Source: Croceivirga sp. (lineage in GTDB: Bacteria > Bacteroidota > Bacteroidia > Flavobacteriales > Flavobacteriaceae). Taken from it: a DNA stretch of 64,000 nt. This document shows positions 1-64,000 of the stretch, piece after piece (within the stretch, counting starts at the first letter, position 1; each line of letters begins with the position of its first letter). The notes under the pieces are model-generated. The model was not told the DNA's origin. It saw nothing but the letters and a program-made list of their open reading frames with translations, and did no database searches. A program made the translations under genes and the position numbers. The stretch spans positions 62,001 through 126,000 of the forward strand of contig JANQQQ010000039.1 in assembly GCA_028284935.1 (NCBI GenBank), read 5' to 3'.

Positions 1-288
1 AATCAATTTTCAAATTTAGGTGTTGCTGAAAGCGATGTTACGGCCAATCTCTTATTTACTAGGGCCAGATTGGCATTGAACCCAAGGGTGCGGCTTGATG
101 GCTCTTACCAATGGAACAGTGCCAACGACGCCAATATTTGGAATGTGCGTCTCGCTTGGGAATACCGACCATTGTCTTTTATATTTCTAGTCTTCAATAA
201 CAATGAAACTGAAGGTCTCCCGGGACAAAACCAACCTTTTTTTCAAAGAGAACTTATCGGCAAGATTACGTTTCTCAAACAGTTTTGA
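1..288 (+). CDS. C-terminal end of an outer-membrane beta-barrel protein (DUF5916-like), cut by window edge
   Basis: An open frame enters from the left edge in frame 1 and stops at 288. The 95 visible residues alternate polar and hydrophobic positions as beta-barrel strands do. They end in LIGKITFLKQF with a terminal Phe, typical of outer-membrane beta-barrels recognised by the BAM machinery. The wording of the last strands resembles the C-terminus of the large Bacteroidota DUF5916 proteins (carbohydrate-binding-like N-terminus plus membrane barrel), but too little is visible to be sure of the family. An internal TTG at 70 is not a credible start because coding similarity continues upstream of it. 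Confidence 0.55.
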   Translation, partial: NQFSNLGVAESDVTANLLFTRARLALNPRVRLDGSYQWNSANDANIWNVRLAWEYRPLSFIFLVFNNNETEGLPGQNQPFFQRELIGKITFLKQF

Positions 289-310
289 TAGACACCGATC
301 AATGAAAAAA

Positions 311-326
311 GGGAGCCCTTGCTCCC
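311..326. terminator. Short GC-rich hairpin after the partial barrel gene
   Basis: GGGAGC and GCTCCC pair around the loop CCTT, 23 bases after the stop codon at 288. The run of six A lies before the stem, so a U-tract would exist only on minus-strand transcripts. It may act bidirectionally or be a weak plus-strand terminator. Confidence 0.35.
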
Positions 327-431
327 GTCCCATTCTAAGTTTTTGACCTGTTATCCTTGACCTTACAATTCATTGTAGTTCCGTAAAAATTTTAGATTTA
401 GGGTCGCCACGGGGGTGCCATCAATTTGTGG

Positions 432-439
432 TATATTTG
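432..439 (+). promoter_or_regulatory. Bacteroidota-type -7 box of guaB
   Basis: TATATTTG followed by C matches the TAnnTTTG consensus of the Bacteroidota primary sigma factor and lies 23 bases before the guaB ATG. That predicts a leader of under 20 bases. No clear -33 TTTG element is visible at the usual distance. Confidence 0.5.
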
Positions 440-462
440 CACGCAATTAATCCGTAATTGCA

Positions 463-1935
463 ATGGAATTCCACCAAAGTAAGATAGTAGGTGAGGGGCT
501 AACCTACGATGACGTCCTTTTAGTTCCCGCCTTTTCGCAAGTACTGCCCAGGGAAGTGAGTATCACTTCAAGATTTACCAAGAACATATCCATAAATGTA
601 CCCGTGGTTTCGGCCGCTATGGACACGGTCACTGAGTCGCGGATGGCCATTGCCATGGCCAGGGAAGGGGGTATCGGGGTGCTCCATAAGAATATGACCA
701 TTGAGCAACAAGCCGCCAAGGTCAGAAAAGTGAAACGGGCCGAAAGTGGAATGATCATGGACCCGGTTACTTTGCCCTTGGATTCCATAGTTCAGGATGC
801 CAAGGCCAGCATGAAGGAACACAGTATTGGAGGAATTCCCATTGTGGATGATGACAGTAAGCTCATTGGAATTGTGACCAATCGTGACCTTCGGTTTGAA
901 CGAAATAACGAACGGCCCATAACCGAGGTCATGACCAAAGATAATCTGGTCACGGCAGGTGAGGGAACTACATTGGAAGAAGCTGAGGACATCCTTCAGG
1001 CGAATAAGATCGAAAAGTTACCGGTGGTCAATGAGGCCAACAAATTAGTGGGCCTCATTACCTTCCGTGATATCACCAAACTCACACAAAAACCCATCGC
1101 CAACAAAGACAGGTATGGACGACTTCGGGTGGCAGCGGCCATTGGTGTTACTCCAGATGCAGTGGATCGGGCCGGGGCATTGGTAAAAGCGGGGGTCGAT
1201 GCTATTGTCATCGATACCGCCCATGGGCATACCAAAGGGGTGGTCAATACCCTTAAGGACGTGAAATCGAATTACCCCGAGCTGGATGTTATTGTCGGAA
1301 ATATTGCAACAGCTGAAGCGGCCCGCTATTTGGCGGATGCCGGTGCAGATGCCGTTAAAGTGGGTATTGGTCCGGGATCTATATGTACCACCCGTGTGGT
1401 GGCCGGAGTTGGATTCCCACAGTTTTCGGCCGTATTGGAAGTAGCATCGGCCTTAAAGGGAACGGGCATCCCCGTCATTGCTGATGGTGGTATTCGATAC
1501 ACGGGAGATATTCCCAAGGCCATTGCCGCTGGCGCAGACACGGTGATGTTGGGTTCCTTGTTGGCCGGAACGGCTGAATCCCCTGGGGAAACTATCATTT
1601 ATGAAGGTAGAAAATTCAAAAGCTACCGTGGTATGGGCTCTGTGGAGGCCATGAAAGAAGGGAGTAAAGATCGCTACTTTCAGGATGTGGAAGACGACAT
1701 TAAAAAGTTGGTGCCCGAAGGTATTGTGGGCCGTGTACCTTATAAAGGGGATCTTTATGAAAGTATGCATCAATTTATTGGAGGCCTTCGCGCAGGAATG
1801 GGCTACTGCGGGGCCAAGGATATTGCCACGCTTCAGGAAACGGGCAGGTTTGTAAAAATCACGGCCAGTGGCATCAATGAAAGTCACCCCCATGATGTGA
1901 TGATTACCAAGGAAAGTCCCAATTATAGTAGGTAG
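463..1935 (+). CDS. guaB: Inosine-5'-monophosphate dehydrogenase
   Basis: This enzyme oxidises IMP to XMP with NAD+, the committed step of GMP synthesis, in the cytosol. At 490 residues it has the usual bacterial length. The TIM barrel starts near residue 10 and is interrupted at about 95-210 by two CBS domains that sense nucleotides. The catalytic loop GPGSICTT carries Cys308, followed by the IMP-binding GMGSVEAM segment and the mobile flap near residues 400-430. The ATG at 463 suits the start because [20 protein letters not shown] aligns with the conserved N-terminus. It is a single gene with its own promoter box, and a possible hairpin terminator follows. Confidence 0.97.
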
Positions 1936-1941
1936 TTTCCT

Positions 1942-1959
1942 CTTTTCCTGGAGGAAAAG
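1942..1959 (+). terminator. Possible terminator of guaB
   Basis: CTTTTCC pairs with GGAAAAG around TGGA seven bases after the guaB stop. The following T-run is short (GTTTC), so strength is uncertain. Confidence 0.4.
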
Positions 1960-2005
1960 TTTCAATTAATCTATTTATATTTATTGAAACCCTAATTTTT
2001 AACCC

Positions 2006-3850
2006 GTGAGAAAATCTATTCCCCTGCTTATTCTTGTCCTATCCTGTTTTGCTTGCAGTAGTGATTCTGATCCAGGAGAACAGGAAACTCCTGTGGTTTT
2101 ACCCACGGTTACAACAGGAGACATAAGTGCTATAACCCAAAATTCTGCCAATGTTGCTTTAAGTATTATTGATGATGGCGGCGGTCAAATCACGGAAAGG
2201 GGAGTGGTCTACAATAGTTCGGGAAATCCTACAACTTCCGATAACAAGGTGACCGTATCAACGAATACGGATAGTTTCACCGCTAACCTTGATAACCTAA
2301 ACGGAAATACGGAATATTTTGTTAGGGCCTTCGCCATAAATAGCGCTGGTACTTCATATGGTGAGGAAAAGACGTTTAGCACGAATGCGGGTTTACCTTC
2401 AATAAGCACCATACAAGTCTCCGAAATCACGCCAAATTCGGCCAAAAGTGGCGGTGAGATAACAGATGATGGAGGGGACGAAATTACGGCAAGAGGGGTA
2501 GTATGGTCCCTTTCGGCCAATCCAACTGTAGATGACAATGCAACAGTTGATGGAAGTGGTCTGGGGGAATATGAAAGCAATATAACAGAGCTCGAGCCCA
2601 ATACCGAATATTTTGTGAGGGCTTACGCTGAGAATAGTTTGGGGGTGATGTATGGGAATGAATTCAATTTCACCACGTCAAGTATTGGTCCAAAGGTTTT
2701 TGAAGGAGACCTGGTATTGCAATCTCAATCTGAGGTAAACGATTTTGGAAATGAGAATTATGAAATTATTACGGGTTCCTTAATAATTATTGGTGACTCC
2801 GTTGTGGACTTGGGACCACTATCAAGTTTACAAAAAATAGGTAATCAACTAGGCATTGGTTGTGAAAACCTGTTGACCTTGGAGGGGCTTGAAAACATCC
2901 AAGAGGTTGGTTCATTAACATTAAACGGCAATGATGCACTTGAGACCACTGACGATTTAGAAAGCTTAGTCATAATTGCTGACAATATATTGGTAATAGG
3001 TAATTTTAGTCTGGAATCCCTTTCGGGTTTTAGAAATATCAAAGAATTGAATGGTTATTTTCAATTGTTTGGAAATCAGAACTTGGTAAGTCTGGATGGC
3101 CTGCAAAACATGGAACGCATAGGTGATTATTTTAGAATCCAAAATAATAGAAGCCTAGAAAATATAGATGCCCTAGCGAACCTTAAAGATATTGGTGGTT
3201 TTTTGCAAATCAGTACCACCAAACTATCTAATCTAAATGGTTTTGATAATCTTGAAACCGTTGGAGACCGCCTAGATATTTCCGTAAATGAAAATTTGTT
3301 GTCCATAGAATTTAATAAATTGACTTCTGTTGGCAGTATATCAATAAGACAAAATGATAATATAGTGTCAATAAATGGATTTAATTCTCTACTTCAAATC
3401 AATTCAAATCTAAGTATATCCCAACATGAAGTATTGGAAAGTGTTCTTGGTTTTGAAAAACTAGAAATGGTAGGGGAGGGGCTTAGAATAAGTGGAGGAG
3501 GTAATTTACAAGATTTAAGTGGATTTATGGCCTTAAAGACTATAGGAGGAAGTCTAACTATTGATGATGTTGAGAAAATGACAAATTTAAACGCCTTCAT
3601 GAATGTCACTGAAATTGGAATGGATTTACGAATTGAAGGCAATGGTTCACTTGAAACACTTGAAGGGATTAATAGTTCTATGCAAATAGGAGGTGATATT
3701 TATATGGAGTTCAATAGAATGCTGTCTGATTTTTGTGCACTACAACCGGTTTTTTTAAATGGATTTACAGGGAGTTTCACTTCCCGGAGTAATTTTCCTG
3801 TTGTAGGACCAACATTACAAGACATAGTTGATGGTAATTGCAGCTTCTAG
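2006..3850 (+). CDS. Surface lipoprotein with two Fn3-like domains and L-domain-like repeats
   Basis: The frame opens at a GTG because no ATG fits ahead of the signal sequence. Residues 1-17 form a lipoprotein signal with candidate lipobox cysteines at 14 and 17. The acidic stretch after them (SSDSD) resembles the surface-export signal of Bacteroidota lipoproteins. Two Fn3-like units (about 35-125 and 130-225) share the phrases GGxxIxxRGVV and NTEYFVRA. From about 230 to 580 come irregular 22-25 residue leucine-rich units of the form LxxLxxIGxxLxIxxN, like the receptor L-domain repeats of large Bacteroidota surface proteins. A role in binding at the cell surface is likely; the ligand is unknown. 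No T9SS C-terminal domain is present, which fits lipid anchoring. Confidence 0.8.
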   Translation: MRKSIPLLILVLSCFACSSDSDPGEQETPVVLPTVTTGDISAITQNSANVALSIIDDGGGQITERGVVYNSSGNPTTSDNKVTVSTNTDSFTANLDNLNGNTEYFVRAFAINSAGTSYGEEKTFSTNAGLPSISTIQVSEITPNSAKSGGEITDDGGDEITARGVVWSLSANPTVDDNATVDGSGLGEYESNITELEPNTEYFVRAYAENSLGVMYGNEFNFTTSSIGPKVFEGDLVLQSQSEVNDFGNENYEIITGSLIIIGDSVVDLGPLSSLQKIGNQLGIGCENLLTLEGLENIQEVGSLTLNGNDALETTDDLESLVIIADNILVIGNFSLESLSGFRNIKELNGYFQLFGNQNLVSLDGLQNMERIGDYFRIQNNRSLENIDALANLKDIGGFLQISTTKLSNLNGFDNLETVGDRLDISVNENLLSIEFNKLTSVGSISIRQNDNIVSINGFNSLLQINSNLSISQHEVLESVLGFEKLEMVGEGLRISGGGNLQDLSGFMALKTIGGSLTIDDVEKMTNLNAFMNVTEIGMDLRIEGNGSLETLEGINSSMQIGGDIYMEFNRMLSDFCALQPVFLNGFTGSFTSRSNFPVVGPTLQDIVDGNCSF

Positions 3851-3982
3851 CTGTATAAATTGGCTTTTTCGTATCATTAGAATCAGCTACTATATTTTAA
3901 GAGTAATTGTTGTAGGTGAAGGCAATCAATAGATATTGTTCCAATCTGGATGATCTTTCGGATAATGTTGCGCTAATTAAGA

Positions 3983-4258
3983 TTATTTGCCGACTCCGGC
4001 ATAGCTTTTCCAATCTTGCTCCTTGTACACATTATCACCAAAATAACGGGCAATTTGCATAAAAGGTTTCACCTTTTGGTAACCAGGTACCCGTGACAAC
4101 ATTTTCATGTCCTTATCCAGAAATACCACCGTTGGATAACTTAGGCGATTCTGTAGTAGCACAGCAACCAATTGATGGTATCCTGCCGAAGACATATATT
4201 CAAAAGTGCGGTCATCAAACCCAATGGGTTCTTTGCCTTCGGCGTTGAATTTGAACAT
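3983..4258 (-). pseudogene. Truncated second copy of the thioredoxin-family gene at 8931-9440
   Basis: The 91-residue frame matches residues 77-169 of the intact thioredoxin-family protein encoded at 8931-9440. It shares runs such as LLQNRLSYPTVVFLD and QIARYFGDNVYKEQDWKSYAG and has the same C-terminal end. The first 76 residues are missing, including the signal peptide and the CGWC active site; DNA similarity stops at about 4262. The reading frame is still open, with many substitutions and a two-residue deletion. I read it as the 3' remnant of an old duplication rather than a working gene, since without the CxxC motif it cannot do thiol chemistry. Confidence 0.7.
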
Positions 4259-4536
4259 ATTATGGCAGAAAACATCATGCCTCCAAATGAAAAAAGGATA
4301 TAATTCAATTGTTTTACACTATTCCCCCACGAACCCAAACACCCAAAAGAATTGGACCATTGAATCTTAAATTCAAGATTTTCGGGAATGCCATTGCAGA
4401 ATATTATCAGATGACTGCTTCAAAGTTGAAGGGTTTTAACAGGTTTACCCATATAGAAGTGGTGGTAGGTGGTTATGAAAAACTATTGCTCCAGTTTAAG
4501 TATTTAGTAAATAGCATTCTCAATGAGAACTAAACG
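4259..4536. other. Gap between thioredoxin remnant and response regulator
   Basis: A 74-residue plus-strand frame crosses this stretch, but it has no recognisable domain, signal or start context. No promoter box or terminator is convincing. The break point of the thioredoxin duplication lies at its left end. Confidence 0.4.
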
Positions 4537-5253
4537 TTATTCTTTTTGCTTCCCTTTGAGGAATTCGATGACCGAATCTTTATAACTGGCCCCAATGGGA
4601 ATTTCCATTTGACCAATTTCTACGTCCATTTTGGTAAAGGCCGTAATCTTTGCCGTGTTCACGATATAGGAACGATGCACCCTTAAAAAGGTAGGGGGCA
4701 GCTTTTTTTCAAAATTGGCAATGGTATCCTTTGTAATGGTGTTTTCCTGCATGGTGAAAATCCGGACGTAGTCCTTCATACTTTCCACATAGTCAATATC
4801 ATCGAAGTTGATTTTGACGAATTTTTTGTTTGCGTTGACATAAAGATGATTATTTTGTGGTGTATTCACAACGGGATGTTCACTGGATATGGGAAGATTG
4901 GAAAGGCTTTTGTATTTATTGATAGCCTTATACAAACGGGAAAAGGAAATGGGTTTTAGAAGATAGTCTGCCGCATCCAAATCATAACTTTCCAAAGCGT
5001 AGTTCCTGAATGCTGTAGTAAAAATCACTTTGACTGAAGATGGAATGGTCTTTATCAGTTCCAAACCTGATAATTGGGGCATTTCAATATCAAGAAAGAC
5101 CAGATCAATTTTACTTTGGTTTAAAATGTCAAAAGCCTTGGTGGGGTCCTGAAGGGTGTCGACGACCTCAATTTCCGGAAGTAGCCCAAGATGGGATTGG
5201 AGGACCTGTATGGCCAAGGGTTCGTCGTCAATAATTATGCATCGAATCTTCAT
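4537..5253 (-). CDS. LytTR-family response regulator
   Basis: A 238-residue two-domain regulator of the LytR/AlgR type. The receiver domain (about 3-115) has the acidic pair D9-D10, phospho-acceptor D55 in FLDIEMP, and the conserved Lys in YLLKPI. The LytTR DNA-binding domain spans about 135-232, with DIDYVESMKDYVRI and FLRVHRSYIVN as its usual signatures. It starts 2 bases after the stop of the sensor kinase gene (5256-6332), so the two form an operon and presumably a phosphorelay pair. Targets are not evident. The neighbouring ankyrin/hydrolase genes are divergently transcribed and are candidates. Confidence 0.93.
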   Translation of the reverse strand: MKIRCIIIDDEPLAIQVLQSHLGLLPEIEVVDTLQDPTKAFDILNQSKIDLVFLDIEMPQLSGLELIKTIPSSVKVIFTTAFRNYALESYDLDAADYLLKPISFSRLYKAINKYKSLSNLPISSEHPVVNTPQNNHLYVNANKKFVKINFDDIDYVESMKDYVRIFTMQENTITKDTIANFEKKLPPTFLRVHRSYIVNTAKITAFTKMDVEIGQMEIPIGASYKDSVIEFLKGKQKE

Positions 5254-5255
5254 AA

Positions 5256-6332
5256 TTATACCAGATCCAATTCCAGTTGTACTTCAAAATGTTCTTCATT
5301 ATCCAAAACCCTGAGGTCATGTGTTTTAGGATAGTTCAATTCCAATTGCCTTTTAAGGTTACGTATGCCAATCCCACTGCTACTGGATGGTATCGACTTT
5401 GGTGATTTTTTAAAACCTTTTGGGTTTTTGGCGATAAAGTGCAAGTGCCCTCCATCCACCTTTAAATCCAACACAATTTCCGCTTTTTTTGTAGTAGGCG
5501 TTATCCCATGTTTAAAAGCATTTTCCACTAAGGGAAGAATGAGCAGCGGTGCCAATGTAACGGTTTCATCATCAATTTTATGATGAAAGGTAACATTTAG
5601 TTTTTTGCCATGCCGTAACGACTCTAGCTCAATAAAGGCATTAAGTAGTTCCAATTCCTTTTTTATTTCGATTCTTGGCTCATTACTCTGATACAGTATA
5701 AAATCCAGGATTTCAGAGAGTTTTAATACAACTTCGGGAGCTAAATCGGATTTGGCCAATGTTAGCCCGTAGAGATTGTTCAAGGTATTGAACAAAAAAT
5801 GGGGCTGTATTTGGGCCTTTAAAAACCGAAGTTCATTAAATGCTTTTTCTTTCTGTAATACCTCAATTTTGTGTTTCTCCCTAAACCTATTTTGGAACGC
5901 CTTAATCAATAGCATAATAAGTGCATAAACGTAAACCGAAGGAAAATAGACGGAAAAAAGATAGGCAGAATCGGATAGGATTTCCCTCAGGGACTCTTGT
6001 GTGAAATCCTCCCTAAAAAAGGGTTCAGCAATATAGATGATGGAGAGTCTTCCTATGACCGTAAAAACATAAATGGAGCATAGGAATCCAATAAAAAAAT
6101 CGAGGTATTTCTTTTTGAGAAGCTGTTTCGGAATTTGATAGTAGTTCAAGAGATATGCCGCTCCAATTTGGACCGGGAGAAGGGCGAGATAGTTAGCGAC
6201 ATTTGCCTTTATAGTTCCAGAATTCAAACTGGCCAGGCTAACAAATATGCCAACCAAGCCCATCCAGAACAAAAGGTGTGTGGCAAGCCTGTTCCGAAGT
6301 ACCGAATCCAAAAATGGCTTTACTCCCTTCAT
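5256..6332 (-). CDS. LytS-type sensor histidine kinase
   Basis: A 358-residue membrane kinase. Four hydrophobic segments are visible at about 18-36, 48-64, 77-97 and 122-144, followed by a short coiled coil. The His_kinase signature QIQPHFLFNTLNNLYGL places the phosphorylated histidine at H178. The ATPase N-box reads LPLVENAFKHG, and the G-box is GIGIRNL near residue 320. There is no separate extracellular sensor domain, so any stimulus is probably sensed within the membrane region, as is common in Bacteroidota. It lies immediately upstream of the LytTR regulator and should phosphorylate it. The gene is divergent from 6550-7518. Confidence 0.93.
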   Translation of the reverse strand: MKGVKPFLDSVLRNRLATHLLFWMGLVGIFVSLASLNSGTIKANVANYLALLPVQIGAAYLLNYYQIPKQLLKKKYLDFFIGFLCSIYVFTVIGRLSIIYIAEPFFREDFTQESLREILSDSAYLFSVYFPSVYVYALIMLLIKAFQNRFREKHKIEVLQKEKAFNELRFLKAQIQPHFLFNTLNNLYGLTLAKSDLAPEVVLKLSEILDFILYQSNEPRIEIKKELELLNAFIELESLRHGKKLNVTFHHKIDDETVTLAPLLILPLVENAFKHGITPTTKKAEIVLDLKVDGGHLHFIAKNPKGFKKSPKSIPSSSSGIGIRNLKRQLELNYPKTHDLRVLDNEEHFEVQLELDLV

Positions 6333-6549
6333 AAACGCTAAAAGTAGCGCATAAAAGGTTGTACAATCGAGTTAATTGCCGAATCCTTGGTATTGGTCGA
6401 TGAACTTTGATTTCCATTTGACGAAAACTCATTCTCGTGTTTTCGTCTTTTCCGTCCCTAGCAAAAGGGTATTGGTCTACAATTTAAAATTGGTGTTGGT
6501 GTGCCATTTAGTTTTGGGGTATCAAAAGAATTCATAAAAAACGAACGTC

Positions 6550-7518
6550 ATGAAAAAACTTGCTTTATTACTTATTTATCTACTCGTATCAACGATTACT
6601 GCTGCCAAGACACAAAATTGCGAAGCCTTGCTAGGGGCGGTAAGGGCCAATGATGAAAAAGCGGTGGAAACCCTACTGAAAACCACAAATCCCAACTGCG
6701 TTTACGATGAAAAAATCCAACCTAGGACACCCCTTGGGATGGCCGCTACAATAGGAAACTTGGAAACCGTTAAAAAGCTCATTAATGCAGGGGCCAAACC
6801 AAACTATCGTTTTAAAAGGGATGCCAGTCCCCTTATGATTGCCGCACAAAAGGGGCACTATGGTATTGCCAAGTACCTATTACAGGCTGGGGCCAATGTC
6901 AATGCACGGATTGTGGGTGATGGCACTCCTTTAATGGCCGCTGTTCGTGGAAATAATGTTGACATTGTAAAACTATTCTTGAAAAAAGGAGCCACGGTCA
7001 ATACTGAGGTCATGGGCGACGGAAATGCCATGATTATCGCCGGAAAAAAGAATAGTAAGGAAATTTTAAAACTTTTGGTGGAGGCTGGTGCCGATATCAA
7101 TAGCGCAGTCGAGGGTGATGGCACTGCCCTCATCAGAGCTTCTTCAAGAGGAGATCTTGAAATGGTGAAAGCCTTGGTAAGTCTCGGAGCCGATGTGAAT
7201 AAGAAAAGCAGTCGGGATGGGAACCCCTTGATCATGGCCTCAAAAAATGGACATCTTGATGTGGTTACCTATCTAGTGGGCAAGGGTGCCGATGTGAACG
7301 TCCATGTTAGGGGGGATGAAACCCCTTTGATTCGGGCTGCTTGGAGTGGTCATTTGGAAGTGGTAAAATTCTTGGTGGAACAGGGAGCCGATGTGAATAC
7401 ATCAGTTAGGGATAGTTATTCCTTAAATTCTGAGAAGCGAAGTGCCCTTAAAATGGCAAGACACGGTAATCATACCGATGTTGAAGCCTACCTACTAAGT
7501 AAAGGGGCCGAAAAATAA
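6550..7518 (+). CDS. Exported ankyrin-repeat protein
   Basis: A 322-residue protein with an N-terminal signal peptide (about 1-19, ending near TAAKT) and eight or so ankyrin units of about 33 residues. Most units carry the phrase (G/D)DGxPLIxA(A/S) before the first helix and GADVN at the end. The DGNPLI variant is familiar from exported Bacteroidota ankyrin proteins, some of which are fused to BlaR1-type peptidases. It is a periplasmic protein-protein interaction scaffold by inference. The next gene starts only 25 bases downstream and encodes a beta-lactamase-fold hydrolase, so a functional link in the envelope is plausible. Confidence 0.88.
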   Translation: MKKLALLLIYLLVSTITAAKTQNCEALLGAVRANDEKAVETLLKTTNPNCVYDEKIQPRTPLGMAATIGNLETVKKLINAGAKPNYRFKRDASPLMIAAQKGHYGIAKYLLQAGANVNARIVGDGTPLMAAVRGNNVDIVKLFLKKGATVNTEVMGDGNAMIIAGKKNSKEILKLLVEAGADINSAVEGDGTALIRASSRGDLEMVKALVSLGADVNKKSSRDGNPLIMASKNGHLDVVTYLVGKGADVNVHVRGDETPLIRAAWSGHLEVVKFLVEQGADVNTSVRDSYSLNSEKRSALKMARHGNHTDVEAYLLSKGAEK

Positions 7519-7542
7519 TCCATAATCCTTTAGGAGAAGATA

Positions 7543-8922
7543 ATGAGTAGGATATATAGCCAATTGATTTTAGTCCTTTTGGTAGTGTGTGGAGGTCTAC
7601 ATGCCCAAGAAAGTCAAAGGATTGATTTCCTTTCCGAGTCATTTCTTAGGCAGACCCAACTGCCAGGACTTTCCATTGCGGTTGCGAAAGAAGGTAAAGT
7701 GATATATGCAAAAGGATTTGGATTTTCAAATTTGGAAGACCAACGTCCAATGCTTCCTTCTTCGTGCATTAGAACTGCCTCTGTGGCAAAGGTCCTTACA
7801 GCCACTGCGTTGGGACGTTTGGCCACCGAAGGCTTATTGGACTTTGATGCACCTATAAAAAAGTATGTTCCCTATATCAACAGGAACTATGTGAATTTAA
7901 CCGTTCGCCAGTTGGCAGGGCATACGTCAGGTTTGAAACATAGACCTTCTGGAAGAGGTTATCAAAACAAACAATATACTACCATAAAGGAAACGGTTGA
8001 CATTATCAACGGACCCTTATTGTTTGAACCTGGAACGGACTACAAGTATTCTACAGCCGCCTTTAATTTACTAGCGGCAGTAATAGAAGGGGCTTCCGGG
8101 ATTCCTTATGACGAGTATATGAAAACTAGGGTTTTTGCACCCTTAAAAATGGAACATACGTCTCCTGAAAACATCAATAAACTAACAGATAGGGATGCTG
8201 AGATTTACTATCACAAGAAAGGAAAACTGAAAAGGGACAAACTCAACAATGGAAGCTACAAAGTTCCTGGTGCTGCCTTTCGGAGTACGCCGAGTGATTT
8301 AGTGAAATTAATGGGCGCATATACTGACCGAGGATTTATTTCTGGAAAAGTTGTTGAGGACATGTTTGCTAGCAATAGTTTGCCAAATGGTAAAAAGACG
8401 CATGTGGGCATCGCTTGGCGTTCTTCCATTGATGTTTTTGGGAATGCCGTTATAGAGCATGCTGGTAGTTGGAGGGGTGCGCGTACGGTTTTGGTGTATT
8501 ACCCAGAAGACGAATTGAGTCTTGCGGTAATGGTAAATGCCGAATGTCAACTGCTTATCGAGGAAACAGCACATATTTTTGCACAGTTCTTCCTCAATGG
8601 AGCATGGAGTACTTCCAGGTTATCGGTGAATGAGAAAATAAAAGTGGTTCATCATTCCAAAGAAGGCCAAGTGCAGTATAAGGGAAACCTTCTACTAGAT
8701 TTGGGTCGAGGTACTTTATCTGTGGAAAGTGAAAATTACCTAAAGTCAAATGAAGTGGTCCAACTCCAAAATGGGTTTGCTTTGAGTACCTTTTACGGGC
8801 TTTTTTTTATGGAAATAGACACCAGTTCAATACTGGATGGACAGGTTTATGCTTATAGAACAAGGAATGAAAGAAATCCAAGGGAAGAAGGTCCCCTGCT
8901 CGAGTTCCGTAGTCTGGACTGA
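7543..8922 (+). CDS. Serine hydrolase of the beta-lactamase/class C (PF00144) family
   Basis: A 459-residue exported enzyme; residues 1-22 are a signal peptide ending in LHAQ. The active-site motif is S80-V-A-K83. The usual YSN triad appears as Y169-S-T171, a substitution at the third position, and the HxG box is seen as HAGSWRG. Family members hydrolyse peptides, esters or beta-lactams in the periplasm; the substrate cannot be told here. The ATG at 7543 is preceded by AGGAG, an unusually good Shine-Dalgarno for this group. The gene is likely co-transcribed with the ankyrin gene 25 bases upstream and converges on the thioredoxin gene with only 8 bases between stops. Confidence 0.9.
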   Translation: MSRIYSQLILVLLVVCGGLHAQESQRIDFLSESFLRQTQLPGLSIAVAKEGKVIYAKGFGFSNLEDQRPMLPSSCIRTASVAKVLTATALGRLATEGLLDFDAPIKKYVPYINRNYVNLTVRQLAGHTSGLKHRPSGRGYQNKQYTTIKETVDIINGPLLFEPGTDYKYSTAAFNLLAAVIEGASGIPYDEYMKTRVFAPLKMEHTSPENINKLTDRDAEIYYHKKGKLKRDKLNNGSYKVPGAAFRSTPSDLVKLMGAYTDRGFISGKVVEDMFASNSLPNGKKTHVGIAWRSSIDVFGNAVIEHAGSWRGARTVLVYYPEDELSLAVMVNAECQLLIEETAHIFAQFFLNGAWSTSRLSVNEKIKVVHHSKEGQVQYKGNLLLDLGRGTLSVESENYLKSNEVVQLQNGFALSTFYGLFFMEIDTSSILDGQVYAYRTRNERNPREEGPLLEFRSLD

Positions 8923-8930
8923 TACTTCGT

Positions 8931-9440
8931 TTATTTACCTATCCCAGCATAACTTTTCCAGTCTTGCTCCTTATAGACATTGTCACCAAAATAACGGGCT
9001 ATTTGCATAAAAGGTTGCACTTTTTGGTAACCGGGAACGGGAGAAAGCATTTTCATGTTCTCGTCTAAGAACACGACGGTTGGGTAGCTCAGGCGATTCT
9101 GTAGGAGGGCAGCAGCCAATTGGTGGTATCCCCGCCTGCCGGAAGGCACATATTCAAAGGTTCTACCGTCAAAATCAATGGGTTCTTCACCCTCGGCGTC
9201 AAATTTGACCATATAGAAGTTCTCTTGCATGTATTTGGCCACTTCCGGATTTTGAAAGGTGTCCTTATCCATTTTTTTGCACCATCCACACCAATCCGTA
9301 TACACATCAATAAAGACCTTTTTAGTATTGCCTTCGTTTTTCGTCATGGCAACGGCATCTTCAAAGGACATCCATTGAATATCCTGTGCAGAAAGGGTCA
9401 GGGTGAGGAGTAGGGCAAAGATTAGGGATATCGTCCGCAT
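8931..9440 (-). CDS. Exported thioredoxin-family protein
   Basis: A 169-residue protein with a signal peptide (1-18, ending LTLSAQ) and one thioredoxin fold. The redox site is C51-G-W-C54 in the context VYTDWCGWCKKMD, as in the DUF255/thioredoxin_7 group, and the cis-Pro region reads SYPTVVFLD. It probably reduces or relays disulfides in the periplasm. A truncated copy of its last 93 residues lies at 3983-4258. It is a single gene, followed closely by the convergent hydrolase gene. Confidence 0.9.
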   Translation of the reverse strand: MRTISLIFALLLTLTLSAQDIQWMSFEDAVAMTKNEGNTKKVFIDVYTDWCGWCKKMDKDTFQNPEVAKYMQENFYMVKFDAEGEEPIDFDGRTFEYVPSGRRGYHQLAAALLQNRLSYPTVVFLDENMKMLSPVPGYQKVQPFMQIARYFGDNVYKEQDWKSYAGIGK

Positions 9441-9507
9441 TGTTCTAAATTTTTGAGTTTAGTCCTAAGACTTTATCAAAACTAACGAAAATCATGCCGA
9501 AATAGTA

Positions 9508-9924
9508 TTAGGAAAAGAATTCGCTGAGCAGAATTAAGATCCCAAGAATGAAACAAAAGGGGGAATAGTATCGGGTATCCAATCTTGAAAATTTTGAATT
9601 TTTGATTTTTTTGGTAAATCCAACATACTTAAAATCACCAATGGCCCTGATTAAAAATAGAATTCCGATGGCAAACGCAGTATAGTTTAACCACTTGCCT
9701 TCGATGAACATAGCTATTTTGTTAATAAACACGAATGCGAAAAGTAGTAGAATCACTCCCACCATTGCAGAACTTCCTTTACCTGGTGAAATCACATGAC
9801 CTTTAGTAGGATTCGTTGGAACTACGGTCGAAATATCGATTATACCAAATAGGGCCCAATAGAAATGCAATCCTGATAGGAATGTCAAGGTAATGGAAAT
9901 GAGGATGGCAATAACGTCCCACAT
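9508..9924 (-). CDS. DUF3995-type small membrane protein
   Basis: A 138-residue protein with four hydrophobic segments (about 3-24, 54-72, 82-96, 118-135). The opening LSGLHFYWALFG is typical of the DUF3995 family, whose function is unknown. Its ATG overlaps the lysA stop codon by one base (TAATG), which implies translational coupling to lysA. A link to lysine or peptidoglycan precursor metabolism is therefore possible but may be accidental. Confidence 0.8.
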   Translation of the reverse strand: MWDVIAILISITLTFLSGLHFYWALFGIIDISTVVPTNPTKGHVISPGKGSSAMVGVILLLFAFVFINKIAMFIEGKWLNYTAFAIGILFLIRAIGDFKYVGFTKKIKNSKFSRLDTRYYSPFCFILGILILLSEFFS

Positions 9925-11165
9925 TATTTAAGGGCCACTTTCTTCTCGTCGGACTCAAATAGTTCTTTTGGATCGACCTGATTTCTAAGAATATCGTCAA
10001 AAGACTCACGTTCACGAATCAAATGGGCTTGACCATCCAACCACAGTACTTCAGCAGGACGATAGCGGGAATTGTAGTTACTGGCCATGGTAAAGCAGTA
10101 GGCACCTGCATTTCTGAAAGCCAATATATCACCCTCGGTAATTTCATTGATGCGGCGGTTATTGCCAAAGGTGTCCGTCTCACAAATATAACCTACTACG
10201 GAATAGTACCGCTCCCGGCCTTTGGGGTTTGAAATATTGATGATTTCATGTTGTGCGCCGTAGAGCATTGGGCGAATTAGATGGTTAAAACCGGAGTCCA
10301 CCTGCGCAAAAACGGTGGAGGTCGTCTGTTTCACCACATTTACCTTGGCCAAAAAATATCCCGCCTCGCTTACCAAAAATTTGCCCGGTTCAAAGGCCAA
10401 GGTCAACGGTCTTCCATAGTCCTCACAGAATTCGTTGAACCGTTGTGACAATTTTTTCCCCAGTTCTTCAATATTGGTTTCAATATCCCCTGTTTTGTAC
10501 GGTACCTTAAAGCCACTGCCAAAATCAATAAACTCCAAGTCCTTGAAATTTTTGGCGGTTTCAAAAAGAATTTCCGAAGCGTAGAGAAAAACATCAATGT
10601 CCAAAATATCGCTCCCGGTGTGCATGTGGATGCCATTGATGTTCATATCGGTTAACTCAACAATCCTTAAAAGGTGGGGGATTTGATGGATACTGATACC
10701 AAATTTGGAATCAATATGTCCAACGGAAATATTGGAATTGCCTCCGGCCATTACATGGGGATTGATCCTAATGCAGACAGGTACATCCGGATGTTTGTTT
10801 CCAAATTGTTCCAAAACGGATAGGTTGTCAATATTGATTTGAACTCCAAGTACAGCAGCTTCCTCAATTTCTTCCAGTGAAACCCCATTTGGCGTATAAA
10901 TAATGGATTCCGGCTGAAACCCGGCCATTAATCCCAATCGTACTTCTTGAATGGATACGGTATCCAAGCCACTGCCCAGATGCTTCATCAACCGCAGTAT
11001 GGAAAGGTTGGAGAGTGCTTTTGCAGCGTAATTCAGGCGTACATTGGAAACGCCTTCAAAAGCATTGGTCAAACGTTGGTATTGTGATGTGATTTTGGCG
11101 GCATCATAAACGTACAGGGGCGCCCCAAATTCTTCAACAATGTTTAAGAACTGCTTGGATTCCAT
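9924..11165 (-). CDS. lysA: Diaminopimelate decarboxylase
   Basis: This PLP enzyme decarboxylates meso-diaminopimelate to lysine in the cytosol. It has 413 residues, normal for the family. The Schiff-base lysine is K49 in NYAAKAL. Further family marks are HMHTGSDI and EFIDFGSGF near residue 200, a Gly-rich phosphate site, and a C-terminal FxNAGAYCFTMASNYN block supplying the second active-site half of the dimer. It heads a two-gene unit with the DUF3995 protein. A TAnnTTTG box lies about 85 bases upstream, and no lysine riboswitch is recognisable in the 150-base leader. Confidence 0.95.
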   Translation of the reverse strand: MESKQFLNIVEEFGAPLYVYDAAKITSQYQRLTNAFEGVSNVRLNYAAKALSNLSILRLMKHLGSGLDTVSIQEVRLGLMAGFQPESIIYTPNGVSLEEIEEAAVLGVQINIDNLSVLEQFGNKHPDVPVCIRINPHVMAGGNSNISVGHIDSKFGISIHQIPHLLRIVELTDMNINGIHMHTGSDILDIDVFLYASEILFETAKNFKDLEFIDFGSGFKVPYKTGDIETNIEELGKKLSQRFNEFCEDYGRPLTLAFEPGKFLVSEAGYFLAKVNVVKQTTSTVFAQVDSGFNHLIRPMLYGAQHEIINISNPKGRERYYSVVGYICETDTFGNNRRINEITEGDILAFRNAGAYCFTMASNYNSRYRPAEVLWLDGQAHLIRERESFDDILRNQVDPKELFESDEKKVALK

Positions 11166-11249
11166 ACTTAAATTTTATTCAAAACTAAAATAGTAAGGTT
11201 TGACCAACAAAATTTGAAAATCAATACATAAAAATTTAACTTTTTGTTG

Positions 11250-11257
11250 CAAAAATA
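11250..11257 (-). promoter_or_regulatory. Candidate -7 box of lysA
   Basis: On the minus strand this reads TATTTTTG followed by C, a full match to TAnnTTTG. It lies in the 150-base divergent region between lysA and the LON-domain gene. Confidence 0.4.
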
Positions 11258-11315
11258 ACAATCAATAAAGGTTGGTACTTCCGTCCCAGCTGTTTACATT
11301 TAGAAAAAAATACAA

Positions 11316-11957
11316 ATGAAGCTGCCCCTTTTTCCTTTGCAATCGGTTTTCTTTCCGGGTGAAACGGTACCCCTCCACATTTTTGAGGAACGCTATAAGC
11401 AATTGATCCATGATTGTAGGGAAGAGGCCATAACATTTGGTATTCCGGTGTTTATTGACAATACCGTGAGATTTGGAACCGAAGTTCAGTTGGTAGAGGT
11501 GGTCAATACCTATGAGGGCGGGGAAATGGATGTGGTCTGTGTTGCCCGTCAAGTATTTAAGGTGCTGACTTTTGATAACGAAATGGATGGGAAATTGTAT
11601 GCAGGTGGTATCGTGGAGTTTTTGGAATCCCAAAATGATGCCGATAGCAATTTTAGAAAGGAGGTATTTGATAAAATCAAGCAATTGTATGATTTAATGG
11701 GTGTGCAGTTTCCGCCGACACCCTTTGATAAGTTCAATAGTTACGCTTTTGCCCATAAAATGGGACTTTCCTTTGAGCAAGAGTACCAATTGTTACAACT
11801 GACCAATGAAACGGAACGTTTGCGTTTTATCGCCCAACACTTGGATACGACCATCGCAGTACTTGAACAAATTGATAAGACAAAGGCTGTTATTGAAATG
11901 AACGGGCATTTCAAGAATTTTGATCCCCTGGATTTTAAGGATTTTAAGGTGGAATAA
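11316..11957 (+). CDS. LON substrate-binding-domain protein
   Basis: A 213-residue protein consisting of only the N-terminal LON substrate-binding fold (PF02190); it has no ATPase or protease part. The conserved opening LPLFPLQSVFFPGETVPLHIFEERY is clear. The helical C-terminal part (about 120-205) corresponds to the helical bundle after the LON fold. Such stand-alone LON-domain proteins are widespread, and their role (substrate adaptor or regulator) is not settled. It is divergent from lysA, and sucC follows with its own promoter box. Confidence 0.88.
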   Translation: MKLPLFPLQSVFFPGETVPLHIFEERYKQLIHDCREEAITFGIPVFIDNTVRFGTEVQLVEVVNTYEGGEMDVVCVARQVFKVLTFDNEMDGKLYAGGIVEFLESQNDADSNFRKEVFDKIKQLYDLMGVQFPPTPFDKFNSYAFAHKMGLSFEQEYQLLQLTNETERLRFIAQHLDTTIAVLEQIDKTKAVIEMNGHFKNFDPLDFKDFKVE

Positions 11958-12018
11958 GTCCATTATTGATCCAACTCCAATTCTTCCAATTAAATTATTA
12001 ATTAAGGATGTGGTTTCC

Positions 12019-12026
12019 TATTTTTG
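12019..12026 (+). promoter_or_regulatory. -7 box of sucC
   Basis: TATTTTTG matches TAnnTTTG and lies 25 bases before the sucC ATG at 12052, the same short spacing seen for guaB. Confidence 0.5.
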
Positions 12027-12051
12027 TCACCGCATTTTAACAAACAATCCT

Positions 12052-13245
12052 ATGAACCTTCACGAATATCAAGGGAAAGAAATTTTAGCCAGCTTTGGTG
12101 TGCGCGTACAACGTGGAATTGTGGCGCATAATGCCAAAGAAGCTGTCGATGCTGCAAAACAATTGACCCAGGAAACGGGAACAGGTTGGCATGTTATCAA
12201 AGCTCAAGTTCACGCCGGAGGGCGTGGAAAGGGTGGAGGTGTTAAGTTGGCCAAAAATCTAAAGGAAGTTGAGGAGTTGGCAGGAAGCATCATCGGTATG
12301 AATCTGGTAACACCTCAGACTTCTGCAGAAGGAAAAAAGGTGCATCAAGTTTTGGTTGCCGAGGATGTGTATTATCCCGGGGATAGTGAAACCAGTGAGT
12401 TTTACATGTCCGTCCTTTTAAATCGTGGAACCGGTAGGAATATGATCATGTATTCCACCGAGGGAGGAATGGATATTGAAGAAGTTGCCGAAAAAACACC
12501 ACATTTAATTTTCACAGAAGAGATTGACCCTGCTACCGGCTTATTGCCTTTCCAAGCGAGAAAAGTGGCTTTTAACCTTGGCCTTTCCGGAATAGCGTTC
12601 AAAGAGATGGTAAAATTTGTATCCTTTTTGTACAAGGCATACCAAGAGAGTGACGCCAATCTTTTTGAAATCAATCCTGTCCTCAAAACTTCTGATGACA
12701 AGATTATGGCCGTGGATGCCAAAGTTTCCATAGATGATAACGCTTTATATCGAAGAAAGACCTATGCTGAAATGCGGGATTTGCGGGAAGAAAATCCCAT
12801 TGAGGTGGAGGCACGTGCCGTTGGCTTAAACTATGTTGATTTGGATGGCAACGTGGGATGCATGGTCAATGGTGCAGGTTTGGCCATGGCGACCATGGAC
12901 TTAATCAAAATGGCTGGTGGGGAGCCGGCCAATTTTTTGGATGTGGGAGGTACGGCAGATGCGAAAAGGGTTGAGGAAGCCTTCCGAATCATTTTGAAAG
13001 ACGCCAACGTGAAAGCCATCCTTATTAATATTTTTGGTGGTATTGTGCGGTGTGACCGAGTGGCACAAGGTGTTGTTGACGCGTATAAAAACATGGGAGA
13101 TGCCATTCAAGTGCCCATTATAGTGCGTCTTCAAGGAACCAATGCGGAACTGGCCAAGGAAATTATCGATAATTCCGGTTTGGCCGTTCACTCGGCGGTA
13201 CAATTCCAAGAGGCAGCTGATAAAGTAAAAGAGCTTTTGGCTTAA
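12052..13245 (+). CDS. sucC: Succinyl-CoA ligase (ADP-forming), beta subunit
   Basis: This subunit carries the ATP-grasp nucleotide site of succinyl-CoA synthetase, which converts succinyl-CoA to succinate in the TCA cycle. The start is set at the ATG beginning MNLHEYQGKEILASFG, the invariant N-terminus of the family, giving 397 residues. The frame is open further upstream, but that stretch overlaps the LON-domain gene and is not conserved. The ATP-grasp part covers about 5-230. The C-terminal ligase domain includes GCMVNGAGLAMATMD and NIFGGIVRCD. The alpha subunit gene is not adjacent. A strong terminator follows. Confidence 0.96.
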   Translation: MNLHEYQGKEILASFGVRVQRGIVAHNAKEAVDAAKQLTQETGTGWHVIKAQVHAGGRGKGGGVKLAKNLKEVEELAGSIIGMNLVTPQTSAEGKKVHQVLVAEDVYYPGDSETSEFYMSVLLNRGTGRNMIMYSTEGGMDIEEVAEKTPHLIFTEEIDPATGLLPFQARKVAFNLGLSGIAFKEMVKFVSFLYKAYQESDANLFEINPVLKTSDDKIMAVDAKVSIDDNALYRRKTYAEMRDLREENPIEVEARAVGLNYVDLDGNVGCMVNGAGLAMATMDLIKMAGGEPANFLDVGGTADAKRVEEAFRIILKDANVKAILINIFGGIVRCDRVAQGVVDAYKNMGDAIQVPIIVRLQGTNAELAKEIIDNSGLAVHSAVQFQEAADKVKELLA

Positions 13246-13270
13246 AAAAGTATAGATTTTGATAATGTAT

Positions 13271-13297
13271 AAAGGGGGCACTTGCCCCCTTTTTTTG
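13271..13297 (+). terminator. Rho-independent terminator of sucC
   Basis: AAAGGGGGC pairs with GCCCCCTTT around ACTT and is followed by a run of seven or more T, 25 bases after the sucC stop. Confidence 0.9.
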
Positions 13298-13422
13298 TTT
13301 TAACCTGTGTATAATCTTAAATAAGGGTTAAAACAAGAACCGGGGTGTAACATATGGTACCGGGGCATAGTCTCTATTGGGAAATCATCAATCAATTAGT
13401 AATCATTTAAAAACAGACAGTC

Positions 13423-13755
13423 ATGAAAAAAACAAGTATTTTGACATTTGTTGCCGCACTCTTTAGTGTCGCCTTGGTTTCGGCCAACACCACAACCAAC
13501 AACCCGGATTCAACCATTAGTGAACAATTGAAGGAAATTCTATCGCAAAATGCAATAGATGTTGATACCAAAGATGCTACCGCAAGGGTATTGTTTAAGG
13601 TAAATAATGAAGGGGAAATTGAAGTTTTAAGAGTTGCTACGGAACGGAAGGACATCAAGTGGTTCCTAAACAGGAAGTTGGAAGGTAAAAAGCTTTCCCT
13701 TGATAATTCTGCTTACGGGGAAGTATTTGTGGTGGATGTTAGGGTAACATCTTAA
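13423..13755 (+). CDS. Small exported protein, TonB C-terminal-like fold (paralogue 1)
   Basis: A 110-residue protein with a clear signal peptide (about 1-21, ending LVSA). The mature part runs VLFKVNNEGEIEVLRV, then a helix-rich middle, then VFVVDVRVTS. That beta-alpha-beta order and the N/GE turn resemble TonB C-terminal-type domains, without any membrane anchor or proline-rich linker. The function is unknown. It shares length, signal and layout with the protein at 14159-14491, so the two arose by duplication. The gene stands alone between the sucC terminator and its own hairpin terminator. Confidence 0.8.
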   Translation: MKKTSILTFVAALFSVALVSANTTTNNPDSTISEQLKEILSQNAIDVDTKDATARVLFKVNNEGEIEVLRVATERKDIKWFLNRKLEGKKLSLDNSAYGEVFVVDVRVTS

Positions 13756-13782
13756 GTAACAAAAGGAACCTAAAGGAAGGAC

Positions 13783-13820
13783 GGGCAATGTTTTGATAAC
13801 ATTGCCCTTTTGTTGTTTTT
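13783..13820 (+). terminator. Terminator of paralogue 1
   Basis: GGGCAATGTT pairs with AACATTGCCC around a 5-base loop, followed by TTTTGTTGTTTTTTC. Confidence 0.85.
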
Positions 13821-14158
13821 TCAATATTCCATCCGGTCACATCTATGCAATACAATAGTTTCTCGGAAAAAATTGGAAAACAGCAATTGATCTGAAAGTT
13901 TTAAGAAGATTCATTAATGTTACTTTCCCAATGCAGCATACATAGAGTTTTAGGCCCATGTTATGCAATTTAAATATCCGTTAAATTGAACAGGAAGGAT
14001 GATGATTGTACGGAATCCGAAGTAATTTTGGGATGACTAAAGAAAGGGGGAGTTCTCTAAAATTCTGTTAAAATTAAAATTTGTTGTAACATTCTCATTT
14101 TTCAGACGTCTTTTAGGCATATTCATCAAATTTATCAATCTCAAAAAACGAAATCGTC
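13821..14158. other. Intergenic stretch between the two paralogues
   Basis: About 340 A+T-rich bases hold no frame with coding character. No full TAnnTTTG box was found close to the second gene. A long leader or an alternative promoter type is possible. Confidence 0.4.
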
Positions 14159-14491
14159 ATGAGAAAAACTAGTTTGGCATTTTTAGCCGCAGCATTGTTT
14201 GTAGTAAGTACACTATCCGCTAATCCTACCGAAAATCTAGAACCCACAAAAAAATTATCCACTCAAATCCACAAAATGTTGGAATCCAATTCCTTCGACG
14301 TTGAAAGTGACATGGTAGCCAATGTTAGATTTACCCTAAACAAAGACGGGGAAATCGTTGTATTATCGGTCGATACCAAAGACAGCCTATTGGAAGGCTT
14401 CGTAAAGGGAAGGTTGAATTACCAAAAAGTGGATTTGGAAAATCCAAAGGAAGGGAGATTGTATACCGTTCCTGTACGTATTACGGCTTAG
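14159..14491 (+). CDS. Small exported protein, TonB C-terminal-like fold (paralogue 2)
   Basis: A 110-residue exported protein with a signal peptide (about 1-21, ending TLSA), a linker, and the core VRFTLNKDGEIVVLSVDT, ending in YTVPVRITA. It aligns over its whole length with 13423-13755, including the spacing of the GEI turn and the final strand, but only a minority of residues are identical, so the duplication is old. The function is unknown. The two genes share a similar leader just before ATG (A-rich, then CGTC or AGTC). It is flanked by hairpin terminators and probably transcribed alone. Confidence 0.8.
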   Translation: MRKTSLAFLAAALFVVSTLSANPTENLEPTKKLSTQIHKMLESNSFDVESDMVANVRFTLNKDGEIVVLSVDTKDSLLEGFVKGRLNYQKVDLENPKEGRLYTVPVRITA

Positions 14492-14518
14492 AAAACTGTA
14501 ATTATTTGAGTTAGTCAT

Positions 14519-14546
14519 GAAAATCCCGGGGAAACCCGGGATTTTC
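14519..14546 (+). terminator. Hairpin with GAAA tetraloop after paralogue 2
   Basis: A 12-bp perfect stem (GAAAATCCCGGG and its complement) closes on the stable GAAA tetraloop 27 bases after the stop. The T-run lies within the stem end. It probably terminates in both directions. Confidence 0.75.
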
Positions 14547-14594
14547 CATTATACGAAATTGGATGTAAAAGAGTTAGTATAACAAAGACCAACC

Positions 14595-14996
14595 GTGAAC
14601 TCTTACCAAGATAAACTCAGTATTTTAAGTGAACTTATTGCTTTCGCCAGAGTAGACTATAAACTAAAGGAGGATGAGTATGATTTTCTTCTTAGTGTAG
14701 CCAACTTAATGAAGGTCAAAAAAACTTCCTTGGATGCCTTGCTAAAAAACACCATTGAAATTTCCACTCCAAAAACCCAATTGGACCGAATTGTACAGTT
14801 TCATCGTTTGTTGTTATTAATGAATGTCGATAATGAACAACATGAGAAAGAGATTGAAAAATTGCACAACATCGGTCTTTGGATGGGACTTCCCCCTTCC
14901 GCCATTACCCAGGTCCTAGAGGTGATGCACCAATATCCCAATATGGCAGTTCCACCAGAAATCCTTCTTAATATTTTCAGGGCACATTACAACTAA
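14595..14996 (+). CDS. TerB-like helical protein
   Basis: A 133-residue, mostly helical cytosolic protein that starts at GTG. It has two related halves (about 5-60 and 65-125) with the pattern of the TerB-like fold: acidic turns such as RVDYKLKEDEYDFL and NVDNEQHEKEIEKL at the positions where TerB domains bind metal. Homologues in Flavobacteria are sometimes named excinuclease subunit B; nothing in the sequence supports that name. The function is unknown. It stands between two terminators and shares no operon with its neighbours. Confidence 0.75.
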   Translation: MNSYQDKLSILSELIAFARVDYKLKEDEYDFLLSVANLMKVKKTSLDALLKNTIEISTPKTQLDRIVQFHRLLLLMNVDNEQHEKEIEKLHNIGLWMGLPPSAITQVLEVMHQYPNMAVPPEILLNIFRAHYN

Positions 14997-15107
14997 GCGT
15001 CATTTTGACATGTATTTTGCATATGTTAGTGCCAAATAGTCATTAATTCTCGATTGGTATATCCTTTGTCCATTTCTTGGTGAATTTAATTTTAAAATAC
15101 AATCACC

Positions 15108-15530
15108 ATGTTAGTCAAAAGAAATAATGTACTGCTACCGAGTTTAATGAGCGATTTTTTCAAGCCAGACTGGTTTGGAGGTATGGAAACCTTTTCCACC
15201 AAGGTTCCTGCTGTGAACATCAAGGAAAATGAAACCGATTTTACGTTGGAACTGGAAATTCCCGGTTTTAAAAAGGAAGATTTTAACATAGAATTGGACA
15301 ACGATGTACTGACCATTTCATCTGAAGTAAAAAATGAGGGTGAAATTAAAGAGGAGACGTACGCGAGGAGGGAATTCTCGGTTTCTTCCTTTAGAAGGGC
15401 TTTTAGCTTGCCTGATTCCGTAAATGAAGGTGCGGTTAAAGCTGCCTATGAAGGGGGTATCTTAAAGGTAACCCTTCCCAAAAAAGAAGAGGCCTTACCC
15501 AAACCAAAGCGCCTCATTGAAATAAAATAA
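15108..15530 (+). CDS. Small heat-shock protein, Hsp20/alpha-crystallin family
   Basis: A 140-residue ATP-independent holdase. After a short N-terminal arm (1-35), the alpha-crystallin domain spans about 36-128, with VPAVNIKENETDFTLELEIPG and FRRAFSLPDSV, ending in the conserved AAYEGGILKVTLPK. The C-terminal tail carries the IEIK (I-x-I) motif that docks subunits into oligomers. It is a single gene with a strong terminator about 150 bases later. Heat induction is expected from the family, but no CIRCE element was seen. Confidence 0.95.
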   Translation: MLVKRNNVLLPSLMSDFFKPDWFGGMETFSTKVPAVNIKENETDFTLELEIPGFKKEDFNIELDNDVLTISSEVKNEGEIKEETYARREFSVSSFRRAFSLPDSVNEGAVKAAYEGGILKVTLPKKEEALPKPKRLIEIK

Positions 15531-15676
15531 AAGTATTGCGAAACCAACTAGGTGTTTCCTCTGATATTTTGGGTTTTGCCTATGATTGGATATAATTCGC
15601 AATGAGATAATGAAATTATGATTGGGCCCGTCAGGTCCATTTCATGATGGTTGGTTTGTTTAGTTGGTTAGTTAGG

Positions 15677-15709
15677 GAAAGCGCCGCACTCGCGGCGCTT
15701 TCTTTTTTT
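15677..15709 (+). terminator. Strong terminator downstream of hsp20
   Basis: GAAAGCGCCGC pairs perfectly with GCGGCGCTTTC around ACTC, followed by seven T. This is the clearest rho-independent terminator in the window. Confidence 0.92.
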
Positions 15710-16068
15710 CAGTCTATGACTATTGATGATAGCAAGTATTGGTTCTTCAAAACGTCAATTCGTAGGACTATCAAAAAAGACCAAGAATGGGACTTATCCC
15801 AGTTAAGAGAATTGATTTTACACTTTTGTCCTTTAAATCGGCCGATTTTTGGGTTAATTCTATTATAGCGGAACTTAAAATTTTCTGTTGGCTGCATATC
15901 GTCTGGAAATAAACCACTCCGGGTAAGACATTGGACCATCAGAATACTAGAAAATACTGTATCCCTGGAGCATATATGGCACAATATCTATATCAAACCA
16001 AATCCTGTAGTAATACTATTTCAATCACAACATTTATAAACTTCTTTCAACTACATTAGATTGAAAAA
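15710..16068. other. Non-coding stretch between two terminators
   Basis: About 360 bases separate the hsp20 terminator from the terminator of the minus-strand unit beginning at 16544. Short frames exist in both directions, the longest about 90 codons, but none has a signal, domain or usable start context. I see no gene here. Confidence 0.5.
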
Positions 16069-16098
16069 GCCGATGCCATTTTTTGGAATGGCATCGGC
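16061..16098 (-). terminator. Terminator of the 16119-19285 unit
   Basis: GCCGATGCCATT pairs perfectly over 12 bp with AATGGCATCGGC around a 6-base loop (16069-16098). On the minus strand it is followed by TTTTTC. It lies 21 bases after the lipoprotein stop. Confidence 0.88.
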
Positions 16099-16118
16099 CA
16101 ATCTTGTGTCAAACATTC

Positions 16119-16544
16119 TTATTGCACCACCCTAGGAAGCAAGATAATCATGTTGTCATAAGTGACCCCTGGAGCAAAATCAAAACAACTACCACCGTTG
16201 CATGATAATTCACTGCCATTTGAAGTAAAACTCGTAAAAGTATCATCCTCCAGGTATACCCTTACTGTTATTGAAATTTCATCTATCCCCAATCCTCCTC
16301 TAAATCGGGCCTCAAACGCACCATCCTCAGTATCAATTGGTGTGCGAAAGTTGATGACTTCTACGGAATCGTCCACTGGAAAATCATCTTTTGTAGCAAC
16401 AAATCGGATTTCAACATTTCCCGCAGGTTCCATCGTATCTGAAAAAAGGACAACCCCAGAGAAGACCGTTGGGTCATCCGAACTGTCTTTGTCGCAGCCT
16501 TGAAACATAAACAGGCATATTGTCAATAAAAAACCAAACCTCAT
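16119..16544 (-). CDS. Small lipoprotein of unknown function
   Basis: A 141-residue lipoprotein. The signal ends in the lipobox-like FQGC, with the modified Cys near residue 17, followed by DKDSSDD, an acidic patch typical of surface-exposed Bacteroidota lipoproteins. The mature part looks like one Ig/transthyretin-like beta-sandwich: FSGVVLFSDTMEPAGNVEIRF resembles the start of carboxypeptidase-regulatory-like domains. It begins 2 bases after the stop of the T9SS hydrolase (16547-19285) and ends in a strong terminator, so the two form an operon and may sit together on the cell surface. Confidence 0.8.
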   Translation of the reverse strand: MRFGFLLTICLFMFQGCDKDSSDDPTVFSGVVLFSDTMEPAGNVEIRFVATKDDFPVDDSVEVINFRTPIDTEDGAFEARFRGGLGIDEISITVRVYLEDDTFTSFTSNGSELSCNGGSCFDFAPGVTYDNMIILLPRVVQ

Positions 16545-16546
16545 AA

Positions 16547-19285
16547 CTATTGTCTTTGAAGTATTACTTTTCTGGTGACCCGTTTTCCATTAATTTCAAC
16601 GGTCAGTATGTAAATACCATTGGTTAGGGAACCCGTATCAAACTGTTCGTAGTGGTTTCCCTTTGCCCTGGTCTTACTGTCAACGAAAGTTATGGATTGG
16701 GCCCCATTGAACATGGAGGTTAAAGTTACCGAAACTTTTCCATCTTCAGGAATATGGTATCCAACCTGGAACGTATTTGCCACAGGATTGGGCCAGATGA
16801 CCACATCTTCTACAGGCTCGGCATCCTGTCCTATTTCAGCTGTAAGGGGAATACCGCCCCCGGGCCCTGGACCACCAAAGCCACCACTGCCACCACTACA
16901 CCTTCTGTCCCTTTCACCGAACAGGGTGAACAATCGGGACGTGGTACGTGTAGCGGTACCATTGAGACCCTGCCCGCTCCTGAACCTTCGGGTACAGGTA
17001 ATACGATATACCCCGGGCCTCATGGTGGAACTCATGGTCAGCGTATTGCCACTACCCCCAAAAGACTGGGGTCCCGTGACCGTCCATGAATGTTCGTAGA
17101 GGTTGTTTATCGCGGGGTTGTTGTCGACCCTTATCGTCCTAGTGGCACCACTGTTCTGACAGGAATACCAATAATTTGTATTAATCCTGGGCGTAGTCGG
17201 TGTACCGTTGCCCGTTGCCACCCCACAAGTAGTTCGTATCTGAAGGCCCAATTCATCCCTTAAAAGGTCTTCCCATTGCTCTCTTAAAAAGTCAGTCCTT
17301 ATATGAGGGGAATTATCATTGACATCACCATAGACTTCATCGAACGGGGTCCAATTGTTTCCGGTCAATTGGGCCTCAGACCTATTTAAATCGTTTTGGT
17401 TATTCAGCGGAGCGGTTGAGGCAAGGCCACTGAAAAGTGGGACAAAGGAAAAATTGTCATTGCCACTTGCGTTGAAATAGAACCTAAAGAGTATCTGCAC
17501 CAAGGCTGGGACCGACACATCACTCGCGCCTTGGTTGTCCTGGTATCCGCCAGCGGCAATATCATAGTTGAATTGATTGAAGCTAAGGCTGCGCTCCCGA
17601 ATCGTGGTCGGCACGGGCCCTGTGAATATCCAGATTGAGGATACCCTTCCCGTTCCACTTATAGGATTGGTCCTGACCCGTATCCTTCCACTGGTAATCA
17701 CGGAGCCCCATTCATATTCTAGAATTCTGGAACCCGGGGAATAATCAAGGTCCCCGTTTCCAGCCGTGGAGCCGTTCAGGGCTCCGTTTACAATGGCTAT
17801 GTTCTGGAGGCCCCCTTGGCTTGGAAAGCCAATGGAATTGAGTTCATTCTGCCAAGTGGTAAAGTCCGGGTGCGGGTTTGCCCCCCGATGTCTCAGGAGC
17901 ATCTGTTTTGCCGCCTTACTGTCCAAAAGGTCAAAGGCGTCATCAATTTCACCCTGTCCAATACCGAACAAATCTCTAATGGCAATCCGGTCCACATCTT
18001 CCAGTAACTTTTGGTATCCTACGGGGACATTGGCTCCCCGGTGCGGGGCATCAAAACTGATGTAATGGCTTACATTGTGCGTTCGCCCTCCCATTTCCAT
18101 TCTGCGCAGGGCCCAACGGGCCACAAGGCCGCCCATACTTTCACCAATGACCACACTGGGTTGGTTACCCTGTTTTTCCCGATTTACGCTTTCCATAAGG
18201 TTGCGGAGCACATTGCCATTGGTTCGGATGTCCGCACCCCCGCTTTGGAAGTTAAGATAGATGACATCACGTCCATTGGATCTTAGTATTTCTTCAATAT
18301 CCGTAAAACTCCTATACTTTTCCCTCACATCGGCTATTGATTCGTCATTAAGGGCATCAAAGCCCTCTACGATAATCACCGGCCTATCAAAAACACCGTC
18401 ACAACCCACGTACATAAAAGCAGTACCCCCGGAAAGCCCTGTTGAAGAGGTGCTTCTATTGATTGCTGCCTTACCCCTTAAAATAATGGCCTTAGAAGCA
18501 GAACCGTTCTCATCAGCACTCAGTTCAAATACCATAGTAGGTTCTTCCTGTTCCAACTGAACAATCTTAATTGCGCTGTAACTGATAAATTCCCTATTTG
18601 CCAATCCAAACTTAATGGCAATGGACTTTACTCCCCTAGTACCATACTGTACCTGATGGACATCCCCTTTGGCCAAAGGTTTCCAACCTTGGCCATCATC
18701 AAAGTTAATGCTCAGGGACTTTACCTTGTTCTCGTTCTGTATGTGAAACAGCTCTGGAAGCGCCTCAAAGGTTACCTCTCCCGAATACACTTTTTTCTTC
18801 AGTACGCTGGCATTGAAAATATGGTACTTGGTATATTCGTCGGCAATAGGTACTCCCTGCTGCGTAAGGGATATATTATTATCAATTTCTTCCATGTCAA
18901 GATATTCGCCCCTGGCCTGGACCACTCCAATGGGAACGTAATCAGTCCTTTCCTTGGTAGTTCTTTTGAGTTCCTTGAAGTCATACTTTGGCAATCTTTT
19001 ATTTTTCTTTAGGTCGGATTTTCTGAGCATTCGATAAATGCGCTTAAAGGTCCTTCTATCCGTCAATTTAAAACCATCTTCTCCAGAACCTTTAAAATCA
19101 AGAAACTCCACTATTGGGTCTTCTATGAGAAAGCCCTTGTTCAAAAGATATTTGGTTTTGATGGATTTCTTGTCCACGCTGTCCAGCTTTGCCTTGTAGT
19201 CATCGATAATGTCGGAAATTTCATCTTGACCATGCACTACAATTGAAAACAATGCTAGGAAGAAAACAAGTAATTTTTTTGTCAT
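16547..19285 (-). CDS. T9SS-secreted alpha/beta hydrolase (lipase/esterase-like)
   Basis: A 912-residue secreted protein. The start is placed at the ATG for MTKKLLVFFLALF because it gives a proper signal peptide (ending VVHGQ); 11 more codons are open upstream from a TTG. The middle holds an alpha/beta hydrolase domain (about 295-540). Its nucleophile elbow is GESMGG with the serine near residue 383, followed by SFDAPHRGA, as in PGAP1/lipase-like enzymes. A Gly-rich linker comes near residue 805. The last 75 residues (VIWPNPVANTFQ to the end) form a type A T9SS sorting domain. The substrate is unknown; lipid or ester cleavage at the cell surface is the best guess. Confidence 0.88.
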   Translation of the reverse strand: MTKKLLVFFLALFSIVVHGQDEISDIIDDYKAKLDSVDKKSIKTKYLLNKGFLIEDPIVEFLDFKGSGEDGFKLTDRRTFKRIYRMLRKSDLKKNKRLPKYDFKELKRTTKERTDYVPIGVVQARGEYLDMEEIDNNISLTQQGVPIADEYTKYHIFNASVLKKKVYSGEVTFEALPELFHIQNENKVKSLSINFDDGQGWKPLAKGDVHQVQYGTRGVKSIAIKFGLANREFISYSAIKIVQLEQEEPTMVFELSADENGSASKAIILRGKAAINRSTSSTGLSGGTAFMYVGCDGVFDRPVIIVEGFDALNDESIADVREKYRSFTDIEEILRSNGRDVIYLNFQSGGADIRTNGNVLRNLMESVNREKQGNQPSVVIGESMGGLVARWALRRMEMGGRTHNVSHYISFDAPHRGANVPVGYQKLLEDVDRIAIRDLFGIGQGEIDDAFDLLDSKAAKQMLLRHRGANPHPDFTTWQNELNSIGFPSQGGLQNIAIVNGALNGSTAGNGDLDYSPGSRILEYEWGSVITSGRIRVRTNPISGTGRVSSIWIFTGPVPTTIRERSLSFNQFNYDIAAGGYQDNQGASDVSVPALVQILFRFYFNASGNDNFSFVPLFSGLASTAPLNNQNDLNRSEAQLTGNNWTPFDEVYGDVNDNSPHIRTDFLREQWEDLLRDELGLQIRTTCGVATGNGTPTTPRINTNYWYSCQNSGATRTIRVDNNPAINNLYEHSWTVTGPQSFGGSGNTLTMSSTMRPGVYRITCTRRFRSGQGLNGTATRTTSRLFTLFGERDRRCSGGSGGFGGPGPGGGIPLTAEIGQDAEPVEDVVIWPNPVANTFQVGYHIPEDGKVSVTLTSMFNGAQSITFVDSKTRAKGNHYEQFDTGSLTNGIYILTVEINGKRVTRKVILQRQ

Positions 19286-19546
19286 AATGGTTAGATTAAA
19301 TGTGAATTCGGTTAACAAATCGATTGTGAAATTAGTTGCAACAATCGAGAAATGCCTTACGGTTTTCCTTAGAAAAACTGGGGTTTTTCTCCAAAATTCA
19401 ATATTTAACTATTTGGAAATAATGTGAAAACTCAGTCCTTAAATATGTTGACTTCGGAGATATAGATAGAATTATTTCTCTTAGCAAAAATTCTAGGTGT
19501 TTCGTAGTGAAGAAGTTTCACTAAAAGAACGATTTATTGCACAGGT

Positions 19547-20725
19547 TTAAGCTATTGATATATCCCTGCCTGCCACTTCAATTATTTTTTTTGCAACATA
19601 ATCAATCTCCTTTTTAGTATTATACCTACCAATTCCAATTCGGAACACAGATTTTTGAATTCCCTCAGAAACTCCCAACTCAGCAATAACGTGTGAAGTT
19701 GTTGTAGACGCACTAGTGCAGGCCGAACTTGTTGAAAACAGAATTTTTGGAAGATGTTCTTTTAGTTGTTCTCCTGTAATGGAGGGTATGGCCAAACTCA
19801 AATTCCCAGGGTGTCGATTTACGGGGCATCCCAACAAAGTAATTTGAGGAATGGTTTCAAACAGTTGATCTTTCAAACGATTCCTAAGGAAATTCATATT
19901 TTCAACGTTTTTTACCATTTGATTTTGTGCCAACTCGCATGCTTTTCCCAACCCAACAATGGCTGGTATATTTGGAGTTCCAGAGCGTAGTCCATTTTCT
20001 TGGCCTCCTCCAAGCATCATGGGTCGGATTTTAGTTTTTAAACCGGATTTGCGAATGAACAATGCCCCTGCCCCACGTGGGCCATAAAACTTATGGGCCG
20101 AGAGGGAAGCCATATCGATTTTCAGTTTTTTCATATCCAAAGAATACCAACCAACCCCCTGTGTAATGTCGCAAAAAAATATAGCTCCCTTGGCACTACA
20201 CAGTTCACCGATTTCTTCTATCGGTTGAATAGTTCCTATCTCATTATTGGACAACATGATGGACACCAGTAATGTTCTTTCGGAAATAGCTTCTTTCAAC
20301 TGTTTTAAGTCGATTCTGCCCACTGAATCTACATTGAGCTTTGTGACTTCAAACCCCTTTTCCTCGAAATACCTCATGCACTCCAAAACCGCTTTGTGCT
20401 CGGTACACTGAGTAATTATGTGGTTCCTTTTTGTCAGATTGTCCTGGGCCAGTCCCAGAAGCCCTAGGTTGATAGCTTCCGTGGCACCGGAGGTGAACGT
20501 GATTTCTGAGGGTCTCGCCCCTAACAACTCGGCTACTTTTACTCTAGAATTTTCAAGAGCTTCCTTGGTTTTCCAACCCATTTTGTGGTTTCCATTCCCG
20601 TAATGAGTTGTGAAAAAGGGCAACATAACGGAAAGAACATCTTGATCCACAGGCGTTGTCGCGTGTGAATCAAGATAGATCAGTTTATTCCCGATATCTG
20701 TAGAATTCTTATTTCCAGTAGTCAT
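19547..20725 (-). CDS. Cysteine desulfurase (NifS/IscS-like)
   Basis: A PLP enzyme that takes sulfur from cysteine as an enzyme persulfide. The start is set at the ATG for MTTGNKNSTD, which overlaps the Dabb gene; a GTG five codons upstream is also open. It has about 392 residues. Visible marks are the PLP lysine in SLSAHKFYGPRGAGAL, the His in TEHKAVLE, and the active-site Cys in SSACTSAS. The loop lacks the exact SGSACSS wording of housekeeping IscS, and the N-terminus reads LDSHATTPVD rather than LDNNATTP. It is the last gene of the six-gene unit that starts at 23285. No IscU or SufBCD gene is near, so iron-sulfur assembly is not indicated. Confidence 0.88.
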   Translation of the reverse strand: MTTGNKNSTDIGNKLIYLDSHATTPVDQDVLSVMLPFFTTHYGNGNHKMGWKTKEALENSRVKVAELLGARPSEITFTSGATEAINLGLLGLAQDNLTKRNHIITQCTEHKAVLECMRYFEEKGFEVTKLNVDSVGRIDLKQLKEAISERTLLVSIMLSNNEIGTIQPIEEIGELCSAKGAIFFCDITQGVGWYSLDMKKLKIDMASLSAHKFYGPRGAGALFIRKSGLKTKIRPMMLGGGQENGLRSGTPNIPAIVGLGKACELAQNQMVKNVENMNFLRNRLKDQLFETIPQITLLGCPVNRHPGNLSLAIPSITGEQLKEHLPKILFSTSSACTSASTTTSHVIAELGVSEGIQKSVFRIGIGRYNTKKEIDYVAKKIIEVAGRDISIA

Positions 20726-21086
20726 ACTCTGCAAAGCCACTTAACAAATTGGAAGCAAGATTTTCAATTCTTTTATGGTCAGGATGCCTGATATAGGAAT
20801 CCTTCGCTTCCTCCGATATAAAACCTAGTGTCAATACCACATTGAAACCGTCAGAAGAATTCTGAATCTTGTATATTTTGAATTCTTCAAACCCTTCGAT
20901 TTTATTGGGTAATCCCGAGAAAATCTCTATCAATTCTTGCTGTTTTTTAAGATCATTGACCTCATTCCACTTGAACAATAATACATGGTGTAGAAGCTTT
21001 GGATTTTCTGGTTCAATATTACTATCTCCCGTATATGGGATCAACAACCCAAGACTTAAGACTACTATTGAAATTATTTTTGTCAT
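20709..21086 (-). CDS. Exported Dabb (stress-responsive A/B barrel) protein
   Basis: A 125-residue protein. Residues 1-20 are a hydrophobic signal. The rest is one Dabb domain: LLHHVLLFKWNE at the start, FEEFKIYKI in the middle, and RHPDHKRIENLASNL, the classic HPxH segment, near the end. Dabb proteins form small ferredoxin-like dimers; some bind or modify aromatic or reactive small molecules, and most are uncharacterised. An exported version beside thiol-redox proteins is unusual. The gene overlaps the cysteine desulfurase gene by 17 bases, which implies translational coupling. Confidence 0.83.
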   Translation of the reverse strand: MTKIISIVVLSLGLLIPYTGDSNIEPENPKLLHHVLLFKWNEVNDLKKQQELIEIFSGLPNKIEGFEEFKIYKIQNSSDGFNVVLTLGFISEEAKDSYIRHPDHKRIENLASNLLSGFAEYDYWK

Positions 21087-21116
21087 GATATATTAGTTTT
21101 CTTTATTTATAGGTAA

Positions 21117-21482
21117 TTAAAAAGAGAGGGTTTGGGCACCTTCGGCAATCCAATCCAACATAGGTCCGGCCCCCACAACTGTTGTTCCTTCCACCGTTTC
21201 TTCCACATTCAACCCTCTATGGTTGAAACATGGAGCGCATGCCCAAAGGGTTCCGCCGCCGGTGGTAAATGCCTCAATCAGCTCATTTAATTTCTTAAAG
21301 GGTTGAACATGGGTGAACTCGCAGGCTCCGTCTTTACTCAATTCTACTCCGTCGGAAGTTAGGAATATACCAACGTTGATACCTTTACTCATAGCTGCAT
21401 TGGCCACGGTAAAAGCTACTGTAGAAACATCATCATTGGCGTTTACTGATAGGGTCACGATTAATTTGTTTACGTTTTTCAT
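21117..21482 (-). CDS. DsrE-family protein
   Basis: A 121-residue cytosolic protein of the DsrE/F-like fold, which includes sulfur-relay proteins such as TusD and DsrE. The N-terminal strand LIVTLSVNANDD and the VGIFLTSDGVELSKDGA segment are typical. A C82-A-P-C85 motif in LWACAPCFNHRG sits where family members carry a persulfide cysteine or a redox pair. It probably accepts or passes sulfur. It lies 30 bases upstream of the Dabb gene and 36 downstream of the DsbD-like gene in the same unit as a cysteine desulfurase, which would be a natural sulfur donor. Confidence 0.87.
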   Translation of the reverse strand: MKNVNKLIVTLSVNANDDVSTVAFTVANAAMSKGINVGIFLTSDGVELSKDGACEFTHVQPFKKLNELIEAFTTGGGTLWACAPCFNHRGLNVEETVEGTTVVGAGPMLDWIAEGAQTLSF

Positions 21483-21518
21483 TGTTTTTCGATTTTAATT
21501 ATGTGTTTAATTTTTGTT

Positions 21519-21947
21519 TTACTTTATTTGAAAATCCAGTGTCCTTGGATAAAAACATTGTTTTTTGGAACAGGCCTGATAGGTCAATGCTCCATTTATT
21601 GAGGGCTTGGAACTTGATTCTTTTCTGCCTTTGAGTATAAGGGTAATCGAAAAGGTATCTTCTATCAAGTCTTGTTCATTCCTATTAATCCCATTTGAAA
21701 AAATTGTCTTCAATACCTCAAAAGAGATAGGCTCTTCAATCCAAAATTTGGTAGCAACAAAACTTTCAAATTTTGGGCTTTCCGATTGGATATAAAATCC
21801 TTCTTTGACCTTAAAGAATAGTATGATTTCCGTGAGCTGATGGTCTTTGATTTGTTCAAAATCAGCTCCTTCGAATTCTACAAACTCTTGCCCTTGGATT
21901 GATAAAGTGAATAAGACCAAGAACCTTACCATCTTAAAGCAGCTCAT
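21519..21947 (-). CDS. Stand-alone DsbD N-terminal (alpha) domain-like protein
   Basis: A 142-residue exported protein with a short signal (to about residue 20, ending IQGQ) and a beta-rich domain that matches the periplasmic alpha domain of DsbD. The paired cysteines lie in YQACSKKQCFYPRT, spaced C-x4-C near the C-terminus as expected. In full DsbD this domain is followed by eight membrane helices and a thioredoxin domain, both absent here. Start: the ATG at 21947 overlaps the TlpA gene by 14 bases; an ATG at 21932 sits one base after its stop and is equally possible. It probably exchanges electrons with the neighbouring TlpA-type protein. Confidence 0.78.
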   Translation of the reverse strand: MSCFKMVRFLVLFTLSIQGQEFVEFEGADFEQIKDHQLTEIILFFKVKEGFYIQSESPKFESFVATKFWIEEPISFEVLKTIFSNGINRNEQDLIEDTFSITLILKGRKESSSKPSINGALTYQACSKKQCFYPRTLDFQIK

Positions 21948-22479
21948 TGAGACGTTTTTTAAGATGGACCAACTTTACATCAAAGTTTTTGGTATCCAGA
22001 AGCGACATGAATTGTATATTTCCTTCGGGATCAATTAAAAGATTGGAAGCCAACATAATTTCATCCCTGGCCAGTTCTGGAAGTATGTCCTCTGGTGCAA
22101 AGCTTGCTGCTACTGCACCATCTGAATCCAAGAGTACTGGGAACGATAAATTGAATCGGTCTTTTATCAATTGTGTTACCAATTCCTTGGATTCTTTGAC
22201 ATCAATAATCAAGACCTCAACGTTCTTATCCTGATATTCTTGATAGATTTCTTCAAGATAGGGGGCTTCCGCATTGCAGTAGGGGCACCAAGTTGTAGCG
22301 ATATGAACCACAACGAACTTACCCTTAAAATCTTTAAGACCAACTTTTTCACCTCCCGTGGAAAATAGGTTGAAATTAGGAGATTTTATAACGTCCTTTC
22401 CCGAGGGAATGGACTGTCCAAAGCAAACAGTGCACAAAAAAGAGAGACCTACAGCCAATTTTAAAATGTAACGTTCCAT
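21934..22479 (-). CDS. TlpA-type thiol-disulfide oxidoreductase
   Basis: A 181-residue exported thioredoxin-fold protein. A signal peptide (1-21, ending CFGQ) is followed by the AhpC/TSA-Redoxin style domain. The active site is W64-C65-P-Y-C68, and a cis-Pro loop appears near FPVLLDSDG. A central insertion (VAASFAPEDILPELARD) is as in TlpA/ResA relatives. It should act as a disulfide reductase in the periplasm or on the outer face of the inner membrane. It lies between the methyltransferase (gap 20 bases) and the DsbD-like gene (overlap), so all three are expressed together. Confidence 0.9.
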   Translation of the reverse strand: MERYILKLAVGLSFLCTVCFGQSIPSGKDVIKSPNFNLFSTGGEKVGLKDFKGKFVVVHIATTWCPYCNAEAPYLEEIYQEYQDKNVEVLIIDVKESKELVTQLIKDRFNLSFPVLLDSDGAVAASFAPEDILPELARDEIMLASNLLIDPEGNIQFMSLLDTKNFDVKLVHLKKRLNELL

Positions 22480-22499
22480 ATTTATTGATTTTTTTATTT

Positions 22500-23285
22500 C
22501 TATTGTTTTCTGGCGAGAATGGAAATACTCTTTATGCCAAATCTTTTAGTAGCTCCCTGGGCACTATCAGAGATAAATGCATAAGGGTTCTCTTTTACCG
22601 ATTCGATAAGAAATCCAGCCTCCTCAATCAATTTTTTGTAACTGTCTATTTGCATAGCCCCACCAATGCATGCGGCCCAAAGTGTGGCATTGCAGCTTAT
22701 ACTTTCCGGAAGATGTACACCGGTAACAATATCGGACAGAACCAATCGTCCCCCTGTTTTCAATACTCGGTAGGCTTCATTGAACACCTTATCCTTTTCG
22801 CAGGATAAATTGATAACCCCGTTACTGATCACCACATCAGTGCTTTTGGATACAATAGGAAGCTCTTCGATATAACTTTCCCTAAAGAGAACTTGGTCAT
22901 AGTCATTTTTAAACCCAAGGTCTTCTGCCTTTCGAAGTTGTTCCTTGGTCATGTCGATACCTATAACTTCTCCTGAATATCCAACCTGGTTAGCGGCAAA
23001 GAATACATCCATTCCAGAACCACTGCCCAAATCCAATACAACTTCTCCTTCTTGTAATTGGGCAAAATCAAAAAAGTAACCCACTCCTGCAAAAGAGGCT
23101 ATGGCCTCCTGTGGAATCTGGTCTAATATCTCTGATGGATAGCCCAGGCGTTCGGCCAAAGCACGGCCCATTTCAAAATGGTATTCCACCTCTGGATGTT
23201 CGGCCACTTTGGCGTACATATTCTTTACTCTTTTTTCCAGATCCTTTTGATCTACCTTTTTTGATGTTTTTAAAATTGCGTCCAT
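22500..23285 (-). CDS. ArsM-like SAM-dependent methyltransferase with altered cysteines
   Basis: A 261-residue class I methyltransferase. Motif I is D85-LGSGSG, the acidic SAM residue follows in VIGIDMT, and post-motif EAYRVLKTGGRLVLSD is clear. The overall wording is that of the arsenite methyltransferase (ArsM) group, including LWAACIGGA with Cys206. However, the conserved Cys of the canonical ISNCVxNLS segment is Gly156 here, and no Cys follows residue 206; Cys162 and Cys198 are extra. Arsenite is therefore not a safe substrate call, and another thiol- or chalcogen-containing acceptor is possible. It is the first gene of the six-gene unit, with a promoter about 60 bases upstream. Confidence 0.8.
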   Translation of the reverse strand: MDAILKTSKKVDQKDLEKRVKNMYAKVAEHPEVEYHFEMGRALAERLGYPSEILDQIPQEAIASFAGVGYFFDFAQLQEGEVVLDLGSGSGMDVFFAANQVGYSGEVIGIDMTKEQLRKAEDLGFKNDYDQVLFRESYIEELPIVSKSTDVVISNGVINLSCEKDKVFNEAYRVLKTGGRLVLSDIVTGVHLPESISCNATLWAACIGGAMQIDSYKKLIEEAGFLIESVKENPYAFISDSAQGATKRFGIKSISILARKQ

Positions 23286-23342
23286 TGTATGTGTCGTTTT
23301 AATGGTGAATATTGTTAGCTCGCATTACATTGAAATGCAAGG

Positions 23343-23377
23343 CAAATCTATTCGTAGCAAACGCTAAACACACAAAA
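23343..23377 (-). promoter_or_regulatory. Promoter of the six-gene sulfur/thiol unit
   Basis: On the minus strand TAGATTTG (23343-23350) is a full TAnnTTTG match followed by C. A TTTTG (23373-23377) sits 22 bases upstream at the expected -33 distance. It lies 57 bases before the methyltransferase ATG and is the best two-element promoter I found in the window. Confidence 0.6.
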
Positions 23378-23400
23378 TCAGAAGGTTACAAATAGTCTAC

Positions 23401-23431
23401 AAACCCAGTTTGTTAGGTCTACAATGGGTTT
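23401..23431. repeat. Inverted repeat upstream of the six-gene unit promoter
   Basis: AAACCCA and TGGGTTT form a 7-bp inverted repeat with 17 bases between the arms. GTCTACAA occurs twice across it (from 23394 and 23417). It lies about 25-50 bases upstream of the -33 element, a position suited to an activator site, for example for the neighbouring LuxR-type regulator. Confidence 0.4.
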
Positions 23432-23487
23432 ACAAAATGAAGGAATTATTTTTTAACTATTTGAAAATCAATAAATTGAAAATAAAT

Positions 23488-25278
23488 TCAAAAGGAACGC
23501 AAAAAAAGGTTCAAATCGTCTTCAGGGGCAAGGTTCAGCTTTTTTCGAAGCCTATGACGATTCATTTTAACGGAGGCAGGACTGATGTTTTGCAATACGG
23601 CAATCTGTTTGGTGTCCAAATCGAGTTTGATTAGGGAGCACAATCGGATTTCATTTTTGGTCAAGCCCTTAAATTGCTTGGTCAGCTTGTCAAAAAACGA
23701 ACTGCTCAAGGAATCAACCTTGGTATAAAAATCGTCAGTGCCTTTATCCACCCAGATTTTATTTTTGATTTCAAGCTCTAAACCTTGTAGTTCTTTCGCA
23801 CGTCTTTTACCAGTTGAGCTCTTTAATTTTTCGAGTTTCTGCTGAAGGGAAAAGGCCCATTCTTGATTGTTGGAAATGTTGATTGCAAAATTGGTCAGGT
23901 CCTTTTTTTTGTAGTCTAGCTCAGTATTCAAAAAATCAATTTGAAGCTTTTCATACTTAGCCCGTTGTTGATAACGATAGACTATTAAAGCTATAAACAA
24001 AAGTGCCGCAAGGCTCCCAAAAACAATCCACAAAGTCTTGGCCCGGTTCTTACTGTTCAATAATAAAATCGTCGATTCTTGGTATTTGAGTTTCTCTGCT
24101 GCTATTTGAGCTTCCTTGGCACGAACAATACTATCTTGGGTCCTAATTCTGGTAAACTCCATTTGTTGGAGCTTTTTGGCAGCTTCTTTCGATTTTAGGC
24201 TATCATTAAGGAAAATTTTGGTTTCATGGTAGAAAAGGGCTTGGTTCCCACTTCCAATCTTTTTATAGCTTTTGTACAAGCAATCGCACGCTTCTTTTTG
24301 TCTCCTGACATCCCCTATTTCCAAAGCACTGTTGTAGGCATCTTTACAATCACTTATACTCTTGGGATAGTTCGCTTGCAGGGAATAAAGTTCCCCTCGT
24401 TGTATCAATAAATCAGCGATATCCGCTTGAGCCCCCAGATCTTGTAGAAGATTCATGCTGCGTTGATAATAGTTAAGAGCTTCTTTATATTTCCCTTGAT
24501 TTTTTAGGGTATTGCCCGTATTGCGCAAAAACATGGAGACATTTTTTTTGGAGCTTGTGTTCTCGCCCATCGCCAAACTTCTGCGATGATACTCTAAAGC
24601 GTTGTCATAGTCTTTCATAGCATTGTGAACAACACCTACATTGGCCAGGGCAAAGGCTATTCTGTCTTGATTTCCAAGTCCTTCCCTGATTTTGAGGCTC
24701 CTTTCCTGATATTCCAATGCTTTAGTATAATTTCCTTCCTTTTGATACAATAAACCGATATTGGTCAGTGTGATGGCAATAGGCTCCGGACTTCCTATTT
24801 CCTCTCGTATCTTTAGGCTCTTTTCATAAAAATCAATCTGTCGCAAAACATCACCGGCATCTCCATATACAATCCCTAGCTTATTGTAGGCTGAAGCGAT
24901 GACACTTTTTTTGCCGAACACTTTTGCGACTTTAAGGTTTTCTTCAAAATAAGGGATGGATTTTTCATAATCCCCTTTTACCCAAAACGCAGTCCCCTTG
25001 GTGCTAAAGGCGGCAGCAATAAAGGTTTTGGCATCAGTTTTTTTTGCCAGCTCTAGTTGGAGGTCCGCATAGTAAAGAGCGCTGTCAGGTTCAGAAAATA
25101 CGTATTTGTACCAAGAGTAGGCCGTCATCGCCTTAAGGCGGGCCGTATCGGGCAGGTTCTGATTTTCCCATACCAGAAAAAGGGAATCCAATTCTGAAGG
25201 TGTATAGGAGGACTTGAGCTGTGCGTTGTTAATGCCAAAACAAAAAATGAACATTAAGACAGCTACGAGCTTTCTCAT
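23488..25278 (-). CDS. Membrane-anchored TPR regulator with LuxR-type HTH
   Basis: A 596-residue one-component regulator. A signal sequence (1-19, ending NNAQ) leads into a periplasmic TPR domain (about 60-345), with units like ALEYQERSLKIREGLG repeated five or six times. A coiled coil follows, then one membrane helix (about 405-427, TLWIVFGSLAALLFIALIVY), a second coiled coil, and a C-terminal LuxR-like HTH (about 535-596, LTKNEIRLCSLIKL and SVKMNRHRLRKKL). This architecture is common in Bacteroidota, where periplasmic or envelope signals control nearby genes. The six-gene sulfur/thiol unit begins 203 bases downstream on the same strand and is the natural target candidate. Confidence 0.88.
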   Translation of the reverse strand: MRKLVAVLMFIFCFGINNAQLKSSYTPSELDSLFLVWENQNLPDTARLKAMTAYSWYKYVFSEPDSALYYADLQLELAKKTDAKTFIAAAFSTKGTAFWVKGDYEKSIPYFEENLKVAKVFGKKSVIASAYNKLGIVYGDAGDVLRQIDFYEKSLKIREEIGSPEPIAITLTNIGLLYQKEGNYTKALEYQERSLKIREGLGNQDRIAFALANVGVVHNAMKDYDNALEYHRRSLAMGENTSSKKNVSMFLRNTGNTLKNQGKYKEALNYYQRSMNLLQDLGAQADIADLLIQRGELYSLQANYPKSISDCKDAYNSALEIGDVRRQKEACDCLYKSYKKIGSGNQALFYHETKIFLNDSLKSKEAAKKLQQMEFTRIRTQDSIVRAKEAQIAAEKLKYQESTILLLNSKNRAKTLWIVFGSLAALLFIALIVYRYQQRAKYEKLQIDFLNTELDYKKKDLTNFAINISNNQEWAFSLQQKLEKLKSSTGKRRAKELQGLELEIKNKIWVDKGTDDFYTKVDSLSSSFFDKLTKQFKGLTKNEIRLCSLIKLDLDTKQIAVLQNISPASVKMNRHRLRKKLNLAPEDDLNLFLRSF

Positions 25279-25529
25279 GAGTCGTTTCGATTTTTTTAAT
25301 AGAGGTTCGAGCTCTATATCCTATCCTAATATAAGAAACTATGATTTTGAATCAACATTTTTGATAGACTGATGTTCTAAAAAACCAATATTTTAAAAGA
25401 CCATTGCTCCGTGATTAATCATGGTACTAAAATCTATAATTTTATCATACTGTAGGTTTTATAGAGTTATCGATTATGTTTTTAGGAGTTGTATATCCCT
25501 GAAATGCTAAAAGAGCTATTAAAAAGGAA
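25279..25529. other. Gap between TPR regulator and acetyltransferase remnant
   Basis: About 250 strongly A+T-rich bases hold no coding frame, promoter box or hairpin that I can support. Confidence 0.4.
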
Positions 25530-26042
25530 ATAATTATTAGGAAAGAAGAATCAAAAGATTTTAAACCAGTATTTCAAGTAATCGAAGAGGCATTTGAAAA
25601 TGAACAAATGAGTGACCATAAAGAACAGTTTCTAGTGGAAAGATTGAGAAAGTCAAATACATTTGTTATGGAACTTTCTTTGGTAGCCGAATTCGAAAAC
25701 AAAATTGTAGGGCATACTTTACTCACAAGATTGAAAATAAAGAATAGGCTAGATGAATTTGACTCTCTGGCCCTTGCGCCGGTTTCAGTCTTACCTGAAT
25801 TTCAAGGAAAGGGAATTGGGAGAAAATTAATACTTGAATCGCGCAAAACCGCTAAAGAGTTAGGACATAAATCAATCATACTTTTAGGGCACGAAAAGTA
25901 TTATCCAAAATTTGGCTATAAACAAGCAGACACCTTTAACATATGAGGTGCCGAAAGAGAATTGTATGGCCATTGAATTGGTAGAAAACGGACTAAACGG
26001 GTGACCGGAATGGTCGAATACCCAACAGAATTCAATGAATAA
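25530..26042 (+). pseudogene. Broken GNAT acetyltransferase gene
   Basis: The coding trace begins with IIIRKEESKDF at 25530, where the family start MIIRKE would be: the ATG has become ATA, and no other start lies before Met at 25608. The GNAT core is intact, with VLPEFQGKGIGRKLI as the acetyl-CoA binding loop. After YPKFGYKQADTFNI the frame hits TGA at 25944. The expected continuation EVPKENCMAIELVENG is found one frame over from 25945. The final part, VTGMVEYPTEFNE and stop, is back in the original frame from 26001. So there is a lost start and two frame changes. An in-frame piece (25608-25946) remains but lacks the C-terminal strands. Confidence 0.82.
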
Positions 26043-26120
26043 ATAATTAGACCTTAAGGCAATGGGTATGATTGATCTCTTTTAATCAATGCCCAAGAAA
26101 TTATGCTGCATTAAAACAAA

Positions 26121-26561
26121 ATGAAAATGAAAGAACCTGAAATTATTAGAAAGGGAGAAGGAGATAACTACAACTATTCCCAAGACCACTGTTTTGTAAA
26201 GTTATCTTCCAACCGAACAAATGGCGAACTCTGTTTTGTGGAGGACACCTTGAAACCTAACTTTTATCTCGCAAGACACCACCACAAAATAATGACTGAG
26301 GTATTTTACTTTCTTGAAGGTGAAGTTGAACTGATCTTTGATGACAAAACTGTTCTTTGCACACCAGGAGATACGGTAACTATTCCTCCAAATGTTTGGC
26401 ATGCTGCAAGATGTAGGGAAGGTGGAAAAATGCTATCCATTTTTAAGAATGGGCAATTCGATCTTTATCTAGAAAAAATATCCAAAATGTCGGACGATGA
26501 ATTCGCCGATATCGAATTAATGAAGTCAATCTCTGCTCAATTTGATATTTACGAAGAATAA
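26121..26561 (+). CDS. Cupin-domain protein
   Basis: A 146-residue single-domain cupin. Motif 1 reads HHHKIMTEVFYFLEGEVEL and motif 2 PGDTVTIPPNVWHAARC. The spaced His, Glu and His residues are those that normally hold a metal ion. Such proteins act as sugar isomerases, dioxygenases or simple binding proteins, and the substrate cannot be deduced. It stands alone between the broken acetyltransferase and a convergent permease gene, with a likely terminator 77 bases downstream. Its A+T-rich codon use matches the surrounding accessory stretch. Confidence 0.85.
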   Translation: MKMKEPEIIRKGEGDNYNYSQDHCFVKLSSNRTNGELCFVEDTLKPNFYLARHHHKIMTEVFYFLEGEVELIFDDKTVLCTPGDTVTIPPNVWHAARCREGGKMLSIFKNGQFDLYLEKISKMSDDEFADIELMKSISAQFDIYEE

Positions 26562-26637
26562 ATCTTTAGCATCAACATCTGTACAGAAAACCATTAGGAA
26601 TACTCTTATAACCGACTACGTTATTTGTTTCGGAACC

Positions 26638-26672
26638 GAACCGTAAATGGAAAGCCATTTAGTTCAATTTTT
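26638..26672 (+). terminator. Likely terminator of the cupin gene
   Basis: TAAATGG pairs with CCATTTA around AAAG, with a flanking GAAC/GTTC extension, followed by AATTTTTG. Confidence 0.55.
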
Positions 26673-26751
26673 GTAGTCTCTAAAACCCAACATATTTTAG
26701 GAATCTAGAACTACTAACCAATAAGTCTTACCAACTCGCTATTTTATGAGG

Positions 26752-29130
26752 CTATTCTGCACTTAGACTTTTCACGGGATTGGACCTGATAGCTTTTATA
26801 GCCTGAAAGCTAATGGTGGCTATTGCAAGAAGAATAGCCAGTATGCTGGCAACTAAAAAAACTATCCATCCAATTTCGATTCGATAGGCAAACTGGAGAA
26901 GCCAATCCTTCATAAGGTACCAGGAAATCGGAGTGGCAATCAATATGGCAAGTAATACAAGTTTGATAAAATCGGATGAGAGTAGTTTTAAAATCCCAAA
27001 TGCCGAAGATCCCAAAACCTTCCTAATACCTATTTCCTTTACACGCATTTCTGTATTGAAAGCGGCTAGACCGAACAAACCAAGGCATGAAATGAAAATG
27101 GCCATAAATGCAAAATAACGTGCAAGGCTTAAAATACGTTTTTCAGAAAGATATTGGGCCTCAATAGCTTGGTCCATGAACGAGAAATTAAAACCATATC
27201 CTGGATTATAGCTATTGTAAAGGTCATCGATTCCCTGAATTACATCCCGCTCCGCTCCAGGTTTTATTCTTATCATAGCTTTTTCCAAGTTCTTCGGGGT
27301 GTACCTAAAGACTATGGGGGAAATTGTCTGCATCACCGAGGCCGTATGAAAATCTTTCATGACACCCAATATGGTTTTGTCCTCACCCCAAAGTTTAACC
27401 TTGGTGCCGACCGGATTTTTCAAACCCATTAAACGGATTGCTTCTTCGTTGAACAGAAGATAAGATTCTGGGGTTCCAAGGTCTTTGGAGAATCCCTCTC
27501 CTTCAACCATTTCAATATTCAAAGTGCTGATAAGTTTTTCATCGATTCCCCTTAAGACAAAATCGATATTGGCTCCATCATCTCCGGGCCAGTCGATGCC
27601 ATAGGTCGAAGAACCTCCATCTTCACGTATAATCGTTTCACTTATTCCCCCTACGCTTACTACCCCTTCCAGAGCTTCCAATCGGTGAAAAAGTACTTCT
27701 GGATCTTGAAAGGCCTTTCCCTCCAGGTCAACTTGAACGAGGTTCTCCTTTAGATATCCCATAGGTTTAGTAAAGGCATAATTGATTTGCTTGCTGATAA
27801 CCAATACCGATATGATCAGTACCAAAGATGCCATAAATTGAAATACAACCAAGCCCTGCCTAGTAAATAATTCTCCCCACTTGCTTTGAAATTTTCCTTT
27901 TAGACTTGATAAGGGGCTAAATCCAGAGAGGTAAAAGGCCGGGTAACTGCCAGAGAGCAATCCGGTTAAAAGTGCCATAAGGAGTATTATCAACCCGTCA
28001 TTCGGTGTAAATTTAAAATCAAACTCTTTCCCAGTAATGAAATTAAAGGCTGGGATAAGAATAATCACCAATACGATGGCGATAAGAAACGAAAGAAACG
28101 TAAGAAACAAGGATTCTATTAAAAATTGGACGACTAAATTTTTCTTCGTGCCACCGAGGGTTTTTTTAATTCCTATTTCCTTACATCTCCGTGATACCCT
28201 TGCTGTGGACAAGTTCATAAAATTGATACAGGCAATTAATAGCACCAGCACCGCTACAAAGGAAAATAGTTTTACATACGTAATTCTACCCCCACTTTGA
28301 ATACCGTTTTCATAATTACCTTTCAAATAGGCGTCGGAAAATTTTCTGGTAAAGAGAGTAAAAGAAGTTTCCTTGTCATATTTTGTGATGAAATTTTCAA
28401 TTTTCTTATCAAAGGCCGTGACATCCGTGTTCGGTTTTAAGAGTACATAAGTGTCCGGTCCCGTGTTGCCCCAAACTTGACCATTGGTCCAAATATCTTC
28501 CAGTAGTTTTTGTTTGGTGGCCACATAATCAAATTTTAGTGTTGAACGGTTCGGAACATCAGCAAAAACCCCTGCTATTTTAGCAATGGATTTCTCTCCG
28601 AATATATCATACTCCACATTTTGATTAATGGCTTTTTCAACAGATCCAAATAGGATCTTGGCAAAGTTTTCTGAGATGACAATGGCATCCTTATCCAACA
28701 ATACTTGTTTGGATGACCCATAAATCAGGGGAAAGGAAAATACTTGAAAAAAGGTTGATTCAGCAAACAATCCTTCCGCTTTGAACAAGTTTTCTTCGTT
28801 TTTGAAGGTAACACCTGTTCCTAGTTTTCCGAGGTTCATAACCGTGACTGCATTTTGAACTTCTGGGAGATCGTTCTCCAATGCATCTGCCAAAGGGCCT
28901 TGAGTGTGCTCAAGAACCCTAACTTCCCCGTTTTCCACACTCTGCTCCATTATTTGGTAGAGATTACTATCATTTCCATGAAATTTATCCACCATAAGCT
29001 CATCTGTCACCCAAAAATATATGAGGAGCGCACCAGCTAGACCAGTTGAGAGTCCTAAAATATTAAGCAATGAGAACAAGGGGTTCTTTTTGAGATTTCT
29101 CCAAGCTATTTTTAAATGATTTTTAAGCAT
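26752..29130 (-). CDS. FtsX/MacB-type ABC transporter permease
   Basis: A 792-residue permease with the duplicated layout of this family. One N-terminal membrane helix (about 20-42) is followed by a large periplasmic MacB core domain (about 45-245), three helices around 280-400, a second periplasmic domain (about 445-660), and three final helices (about 670-785). The phrases RVSRRCKEIGIKKTLGG and EMRVKEIGIRKVLGSS are the hallmark FtsX coupling segments of the two halves. MacB-type systems move lipoproteins, peptides or antibiotics or act mechanically, and do not import. No ATPase gene is adjacent, as is frequent for the many orphan permeases of this type in Flavobacteria. Confidence 0.92.
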   Translation of the reverse strand: MLKNHLKIAWRNLKKNPLFSLLNILGLSTGLAGALLIYFWVTDELMVDKFHGNDSNLYQIMEQSVENGEVRVLEHTQGPLADALENDLPEVQNAVTVMNLGKLGTGVTFKNEENLFKAEGLFAESTFFQVFSFPLIYGSSKQVLLDKDAIVISENFAKILFGSVEKAINQNVEYDIFGEKSIAKIAGVFADVPNRSTLKFDYVATKQKLLEDIWTNGQVWGNTGPDTYVLLKPNTDVTAFDKKIENFITKYDKETSFTLFTRKFSDAYLKGNYENGIQSGGRITYVKLFSFVAVLVLLIACINFMNLSTARVSRRCKEIGIKKTLGGTKKNLVVQFLIESLFLTFLSFLIAIVLVIILIPAFNFITGKEFDFKFTPNDGLIILLMALLTGLLSGSYPAFYLSGFSPLSSLKGKFQSKWGELFTRQGLVVFQFMASLVLIISVLVISKQINYAFTKPMGYLKENLVQVDLEGKAFQDPEVLFHRLEALEGVVSVGGISETIIREDGGSSTYGIDWPGDDGANIDFVLRGIDEKLISTLNIEMVEGEGFSKDLGTPESYLLFNEEAIRLMGLKNPVGTKVKLWGEDKTILGVMKDFHTASVMQTISPIVFRYTPKNLEKAMIRIKPGAERDVIQGIDDLYNSYNPGYGFNFSFMDQAIEAQYLSEKRILSLARYFAFMAIFISCLGLFGLAAFNTEMRVKEIGIRKVLGSSAFGILKLLSSDFIKLVLLAILIATPISWYLMKDWLLQFAYRIEIGWIVFLVASILAILLAIATISFQAIKAIRSNPVKSLSAE

Positions 29131-29348
29131 GATTTTGTTTTAACTAAGGAAAGGTGACAATACTTTTTTCTTTTTAAGACCCAGATCAACGTTCGGTAGT
29201 GAATTAAACAAAGATAAAATCATGCCATAATTACAAGTATTTGAGAATCATTTTTTTATGTTCCTTTTCGTAAAACCGAACGGGAATTCATGTAAAGATT
29301 TTTTACACAAATTGTCCAGTAATTGAACAATATGATATGATCTTTTAA

Positions 29349-29495
29349 AAATTCTTTACAATTTGTGACGAAGGCCTTGGTATCGAATTCGAGTTCCATA
29401 AGGCTTTTCAAACAAACCCCGGCTCGGTTGAACTTGGCAACGAGCTCTATGAGGGCTATGTGCGCAAGAACCGGGCAAATACTCCGATAACATAG
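29349..29495 (+). pseudogene. Possible protein-gene remnant without start
   Basis: Within the 500-base gap between the permease and the next gene, one frame reads 48 codons without a stop. Its protein-like composition includes GLGIEFEFHKAFQ and ELYEGYVRKNRANTP, ending at TAG 29493. No start codon is available, since a stop lies at 29346. I do not recognise the family. It may be the 3' end of a lost gene; chance cannot be excluded. Confidence 0.35.
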
Positions 29496-29634
29496 GTTTG
29501 TATATCATTCTGTCATAAAAAGAGTCGAGATACCATGTTCTTTATCGAAAAATTCCTGGATAGTTGCGGTTCATCGAAAACTACTCGAATAAGACCATTT
29601 ATTTTACGTACTTGGATATCCCAAATCTTTGTAC

Positions 29635-29979
29635 ATGTTCCAGTCCAAGATCCTATTTCTTTGTAGTTTCAACTTTTTGTTGCACTTGACCATGGCCACC
29701 GCCCAACGCATGACATCAAATTTGGCAGAGGGTTTTACCTATGTTTCCGTGCGTGGTGAAAAGACCATTTTCTATATGCTTGAAGACCAACGTTATGCAA
29801 TTGTTACCGATGGCATACCCATGGAAAGTCTTGATTATAAAGTTGAAAAGGGAATACTGACCATCCATTTGCCAAAGGATGGCAATTGGGCAAAAAAGAG
29901 TTTGGTTCTCTTATATCCAAAGGGTAACCAGGTTCCAAAAGTCATCCACCCCCGTGGAAATGGACTGGTGCGCTTATAG
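29635..29979 (+). CDS. Small exported protein of unknown function
   Basis: A 114-residue protein starting at the ATG for MFQSKILFLCSFN; a TTG two codons earlier is also open. Residues 1-23 form a signal peptide ending near MATAQ. The mature part is mainly beta-strand: EGFTYVSVRGEKTIFYMLED, then LDYKVEKGILTIHLPKDG, then a conserved-looking basic C-terminus with YPKGNQVPKVIHPRGNG. I do not recognise the family. It lies alone among gene remnants, so it may be a recent arrival or a survivor of a decayed cluster. Confidence 0.6.
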   Translation: MFQSKILFLCSFNFLLHLTMATAQRMTSNLAEGFTYVSVRGEKTIFYMLEDQRYAIVTDGIPMESLDYKVEKGILTIHLPKDGNWAKKSLVLLYPKGNQVPKVIHPRGNGLVRL

Positions 29980-30136
29980 TCACTTTAGTGATATTCTCAA
30001 TTTCATTGCTTGGGTATAATTGGATGTTGAAATTGATCAGGGGCATTTTTCCCCAAAAGTGATAAAAAATACGTTAGTAGCAATTTTATAGGACGTTAAG
30101 GAGAACCTTACTTAAATCTACAGTGGATTCCAAAAG

Positions 30137-30309
30137 ATTTATGACCTAGGAGACAACAATGTGGAATTTGTTGAATCATAAGGGGAAATATATTATCCGG
30201 TGAACAGTGGGATGGGACAGTGAAGGCTGCGATTAGTGCTACAGGTAGGGTATTGACATTTGATTATGGCCCTTGCAATGATACGTTCAATTGCTTGGAA
30301 ACCCCTTGA
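30137..30309 (+). pseudogene. Possible degraded gene remnant in two frames
   Basis: Two adjacent protein-like pieces overlap here. One frame gives IYDLGDNNVEFVES and then a stop at 30179. The next frame (30175-30309) gives GNILSGEQWDGTVKAAISAT followed by RVLTFDYGPCNDTFNCLETP and a stop. Neither has a start codon. Together they look like the C-terminal end of an exported or lipocalin-like protein broken by frameshifts. The family is not identified. Confidence 0.35.
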
Positions 30310-30324
30310 GCTGTCTCGAACGGA

Positions 30325-30411
30325 TTAGGCTATTGAGGTTGCAGCTACAATTGCCACGCTCAATACAACTATTACCCATTGCATAACTTTTTCTTCTCTA
30401 TTGGCTTTCAT
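30325..30411 (-). CDS. Possible 28-residue single-helix membrane peptide
   Basis: The frame starts at ATG 30411 with MKANREEKVMQWVIVVLSVA and ends in IVAATSIA before TAA. A charged head followed by an 18-residue hydrophobic stretch is the form of a small membrane protein. No Shine-Dalgarno or promoter box is evident. The only support is the open frame and its composition, so it may be chance. Confidence 0.35.
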   Translation of the reverse strand: MKANREEKVMQWVIVVLSVAIVAATSIA

Positions 30412-30611
30412 ATTAACGAAAATACCATTTTAAGCTTTCTCAATGGTTACAGGGATGCGAATTTAGAATAAGGTTAACGTTTTGGCATAATGCCATTAAA
30501 AACAAATTGGTCACTACATTTTAAAATAGGTTTAGCTGTAATGGCAATTGAGATTTAAGGGAAAAGTAGATTCCCAAACTGATTGAAAGGCCCCCATATA
30601 GATGGCCCTGC

Positions 30612-30965
30612 CTACTGAGAATCGGCCAAGACCTCAATGTCGGTTATTTCAAAAAAATCAGCACATATATCTTCAAACTCGAAGGATTCATAGATAAATC
30701 CACTGAACTTAACCCTCAGGCCATCTGATTTAAATTCATTTTCCAGATTACATGGGAATAGAAGCGCGGTTGGATTTTCGTCCAACCGCGCTTCGGGGTC
30801 AATTAGGAAACCGCAAGGTTCACGAAAGTCAATGAATCCGTTAATATTGCTAACAGAGGAAACTATCCTCCGTCCTTCCTCTTGAAAACAACCTGGAGTT
30901 GGCTCATCATCAGAGCAGGAAAAAAACAAAAAGAGGCATAAAAGGGGCGAATAGGTTTTGAACAT
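30612..30965 (-). CDS. Small lipoprotein containing a perfectly palindromic coding segment
   Basis: A 117-residue lipoprotein. The signal ends in the lipobox LFFSC (Cys near 17), followed by SDDEPTP. The mature domain has five cysteines besides the lipid-bearing one and a C-terminal part FEFEDICADFFEITDIEVL suggestive of a small beta domain. I do not recognise the family. Codons for about EARLDENPTALL coincide with a perfect 14-bp hairpin (30761-30794), richer in G+C than the rest of the gene, which may be an inserted in-frame palindrome. Its neighbour on the same strand is the frameshifted lipoprotein at 31059-31569. Confidence 0.65.
   Translation of the reverse strand: MFKTYSPLLCLFLFFSCSDDEPTPGCFQEEGRRIVSSVSNINGFIDFREPCGFLIDPEARLDENPTALLFPCNLENEFKSDGLRVKFSGFIYESFEFEDICADFFEITDIEVLADSQ
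30761..30794. repeat. Perfect 14-bp hairpin inside a coding region
   Basis: GAAGCGCGGTTGGA (30761-30774) is followed by the loop TTTTCG and the exact reverse complement (30781-30794). It is G+C-rich in an A+T-rich gene and translates in frame on the minus strand. Confidence 0.85.
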
Positions 30966-31058
30966 GGCTTTTAAAGAAAACTTAATTCGGTAATGGTCGC
31001 ATGAAGAAATGGTGCTGAATCCACAAAAAAAAGGGGAAAAGCAACGCTGTTTTGGAAC

Positions 31059-31569
31059 TTAGTCTGAACGCTCATACACCATTTGAGTATGAACAGGGGC
31101 ATCCGCCGGATATGATATGTAGGACAAAGTCAAGGTTCTGCCAAGGATGGCAAACCTATTTGCGTATTTTCCGCCGTTAAGAATCCCTGGTTTCGGGTCC
31201 AGGCCTAAAACCTTTCTCCCATGATGTGGTTTCCGTGTCCCTGAAAAATATACTGTCACCAACAACTTCGAAGGTTCCTTTTCTCAAGGATGACCCAATG
31301 ATTTCGTCCGGATTATCGTTTTCAAAACCATAGAAATCCACCGTGTAGGAATAATTGGTGTCCGCCTCAAATTTATAGGTGCTTTCCATGTTGAAATAGC
31401 TGAAGTCGGACTCGGAGCGTCCACTTGGAATACGATCAATTCTTACCCAATTCCCAATTAAATCCTCACTTGAATAAGGCTCAGAAACCGAATCCGAATC
31501 ACTACAGGAAGAAAAAAGACATATTAGTCCAATACTGACAATTGTGGATTTGAAGCTCATCTCAATCAT
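31059..31569 (-). pseudogene. Frameshifted lipoprotein gene (lipocalin-like)
   Basis: The first frame, from ATG 31569 (or ATG 31560), gives a lipoprotein signal with lipobox LFSSC and then a beta-rich domain: LIGNWVRIDRIPSG, TYKFEADTNYSYTVDFYG, GTFEVVGDSIFFRD. It stops at 31177 after GPETRDS. The natural continuation lies one frame over: PGILNGGKYANRFAILGRTL, then LSYISYPADAPVHTQMVYERSD and a stop at 31059. A single indel at about 31175-31200 joins the two into one lipocalin-like lipoprotein of about 170 residues. It may be a true mutation or a base-calling error. Function unknown. Confidence 0.72.
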
Positions 31570-31636
31570 TAATCCTTAACAAGATACTGAATGATCAAAA
31601 GGTTGCCCTCTCCTTTCGTTAAATTTAGAAAGGTCG

Positions 31637-31768
31637 CAATAAAAGCGAATCACAATCATTAAAACCTTCACAAATTAAGGTAATGGTCAGTCCGTTGGAA
31701 ACTTAGAAACTTTGCAAACGGAACTTGATTCTTTGAATAGAACAATGCTTGGGAATTCGCTTTTATTG
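31637..31768. repeat. 14-bp perfect inverted repeat, arms 104 bp apart
   Basis: CAATAAAAGCGAAT (31637-31650) and its exact reverse complement (31755-31768) bracket 104 bases in the divergent region between the frameshifted lipoprotein and the TetR gene. No target-site duplication flanks it. Confidence 0.8.
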
Positions 31769-31817
31769 ACAACCTGTCCTATAATTCGCCGTTTCATCAA
31801 AAAGATTTCAAAATGCG

Positions 31818-31847
31818 GATTCAATCAATTGATTGAATCAATTGATT
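31818..31847. promoter_or_regulatory. Palindromic TetR-type operator
   Basis: A 22-bp perfect palindrome (31818-31839; half-site GATTCAATCAA) overlaps a second 12-bp palindrome AATCAATTGATT (31836-31847). It ends 28 bases before the TetR start codon. Size, symmetry and position are those of a TetR-family autoregulatory operator. Confidence 0.75.
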
Positions 31848-31875
31848 TCATATATTTAAGGCAAATAATTTCTCT

Positions 31876-32475
31876 ATGCAACTCAATTCCACCGAGGAAA
31901 AGATTAAAAAAGCTGCCTTAAAGGTCTTTTCAGACAAGGGGTATGCGCAAACTAAGACAAGGGACATCGCCAGTAATGCAGGGGTCAACATTTCCACATT
32001 GCATTACTATTACAGGAGTAAGGATAGACTTTTCAAAATGGTTTCCGACGAAGTTTTCGAAAAATTCAACAAGATATCCCACGATATTTTGGATGCTGAC
32101 ATTCCGTTTGAGGAAAAGATCAGACGGTTTGTATCCGATTACACGGATTTCTATAAGGCCAACCCCAAACTGGCTTCCTTCATTATATTTGAATCAGAAC
32201 GTAACCCTGAAAAGGTGTTCGACAACATTGATTTTGAGCGTTTTGACCAAAAGGCGGAACGCGAACTAAGGCAACTTATCCAACGCGGTGTTATCCGTCC
32301 AATTTCCTACCCCAATTTCGTCCTTAATATGGTCTCCATGACCGTTTTTCCCTTTTTGAACAAGCATATGCTGCACAAGTTCAATGGTTTGACCGAAAAA
32401 GATTTTGAAGATTTATTGGAAGAACGAAAAATCATGGTTCCACAAATGATCATCGACCATCTATACCTTAAATGA
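31876..32475 (+). CDS. TetR-family transcriptional regulator
   Basis: A 199-residue repressor-type regulator. The N-terminal HTH (about 8-55) reads KIKKAALKVFSDKGYAQT, then TRDIASNAGVNISTLHYYY, the recognition-helix pattern of TetR proteins. The helical ligand and dimer domain follows (about 60-195). The palindromic operator at 31818-31847 lies directly upstream, so it probably represses itself and the downstream genes. Only 9 bases separate its stop from the GMC oxidoreductase start, which puts regulator and enzymes in one operon. The inducer is likely a sugar-derived or lactone compound, by context only. Confidence 0.93.
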   Translation: MQLNSTEEKIKKAALKVFSDKGYAQTKTRDIASNAGVNISTLHYYYRSKDRLFKMVSDEVFEKFNKISHDILDADIPFEEKIRRFVSDYTDFYKANPKLASFIIFESERNPEKVFDNIDFERFDQKAERELRQLIQRGVIRPISYPNFVLNMVSMTVFPFLNKHMLHKFNGLTEKDFEDLLEERKIMVPQMIIDHLYLK

Positions 32476-32484
32476 AATACAACC

Positions 32485-34200
32485 ATGAATCTTAATATAA
32501 AGGTAAAAAAAGAGAATTCCTATGATGCCATTGTAATTGGTTCCGGAATTAGTGGTGGGTGGGCGGCCAAGGAACTAACTGAAAAAGGCTTAAAGACCAT
32601 GGTGCTTGAAAAAGGCCGCGATGTGAAGCATGTAGTGGATTATCCAACTGCCAATAAGCAACCCTGGGATTTCCCCAACGGCGATAGAATAACACAGAAA
32701 GAAGCCCAAAACTATTCAAAGCAAATGCGAACGGGTTACACGGTAACCGAATCCACAAAGCACTGGTGGGTCAAGGACTCTGAACACCCCTACAATGAGG
32801 AAAAACGTTTTGATTGGATCAGAGGTTACCATGTAGGTGGTCGCTCTATTATGTGGGGCCGGCATAGCTACCGTTGGAGTGAGATGGATTTCGAAGCTAA
32901 TGCCAAAGAAGGTATCGGAGTGGATTGGCCAATCCGTTATAGGGATTTAAAAGATTGGTATGACCATGTTGAAAACTTCATCGGGGTAAGCGGTCAACCC
33001 GAGGGATTGTCACAACTTCCGGATGGTAAATTTTTACCTCCCATGGAGCTGAATTGCCTTGAAAAGCATGTTCGGGAAAGAGTGGCGGAAAATTTGAAAG
33101 GGCGTGTAATTACCATTGGACGCGTAGCGCATTTGACCGGTGGTACGACCAAGGGAAACCGCGGAAAATGTCAACATCGAAACCTGTGTATGCGAGGCTG
33201 TCCCCTTGGCGCTTATTTTAGTAGCAACTCCTCGACCTTGCCAGCGGCCATGGCCACTGGAAACCTTACCCTAAGACCGTTCTCGGCAGTAAGCGAAATA
33301 CTGTACGATCAAGATATAAAAAAGGCAATTGGGGTCAGAATAAAGGACACGCAAACCGGTGAATATGTGCAGTATTACTCAAAAATCATTTTTCTGAACG
33401 CCTCTACGATCGCCTCAGCACAGATATTGATGCAAAGTGCAACCGATATTTGGCCAGAGGGATTGGGCAGCTCTTCGGGAGAATTGGGTCATAACCTTAT
33501 GGACCATCATTTTTTTGTAGGGGCCATGGGAGTATATGAGGGGTTCAAGGACCAATACTACAAAGGACAACGCCCAAATAGCATTTATATTCCAAGATTC
33601 AGAAATCTTCCCAATAAACCGGAGACCAAACGGGATTATCTCAGGGGTTTCGGCTATCAAGGAGCAGCCAGTCGCGGAGATTGGAAGGCACATATCAAAG
33701 AAATGACTTTGGGAAAACCTTTAAAGGAAGTTATGAAACGGCCAGGACCTTGGAAAATGGGAATTTTGGCCTTTGGGGAGACCTTGCCCTACCATGATAA
33801 CAAAATGAAGTTGAATAGGGAGTTGTTGGATGTAAACGGTATGCCCACTGTGATCCTTGATGCCGAATGGAAGGAGAACGAACTTAAGATGAGGGAAGAT
33901 ATGGTCGCGGCTGCGATTGAAATGCTGGAAGTCTCTGGCTTCAAAACAATTTTCCCCATGGCAATGATGAGTTACCCTGGACAGGCCATCCATGAAATGG
34001 GAACGGCGCGAATGGGGAAGGATCCAAAAACCTCGGTTTTGAACAAATGGAACCAAGTCTGGGATGCTAAAAACGTTTTTGTCACAGATGGGGCCGCAAT
34101 GACTTCCTCAGCTTGTCAAAATCCATCCCTTACCTACATGGCCCTAACAGCTAGGGCTGCCAATTATGCCGTGGATAGTCTAAAAAAAATGAATATTTAA
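32485..34200 (+). CDS. GMC-type FAD-dependent oxidoreductase (sugar dehydrogenase large subunit)
   Basis: A 571-residue flavoenzyme. The FAD-binding motif is VIGSGISGGWAAKEL (about 16-30). The family C-terminal block has IHEMGTARMG with the candidate catalytic His, then VTDGAAMTSSACQNPSLTYMALT with the matching Asn. A Cys-rich segment, CQHRNLCMRGCPLG, as in gluconate/glucoside dehydrogenase large subunits, lies near residue 230. It lacks its own Tat signal and probably leaves the cytosol as a complex with the small subunit encoded next. Relatives oxidise sugars, including C3 of glycosides, passing electrons to the membrane. The substrate is not determined here. Confidence 0.92.
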   Translation: MNLNIKVKKENSYDAIVIGSGISGGWAAKELTEKGLKTMVLEKGRDVKHVVDYPTANKQPWDFPNGDRITQKEAQNYSKQMRTGYTVTESTKHWWVKDSEHPYNEEKRFDWIRGYHVGGRSIMWGRHSYRWSEMDFEANAKEGIGVDWPIRYRDLKDWYDHVENFIGVSGQPEGLSQLPDGKFLPPMELNCLEKHVRERVAENLKGRVITIGRVAHLTGGTTKGNRGKCQHRNLCMRGCPLGAYFSSNSSTLPAAMATGNLTLRPFSAVSEILYDQDIKKAIGVRIKDTQTGEYVQYYSKIIFLNASTIASAQILMQSATDIWPEGLGSSSGELGHNLMDHHFFVGAMGVYEGFKDQYYKGQRPNSIYIPRFRNLPNKPETKRDYLRGFGYQGAASRGDWKAHIKEMTLGKPLKEVMKRPGPWKMGILAFGETLPYHDNKMKLNRELLDVNGMPTVILDAEWKENELKMREDMVAAAIEMLEVSGFKTIFPMAMMSYPGQAIHEMGTARMGKDPKTSVLNKWNQVWDAKNVFVTDGAAMTSSACQNPSLTYMALTARAANYAVDSLKKMNI

Positions 34201-34205
34201 AACTA

Positions 34206-34784
34206 ATGAATAGGAGATCAGCACTAAAAAAAACGGGATGGCTATTGGGGAGTGGAGTGGCGGTTTCTTCATCGGGTTTGCTCATGCAATCCTGTATGGA
34301 AAAGGCCAGGAAAGAAACGATACAAACTACGGTACTTTCCAGTATGGAAGTAGAAATGATCAATGGAATTGTACATCATATGATTCCAGACCCTGAACTA
34401 CCTGAAGATGTTTCTTTAGCCATACCCTTGTATATAGATATAACATTGACCGAATATGTGGATGGGGAAACAAAGGAGACTTTTATAAAGGGAATCCAGG
34501 AATTGCAGAGAACATGTAGTGGAGAATATGGGATACCCTTTTTGGATTGCTCCAAGGATCAACAATTGGAACTCCTCAAAAAGCAAGAACTGGAGTTTAT
34601 TGGTTCGCAACAGCCCACTTTTTATGGTATGCTAAAGCAGTGGGTTTTTGAAGCTTTTTTTCAATCAGAATTTGGGGTAACAAATTATCTGCTTTACGAC
34701 CCACTTCCCGGAGGCTACAAAGGCTGTGTTCCAGTAGCAGAAGTCGGAAGGATTCAACACAGCAATGACGTATTTAAACTTTAA
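34206..34784 (+). CDS. Gluconate 2-dehydrogenase subunit 3-like protein with Tat-lipoprotein signal
   Basis: A 192-residue partner subunit of the GMC enzyme. The N-terminus has a twin-arginine style motif NRRSALKKTG, a hydrophobic stretch and a lipobox LLMQSC (C30), so it would be exported folded and lipid-anchored. The subunit 3 domain follows (about 45-180), with VEMINGIVHHMIPDPE near its start. In this family the small subunit carries the signal for the large one. It starts 5 bases after the GMC stop and is followed by an isomerase gene after 10 bases. Confidence 0.88.
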   Translation: MNRRSALKKTGWLLGSGVAVSSSGLLMQSCMEKARKETIQTTVLSSMEVEMINGIVHHMIPDPELPEDVSLAIPLYIDITLTEYVDGETKETFIKGIQELQRTCSGEYGIPFLDCSKDQQLELLKKQELEFIGSQQPTFYGMLKQWVFEAFFQSEFGVTNYLLYDPLPGGYKGCVPVAEVGRIQHSNDVFKL

Positions 34785-34794
34785 TATAAAAATA

Positions 34795-35766
34795 ATGAAA
34801 CGAAGGGACGCAATTAAACAATCAACACTCGGCTTGGGCGGACTGTCTATTATGGGTGGGTTTGCACCAATGAAAGAACTGTTGGAAAGTACTAAAACCG
34901 GTAAGGTAGGTATTCAATTGTTTACCATTCCTTTCTTGGTCGATAACGACTTTGAAGGTACCCTGGAACTTTTAGGTGATACTGGATACCGGGAAATAGA
35001 GTTTTTTGGACCTTACCCATTTAGCTCTCAAACAACAAAGAACGGGTGGGCAAGAATGCAGGAAATGCTAAATCTAAAACAGCATGCGTTCTATGGTCGT
35101 ACCGCTGAGGAAACTGCAGCCCTTTTAAAGGCTAATGATCTCTCTTCACCATCAGTTCATACCACTATAACCACAATGCGAGATGGTTTGCGTCCCTTCC
35201 TGGACGGAATGGGCCCCTTGGCACCAAAATATGCAGTGGTACCAGCACTTTTGAACCCGGAAGATAGAAACTCAAAGGACGCCTACCTTAAGTTGGCTGA
35301 CGAATTCAATGCTCTTGGGGAAACCATGAAGCCATATGGAATGAAATTTGTCTATCACAACCACGGGTATGAACACGTTACATACGACGGGGAAATGGGC
35401 TTGGATATCCTGATTAAGAATACAGATGCTGCACTGGTACAATTCGAGCTTGACATTTTTTGGATGAAAGCAGCTGGCCAAAACCCTATTGATTATTTAA
35501 AAAAATACCCCAATCGATTTAAGTTAATGCACGTTAAGGATTCATCAGTTGATTTCAGATTTAAAGGGGATGGTTCCACTCCCGAGCAGTGGATGGAAGG
35601 TTTTCCATTGATGTCCGATCCAGGGGATGGCGTTTTTGACATCAAGGGCATTATTGAACAGGGCAGGGAATCTGGTGTGGAACACTTTTTCCTGGAGAGG
35701 GACCTTGCGCCAGAACCTGAAAAAACCATCAAGAATTCTTATTCTACTTTGCGTAAATGGGTTTGA
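34795..35766 (+). CDS. Exported sugar isomerase/epimerase-like TIM barrel
   Basis: A 323-residue protein of the xylose-isomerase-like TIM-barrel family (PF01261). The start is the ATG for MKRRDAIKQSTLGLGG, a twin-arginine type signal; ten codons open upstream overlap the previous gene. Barrel marks are YREIEFFGPYP, KFVYHNHGYEH, FELDIFWMKAAG and FKLMHVKDS, which supply the metal-binding Glu, His and Asp residues. Such proteins sit beside GMC or Gfo/Idh oxidoreductases in Bacteroidota and are tied to 3-keto-sugar or glycoside breakdown. The tight spacing supports one exported pathway with the two preceding genes. It converges on uvrB. Confidence 0.88.
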   Translation: MKRRDAIKQSTLGLGGLSIMGGFAPMKELLESTKTGKVGIQLFTIPFLVDNDFEGTLELLGDTGYREIEFFGPYPFSSQTTKNGWARMQEMLNLKQHAFYGRTAEETAALLKANDLSSPSVHTTITTMRDGLRPFLDGMGPLAPKYAVVPALLNPEDRNSKDAYLKLADEFNALGETMKPYGMKFVYHNHGYEHVTYDGEMGLDILIKNTDAALVQFELDIFWMKAAGQNPIDYLKKYPNRFKLMHVKDSSVDFRFKGDGSTPEQWMEGFPLMSDPGDGVFDIKGIIEQGRESGVEHFFLERDLAPEPEKTIKNSYSTLRKWV

Positions 35767-35777
35767 TATAACAACAG

Positions 35778-37769
35778 CTAAAGTTCTTGCTCTTGTAACA
35801 TTTTGATTTCGTCCCTAAGCTTTGCGGCCTCCATAAAATTTAATTCTTTGGCGGCCTTTTCCATCGCTTTACGCTTATCCCGAATCAGTTTTTCCTTTTG
35901 ATTGGGCGTTAAATATTCCAAATCGGGTTCTGCTGCGCGTAATGCTTCTTTTTCAAAATGATAGGTCGAAACGGAATTCTTGGCCAGCGCATTGTCGAGA
36001 CTTTTGTTCAAGGCCTTTGGAACAATATTGTTCTCGGTATTATAGGCCATTTGCTTTTCCCTGCGATAATTGGTCTCATCAATGGTTTTCTGCATGCTTT
36101 CTGTAATGGTATCCGCATACATGATGGCCTTACCGTTTAAGTTCCTTGCGGCCCTACCCACTGTTTGCGTTAAAGAGCGGTTGCTACGTAAAAAACCTTC
36201 TTTATCGGCATCTAAAATCGCAACCAACGAAACCTCGGGCAAGTCCAGGCCTTCCCTTAACAAGTTCACACCCACCAATACGTCAAAAAGTCCTTTTCGC
36301 AAATCCTGCATGATTTCCACCCTTTCCAAAGTATCCACGTCGCTATGGATATAACGACAACGAATGTTTATACGGGTCAAATACTTCACCAATTCCTCAG
36401 CCATACGTTTGGTTAAGGTAGTGACCAAGGTGCGTTCATCCAGTTCCACCCGCTGTTGGATTTCTTCGATCAAATCATCAATTTGATTCATACTGGGCCG
36501 GACGTCTATAGTAGGGTCCAACAATCCCGTAGGGCGTATGACTTGTTCCACGTAAACTCCTTCGCTTAGTTGTAGTTCATATTCGGCAGGAGTGGCGCTA
36601 ACATAAATAACCTGATTTTGTAGGGCCTCGAATTCTTCAAACTTTAATGGTCTGTTGTCCAAAGCTGCTGGTAATCGGAACCCGTATTCCACAAGATTCT
36701 CCTTTCTGGAACGGTCTCCACCGTACATGGCATGCACCTGGGGAACGGTCACATGACTTTCATCGATGACCATCAAATAATCATCAGGGAAATAATCAAG
36801 CAAACAAAACGGTCGTGTTCCAGGTTTTCTACCATCCAGGTACCTCGAATAATTTTCAATGCCTGAACAATAGCCCAGCTCCCGAATCATTTCCAAATCA
36901 AAGTTGGTGCGTTCCTCCAATCGTTTGGCTTCCAAAGGTCGGCCTATTTCCTTGAAGTACGCTACCTGTTTCACCAAATCATCCTGTATCTCCCGTATCG
37001 CATTTTGCAGAATATCAGGAGAGGTCACGAACATATTGGCCGGATAAATATTGAGGTTGTCATAAATTTCTATGACCGAATTATTATGGGGATCCAACGC
37101 TTCTATTTCCTCAATTTCATCTCCAAAAAAATGGATTCTAAAGGCGTGGTCGGCATAACCCGGAAAAACGTCTACAACATCTCCCTTAACCCTGAAATTT
37201 CCATTTCTAAAATCAGCTGTGGTCCTGGAATACAAGCTTTGCACCAATTGTCGCAAAAACTTGGTTCTTGAAATCACTTGGTCACGATGAATGGAAATCA
37301 CATTTTTCTGGAATTCAATCGGGTTTCCAATGCCGTATAAACAGGAGACCGAGGCAACCACTAGTACGTCCCTTCTTCCAGATAGTAGGGATGAAGTAGC
37401 ACTAAGCCGTAATTTTTCAATATCCTCATTGATGGATAGATCTTTTTCTATATAGGTCCCACTGGTAGGGATGTAGGCCTCAGGTTGATAATAATCGTAA
37501 TAAGAAACGAAGTATTCTATGGCATTATTGGGGAAAAACTGTTTGAACTCAGAATACAATTGTGCGGCCAATGTTTTGTTATGGGCAAGGACCAGCGTTG
37601 GGCGCTGTACTTCTGACACCACATTGGCCACCGTAAACGTTTTTCCCGATCCTGTTACTCCAAGCAAGGTTTGGTGTGGGTCACCGGATGAAATACCATC
37701 GGAGAGCTGTTTGATGGCTTGAGGCTGGTCACCGGTAGGTTGGAAATCAGAAACTACCTTAAACTTCAT
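35778..37769 (-). CDS. uvrB: Excinuclease ABC subunit B
   Basis: The damage-verifying helicase-like subunit of nucleotide excision repair. The start is set at the ATG for MKFKVVSDFQPTGDQPQAI, the conserved N-terminus, giving 663 residues; five more codons are open upstream. Visible are the Walker A LLGVTGSGKTFT, the DNA-contacting beta-hairpin with YYDYYQPEAYIP, the helicase motifs MVIDESH and VSATPAEYE, motif VI QTVGRAARN, and the C-terminal UVR domain (KAMEKAAKELNFMEAAKLRDEI) that binds UvrC. UvrA and UvrC are not in the window. It starts 30 bases after the T9SS gene on the same strand. Confidence 0.97.
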   Translation of the reverse strand: MKFKVVSDFQPTGDQPQAIKQLSDGISSGDPHQTLLGVTGSGKTFTVANVVSEVQRPTLVLAHNKTLAAQLYSEFKQFFPNNAIEYFVSYYDYYQPEAYIPTSGTYIEKDLSINEDIEKLRLSATSSLLSGRRDVLVVASVSCLYGIGNPIEFQKNVISIHRDQVISRTKFLRQLVQSLYSRTTADFRNGNFRVKGDVVDVFPGYADHAFRIHFFGDEIEEIEALDPHNNSVIEIYDNLNIYPANMFVTSPDILQNAIREIQDDLVKQVAYFKEIGRPLEAKRLEERTNFDLEMIRELGYCSGIENYSRYLDGRKPGTRPFCLLDYFPDDYLMVIDESHVTVPQVHAMYGGDRSRKENLVEYGFRLPAALDNRPLKFEEFEALQNQVIYVSATPAEYELQLSEGVYVEQVIRPTGLLDPTIDVRPSMNQIDDLIEEIQQRVELDERTLVTTLTKRMAEELVKYLTRINIRCRYIHSDVDTLERVEIMQDLRKGLFDVLVGVNLLREGLDLPEVSLVAILDADKEGFLRSNRSLTQTVGRAARNLNGKAIMYADTITESMQKTIDETNYRREKQMAYNTENNIVPKALNKSLDNALAKNSVSTYHFEKEALRAAEPDLEYLTPNQKEKLIRDKRKAMEKAAKELNFMEAAKLRDEIKMLQEQEL

Positions 37770-37799
37770 GCTATAAAAATACAAAAGGGTTAGGCGATC

Positions 37800-39530
37800 T
37801 TATCGCTTCAGGGTAAAATTCCCTTGCACAACATCCCCGTCATCTTCCACGGCCCTGAACCAATAACCTCCTGCAGGTAAAGGCCTACCATTGAAGGTGC
37901 CATCCCATCCTTGGGAGTTCTGATTGATTTGCCGTAGCAGCTTTCCATAACGATCGTAAATCTCAATGCTTACAAGAACTATGGTCTGCCCCTCAACAGG
38001 TTGTATAAACTGCCAAAAGTCGTTGATGTTGTCCCCATTGGGGGTGAAAAATTTGGGAAAACCCTCTACGGTCAAATCCTGTTCAAAAGTTTCTTGGGCA
38101 ATGCCACATCCATTCTTGTCACGTACATAAATGGTATGCGTTCCAGGGGTCACTTCCCTGAATACATTACTGTCCTGATATGGGCCATCTATATTGTCAA
38201 TAGCGAATTCATAATCGCCAATACCGGATACATTAACGGTTACTTCCAAACCCAACGCAGTATCCTGAATGTCGAGGTTATCTATGGTGGCAATTTCAGA
38301 GGATACTACGTCAAATTCCAAGATGGTGGGACATTCGATAACATCTCCCGGTTGTGAAACAATGGCATAGGCCTCAAGATAGTATTCACCGGTTTGACCA
38401 ATAATTACTTCTGTCTCTTCGGAAAGTAGTTGGTCACTACCTCCAAATTCATCCACTCGAAACCAACGATAGCCATCGGCGCCTGTTGGTGCCGCAATAG
38501 TGAGTGGGTCCGAATTTTCACAAAATGAAAACACTTCGTCAAGCACAACGTCAGGGTTTAATGTGACGAACTCTCCCGTTACCATATCCAAAAAGGGGCC
38601 ACATCCCAGCAGTGTCGAAAATATTTCCTGGCCGCATCCAATGGCATCCCCAGAATCGTTAAATGGAATTATGGTAATAAAAAAAGTGCGATTTGGTTCA
38701 AAATCTATAACGAAGGTGCTATTTGTTGTAAATATGGCATTGTCAAGAACATCGTTTGTCGTTGGGGTAGAGCCAATTGTCACCCGATACCCAGTAGCCC
38801 CCGGAACAGGGGTCCATTCTATTAACGGGGTCAGGGGAACGTTTATCGCTCCGTTCAAAGGTTGTATTAAATTCGCGCAGCTCGGAAGCGGCGCCAACTC
38901 GCCCGTAGTAAAAGTGAATTCCGGGCAGTTGATTGCCGGGCCATTTTCATTTCGCGGAATAATTCGGACATAGATGGTAGTGTTTTCAGGGAGTTCCCCA
39001 GGAGGATTAAAACTTAAATTGGTCACATTGGTGTTCGCAATATCGCCCAGGCCAGGAGCTGTTCCAATAATAACATCATAGCTTGTGGCCGTTGGAGAAT
39101 AGTTCCAAACAACATTGGAGAAAACACTGACATCGGTTGCACCATCATTTGGTATGTTTAACGTAGTACACTCAGGCGGAGTCGTGACATCTTCTGTTGT
39201 AAATGATTGTCCTCCGCATTCTATATCAGCCTGCCCTTGGAAAAAATCAAGGATAATAGTGACAAAAATTTCCGTATTCTCCGGAAGACCTTGTGGAGGG
39301 GTATAGGATGTGGCACTACCTACAGTTGCAGCCAATATATCACTAGCCCCAGGAGTGGTTCCCAAGAGGATTCTATAACTGGGAATACCATCTATCCGTT
39401 CCCAAGTTATTGTCGCATCAACGGGAACATTGATTGCACCGTTCACAGGATTGATTAAGTCGGGACATTCCTGGGCGAAACCAAAGGCAATTACAAAAAA
39501 TGCGTAAAAATGGAGCAATTTTTTCATCAT
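37800..39530 (-). CDS. T9SS type B secreted protein with repeated Ig-like domains
   Basis: A 576-residue secreted protein. The start is placed at the first of two Met before KKLLHFYAFF, giving a normal signal (ending GFAQ); six codons open upstream look non-coding. Three related Fn3/Ig-like units (about 20-115, 115-210, 210-310) share the phrase PxNGAxNVPxxxxxxW and an ending TExIFVTI or NTTIYVRIIP. A PKD/Ig-like part (about 320-490) follows. The last 85 residues (FPKFFTPNGDNINDFW, IYDRYGKLL, GWDGTFNG, PAGGYWF) form the type B T9SS sorting domain. It is likely an adhesive or matrix protein. It is not part of the giant-adhesin pair but of the same export class. Confidence 0.88.
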   Translation of the reverse strand: MMKKLLHFYAFFVIAFGFAQECPDLINPVNGAINVPVDATITWERIDGIPSYRILLGTTPGASDILAATVGSATSYTPPQGLPENTEIFVTIILDFFQGQADIECGGQSFTTEDVTTPPECTTLNIPNDGATDVSVFSNVVWNYSPTATSYDVIIGTAPGLGDIANTNVTNLSFNPPGELPENTTIYVRIIPRNENGPAINCPEFTFTTGELAPLPSCANLIQPLNGAINVPLTPLIEWTPVPGATGYRVTIGSTPTTNDVLDNAIFTTNSTFVIDFEPNRTFFITIIPFNDSGDAIGCGQEIFSTLLGCGPFLDMVTGEFVTLNPDVVLDEVFSFCENSDPLTIAAPTGADGYRWFRVDEFGGSDQLLSEETEVIIGQTGEYYLEAYAIVSQPGDVIECPTILEFDVVSSEIATIDNLDIQDTALGLEVTVNVSGIGDYEFAIDNIDGPYQDSNVFREVTPGTHTIYVRDKNGCGIAQETFEQDLTVEGFPKFFTPNGDNINDFWQFIQPVEGQTIVLVSIEIYDRYGKLLRQINQNSQGWDGTFNGRPLPAGGYWFRAVEDDGDVVQGNFTLKR

Positions 39531-39557
39531 ACAGCATCGATCGAACACTGTAAGATA

Positions 39558-40391
39558 CTACAAATCCCGCTTTTTTAATAGCGCATAGGACAAATAGACA
39601 AAAATTAACGTCCAAGCGATTACGGTTAGAAACTCGTACCAATGAACATGGTAGTTGAGCTCAATGGATTCACCGACCTGATTGGCGACGGTCTGGACCG
39701 CTTCCAGTCGGGTTATGGGCTCCTTTATAAGATTGAACATGGATTGAAGTGGAAAGAAACTCATTACCCTTTCCGTGGTATCCCCATCAAACAATTTCCA
39801 ACGAATCAATCCCCTAATGATCCCTTCCAAAATTTGCCATAGAATTAAAAAGCCAAGTGCGAAAGCGGAACGTTTTACCAATATGCCCAAGAATAGACAA
39901 AAAGAGAAAAAACCGACCAGTTTTACGAAGAAGGCCAATACAAACTCTAAGTCGGAGAATATGATGGAAAGCTCATTGAAATCGGAATAGACCAGTCCCA
40001 ATATCAAGGAGACCACAAATACAAATACGGTAGAGATTCCAGCAAAGGAAAGCACCGTCAGAAATTTTGACAGGATAAATTCCTTTTTTGAAAGCCCATC
40101 AATCAAGTTCTGCTTTATGGTCTTATTGCTGTATTCGTTTGCCATCATGGACACAATTACAATGGCCAGAAACAGCTTGAAAAAAGCGGTCACAAAGGTG
40201 TTGAAATGCCAGATATAGGGAAAATTAAAAATGCCTATTTCCGCCAAATGAAACTTTACGGGACCGATATCGAATTTAATAGCCGCAATGAGTGCTATTG
40301 AGGTCAATATCATAAAGTACGATATGATAAGCACCTTGCTGGCCCTATTGTTCCAAAGTTTGATAAACTCTATTTGTAATAATCGTACCAT
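39558..40391 (-). CDS. ABC-2 type transporter permease
   Basis: A 277-residue inner-membrane permease with six hydrophobic segments (about 20-40, 60-85, 105-130, 145-165, 172-190, 250-270), preceded by LLQIEFIKLWNNRASKVL, the usual amphipathic lead of ABC-2 exporter subunits. It starts 3 bases after the stop of the ATPase gene 40395-41336 and forms an exporter with it. The substrate is unknown. Permeases of this subgroup are often linked to peptide resistance or gliding-related export, but nothing here decides that. Confidence 0.88.
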   Translation of the reverse strand: MVRLLQIEFIKLWNNRASKVLIISYFMILTSIALIAAIKFDIGPVKFHLAEIGIFNFPYIWHFNTFVTAFFKLFLAIVIVSMMANEYSNKTIKQNLIDGLSKKEFILSKFLTVLSFAGISTVFVFVVSLILGLVYSDFNELSIIFSDLEFVLAFFVKLVGFFSFCLFLGILVKRSAFALGFLILWQILEGIIRGLIRWKLFDGDTTERVMSFFPLQSMFNLIKEPITRLEAVQTVANQVGESIELNYHVHWYEFLTVIAWTLIFVYLSYALLKKRDL

Positions 40392-40394
40392 GGC

Positions 40395-41336
40395 TTAGGA
40401 GTTTTTGGTTAGTGTTAAAAATTGTTCCTCCAAACTTTCCCTTCGTTTCACCAAGTGCGATAGTATGATTCCTTTCTCAAACAGCATTTTGTTCAATTCC
40501 TCAGCATCCATTTCTTCTTTGAGGTAGGCGGTCAAGGTACCGTTTTCCCCAACAATATTACCAAAGCTGGCATGCTTTGAAAGCAGGTCCTTAAGCCCCT
40601 CCATATTCTCTGTTTTCAATTCAAAAAAGCCATGACTCGCCAGCATACTGTCCACAGGGCCGGAATACAATTTTTCTCCCTTTCTTAGAATCACCACATG
40701 CGAGCATACCTTTTCGACTTCGTCCAATAAATGGGAAGCTAAAAGGATGGTTGTTCCTTGAGCTGCAATTCTTTTGATGATTTCACGAATTTGATGGATT
40801 CCTGCAGGATCCAGTCCATTGGTAGGTTCATCCAAAATCAAAATCTCGGGATCATTGAGTAGGGCAGAAGCTATGGCCAAACGCTGTTTCATACCCAAGG
40901 AATATGTTTTGAATTTACTGTCCTTTCGTTCGAGCAACCCCACCAATTCCAATTTTTCAAGAATCTTGTCTTCCGGTACTTCCTTGATCTTACAAACGAG
41001 CTTGAGATTTTTTTCGGCCGACATGTAAGGGTAAAAGTTAGGACGTTCAATAATGGCGCCTACCTTTTTAAGGGCGTCATGGGTTGAGGTGGTACCGTCA
41101 AACCAACTGAATTCTCCTGCGGTCCTATTGACCACGTTGAGAATAATGCCCAAAGTGGTCGATTTTCCACTGCCATTGGGGCCTAATATGCCATAGACGT
41201 TCCCCTTCTCTATGCTGAAAGAGAGGTCCTTTACCGCTGTTAAGTAGCCAAACTTCTTCGTGAGGTTATTGACCGTAAGTATGGTTTCCAAAGGAAGTAT
41301 CGTTTTTTGGTTGATACCTACTTGACGAGTATTCAC
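40395..41336 (-). CDS. ABC transporter ATP-binding protein
   Basis: A 313-residue nucleotide-binding subunit. Walker A is GILGPNGSGKST, the signature is YSLGMKQRLAIA, Walker B is EILILDEPTNGLDP, and the H-loop is in LLASHLLDEVEKV. The C-terminal 80 residues are the extra domain seen in exporter ATPases of this subgroup. The start is uncertain: a GTG at 41336 opens the frame, but similarity to the family begins at ETILTVNNLTKKFG, where a TTG (41288) could start translation. It pairs with the permease 3 bases downstream. Confidence 0.92.
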   Translation of the reverse strand: MNTRQVGINQKTILPLETILTVNNLTKKFGYLTAVKDLSFSIEKGNVYGILGPNGSGKSTTLGIILNVVNRTAGEFSWFDGTTSTHDALKKVGAIIERPNFYPYMSAEKNLKLVCKIKEVPEDKILEKLELVGLLERKDSKFKTYSLGMKQRLAIASALLNDPEILILDEPTNGLDPAGIHQIREIIKRIAAQGTTILLASHLLDEVEKVCSHVVILRKGEKLYSGPVDSMLASHGFFELKTENMEGLKDLLSKHASFGNIVGENGTLTAYLKEEMDAEELNKMLFEKGIILSHLVKRRESLEEQFLTLTKNS

Positions 41337-41386
41337 CTGAAATGTTACACAAAAAGGAGAAAAACCGATTTTGGCATGCTCTATTT

Positions 41387-43444
41387 TTAGTTCCGATTCA
41401 CCCTGTAGGTTATTCTTCTATTGGTTATTACGGTTGTGGGTTGAATCATGTTCACCGTAACATTGACGCTTGGATTGTCAGGGGTAACATTTAGATCGGT
41501 CTGGTCTTGGGAGTTGGTAACTGTATTGGTGTATGTTTGGGAGCTTTGATAGATATTGGTTATTCTGACCTTGGCCGTCAGGATCAAGGTTTCAAGTTGT
41601 CCTGGAATCATTGTCCCAATGGTCCAATCGGGATATGAAAAAGAACCAATGCTGACCGAAGCTGAAACAAATTCCAATCCAAGGGGGAGCATATCGGTTA
41701 CCACTAAATTGGTCACTGGATTATCCCAAAAATTTTCGACGGTAATGGTGAAATTCACATTGGTACCGTCAGGAACATTGTTTAGGTCAACCGTTTTATT
41801 AAGGATAATATCAGGATCACAATTGTAAACTGCTATGGAGTTGGAGTCATAACTACAGGGACCACGTGTTACCCTTAAAAAATAATCTCCTGCCACCGTA
41901 GCATTAAATGTTGGGGTGGTTGCACCAGGAACCAAAACCCCATCACCATACCATTGGTAGGCGTCAAAGGATTCTCCACTGGCAATCTCCAAAACCGCGC
42001 CTGGGAGGCAGCTATTCCCCGTAATCTGTAGATTAATGTCCGGTACCGTGTCAAAACCTGAGTAATAACCGGCAACACCCCTTGCGCCATTGAAACCAAA
42101 AAATCCTACGGCAATGGGTCCGGACGATTGTACGCTTACATTACCGGTCAGACTAGGAAGGTAAAATGTTTTCCAATCAGTTGTTCCCGCTACTGGTGAG
42201 GCGGCGGGAAGGGCAACCGTGCCGCTTCCATCGGTTACGATAATATTGCTGTCCGGTGTGGTCGTTGCCGCAATTATTGTTACCCCACCATTAATACTGA
42301 CCCCAGCGGCATCCGTAATACTAGGGATATTGTCCATGGTATCGGGCAAAAGACAGTTTACGGGAGCAACAAAATTCAATCCCTGGGTATAGGCTTGGGT
42401 GGATCCCCCCATACACTGATACGCATACACATCTTTTGAAGTTTCTACATACATATTGGCCCCAACCGAGTTTGAGGAGTAGTTGCTACTAGGAATTTCA
42501 AAGAAATCACCATCATTTAGGGTAGCAATTGGAGTAGCGGAACCATTTACAAAAATCTGGGTGTTGTTTTCAGTGGCAATGATTAAGGGGAATTCTGTCC
42601 ATCCATTGCTATTACCATTACCTCTTACAAAAACATATTCCTTGCCCAATCGGTTTTCGGGTACGGGCTGATCAATACCGGCATCCCTATTTCCAGAACC
42701 TGCTTGGCGGCCATAATTTAGTGAACCGTTGCTGATGACAATATCGCGGTCCGCTACTATGGATGCCCCAATCCAACCTCTTTCATGTGCTGTAGTAGGT
42801 GAGTTTCCTATATAGGTTTCGTACACAAAGGACTCATTGGCATCCAAAGTAATGGTATGCGAGTCTGCCGTGATACCTGCCCTGTCACTTCCCACTCGAA
42901 ACTCACAATCAGGGTCGTAACCCGAAAGGGTAATAGTGGTGTTGTCTTCAGTTGCCATGATGCCCAAAGTATTGGATTTGGAGACTTGACTACCTAAGTT
43001 CGGTACGCCGCCCCATTTAAAATTCTGACCTAGGGCTACCCGACCTTTTGAGGTCAATGAAGCCGCTTGGGAGTTTGACCTTCCCCTGTAGTTTACATAA
43101 AAGTTTTCCCCTCCGGCAGATTCAAACCGAAGTCCACTGTTGGTCAAAACCACTCCAGTATTGGAATCGTCCACCAACGTGACATTGTTGTTGCCATTAC
43201 CCAAATTATAGATGGCGGGCGCTGTATTTGAAATTGAAAATGAGGTGACAGGCGTAGCGTTGGTTCCTTGGTATACATTTACGGTAAAAGCAGTGGTTTC
43301 TGGTGTGGATAAGTAAACAGCCTGTTGTTGAATAGCCCCATTGTTTTGCCCTTGCCTTAGAGGGGGCAAGTAGTGCAGATCACTCAATTGGGAGTAACCG
43401 ATTGCACTGGAAATGAGTAAAAGGAATAGAATGAGTTTCCTCAT
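41387..43444 (-). CDS. Secreted IgGFc-binding-like/DUF11 surface protein
   Basis: A 685-residue secreted protein. The start is the ATG for MRKLILFLLL; an ATG three codons upstream is also open. The signal ends in GYSQ. Residues about 20-470 form a domain like the N-terminal IgGFc-binding region (DNTTITLSGYDPDC, TLDANESFVYE, ENRLGKEYVFVRGNG). A short Ig-like part (DAYQWYGDG) and a DUF11/TIGR01451-type domain (about 560-665, PDIILNKTVDLNNV) follow. It aligns along nearly its entire length with the first ~690 residues of the giant protein 43612-56160, so the two are tandem duplicates. It lacks a T9SS sorting domain and ends in the basic tail VITNRRITYRVNRN. Confidence 0.85.
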   Translation of the reverse strand: MRKLILFLLLISSAIGYSQLSDLHYLPPLRQGQNNGAIQQQAVYLSTPETTAFTVNVYQGTNATPVTSFSISNTAPAIYNLGNGNNNVTLVDDSNTGVVLTNSGLRFESAGGENFYVNYRGRSNSQAASLTSKGRVALGQNFKWGGVPNLGSQVSKSNTLGIMATEDNTTITLSGYDPDCEFRVGSDRAGITADSHTITLDANESFVYETYIGNSPTTAHERGWIGASIVADRDIVISNGSLNYGRQAGSGNRDAGIDQPVPENRLGKEYVFVRGNGNSNGWTEFPLIIATENNTQIFVNGSATPIATLNDGDFFEIPSSNYSSNSVGANMYVETSKDVYAYQCMGGSTQAYTQGLNFVAPVNCLLPDTMDNIPSITDAAGVSINGGVTIIAATTTPDSNIIVTDGSGTVALPAASPVAGTTDWKTFYLPSLTGNVSVQSSGPIAVGFFGFNGARGVAGYYSGFDTVPDINLQITGNSCLPGAVLEIASGESFDAYQWYGDGVLVPGATTPTFNATVAGDYFLRVTRGPCSYDSNSIAVYNCDPDIILNKTVDLNNVPDGTNVNFTITVENFWDNPVTNLVVTDMLPLGLEFVSASVSIGSFSYPDWTIGTMIPGQLETLILTAKVRITNIYQSSQTYTNTVTNSQDQTDLNVTPDNPSVNVTVNMIQPTTVITNRRITYRVNRN

Positions 43445-43552
43445 AATGGACATTGATCAACCACTACCTTGGCTAATTTAATCAGGTATCACACCGACTT
43501 ACAACAGTTTGTTGCAAAGCGTTCCTATTCTGTGGTTTGTGTATAAAAAGAC

Positions 43553-43589
43553 AACACCAGTCAACACATTTGATGCATTGACCGGTGTT
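43553..43589 (-). terminator. Terminator of the giant adhesin gene
   Basis: A 12-bp stem with one mismatch (AACACCAGTCAA against TTGACCGGTGTT) and a 13-base loop. On the minus strand it is followed by GTCTTTTTAT. It lies 22 bases past the adhesin stop. Confidence 0.7.
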
Positions 43590-43611
43590 CCATGGTATCT
43601 ATTATTAGCGT

Positions 43612-46600
43612 TTATCTATAGAGCGTAAAGTGCCCAATAAACTCACGTTCGTCTTCAACGCCATTGAGTTTAATGATGTACCAATAGTCACCCGTTGGCA
43701 ATTCATTTAATTGGTACTGGCCATCCCAATCATCCTCATTTCCCCTAAATTCATATAAGGTACGTCCATATCTATCATAAATCTTTATGAAGATGTTTTC
43801 GTACTGCTCTATATTTCTTGGGGCCCAGGTGTCATTATTTCCATCCCCATCAGGAGTGAAAAAATTAGGGATTTCTATATCAATAAACTCTATGAATATT
43901 TCACTCGAAACGCTACATCCATTTTCATCGGTTACCGTAATGGTATAGGTCGCCGTTTCTGTAATATAAAATATGGAGTCATTGGTCGCACTTCTATCAT
44001 TGATCGCAAAAGTGTAATTTCCTGAGCCTCCCGTTGCCAATGCTGAGATGGTATTGATATTGCTTTCCGTCAGTTGCAATGCTAAAGGCTCAAATTCAGT
44101 AATGCTAAAGTCGTATGTATTTGAGCAACCATTGCTATGCAATACGGTAATGGTATGGTCTCCTCCGGTCAGACCTTCAAAGGTTCCGTCCAAGACCATA
44201 TCGGCCGGATCTGAAGTATCCAATCCATAGAGTACATCATTGATGATGCTTTGATCTTCAAATGTGATACTAACCCTATTGGTCGTGATACCATCATTAC
44301 AGATGTACTCCACCAATGGTTCACCAGCAAGATTTACTCCCATGTTAACTTCAAAGAATTGAGTTGTTTCACAACCATTGGCGTCCCTTATAAATATGAC
44401 GTGGGTACCACTGGCCAAATCAGCGTATTGGAATACATCTTGTGCAAAATCAGCATCTGCATTGCTGTTCAAACTGGTAAAGTAAGGGGCTGTACCTCCA
44501 ATAACCTCTATGGTTACCGTACCGTCAGCACTTTCGAAACAAATTTCATCAGTAACCGTTACCGAATTTATGGCCAATGGGTCCGGTGCTATCAACTCAA
44601 CCTCCACGACTTCAAAACAGCCATTGCCATCTTGTACGATAACGGTGTAGTTCCCAGCTGAAAGTTCATCAAAACTATTTTCATCATCAAACTGATTAAG
44701 GTTCGGTGAAATAGCAAATTGATAGTCACCCGTTCCTCCCTGAACATCCAAGGTAATGGCCCCATCGGTAGTGTCGGCACAACTGATTTCTGTTATCGTT
44801 GGGACTACAACCAATGGTGTGGGTTCATCGATTTGAATAACCCCCGAAATGGTTTCGCAGTCCCCGCTTTGTACCCTTACGTAGAAAGTACCCATGGGTA
44901 AATCGGCAAATGTTCCATCGGTTTGATTGGGTCGTACCTCATCGGTAGCAGCCATATCCCTAAACAATGCATATTGGTAGTTGCCAAGGCCACCATCGGC
45001 ATCAGCTTCAATCAGCGCCGTTGCCTCCCCGTTACAGTTGACGGCAGCAGCAGAGGTGTCAATGTCCAAAGTCAAGGTGGCCACAGGTTCCACACTAATC
45101 CTATTGGATATTATGGATATACAGTTATCGCTATCCATGATATAATACTGATAGTCACCCACGGCAACATTTGTAAACAAATGCGTGTCGGAAGTAATGG
45201 TTGCATTCATCGGATTGAACGTTACGCCATCGGTGCTCCATTGATATGGACCCGTTCCTCCCGATGCTACCAATAATAGTTCAGCACCCAATTGACAAGT
45301 TAATGATTGATTGGTGACCAATAATGCTTCTACATCCGATGGGTCCACAATTTCAACGATGGCACTTTCAAATTCGCACGCCATGTCATCGATGACCGAA
45401 ATACTGTAGAATCCAGCCCCGAGATTATTGAAGTCTGGAGCGGTCTGGGATGTTGAGTTACTCAATACCGTTGTCCCCGTGGTATCACTGTACGTATTGA
45501 GAATATAACGATAATTTGTGATTACATTTCTCGGATTTAAGGCTATGGATACCGAAGCATCCGTATCTCCCTGACAAATTAATGCGGTATTGGAAATGGT
45601 GCCTGTAATTGGATCCGGCAACACCAAATTAAAGTGGTTGGTAAACACTTCAGGACAACCTCTGGCATCCGTTATTGTTACCGTATATTGACCTGCAGAA
45701 AGGTTTTCAAACAGATGGGCATTCACATTGGGAACCGTTATTGGAATTCCTGTGCTAGTAGGTGTCAATTCAATGGTGTACGGTGCTTCACCGCCTATTG
45801 GCACAATCAGTGCAGATCCCTGGTCATTGGTACAACCTACATCGGTTAAGGCAACAGGATCTAATCCAATTGGAGCAGGGGGGGTGGTAATGGTAAAGGC
45901 CCTTTCTTGACTACATTCCGGGAAGGCCACTTGGGTTATCCTAATAATGTAGTTTCCAGCTGCTACCGGTATACCGGAAATGGTTCCAGAACCGGTTATA
46001 GTGCCTTGATCGTCCACTCTTGTTGTAGAGGTGGAATCATCATTTAATACCTCCCAATTATAATCTCCAGCATATGTGACATCCGTAATGGTCAAATCGA
46101 TACTGCCATCATCACCAAAGCAAGCTACATCAACAATGTTGTTTATTGCCAAATCAAAAGTATTTGGGTCCACCACGGTATGATCAACAAAGACTTCACA
46201 GCCCGTTGCTATATTTCGTACGCCAAAAGTGTAGGTTCCAGGAGTGAGATTATTGAACGTATTATCACCCAAAGGCTCAAAAGTGGTTGCTGGTAATTGT
46301 CGGAACTCGTAATTGTTTGGATCTGTACCAAAACTTGTCAAACTACCTACGATATCAATGCTAATGTCTTCACCTGAACTTGTACAACTCAGTGGATCTA
46401 TGATGTGGACCGTTGGCGTACCCAAAATATCAAAGGGTGCTATGGTTGCCGTAGTGGTACCGAAACAACCTTGGTCGTCATAGACGTTTATGGTATAAAC
46501 GCCTCCATCAGGATTCGTTTCAATGTATGTTGCGCTCGTTCCTGATTGAACGGTGTTGGGTGCTTCAATAGCAACCGTATTGGGGTCATCTTCTTCTATG

Positions 46601-49600
46601 AATTCATAGCGAATGAAATTGGAACTACCTCCTGTCACCCCACTTATGGTAATGGTGGCGTTATCAGTGAAATTACCCGTTGTACAACCAAACGCTACAA
46701 CTGTTGGCACTGAAACATTAATGGTGGTAGGTTCTGCAATTGGAATCACTGCACTATCCACCGAACAATTGTTAGTGGCTGCATCCCCTGTTACGGTTAC
46801 CACATAACCACCTGCAGTGGCTGGCGCCAACCCGGTAAAGGTGGCGGAGTTGCCTGTGGTACTCGTAGGTAAAATACTTACAGCCCCACCATCTTGCGAG
46901 GTAATCTCGAAGCTATATGGTGCAGCTGCACCATTAGATGTTGAAATGGTTATCGTTCCATCATTGGCGCCAAAACAAGTGACATCGGTTGCAAGGATAG
47001 CAGGATCGATTATTGGGACTATCCTATCAGGAACGTTTATGATGAATACCCTGTCGCAACTTGGGCTACTAGGCGTATTGGTGTCAAAGATCGTTATGGT
47101 ATAATCACCAGCCAAGGGAGCATGATAATCAAAAGTGTTTGAAGGCACCGGACCTTGGGGAACTGCTGGTGCTCCTGCCGTATTGGTAATACTGTATTCA
47201 TAATGACCGGAACCATCCAAAATTTCTATGGAAATGACGGCGTCTGGAGATGCGGTACAATCCAACAACTTTGTTAGCGTTGCACTCGCGGACAACACGG
47301 GATCGACCACATAATTGGTATGGGAAGTGATACAGCCATTGCCATCCATAACATAGACATCATAGGCGCCGGGAGTAACATTGGTAAAGATTCCGCTATT
47401 GTCCTCATAGGTAGTTGGCGCTGGACTGCCATTGGCTACCATAGCATAACGAAGGTTTCCTGCTGCCGAACCGCCAACTGCGGTAACCGTTATTGGATCT
47501 AAACAATTGTCATGGCTTACACTTAACGTTGGATTTACTGATAAATTCAAAGAAACTGTATTCGTAACAAAGGAGCAACCGTATTGATCATGCAGGGTAA
47601 CCGTATAATTCCCTGCTGGTGAATTCACAGGAATTTCAACCGGATTGTCCAAAGTTCCCGTTAATGCCGTAAAACCGGTTGGACCACTAATATCGTAACT
47701 ATAAGGAGCACCCCCGCCTCCGGAAATACCGGTAATGGATATTAACCCAGGCAAGTTACAAGAAATATCCCGAGTTGCCGTCGCTGTAGCAGTCAACGGA
47801 GCCAGTTCGGGAACATAGGCATTTTCACTTGCGCCCCTGCACGTATCCATATTGCCAGCATCCACCTGAATCACATCAATGTAATAATCTCCCTCGGCCA
47901 AAGGAACGGTTGTGGTTATCGTACCGTTGTAGGCCACGTTAACGGCGGTTGCACCACCTCCACTCACCTCAATTGGAGTGGTATTGCCCACTTCATAGAT
48001 TTCCCAGCGCATACTGGGGTAAGCGGTATCGGGATTTAAGTTAAAGGTGATACCCCCATTGGCAGCTCCATCACAACTTGGGGTTATGACAGATGTTATA
48101 TCAATGGGTAAATCCAAACCTGGAATTTCATTAATTGGGATGGTATTCTGCCTAATACACCCATCATTACGCACATAAAACGTGTATTCCCTACCTGGAA
48201 TCAACAAGGGTAAGGATGGATTGTGCGGAGTAACCGGGTCAACGTTTTGGAAGGTATATGGCACACCTGCTGCTTGTGGTGCAGACCAAACCGCAGGATT
48301 GGTTGCAAAGGTGTTAAAATTGGCTGGATCATCCGTAAAGGTATATTCGTAAGGCATGGCGACATTACCTTCTTGGCCGGTAACCGTGACCTGCATGTCA
48401 TTACAATTCACTACAACAACGGACAGTGATAAATCCAGATCATCCAATGGGAATGGTATGATATACCGGTCAAAATCCCTCTGGCAGATCGTTCCGCTCC
48501 CCAAGATGACCCTTATGGATGGGAACACCTCGGTTCCAGAAACATACCCTCTCAGTTCGTTTGAGGCTTGCCAGGTAGTACCACCATCCGCACTATATTC
48601 CACAGTTCCAGTTGGTGAAGTAACACTGGTGAATTCAAAACCGAAATCGGTAGCTGTATTGGATGGGTCATTACAATTTGCAGGTAATATGGGTATAATA
48701 TTTGCCGTGATTTCAGTGGCATTATTAATGGTCTCCGTTGTTGAGGTTACCGAACATCCACTTGCATCAGTAATGGTTACTTCATAATCTCCAACACCGA
48801 TTCCGCTGTAATTCAAAGTAGGAGCAGAAACATTAGTATTGCTTCTTCCATAGTCAATACCATCAGCGGGTGAAAGATCGACCAGGGTGTACGTAAATGG
48901 CGCTGTTCCCCCTGTGACCGTAATATCCAGTTCGCCCAAGCCATTAAAACACTCTGGGTCGGTGGGTGTCATACTTACCGATAAGGTAGTAACCGGAGTA
49001 AAGATGAAATCTTCCTGGACTACGGTACAAATGGCTGGGGCACCATTATTGTCCTGAACATATACGTCATATCCGGTTGGATTGGAAGTAGCCATTGCGG
49101 CCGTAATCGTTAAGGTATTTGTAGCACTATAAAGTCCTGTGGGACTTGTATTTGCTGGTACAATGGCATAAAGCAGGGTGCCGTTTCCTCCAGTTGCATT
49201 TGCTGTGATCAATCCGTGATTACAAGCACTTAGGGGCGTAATAACAACATCCAACTCTAGAAGTGGGTTGATGTCCACAGTTTGGGTATTGGCCGTTGTA
49301 GGACATCCCAACTGGTCGCGAACCTCGATATCATAACTTCCCGCTGAAAGTCCTGTAAACGTATGGGTGGTTGCCGTTGATGGGGATGGGGTAATCCATG
49401 GTCCACCATCAATTCTAAACTCGTAGTTTCCATTACCTGAGGTAACATCCACTTGGATGGAACCATCATTTGTGCCGGAGTAGCATGCTGTTGGTGTTGC
49501 TGTAAATACAACAGCAGTAGGCGGTGTTACGGTTATTGCGCTAGCCAAGGGCAATAAGACTTCACAAGCATTATCATCAAGCACGCGAACAAGGTAGTCT

Positions 49601-52600
49601 CCGTCAGGGACATTGGTAAATTGTCCATCCGTCTGATAAGGTCGAATTATGGTACCCGCCGTATCTTCCAATTGATATTCATAAGCTGGATTACCTCCTG
49701 TTGCTGAAGCCAATAAGGTTCCACCAGTGTTAAAACAGGTGTAATCAGCAGTTAGCGCTAAGGATGGGACAATGACGGATGGTTCTGTTAAGGTCACTGG
49801 GAATGACACACTACATGTTGTGTCATCCAACTTTCTTACTTGAACACTATAACTTCCATCAGCCAATGCTGGAGGGGTCGTTACGGGTGATGTCAAGGAG
49901 GTTGTCCAGTTGGTACCGTCAAAAGAATATTCAAAACCAACCCCGGTTGTGAAATTGGATACTTCAAATTGAATGAATCCGTCAGAGGCAGCATTACAGC
50001 TAGGGTCCGTTGTGGATATCAATTGCGCTTCAAACGCTTGGTTAGCTGCAACAGGAATTTGCAAGTCTTGAGTTGCCGAACATACACCAGGCACCTGGAA
50101 GGCCGTAATATCATCCAAGATTAAATCATTACCATCGTTGCTATTCACGTTATTCCTGAAAACGATATCAATATCAGTATTTGCACCAGGATTAAAAGTG
50201 ATGGTACGTTCGTGCCAATCAGTATCACTGGTATTTTTAGGGATTTCGGTAAATGTTCCTGTGGGGTCGGACGCTACCACACTATGGATGACCGTACCGG
50301 TATTGTCCAAAATTTCAATTAAGACCTCTGGGTTGTTTCCTGCACCTGCCAAATTCATTAAGTTGTAGGCCCAAAAACTCAACGTGATATCTTCATTGGG
50401 CAGTACCTCCAAATCCCTTCTTGCCCATAAAACGGAATTGAGTACTGGACTTCCCGTATCTGAAAAGGTACTGACATCAATAGCCAAAAATCTACCATCG
50501 GTCAGGCCGGTGTGATCTTGAGGGCTGGTATAGAAGGAGAGCGGATTGGTTACCAGATTGGTCACCGTATACTCACCATTTACCAGAATTCCTGCGGGAC
50601 CTCTATTACATGGTGTCAATGAAAGGTCTTGTGGTTCATAACAATAATCCGGACCTATTTCGCCTATTTGAGTGTTGGGACCGGCTCCAAAATCTTCAAA
50701 GAAGAGCGTGGTTTGGTCTGGCGTAGTAGTACTTGAATATTCGACACTTACCGTGTAGAGACCGTCTGGGACGTCGCTGAAAACATTATTATTCGCTGTC
50801 CAAGTGGGAGGCACGGTATAGCTATAATCAAAATCGGTGGTATTGGAGGTTGAAATGGTGATAATACCTAATCCAGCGCAATCATAGTCAACGGCATAGG
50901 ATAGTGTTGGATCCGCCACGGGATTGGGTACCGTTAAGTCCATATCATAGGTACATCCAAGATTGTCCCGAACAACCAACTGATAGGACCCAGGCATTAA
51001 GTCACTTTCGTTTAAGCTTCCAAAACTACTTCCTCCGTTAAAGCTATATTCATAGGGCGCTTGCCCACCATTTGTATTTAGAATCCTTACAGTAGCAATA
51101 CCGGTATTGCAAAGATCATCGTTTACAATAGCTGCAGAGGCCGTTAATCGGAAAGGTTGGTCAATTTCATAATCCAAGGTTTGAATACACCTTGAAGTTG
51201 GGGTACCACTGGAGTCCATTACGGTAATGGTGTAGAAACCAGCAGGTAAATTCACGAAGGTATTTGCCGTTTGGAAGTTGGTTCCGTCCAAACTGTATTG
51301 ATAGGGCGCCGTTCCCCCGGTAACCGTAACAGTGAGGGTTGAGGTTGACGAATCAGCACAGATAATATCCGTATGTGATGCCGTTATCGAAGGACTTCCA
51401 AGATAATCAATAATTACAGCATTTGAAATTGCCGAACATCCGCTGTCATCAAAAACCACAAATTCATAAGTTCCTGCGTCGGCAACATCCGTAAATGTAA
51501 AGTTGTTGGTTGTTTGCAGGCTCGTTGGCGGAATATCCAATATGTTGGGCGGGTTAGGATACTGATCCGTGCCATTTATGCTCCAAATGGCCATTTGATA
51601 ATCAGGATTTGGACTGCCACCGTTGGGGGTAAGGGTAATTACCCCTGGATTACAGGTGATATTATCCGTGGTGACCGCGGTCAACGTTAATTCCGGAACT
51701 TCGGGCACATTGATGTTTTGTGTATCCGTACAACCGTCATCCGTTGTTGTAATAACAATGTAATCTCCTGGGTTTACATCTACGAAGGTGTAGGTGTTAT
51801 CGGTTGAAGCCAAATGGTTATCTAAAAAACTACCATCACCCCCATTACTTCCATCATCCAGGCGAAGTTCATAACTATAATTTGGTAATACATTTAAAGC
51901 TGTGATTTCAATAGCACCAAGGGCACCGCACTCCGCTGCGATGGGGTTAACACTAACGTCAAAGACTCTTTCTTCGATACGAATATCATCAGTCTCAAAA
52001 ATACAGGCGCCTGGTATAGGGTCACCGCTAATGGGATCTAACTGCGTAATTTGTACATAATAGTATCCAGCGGTGGTGATATCAAAACTTGGTCCATTGT
52101 CAGCCGAAAATGGAACAACGATAGTATTGTTTGAAGCATCGACCAATTGAAAACCGTACCCAGAACTTATGTTACTAATTCGAATATTTCCGTTGGTACC
52201 ACAGATAATATCTGTCGGGGGTTCAACATCAAAGTCTAAATTGTTTTGAAATACGTTGAAGTAAAAAGTACTGCGACATCCGTTCTGGTATCTTATCACT
52301 ACGCGATATCTTCCTTCATCAGTAACGGTATAGTTGTTTTGCGTGGCCAAATTGGTCCATGAACAGCCACTATTTGTATTTGGGCAATCCTCTCCAGGAT
52401 CATCAACATTTGCCGGACAACCGGTCATTACATCCCAATCAATGCTATCCGCATCGGTGATTCCCAATTGAATGAGCGCCTCATCAGTTTCACCGCACAA
52501 GAAGATTTTTGGTAGAAAGCTACCATCGATACCACATTGTGCCACTTCACCCTGTATATCGTTATCAGGATTACCATCTGAATTTACCAAGTTGAAGTAA

Positions 52601-55600
52601 TCGATAACAGGATTGGTCTGTGTGGCACCAAACCGTTCTACAGTAATCAGTTCTACCATATCGGCACAACCTGTTGCCCCTGATTTTTCCACAATATAAG
52701 TGCCAATGTCCGTGACCAACAAAGTACTTGGGTCGCCATCGGGATTTCCATCATTGATTGGTGGTTCAGTTGCATCAATTTGTCCGTTGCCATTGGTATC
52801 CAAAGCCCAGGTGTAGGTGGTAAATCCGGCCCCGGCGGTCAGAACGACATCGTCACCACAAAGTAGTACCGTACGTGCATCCCCGCAATTGGCTAAATCC
52901 CCCAAAACGGGATTAGTGGCTACTTCCGGTGTGTAGGCACAATGAAAGTTGAGACCATTTGGTTCATCGGTGAAGACTGTTGAGTTGATTACACCTTGAA
53001 ATGTGGTGTAGGCCCTGTTTTCCAAGGTAGTGCTACACGCGTCCACAAAATCGGAACAACTATTGGCAACAGTTACAAGAATTCTAATTGTATATATGGG
53101 ATCTCCAACCTCTACCATGTCATCTGGAACGGTGAACACGATTTCTTTGGTATTAGGCCCAACAGTGGGGTGGGTCACTCCAACTGCATCGTCAAGATCA
53201 ATACCATCCAAGGTCACATTATCCGGGAGGATATTTCTAATCGTAAAGTTGGTGGCGTCGTCATCCCCCGTATTCTGGAAGCGAAGGACATATTGAAAAC
53301 TGGTTCCCAGATTGATGCCTTGTCCATTTATTGGTACGCCCCCCAAATCCTCTGAAGTGTTGCCCAAAAGTATTTCTGGGGCAAACACCTGTACGTAAGA
53401 AGCGGCATTCACCGTTCCATCCGTGGTATCTACAGCGGGTGGTATTCCCGTGCCATACTCCCCTCCATCGCCACCATCGGCATTGTTGTCTTTATAATAC
53501 TCATTGGCATCGCTACAGCCATCACCGTCGCTATCCAAATCCAAATGATCGGGTAAACCGTCGGAATCAGTATCGCAGCCAGCAGTTAATAAAACACCTT
53601 GCATGTTCGTAGGTCCAACTACATCTTGGCCAATCGTAATGGTATTGCTCCCTGCTGGATTCCAACTAATTGGAGCAGGAGGGGTGTCCAATACCATGGG
53701 TTCCAGAGGTCCGTTGGTGGACCTGGTTCCAAAAATTTGAAATTGACCGGCTTGGTCTATGACCACACGAAGAATAGGAGTGCCATTAGTCCCAGTAACC
53801 GTCCAAATATCTGGATTGCCACCCTCACCATAGGTGGTACCATCAACAAATCGCGCAAAATTTCCTGGTTCCCCCAATTGAAATTGTACTTCTCCTGCAA
53901 CATCATTTCCATTAATACTTAAATTGAAGGAATTATCTATGCTAAAGACATCCATGACCAAATAGTTGTCCACGCTTACCAATGCACTATTGTGTGAGGC
54001 CCCACTCGAAATGTTGAAGCCTAAAGTATCGCATTCATCCTCATCATAGATACCGTCATTATCATCGTCCAAATCTGTAATATCCCGAACGCCATCATTG
54101 TCGGAATCGTTGTGTACCGTTATTAATGCTGTTGGGTTGTCTGGTGTTGTATTGACGTCCGTTTGGTCTTGGGTATTGGTTACCGTGTTCACCAAGCTCA
54201 ATAAAGGTAGAATATCAATTTCGTCCGCTCTAACCGTCAGTTCCAATTGAGCAACATCACCCCCATCCAAAGTGCCAATATTCCATGTATTTCCACTCCA
54301 ACTTCCGTGAATGGTATGATGGCCGTCTAGTGTAAGTCCTGCGGGTATATTATCGGTGATTTGAAGGTTGGTTACGGGGCCAACACCATTGTTTCGTACG
54401 CGAATGGTGAAGGTTGCTGTTTCCCCCTCCATAATTTCATCATTGTCCACCGTTTTGTCCAATACGATATCCGGATCACAATACAGTGCTTGAATGGTAT
54501 TACTATCATACGTACATGGTCCTTTGGTCCCGCGCACATAATAATCCCCGGCAATTGTAGGGGCGTAATTTGCACCATTGGCTCCGGGAATCAATTGCCC
54601 ATCCCTATACCATTGATACGCATCAAAACTCTCTGTGGCCTCAAAAATTTCCGAACCCACAAAACACCCAGTTCCGCCACGTATCTCCAATATTACTTCA
54701 GGTACCGTGTCAAATCCGGAAAAATATCCCGCAACCCCACGTGCACTGTTAAACCCAAAAAATCCAACCGCCATGGGACCAGTGGATACCACACTAACAT
54801 TACCATTTAGATTGGGTACATAAAATGTCTTCCAGTCAGCAGTACCTGCAACCGGGTTGGAGGCGGGTAAGGTAACGGGTCCGTTGCCATCGGTCACAAT
54901 GATGTTGGCATCCGGCGTATTCACCGCAGCAATAATGGTCATTCCTCCGGTAACGGTGGTTCCGGCCATATTACGGATGTCTGGAATATTATCCATGACA
55001 TCGGGTAACAAACAATTCACAGGTGCCACAAAATTCAATCCTTGTGTATATACCTGGCTGGCCCCTGCCATACATTGGTAAGCATACACATTCTTTGAGG
55101 TCTGTACGAACATGTTTGCACCTACCGTATTTGACGAAAAGTAGGTGCTTGGAACCTCGAAATAATCCCCAGTATTTAAGGTAGCTAGGGGAGCTGGGCT
55201 TCCATTCACAAAGACCTGCGTGTTATCCTCAATGGCTATCAAAAGGGGAAATTCGGTTATTCCGCTTGTATTTCCATTTCCACGTACAAAGACATAATCC
55301 TTGCCCAGTCGGTTTTCGGGTACGGGTTGGTCAATACCTGCATCACGATTGGCCTGACCCACCTGACGACCAAAGTTGATGGAACCATTACTAATAACAA
55401 TATCTTTATCGGACTCTATTGAAGCACCAAGCCAACCTTGCTGTTGCGCTAAAGAAGGAGGATTAACATTTCCAACATAGTTTTCGAAAACAAAGGATTC
55501 GTTGGCATTTAGTGTGATTGTATAGGTATTGGCAGTAATGGCATTTGCATCATTTCCTATTCGAAAAGTACAGTCGGGATCATAACCGAACAAGGTAACA

Positions 55601-56160
55601 GTAGTGTTATCTTCGGTGGCCATGATACCCAGGGTATTTGATTTTGAGGGGTGTCTACCCCCTAAATTTGGTACCCCGCCCCACTTGAATGCTGTGCCTA
55701 GGGCTTGTCTCCCCTTTGCCGTCAAAGACGCTGCCTGTGCACTGGAGTTTCCCCGGTAATTGACATAAAAGCGATTACCGCTTGGGGATTCAAATCGAAG
55801 CCCACTGTTTGTCAAAACAATACCTGTATTGGCATTATTGACCAAAGTAATGTTATTGTCCCCATTTGTTAAACCTTCTCCAGCGTCAATGACTGCTGGA
55901 CTCGTGTTGTTGATATTATAGGTTCTCCAAGGAGTGGCATTGGTTCCTCGATAGACATTTACCGTAAATGTTGTCGGTTCTGGTGTAGACAAGTAAATTG
56001 CTTGACTTTGAATACCCGCATTGTTCTGTCCTTGTTTCAGTGGGGGTAGATAATGCAAATCGCTCAACTGGGCCTGTGCAAATTGACCCATGACAAGGAT
56101 GAAAAAAAGACAAAAAACGGATTTGAGGCTAACGGTTTTTCGCAGTTTGTAGGTGTACAT
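43612..56160 (-). CDS. Giant SprB-repeat adhesin with T9SS type B sorting domain
   Basis: A 4182-residue secreted protein. After a long signal (1-30, ending AQAQ) come an IgGFc-binding-like domain (about 31-490), an Ig-like segment (DAYQWYRDG), and a DUF11 domain (about 570-690). Next is a Ca-binding thrombospondin-3-like DSDNDGVRD/DLDDDNDGIYDEDE stretch with a second copy DTDSDGLPDHLDLDSDGDG near 910. Another DUF11-like unit follows, then 28 SprB-like repeats (about 1398-4090) interrupted by a jelly-roll-like domain at about 1816-2025. The C-terminus has NFFTPDGDGNNDTW, IYDRYGRTL, DDWDGQYQ and LPTGDYWY, the T9SS type B signal. SprB itself is the mobile gliding adhesin of Flavobacterium; a cell-surface adhesin role is likely here. 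Confidence 0.92.
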   Translation of the reverse strand: MYTYKLRKTVSLKSVFCLFFILVMGQFAQAQLSDLHYLPPLKQGQNNAGIQSQAIYLSTPEPTTFTVNVYRGTNATPWRTYNINNTSPAVIDAGEGLTNGDNNITLVNNANTGIVLTNSGLRFESPSGNRFYVNYRGNSSAQAASLTAKGRQALGTAFKWGGVPNLGGRHPSKSNTLGIMATEDNTTVTLFGYDPDCTFRIGNDANAITANTYTITLNANESFVFENYVGNVNPPSLAQQQGWLGASIESDKDIVISNGSINFGRQVGQANRDAGIDQPVPENRLGKDYVFVRGNGNTSGITEFPLLIAIEDNTQVFVNGSPAPLATLNTGDYFEVPSTYFSSNTVGANMFVQTSKNVYAYQCMAGASQVYTQGLNFVAPVNCLLPDVMDNIPDIRNMAGTTVTGGMTIIAAVNTPDANIIVTDGNGPVTLPASNPVAGTADWKTFYVPNLNGNVSVVSTGPMAVGFFGFNSARGVAGYFSGFDTVPEVILEIRGGTGCFVGSEIFEATESFDAYQWYRDGQLIPGANGANYAPTIAGDYYVRGTKGPCTYDSNTIQALYCDPDIVLDKTVDNDEIMEGETATFTIRVRNNGVGPVTNLQITDNIPAGLTLDGHHTIHGSWSGNTWNIGTLDGGDVAQLELTVRADEIDILPLLSLVNTVTNTQDQTDVNTTPDNPTALITVHNDSDNDGVRDITDLDDDNDGIYDEDECDTLGFNISSGASHNSALVSVDNYLVMDVFSIDNSFNLSINGNDVAGEVQFQLGEPGNFARFVDGTTYGEGGNPDIWTVTGTNGTPILRVVIDQAGQFQIFGTRSTNGPLEPMVLDTPPAPISWNPAGSNTITIGQDVVGPTNMQGVLLTAGCDTDSDGLPDHLDLDSDGDGCSDANEYYKDNNADGGDGGEYGTGIPPAVDTTDGTVNAASYVQVFAPEILLGNTSEDLGGVPINGQGINLGTSFQYVLRFQNTGDDDATNFTIRNILPDNVTLDGIDLDDAVGVTHPTVGPNTKEIVFTVPDDMVEVGDPIYTIRILVTVANSCSDFVDACSTTLENRAYTTFQGVINSTVFTDEPNGLNFHCAYTPEVATNPVLGDLANCGDARTVLLCGDDVVLTAGAGFTTYTWALDTNGNGQIDATEPPINDGNPDGDPSTLLVTDIGTYIVEKSGATGCADMVELITVERFGATQTNPVIDYFNLVNSDGNPDNDIQGEVAQCGIDGSFLPKIFLCGETDEALIQLGITDADSIDWDVMTGCPANVDDPGEDCPNTNSGCSWTNLATQNNYTVTDEGRYRVVIRYQNGCRSTFYFNVFQNNLDFDVEPPTDIICGTNGNIRISNISSGYGFQLVDASNNTIVVPFSADNGPSFDITTAGYYYVQITQLDPISGDPIPGACIFETDDIRIEERVFDVSVNPIAAECGALGAIEITALNVLPNYSYELRLDDGSNGGDGSFLDNHLASTDNTYTFVDVNPGDYIVITTTDDGCTDTQNINVPEVPELTLTAVTTDNITCNPGVITLTPNGGSPNPDYQMAIWSINGTDQYPNPPNILDIPPTSLQTTNNFTFTDVADAGTYEFVVFDDSGCSAISNAVIIDYLGSPSITASHTDIICADSSTSTLTVTVTGGTAPYQYSLDGTNFQTANTFVNLPAGFYTITVMDSSGTPTSRCIQTLDYEIDQPFRLTASAAIVNDDLCNTGIATVRILNTNGGQAPYEYSFNGGSSFGSLNESDLMPGSYQLVVRDNLGCTYDMDLTVPNPVADPTLSYAVDYDCAGLGIITISTSNTTDFDYSYTVPPTWTANNNVFSDVPDGLYTVSVEYSSTTTPDQTTLFFEDFGAGPNTQIGEIGPDYCYEPQDLSLTPCNRGPAGILVNGEYTVTNLVTNPLSFYTSPQDHTGLTDGRFLAIDVSTFSDTGSPVLNSVLWARRDLEVLPNEDITLSFWAYNLMNLAGAGNNPEVLIEILDNTGTVIHSVVASDPTGTFTEIPKNTSDTDWHERTITFNPGANTDIDIVFRNNVNSNDGNDLILDDITAFQVPGVCSATQDLQIPVAANQAFEAQLISTTDPSCNAASDGFIQFEVSNFTTGVGFEYSFDGTNWTTSLTSPVTTPPALADGSYSVQVRKLDDTTCSVSFPVTLTEPSVIVPSLALTADYTCFNTGGTLLASATGGNPAYEYQLEDTAGTIIRPYQTDGQFTNVPDGDYLVRVLDDNACEVLLPLASAITVTPPTAVVFTATPTACYSGTNDGSIQVDVTSGNGNYEFRIDGGPWITPSPSTATTHTFTGLSAGSYDIEVRDQLGCPTTANTQTVDINPLLELDVVITPLSACNHGLITANATGGNGTLLYAIVPANTSPTGLYSATNTLTITAAMATSNPTGYDVYVQDNNGAPAICTVVQEDFIFTPVTTLSVSMTPTDPECFNGLGELDITVTGGTAPFTYTLVDLSPADGIDYGRSNTNVSAPTLNYSGIGVGDYEVTITDASGCSVTSTTETINNATEITANIIPILPANCNDPSNTATDFGFEFTSVTSPTGTVEYSADGGTTWQASNELRGYVSGTEVFPSIRVILGSGTICQRDFDRYIIPFPLDDLDLSLSVVVVNCNDMQVTVTGQEGNVAMPYEYTFTDDPANFNTFATNPAVWSAPQAAGVPYTFQNVDPVTPHNPSLPLLIPGREYTFYVRNDGCIRQNTIPINEIPGLDLPIDITSVITPSCDGAANGGITFNLNPDTAYPSMRWEIYEVGNTTPIEVSGGGATAVNVAYNGTITTTVPLAEGDYYIDVIQVDAGNMDTCRGASENAYVPELAPLTATATATRDISCNLPGLISITGISGGGGAPYSYDISGPTGFTALTGTLDNPVEIPVNSPAGNYTVTLHDQYGCSFVTNTVSLNLSVNPTLSVSHDNCLDPITVTAVGGSAAGNLRYAMVANGSPAPTTYEDNSGIFTNVTPGAYDVYVMDGNGCITSHTNYVVDPVLSASATLTKLLDCTASPDAVISIEILDGSGHYEYSITNTAGAPAVPQGPVPSNTFDYHAPLAGDYTITIFDTNTPSSPSCDRVFIINVPDRIVPIIDPAILATDVTCFGANDGTITISTSNGAAAPYSFEITSQDGGAVSILPTSTTGNSATFTGLAPATAGGYVVTVTGDAATNNCSVDSAVIPIAEPTTINVSVPTVVAFGCTTGNFTDNATITISGVTGGSSNFIRYEFIEEDDPNTVAIEAPNTVQSGTSATYIETNPDGGVYTINVYDDQGCFGTTTATIAPFDILGTPTVHIIDPLSCTSSGEDISIDIVGSLTSFGTDPNNYEFRQLPATTFEPLGDNTFNNLTPGTYTFGVRNIATGCEVFVDHTVVDPNTFDLAINNIVDVACFGDDGSIDLTITDVTYAGDYNWEVLNDDSTSTTRVDDQGTITGSGTISGIPVAAGNYIIRITQVAFPECSQERAFTITTPPAPIGLDPVALTDVGCTNDQGSALIVPIGGEAPYTIELTPTSTGIPITVPNVNAHLFENLSAGQYTVTITDARGCPEVFTNHFNLVLPDPITGTISNTALICQGDTDASVSIALNPRNVITNYRYILNTYSDTTGTTVLSNSTSQTAPDFNNLGAGFYSISVIDDMACEFESAIVEIVDPSDVEALLVTNQSLTCQLGAELLLVASGGTGPYQWSTDGVTFNPMNATITSDTHLFTNVAVGDYQYYIMDSDNCISIISNRISVEPVATLTLDIDTSAAAVNCNGEATALIEADADGGLGNYQYALFRDMAATDEVRPNQTDGTFADLPMGTFYVRVQSGDCETISGVIQIDEPTPLVVVPTITEISCADTTDGAITLDVQGGTGDYQFAISPNLNQFDDENSFDELSAGNYTVIVQDGNGCFEVVEVELIAPDPLAINSVTVTDEICFESADGTVTIEVIGGTAPYFTSLNSNADADFAQDVFQYADLASGTHVIFIRDANGCETTQFFEVNMGVNLAGEPLVEYICNDGITTNRVSITFEDQSIINDVLYGLDTSDPADMVLDGTFEGLTGGDHTITVLHSNGCSNTYDFSITEFEPLALQLTESNINTISALATGGSGNYTFAINDRSATNDSIFYITETATYTITVTDENGCSVSSEIFIEFIDIEIPNFFTPDGDGNNDTWAPRNIEQYENIFIKIYDRYGRTLYEFRGNEDDWDGQYQLNELPTGDYWYIIKLNGVEDEREFIGHFTLYR
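43890..51970 (-). repeat. Array of 28 SprB-like repeats within the giant adhesin
   Basis: By reading the translation I count 28 units of about 75-100 residues. Each opens with a strand, a single Cys in a context like xxxSCxGxxDGxIxIxVxGGTxPYxYS, and closes with LxxGxYxVxVxDxxGC. Units differ strongly from each other, so this is an old array rather than a recent DNA amplification. A non-repeat domain splits it after the fifth unit. Confidence 0.8.
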
Positions 56161-56229
56161 GTTTCTAGGATATATTAGTCCTTAACTACGAAAAAAGCAC
56201 CTTTCAATGGTATACACAGATAATTGTTG

Positions 56230-56237
56230 CAAACCTA
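56230..56237 (-). promoter_or_regulatory. -7 box of the giant adhesin gene
   Basis: On the minus strand this reads TAGGTTTG followed by C, a full TAnnTTTG match 69 bases before the adhesin ATG. Confidence 0.45.
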
Positions 56238-56354
56238 TGGGATTAAGTTGCTAACTATAAAATAAGCGATGTAGGGATTTTTTTTATGTTAAAGCTCAAG
56301 TAATAAAAGGATTACAAGCTTTTTGTATATTTAGAAGTAGAACCAGAGAGAATT

Positions 56355-57431
56355 ATGTCCGAAGAAAGGCTAATGTCAAAGAAGAAACCGGCCTATCCTG
56401 TCAGTGATAAGTTGGATGAATATTTGGAGCGATATAACCGAAAAATAGAGATACCCATTTTTTATGAGGATTTACTCCGTTTTTCAGGTTCCATAGCTGT
56501 GGAGGATGCGGATGGGGAAGATACCCTTTGGGTGAGGGTGTACTACAATGATTTCGACAGGGAGGAAATTGACCTTAGCCTTAAAAAGGTATATTCCATT
56601 CTGCACTCCGACGGTAGTGACCGGATATTGGAATTCTTAAATGTTGATGCTGTTGATTATTGCACTTTTGGAAATTCAAAACCCTTCCGAATAAAGGTTA
56701 GGAACATTCTCAATGACAACTACACTTATTTTTATGTAAAGAAAACGGATGCTTCCAGGGTTTACGGATTGGAGTTGGAGCACATGCTCTCTCCCCATAA
56801 CCTGAATTTTCTTGTCTATAAGGATACCTTGATCGAAGAGCATATTGCAGGCATTCCTGGTGATGTTTTTATCAAGGATTTTTTACCGACCCTTTCCAAA
56901 CCTGAAAAGGCACAGTTGGCCAAGGAATTTGTAAAGTTCAATGAACGTTGTATGATTCGCCTTCTGGGGGACATGCGCTCCTATAATTATGTCATTGTTC
57001 CAGTTCATGATTTTGACCATGTGATTTACAAAATTCGAGCGATTGATTTTGACCAACAGTCCTTTGAAGGAAAATTGAAAGTCTATAGGCCTCAATTTTT
57101 CAAAGAGAATTTCCAGATGGTTGAACTTGTACGATTGCTGCTCCAAAAGCACTCAGTTGACCAGTATAAAATTGAGGAGCGGTCCATTGTGGCCAAAAGG
57201 ATATTGAGTTCGGGTGATCGAATTAAAAGTTTGGCGGAGATTGCAAAGGCCGATTCCATTTCATTACTGGAAAATATTGATCGCTTAAAAAGCGAAATCT
57301 ATGAACTAACGCTCGATATGAATTTTAAAAAGAGCACAAGTATGGGACAGATCCTGTCATTGGCCCTTGATTTTGTAAAGCGGAATTATCAGGATGTTAG
57401 TATGAGACAGATAATTGAGAAAAAATTTTAA
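56355..57431 (+). CDS. Conserved protein of unknown function with kinase-like motifs
   Basis: A 358-residue cytosolic protein. Most of it does not match a family I know. Residues 204-233 show LLGDMRSYNYVIV (D206, N211) followed about 20 residues later by IRAIDFDQQ (D231, D233). That spacing resembles the catalytic loop HGDxxxxNxL and the metal-binding DFD of aminoglycoside-phosphotransferase/kinase-like folds. A Lys pair at 129-130 in YFYVKKTD could be the ATP lysine. A helical C-terminus (250-358) follows. Kinase activity is only an inference from these motifs. It is divergent from the giant adhesin and converges on the coiled-coil gene at 57451. Confidence 0.75.
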   Translation: MSEERLMSKKKPAYPVSDKLDEYLERYNRKIEIPIFYEDLLRFSGSIAVEDADGEDTLWVRVYYNDFDREEIDLSLKKVYSILHSDGSDRILEFLNVDAVDYCTFGNSKPFRIKVRNILNDNYTYFYVKKTDASRVYGLELEHMLSPHNLNFLVYKDTLIEEHIAGIPGDVFIKDFLPTLSKPEKAQLAKEFVKFNERCMIRLLGDMRSYNYVIVPVHDFDHVIYKIRAIDFDQQSFEGKLKVYRPQFFKENFQMVELVRLLLQKHSVDQYKIEERSIVAKRILSSGDRIKSLAEIAKADSISLLENIDRLKSEIYELTLDMNFKKSTSMGQILSLALDFVKRNYQDVSMRQIIEKKF

Positions 57432-57450
57432 GTGTTGATGGTTTGGTGGG

Positions 57451-57846
57451 TCATAGGTGCTTTTCCAGTTCTTCCTTGATTTGTATTCTTTGAAGTGACA
57501 AGGTATCTGATTCTTCATTTAGTTGTTCAATCATGAACAAGATGTTCGTACAGAATTTTTTTTTGTTCTCAGGATTTGATTTTTTAAGGATTTCAAAAGC
57601 AATTTCGACTAACTTGTCAATATGTGCCAAATGCAAAGGTGCTAATTTGCCTTTAAGTTCAACTTCATCCAACTGGCTTAATTCCTGTATTGAAAAGTCA
57701 ACCTGTTCCTGTAGATTTTTTTCCAGTTGGCTATACTGGGGTTGAAAATCTTCGTTATTTAGACCAGCTACTTTTCTTAGTAGAATTTTTAAGAAAAATG
57801 AGATTCTTTCAATATCCCGTTGCAAATAGTCTTTCTCTTGTTGCAC
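57451..57846 (-). CDS. Small coiled-coil protein next to nucleoid-associated protein
   Basis: A 131-residue, entirely helical, charge-rich protein without signal or membrane segment. The start MQQEKDYLQRDIERI resembles the opening of DUF6483-type proteins, but I cannot confirm membership. It begins 3 bases after the stop of the nucleoid-associated protein gene, so the two are probably translated together. It may be a partner or a helical adaptor; its own function is unknown. It converges with the 56355-57431 gene. Confidence 0.72.
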   Translation of the reverse strand: MQQEKDYLQRDIERISFFLKILLRKVAGLNNEDFQPQYSQLEKNLQEQVDFSIQELSQLDEVELKGKLAPLHLAHIDKLVEIAFEILKKSNPENKKKFCTNILFMIEQLNEESDTLSLQRIQIKEELEKHL

Positions 57847-57849
57847 ATT

Positions 57850-58908
57850 CTAACCTTTCTGCTCTTTGTTAAAATAGACCAGGTAATAGTACATTTGCCG
57901 CTCTTCATCCCAACCTTTTTCCACAAATTTCTCAGCGGATTCAGGATTGATAAAATCCATCTTTATTTGAATATTGGTGTCCAGATTGATAACATTTTTA
58001 ATTTTTTTTCTGGCATCCGAAACTGCTTTATTGGCGATGTCGAAATTTGAAACGTCTTCAATACTGTATTTGGGGCCTTTCTCTACTTTGTAGTGCTTAA
58101 ACTCTGGAATCAATTCCGGATTCTCAATGACCTCGTTCAAAAAACTGGACTCCTCAAAGGCATCGTTTTTTGCAAAGTGGTTTACCGCACGGTTCATGAA
58201 CAGGACTTCCTGCTGTTTGTCCTCTGCGGGCAAAACCACATCTTTTGCAAAGCCTTGACAGAATTTCAGGTAGTTTTTTGTATAGAAATTTTCATCGGTC
58301 AATGGTTCCACTCCTAGAAAATGTTCCAGCCAATATTTGGCGTCATAGCGATTACTGTCTACAGATAAAACTTTGTAACCATTTTCTTTTTCTATATTGA
58401 AAATGAGGCATCCCTTATCCAGTTTGTTTACATTGATACCTTGACGTACAAGGATTTCCAGGTTTTGTGATTGTTCTTCAAACTCCAGAAAATCGTGCTT
58501 TAGCTCACTTTTGAATATACCGATGGCGTTTGCCTTTTCGTTATCGATGATCACATCCGAAAAGTAAGCTATATATACTTCACCATTTTTGATATGCGGA
58601 TGGTTGGATTGTTCAAAAAGATGGGCCGTTATTTGTTTGGATACCTTATGCGTCCGGGCAGGATCTTGGAAGATGGTCGTTGCCGCCTTGTAAATCTCAT
58701 TGAACGCAACATCAACATCATTCCAAAGCCTAAAGTAGTTTTCTTCTTTTTCCCTAAAAGGTTTAAAAAAGAATTCTTTGAGCAATGCCGAAATCTCATC
58801 ATTTAAGGTATATGGACTTTCGGATAGAAACATGGATTCGTTCCTACTTTTATTCCCAACGCGATGAAGGGAAAGATGTTCAATTTGGGCAGAATATAGG
58901 TTGAGCAT
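57850..58908 (-). CDS. Nucleoid-associated protein (NdpA/YejK family)
   Basis: A 352-residue member of the 37-kDa nucleoid-associated family (PF04245), which binds DNA in the nucleoid; the detailed role is unsettled. Family marks are the opening AQIEHLSLHRVGNK, the middle GEVYIAYFSDV and IGIFKSE, and the segment RYDAKYWLEHFLGVEP. It lies just upstream of the small coiled-coil gene. The pRiA4b ORF-3-like gene lies 43 bases further upstream on the same strand. Confidence 0.88.
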   Translation of the reverse strand: MLNLYSAQIEHLSLHRVGNKSRNESMFLSESPYTLNDEISALLKEFFFKPFREKEENYFRLWNDVDVAFNEIYKAATTIFQDPARTHKVSKQITAHLFEQSNHPHIKNGEVYIAYFSDVIIDNEKANAIGIFKSELKHDFLEFEEQSQNLEILVRQGINVNKLDKGCLIFNIEKENGYKVLSVDSNRYDAKYWLEHFLGVEPLTDENFYTKNYLKFCQGFAKDVVLPAEDKQQEVLFMNRAVNHFAKNDAFEESSFLNEVIENPELIPEFKHYKVEKGPKYSIEDVSNFDIANKAVSDARKKIKNVINLDTNIQIKMDFINPESAEKFVEKGWDEERQMYYYLVYFNKEQKG

Positions 58909-58951
58909 AGGTGTTTTAGAGGTTAAAGGAAGTGTTTAATTTTTACTGGTC

Positions 58952-59446
58952 CTAATTCCAGTTTTCATCGAAGTCCAAATCTTCATAATTTCCGATGGTA
59001 TCATCAAAATCCAAAGTGGGTTCCGACTCAAACTTTTTATCCGGTGGGGAATCTGGCAATTCCCCAAAGCTAAAGAGGAGATTGGGATAGCTTCTTCCGT
59101 CCTCTTTGTCGGTAATATCGGCCAGTTCCACAAAAAAGGTCCACATACTTAAAAAATCGTAGACATAAATCATTTTTGGCCTTTGTTCGGTAAGGACATC
59201 ATCAAGGGAAGTTTCGTTCATCAACCGAACATCGGAACCATTTTCACTCATATCAAAAAGTGCAATTTCCTCATCTTGGTTCCATTCCTCATCACAGGTA
59301 TAAAAAGAGGCCATTTCATTCCCCATAAACCCGAAGGCTTGGGTAATTGCATTATGAAATTCTTCCAGGGTATTGGATTCCTCAATCTCAATGTCCCTGA
59401 AAATATCATCTTCAGCGTCTAGAATTACCCTGATTTTATATATCAT
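58952..59446 (-). CDS. pRiA4b ORF-3 / IS1096 passenger TnpR-like protein
   Basis: A 164-residue cytosolic protein of the PRiA4_ORF3 family (PF07929). The core MIYKIRVILDAEDDIFRDIEIEES is followed by TLEEFHNAITQAFGF and then an acidic, disordered C-terminus (from about 120, ending DLDFDENWN). Annotation pipelines link this family to IS1096, but no transposase, terminal repeat or other IS feature is present, and in Flavobacteria it is an ordinary chromosomal gene. Function unknown. It may be co-transcribed with the nucleoid-associated protein downstream. Confidence 0.85.
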   Translation of the reverse strand: MIYKIRVILDAEDDIFRDIEIEESNTLEEFHNAITQAFGFMGNEMASFYTCDEEWNQDEEIALFDMSENGSDVRLMNETSLDDVLTEQRPKMIYVYDFLSMWTFFVELADITDKEDGRSYPNLLFSFGELPDSPPDKKFESEPTLDFDDTIGNYEDLDFDENWN

Positions 59447-59487
59447 TACCTAACTTTTGCGGTAAGGGCAAAGGTACAAGAAAGAAG

Positions 59488-60552
59488 TTATTTAGAGAAC
59501 TGATGTAGCGTAAAGGTCATTCCCGCCAAAAGAAAGAAGGCCCCTACTTGATGTACTACACCCAGCCATACAGGAACGGCCCAAATCAAAGTAAGAACCC
59601 CTAGTAAGAACTGAAGCCCAACGAGAATCAACAGGGCATTTAACCCCTGTTGTTGAGGTAAGGTCAACGTCATTCTGCGGGCCTTAAACCACATAAAAAC
59701 AATGATACCTACAACAAGATAGGCCAAGTAACGGTGAATAAACTGCACGCCACTGCGCCCTTCGATAAAATTCTTTAGTATGGGCTGTTGCTCGATGTAA
59801 ACGGTTTCGTGTATCAACTTCCCCTCGTTCATCAGCGGCCAGTGATTGTGAATAAAACCTGCATCAAGACCAGCAACGAAAGCCCCCCAGACAATCTGTA
59901 TCATCAAAATAACCAGTCCCACCCGTATGGTATTTCGAAACCTTTTATTGACTTCCCTTCGTTTTGGAAAAATTAAATCCAAGGCCACCCATAAACAAAA
60001 GGCGAAGGTCAAGAAGGCGGTTGATAAATGTGCCGCTAGCCGATAGTGGGAAACATCCGGTCGGTCCACTAGTCCGCTTTTTACCATGTACCATCCTAAA
60101 AACCCTTGAAAGCCTCCCATCAAAAGTAAAATGAGGCATTTTTTTAAGATTGGGCGATTCAGTTTTTTACTGATCCAAAAAAAGAGGAAGGGAATGATGA
60201 ATACCAAACCAATGAACCTGCCTATGACCCGATGTAGCCATTCCCAAAAGTAGATATCCTTGAAATCCTCTAAATCAAAATGGAAATTCAATTTTTGATA
60301 CTCGGGGTATTGTTTGTATAGTTCGAATGCTTCTACCCACTCTTGCTCGTTCATTGGGGGAATGGTGCCACTGATCAATTTGTAGTTTGATATGGAAAGG
60401 CCCGAATGGGTCAACCGTGTGATACCACCAACGATGACCATAATAAAAATAAGGGTACATCCTGTGAGCAGCCAGATAATTACAGGTCGATTACTATTCA
60501 CATCAAGAGATTTTTTCGCAACACCTTTTAGCGAAGTCTGGTACGAATCCAA
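59488..60552 (-). CDS. ctaA: Heme A synthase (COX15/CtaA family)
   Basis: An inner-membrane enzyme that oxidises heme O to heme A for cytochrome oxidase. The 354 residues contain eight hydrophobic helices. GGITRLTHSGLSISNY in the first loop and EWLHRVIGRFIG carry the heme-linked His and conserved Arg. HYRLAAHLSTA in the middle and RYLAYLVVG and VLGVVHQVGA near the end hold the other His ligands. No upstream ATG fits; the start is a TTG at 60552, only 16 bases from a full TAnnTTTG box, so the mRNA would be nearly leaderless. Cytochrome oxidase genes are not in the window. Confidence 0.92.
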   Translation of the reverse strand: MDSYQTSLKGVAKKSLDVNSNRPVIIWLLTGCTLIFIMVIVGGITRLTHSGLSISNYKLISGTIPPMNEQEWVEAFELYKQYPEYQKLNFHFDLEDFKDIYFWEWLHRVIGRFIGLVFIIPFLFFWISKKLNRPILKKCLILLLMGGFQGFLGWYMVKSGLVDRPDVSHYRLAAHLSTAFLTFAFCLWVALDLIFPKRREVNKRFRNTIRVGLVILMIQIVWGAFVAGLDAGFIHNHWPLMNEGKLIHETVYIEQQPILKNFIEGRSGVQFIHRYLAYLVVGIIVFMWFKARRMTLTLPQQQGLNALLILVGLQFLLGVLTLIWAVPVWLGVVHQVGAFFLLAGMTFTLHQFSK

Positions 60553-60568
60553 AGCAGCAATTTTTTTA

Positions 60569-60576
60569 CAAAAATA
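60569..60576 (-). promoter_or_regulatory. -7 box of the heme A synthase gene
   Basis: On the minus strand this reads TATTTTTG, a full TAnnTTTG match 16 bases before the proposed TTG start. Confidence 0.45.
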
Positions 60577-60641
60577 CGATGTAATGGTAAAAAAGCCGAG
60601 TAGTATAGTTTGAACTTAGGTGACTTTGACGCCAAATGATT

Positions 60642-62069
60642 TTAGGGTTCCTTCACAGAAAGACCCAAGTCGTTTCCCTTATTGAGCATAAATTGGTACG
60701 CTGCGTCATATTCATTCGGTATTTCCCCTTCCAAAATAGCCTCTTTAATAGCTTCTTTTATAATACCGATTTCCTTGGAAGGTTTAAGATTGAACGTCTT
60801 CATAATGAGCTCCCCTGTTACCGGTGGTTGGAAATTCCTTATACGGTCACGTTCTTCCACTTCCTGAATTTTTTGGCGAACCAGCTTAAAGTTGTTCAGA
60901 TAGCGTTTTTGCTTTTTAGGATTTTTGGTGGTAATATCGGCTTCACATAAGGTCATTAAATCTTCCACATGATCACCAGCATCAAAGACCAATCTACGGA
61001 CTGCAGAATCAGTAACGTGTTTTTCAGAAAGTATAATGGGTCGGGAACTTAGAAGGACCATTTTCTGGACAAACTTCATCTTGTCATTCAATGGCATTTT
61101 AAGCCTTTTGAATAATCGGTACACCATTTTACTTCCCACAAATTCATGCCCATGAAAGGTCCATCCATTTTTTTTGTGGAATTTTTTGGTTGGAGCTTTC
61201 CCTATATCATGGAGAAGGGCGGCCCAACGCAACCAAAGATTGTCCGTGGTTTTGGCAATATTGTCCACAACTTCTAAAGTATGCCAAAAGTTGTCCTTAT
61301 GCCTTTGACCTTCCATTTCCTCAATTCCTTGTAAGGCCGTTAGCTCAGGAAAGATAAAAGACAAAAGTCTAGTTTTATGCAATAGCGCCAGCCCAATGGA
61401 TGGCTTTTTTGTCATCAGAATTTTGTTGATTTCAACGACTATTCGTTCCTTGGAGACAATCTTGATTCGTTCTTTGTTTTCCATAATGGCCTGCAATGAA
61501 CCTAAAGCTATCTCAAATTCCAATTGAGCCGCAAAACGGATGGCACGCATCATTCGTAAAGGATCATCAGAATAGGTGATTGAAGGCCGTAGAGGAGTTC
61601 GAATAATTTTTCTTTCCAAATCCAAAAGGCCATTAAAAGGGTCCAAAAGCTTGCCATAATTTTTTTGATTCAAACCAATGGCGAGTGCATTAATGGTAAA
61701 GTCCCTTCGATTTTGGTCGTCCTCCAAAGTACCATCTTCAACAATGGGCTTTCTGCTGTCCTTTTGGTAACTTTCTTTTCGGGCACCCACAAACTCCAAC
61801 TCCAGGCCCTTATGTTTTATCATTGCAGTCCCAAAGTTTTTGAATAGGGTAATTTCGGGATTTCCCTTTAAAAGGACGGCTACCTTTCTGGCAAGGTCAA
61901 TTCCGCTACCAACAGCTACTATATCAATATCCTTGGGGGTATCCCTATTTAGAAAATAGTCGCGGACAAAACCACCGATTACATAAGCCTCAAGGTGTAA
62001 TTCATCTGCTGCTTCCCCTAGAATTTTGAAAATAGGATGGTCTATGGCCGATTTATGGTACATTTTCAT
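60642..62069 (-). CDS. CCA tRNA nucleotidyltransferase / poly(A)-polymerase-type with HD domain
   Basis: A 475-residue enzyme of the class II nucleotidyltransferase family that adds or repairs the tRNA 3' CCA end. The head domain has GG-x-VRD (G32, G33, R36, D37) and the metal-binding pair D47-x-D49 in KDIDIV. RRDFTINALAI and DPLRMMRAIRFAAQLEFEI are standard neck motifs. An HD domain follows (about 255-350, with RWAALLHDIGKAPT), as in the CCA enzymes that also carry phosphohydrolase activity. The start is at the first ATG; the Met at codon 3 is possible. A TAACTTTG box sits immediately upstream. Confidence 0.93.
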   Translation of the reverse strand: MKMYHKSAIDHPIFKILGEAADELHLEAYVIGGFVRDYFLNRDTPKDIDIVAVGSGIDLARKVAVLLKGNPEITLFKNFGTAMIKHKGLELEFVGARKESYQKDSRKPIVEDGTLEDDQNRRDFTINALAIGLNQKNYGKLLDPFNGLLDLERKIIRTPLRPSITYSDDPLRMMRAIRFAAQLEFEIALGSLQAIMENKERIKIVSKERIVVEINKILMTKKPSIGLALLHKTRLLSFIFPELTALQGIEEMEGQRHKDNFWHTLEVVDNIAKTTDNLWLRWAALLHDIGKAPTKKFHKKNGWTFHGHEFVGSKMVYRLFKRLKMPLNDKMKFVQKMVLLSSRPIILSEKHVTDSAVRRLVFDAGDHVEDLMTLCEADITTKNPKKQKRYLNNFKLVRQKIQEVEERDRIRNFQPPVTGELIMKTFNLKPSKEIGIIKEAIKEAILEGEIPNEYDAAYQFMLNKGNDLGLSVKEP

Positions 62070-62076
62070 GGAAAAG

Positions 62077-62084
62077 CAAAGTTA
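62077..62084 (-). promoter_or_regulatory. -7 box of the CCA nucleotidyltransferase gene
   Basis: On the minus strand this reads TAACTTTG followed by C, 7 bases before the first ATG, which predicts a leaderless or almost leaderless transcript. Confidence 0.4.
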
Positions 62085-62117
62085 GTTGCTAAATCAATGC
62101 GCCAAAAACATCCAATT

Positions 62118-63221
62118 TTATTTTTGGGGAAAGAATACGGCCTCGTAACGCTTCATCATATGATTTAGACTGAATTCCCCTGCCATTCTTTCACGTTGTT
62201 TATTGGGGTCAAAAGCGATGGTGCCATTTGCTAGGTCCTTTATTCCTTGAGCCATTGCGTTTACGTCCTCAACTTCCGTAAGTATCCCGTATTCACTGTC
62301 ACCCAAAAGTTCGTCACTTCCGGGCGCCTTGGTAGCCACAATAGGTTTTCCAAAGCTCATGGCCTCATTTAAGACATTGGCCAAACTCTCCGATCTGGAG
62401 CTCAAAAGAAAGATATCAATTCCCCGCCAGAAGGCCTCCATGTTGTTTTCATAGCCCAAAAAGTGAATCCGTGGCATAACGTCTTGATTGTCTTCTATCA
62501 GTTTATCCATATCTAAATCAAATCCTCCGCTACCCACATGTACAATATGAAAACTATTCGGTAATTCCCTAGCGATATCAGGTAACAAATCAAACCCTTT
62601 TCGGTAGTTGAGCCAACCTATGCACCCTACGATTGTACTGTCTTTATCAAGATTCAACCTTTTCCTAAAGTCAATGGCATCACCTTTCAATTCCGGTAGC
62701 TCCACACCCGTGTAAATCTGAATAATATTTGTTTCATCAAAATAATCCGTGGTCGTTGTCAAATGTCTTTTCAGTGCCTGACAATTTACTATCATTTTAG
62801 CTTTTAAGGTTCTAAAAACGGTATGGTATTTTAAGCCCTTTCTGACTTTCCTCCTATTTCCCAGATATAATATCCTATTAGGTACCTTGGCAATGGCAGC
62901 GGCGGCCGTGACTAGCCACCAATCCCGTTTAAGTGGACAGAAAACCGTATGGGGCTTTACTTTTTTTAAAAACTTTACATAGTTCATTAAAACAAAAACA
63001 TTTAAATCTCCCCCGCGTTTGTTGACATTTTTTATGTGAACGTTTTTCAAGCCATCAAAACGTTCCTTGAATTTGTTTTTTAACAGGACTACGTGAACCT
63101 GATATCCGTTTTCACCAAAATATTTGGCACGAAGCCTCACATTTTTTTCAATACCACCCCATCCTTTTGTAGCGCAAAATATCACAAGGGTATTGTTTGC
63201 TTTGTCATTGAATGCTGTCAT
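62118..63221 (-). CDS. Glycosyltransferase family 4 (group 1)
   Basis: A 367-residue GT-B enzyme. The N-terminal domain opens with IFCATKGWGGIEKNV, the Gly-rich loop of lipopolysaccharide and capsule glycosyltransferases. The C-terminal domain has TIVGCIGWLNYRKGFDLLPDI and the nucleotide-sugar site ESLANVLNEAMSFGKPIVAT with the E-x7-E pattern. It probably adds a sugar to lipopolysaccharide or another envelope glycan at the cytosolic membrane face. It overlaps the upstream GT2 gene by 4 bases (ATGA), which implies coupled translation. Confidence 0.92.
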   Translation of the reverse strand: MTAFNDKANNTLVIFCATKGWGGIEKNVRLRAKYFGENGYQVHVVLLKNKFKERFDGLKNVHIKNVNKRGGDLNVFVLMNYVKFLKKVKPHTVFCPLKRDWWLVTAAAAIAKVPNRILYLGNRRKVRKGLKYHTVFRTLKAKMIVNCQALKRHLTTTTDYFDETNIIQIYTGVELPELKGDAIDFRKRLNLDKDSTIVGCIGWLNYRKGFDLLPDIARELPNSFHIVHVGSGGFDLDMDKLIEDNQDVMPRIHFLGYENNMEAFWRGIDIFLLSSRSESLANVLNEAMSFGKPIVATKAPGSDELLGDSEYGILTEVEDVNAMAQGIKDLANGTIAFDPNKQRERMAGEFSLNHMMKRYEAVFFPQK

Positions 63222-63994
63222 AATTTATTGTATTCTTTGGTTAGTCTCTTCATTTCCTTGCATCGGGACCAAACTCCCAAAGCATTTAGATAACATATTA
63301 TGATTCCTTTTTTTCCGTCCAAAAACCCTAAACGAAGCAAGTAGTGATTGAGGAATTTATAAGTAGGCCGAAAAATAATATGGTGCCATTTGGTTCTTTT
63401 GCCCTTTCTAAATTCCTCCTTGGCCTTCATCTGACCATACTTGACCATTTTTGATTTATAGCTGTCATAATTCGAGTAGGAGTAATGGATCAATCTATTC
63501 TTTAAGGTTCTGGAAGTACCATCCACTATCAATGTTTCGTGAACGATACGGTCTTTTGCGAATTTTACCTTACTCTTTTTGAAAAGGCGGTAATTTTTGT
63601 CGGTTTGCCAACCGCTAAATCGAAGTATGCTATCCTTGAACATAAACGTTCTTAAAAAGTAATATGCAGAAGCCGTTTCCTTTTCTGTTTGTACAATACC
63701 CAGAATCTCTTGCCTTAAGGGATTAGGTATACGTTCATCCGCGTCCAAAAAAAGAATCCAATCATAGGTTGCTTTGGTCAACGCAAATTGTTTTTGGTCT
63801 GTATAATTTTTAAAAGATCTCTGAAAACTTTTTACCTGTTTGAATGTGCCAACAATTTCCATTGTTCTGTCGGTACTAAAAGAATCCACCACTATTATTT
63901 CATCGGTAAAACTTAAATTTTCCAAGACCTCTCGAATATTCTTCTCCTCATTGAAGGTAATGAGCAAAGCCGATATTTTTTTAGTATTGCCCAT
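63218..63994 (-). CDS. Glycosyltransferase family 2 (LPS core-type)
   Basis: A 258-residue GT-A enzyme. ISALLITFNEEKNIREVLENL opens the Rossmann-like fold, DEIIVVDSFSTDRT is the nucleotide-binding turn, and WILFLDADERI holds the metal-binding D-x-D. The layout is that of the WaaE/KdtX-like beta-1,4-glucosyltransferases of LPS core synthesis: compact, with a basic C-terminus (RPTYKFLNHYLLRLGFLDG). The ATG at 63994 is near the window edge; whether another gene of the locus precedes it cannot be seen. Confidence 0.9.
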   Translation of the reverse strand: MGNTKKISALLITFNEEKNIREVLENLSFTDEIIVVDSFSTDRTMEIVGTFKQVKSFQRSFKNYTDQKQFALTKATYDWILFLDADERIPNPLRQEILGIVQTEKETASAYYFLRTFMFKDSILRFSGWQTDKNYRLFKKSKVKFAKDRIVHETLIVDGTSRTLKNRLIHYSYSNYDSYKSKMVKYGQMKAKEEFRKGKRTKWHHIIFRPTYKFLNHYLLRLGFLDGKKGIIICYLNALGVWSRCKEMKRLTKEYNKL

Positions 63995-64000
63995 GTAATA

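Follow-up and report, generated by a model that had tools for sequence, protein, structure and literature searches.

A conserved Bacteroidota operon with a possible role in cysteine-derived sulfur transfer, methylation and periplasmic thiol redox

Layout of the locus and its upstream region

The six minus-strand open reading frames of the original prediction were all found in the 64,000-nucleotide stretch of DNA analyzed here (the window). Read 5' to 3' on that strand, they encode a methyltransferase, a TlpA-type thioredoxin, a DsbD-alpha-like protein, a DsrE-family protein, a Dabb protein and a cysteine desulfurase. The features of the region, beginning upstream, are as follows.

23488..25278, minus strand: TPR protein whose C-terminus weakly matches a LuxR/GerE helix-turn-helix (under the cut-off); syntenic in the related locus L009
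23384..23435, minus strand: four direct repeats of the TTGTARAC type, phased at about 11 bp, just upstream of the promoter match
23343..23376, minus strand: match to a Bacteroidota-type promoter, TTTG-N22-TAGATTTG, ahead of the methyltransferase gene
22500..23285, minus strand: SAM-dependent methyltransferase, a branch of the ArsM superfamily
21934..22479, minus strand: TlpA/ResA-like thioredoxin with WCPYC, exported
21519..21947, minus strand: DsbD-alpha-like (DsbD_N) protein, stand-alone and exported, with a conserved C-x4-C (YQACSKKQCFYPR)
21117..21482, minus strand: DsrE-family protein, WACAPCFNHRGL
20709..21086, minus strand: Dabb (A/B barrel) protein, exported, optional
19547..20740, minus strand: cysteine desulfurase, NifS/IscS-type

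From the methyltransferase to the desulfurase, successive genes are separated by 20, -14, 36, 30 and -32 bases, where negative values are overlaps. The listed start of the desulfurase is a GTG; an alternative ATG at 20725, which may be the true start, also overlaps the Dabb gene. Judged from this layout and the single promoter match ahead of it, the set is an operon. The pattern TTTG-N17-23-TANNTTTG has its sole match on the operon strand within the operon region at the promoter site listed above, about 57 bases ahead of the methyltransferase start, and the match is conserved in L009. Across the window the Bacteroidota promoter pattern was found six times against 3.8 expected, which is not clearly above chance, and this match gains weight only from where it lies and from being conserved in L009. 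A scan for sigma-70 promoters found no more matches than in shuffled sequences.

The direct repeats have a common arrangement in the window and L009. With one mismatch allowed, a count over the 4.2-Mb genome gives two occurrences of the double-repeat pattern, both within this array, and zero for a reversed control pattern. The repeats are a probable operator, and their uniqueness to this site suggests a pathway-specific regulator. The adjacent TPR/GerE-like protein is a candidate local regulator.

Two modules in related genomes

A search of about 85,000 genomes for the DsrE protein returned eight loci (74-89% identity) in Flavobacteriaceae, other Flavobacteriales and Saprospiraceae-type records. 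Together with the window these represent nine genomes; the relatives are MAGs, and some of them, such as L015 and L016, are closely related. DsrE adjoins the desulfurase in all nine loci, so the pairing of these two genes noted in the original prediction proves to be an invariant core. Around this core the content varies. The six genes are all present in L009, in the order seen in the window, and L011 and L013 have the same series without Dabb, with an extra homocysteine S-methyltransferase inside the L011 operon. The methyltransferase precedes DsrE and the desulfurase in L012 and lies close by on the opposite strand in L014, while L010 has Dabb with the core pair, and L015 and L016 have the core pair alone. 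Dabb is thus present in three of the nine loci (window, L009 and L010).

By whole-genome search, the methyltransferase is encoded in all nine genomes with DsrE. Away from DsrE it heads a triad with TlpA and the DsbD-alpha-like gene in L052 and L053, and it stands with TlpA at a contig end in L051. The L012 genome has two copies, one in each context, the second (L054) accompanied by TlpA and the DsbD-alpha-like gene. Because the methyltransferase, when away from DsrE, sits with TlpA and, where the contig continues, with the DsbD-alpha-like gene in all cases but L014, the operon consists of two modules: module A, methyltransferase-TlpA-DsbD-alpha, and module B, DsrE-[Dabb]-desulfurase. The modules are joined in one operon in the window, L009, L011 and L013, and are unlinked in four genomes (L010/L051, L012/L054, L015/L052 and L016/L053). 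The neighborhood comparison proposed with the original prediction therefore found the genes kept together in relatives, and the reading as one functional unit was not refuted by it. What does not stand is a fixed set of six, given the two modules and the optional Dabb gene.

In phylum-wide samples of 395 genomes, where counts may be low since the initial step scored a limited number of candidates in each genome, DsrE was found in at least one genome, this methyltransferase branch in at least three and the TlpA subfamily in at least five; the methyltransferase is thus rare in the phylum. Even so, DsrE and the methyltransferase occur jointly, across nine genomes from several families, far more often than chance would give, although L015, L016 and some others are close relatives. 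Thus, both gene order and co-occurrence mark the locus as more than a chance assembly. Relatedness to the window differs between EF-G and the desulfurase. For EF-G, identity ranges across the set from 97% down to 66%. The desulfurase is 60% identical in L012 (EF-G 66%) and 58% in L011 (EF-G 84%), and it remains at 58-62% whether the genome is closer, as for L011 and L013, or distant, as for L012; the L012 DsrE is 81% identical to that of the window. This lack of tracking between desulfurase and EF-G, with the patchy distribution, is consistent with horizontal transfer, by which the operon has probably spread. Other DsrE matches in Flavobacteriaceae, at about 30% identity, were set aside as members of a separate DsrE-rhodanese-like operon.

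Families and catalytic residues of the component proteins

Profile matches upheld the family identities originally proposed for the six proteins, that of the DsbD-alpha-like protein being the weakest. The desulfurase belongs to the Aminotran_5/NifS-IscS family and scores 365-400 bits against NifS, IscS and DndA models, below the equivalog cut-offs. Equivalents of IscS His104, Lys206 and Cys328 are kept in all nine desulfurases, which thus have the active-site histidine, PLP lysine and catalytic cysteine of Group I (NifS/IscS) enzymes. The genome encodes further NifS/SufS-like homologues, the best of them 36% identical to the operon protein, which indicates that the operon copy is an extra one. 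Scores against DndA and SspA led us to consider phosphorothioate defense; no other PADLOC partner occurs among the six genes, and we attribute these scores to the desulfurase family and reject that assignment.

The DsrE protein scores 49 bits against PF02635 (cut-off 22.7), and its Cys82, the first cysteine of CAPC, aligns with TusD Cys78, as in a sulfur carrier of the DsrE/TusD type. The motif C-[AS]-P-C-F-N-H-R-G is kept in all nine DsrE proteins; sequence comparison with solved structures gave no convincing match. In its desulfurase and DsrE-fold carrier, the operon resembles the IscS-TusA-TusBCD/DsrEFH relays. It differs from them in that the cluster lacks DsrF/DsrH and TusA/TusE, only one DsrE-fold gene being recognized here and in the relatives' loci in place of three paralogous subunits, and in the CxxC of its DsrE, which makes a redox role possible. 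A DsrE encoded on a Paracoccus plasmid (34% identity, CSPCFKKRG) has genes for a desulfurase and TusA nearby. The Dabb protein belongs to PF07876 and, like TlpA and the DsbD-alpha-like protein, has a signal-like N-terminal segment by inspection.

The AhpC-TSA/ResA-like TlpA protein matches PF00578/PF08534, as do all eight members of the set, and its best PDB match is ResA, with only residues 32-129 aligned. The AhpC-TSA/Redoxin fold, the CxxC of its WCPYC motif and an export signal recognized by inspection place it among the TlpA/ResA thioredoxins. The DsbD-alpha-like protein of the window scores 19 bits against PF11412, below the cut-off of 25, while all seven of the homologues examined match this family (best 5e-9). 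The first Foldseek match of its predicted fold is nDsbD (1l6p, E 3.7e-5), from a model of moderate confidence (pLDDT 71). Since the VIA-align Z of 8 was tied with unrelated adaptor appendage domains, we base the assignment on the Foldseek order, the Pfam matches and the cysteine motif, which aligns with the YQGC region of E. coli DsbD with a spacing of x4 rather than x5. With its nDsbD-like fold, its YQxC...C cysteine pair and a TlpA/ResA-like partner, the protein is comparable to systems that combine a DsbD or ScsB alpha domain with TlpA-type thioredoxins; it differs in being a stand-alone alpha domain with C-x4-C, in an operon that has no membrane domain.

The genes of this pair overlap by exactly 14 bp in eight loci and by 4 in a ninth, which suggests translational coupling. 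In four more genomes found through TlpA, the DsbD-alpha-like gene follows directly after it, and the loci L079-L082 have the pair without DsrE, the desulfurase or a close methyltransferase copy beside it. The two genes are in fact adjacent wherever this TlpA subfamily was examined, in agreement with the pairing originally proposed. By inspection, homologues of both proteins in L052, L053, L054 and L079 are lipoprotein-like.

The methyltransferase falls in the Methyltransf_31/PRK11873 ArsM-like families. At the positions of the three arsenic-binding cysteines of CmArsM, all ten cluster copies have Val for Cys72 and Gly for Cys174 and keep Cys224, whereas the cysteines are present in plasmid-encoded proteins that carry an arsenite methyltransferase annotation. 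Of the CmArsM variants, C174A and C224A have no activity on either arsenite or methylarsenite, and C72A has none on arsenite (PMC3877260). With two of the three ligands missing, the enzyme is unlikely to methylate arsenite by the known mechanism. The likeness to ArsM is therefore that of the superfamily, with an alignable C224 region, and to this extent the "ArsM-like" label was correct; its value as a clue to arsenic was not. An arsenic methylation or thioarsenic detoxification unit is accordingly highly improbable and we discard it: the best NCBIfam match of the enzyme is indeed an arsenite methyltransferase model (NF008823), but at 230 bits it falls below the cut-off of 263, and, in addition to the loss of the cysteines, inspection and selective Pfam scans recognized no ars genes next to the clusters, in contrast to the neighborhoods of arsM genes on plasmids. 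An AlphaFold model of the methyltransferase (pLDDT 65, residues 196-208 below 50) is too poor to place the conserved cysteines.

A possible pathway and its alternatives

We tentatively favor a dedicated operon for the transfer and methylation of cysteine-derived sulfur, equipped with a periplasmic thiol-redox arm and probably spread horizontally. The component families, their catalytic residues and their linkage are shown by the results above; how sulfur flows, what accepts the methyl group, the thiol exchange and the link across the membrane we infer as follows. The desulfurase would form a persulfide from cysteine, and DsrE would take up or reduce it through CAPC, whose first cysteine occupies the TusD Cys78 position. 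The methyltransferase would then methylate a thiol, a persulfide or a similar soft nucleophile from the relay, and not arsenite. In the periplasm, TlpA would handle the methylated product, or linked oxidized thiols, its putative thiol-exchange partner being the DsbD-alpha-like protein, and Dabb would be an optional exported accessory. In favor of the proposal are the invariant DsrE-desulfurase core and its parallel on the Paracoccus plasmid, the presence of the otherwise rare methyltransferase in every genome with DsrE, its placement with TlpA and DsbD-alpha elsewhere, and the intact desulfurase residues and DsrE cysteine. The homocysteine S-methyltransferase inside the L011 operon fits S-methyl chemistry. 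What counts against the proposal is that there is no obvious chemical link between a cytosolic methyltransferase and periplasmic redox proteins, that the relatives are MAGs, and that the TlpA-DsbD-alpha pair of L079-L082 has neither DsrE, the desulfurase nor a close methyltransferase copy next to it.

A more specific version, which we consider somewhat doubtful, is an undescribed pathway of Bacteroidota: a new, non-arsenic branch of the ArsM superfamily would methylate cysteine-derived sulfane sulfur, and this step would be coupled through the inner membrane with the tightly paired TlpA and stand-alone DsbD-alpha proteins, so that a methylated sulfur compound is made or exported. If it is correct, a cytosolic sulfur relay, SAM-dependent methylation and periplasmic thiol redox would be linked in one pathway, possibly a new source of organosulfur compounds. 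It would also mark an ArsM-like branch, present in Bacteroidota and haloarchaea, that risks being labeled as arsenic methylation by automated annotation, and would provide a concrete partner set for tracing the true substrate of this branch. The component families are all known. The joined system appears to be undescribed: as the original prediction held for a pathway joining all six, we found no description of the set in the openly licensed literature searched.

The leading alternative, although unlikely, is a stress operon for sulfide, polysulfide or thiols, in which two independently useful modules are co-regulated and do not form a linear pathway. The methyltransferase would detoxify excess thiols, DsrE and the desulfurase would tune sulfane sulfur, and TlpA/DsbD-alpha would repair periplasmic thiols. 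The four genomes with unlinked modules, and the occurrence of parts of module A without module B beside them, speak for such an arrangement; the co-occurrence of DsrE with the methyltransferase in all nine genomes and the single joined operon in four of the loci argue against it.

Selenium handling, with the desulfurase acting as a selenocysteine lyase, DsrE carrying selenium and the methyltransferase making volatile methylated selenium, is improbable. Cysteine desulfurases can deliver selenium from selenocysteine and DsrE-like UxxC selenoproteins have been predicted (PMC9312934), and ArsM-like selenoprotein fusions are found among the NCBIfam models. However, none of the nine genomes has a SelD above the cut-off, and hence they give no sign of the selenium utilization trait; this absence weighs on that trait only, since detoxification alone would not need SelD.

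We consider it more improbable still that the operon directs the addition of thio or methylthio groups to a cofactor in the membrane or periplasm, such as a quinone or a metal-binding small molecule, which TlpA/DsbD-alpha would keep in the thiol form. The methyltransferase also matches UbiE-type models, and sulfur insertion, methylation and periplasmic thiol redox could together fit a matured thiol cofactor, but no scaffold-building enzyme or transporter lies within any cluster examined.

The contexts in which the methyltransferase occurs elsewhere weigh against the favored reading. It stands alone in some genomes, and haloarchaeal relatives (55-58% identical) adjoin OsmC; the Val and Gly replacements are shared by stand-alone and haloarchaeal members of the branch. 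The haloarchaeal pairs differ from the operon in that the partner is of the OsmC/AhpD type and not DsrE, desulfurase or TlpA. These occurrences, alone or beside OsmC, imply a substrate that may have a source other than the desulfurase. In its proposed outcome, the SAM-dependent S-methylation of small thiols, the operon parallels the sulfide and thiol S-methyltransferases MddA, MddH and MddM (PMC12904073), a functional analogy only. In G277, genes for DUF4395, OsmC and an unrelated SAM methyltransferase are followed by the TlpA-DsbD-alpha pair. Taken with the haloarchaeal OsmC neighbors, this arrangement makes the association of a methyltransferase with a neighboring small thiol-active protein a recurring one.

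Genes and probable regulatory elements at the operon

Adjoining the operon promoter are four phased direct repeats of the TTGTARAC type (window 23384-23435), which are found nowhere else in the genome and are likely to act as the operator of a dedicated regulator. These repeats, and those of the six-gene locus L009, are unlike the element 5' of the methyltransferase gene in a relative's locus, L011, which is a near-perfect palindrome with 17-bp arms (L011:5081-5114); regulation may perhaps differ by lineage. L011 also carries a homocysteine S-methyltransferase gene (7014-7949) within the operon, between the DsbD-alpha-like and DsrE genes. Directly 3' of the window operon lies the gene for a secreted, 923-aa lipase-like protein with a Por secretion tail (16547-19318).

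In L013 (1-3941), a large gene divergent from that of the methyltransferase encodes a hybrid two-component sensor that carries Reg_prop repeats, as Pfam confirms; the large divergent gene of L051 (385-4635) would encode a similar sensor, judged by N-terminal resemblance only.

Related genes in other contexts

In a Paracoccus plasmid cluster (L035:4208-12351), a related DsrE is accompanied by a desulfurase and TusA, by two further proteins that match no Pfam family, and by SelA and a MetE-like/TusA-like protein. In haloarchaeal plasmid loci (L029-L033), OsmC is followed by a methyltransferase with 55-58% identity to that of the window and lacking the same arsenic-binding cysteines.

The L080 operon (G277, 4777-7666), ordered DUF4395-OsmC-SAM methyltransferase-TlpA-DsbD-alpha, shares the TlpA-DsbD-alpha redox pair with the window operon, whereas its methyltransferase is different. 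A DUF4395 gene, as in L080, also lies 5' of the methyltransferase gene in L012 (6589-7098).
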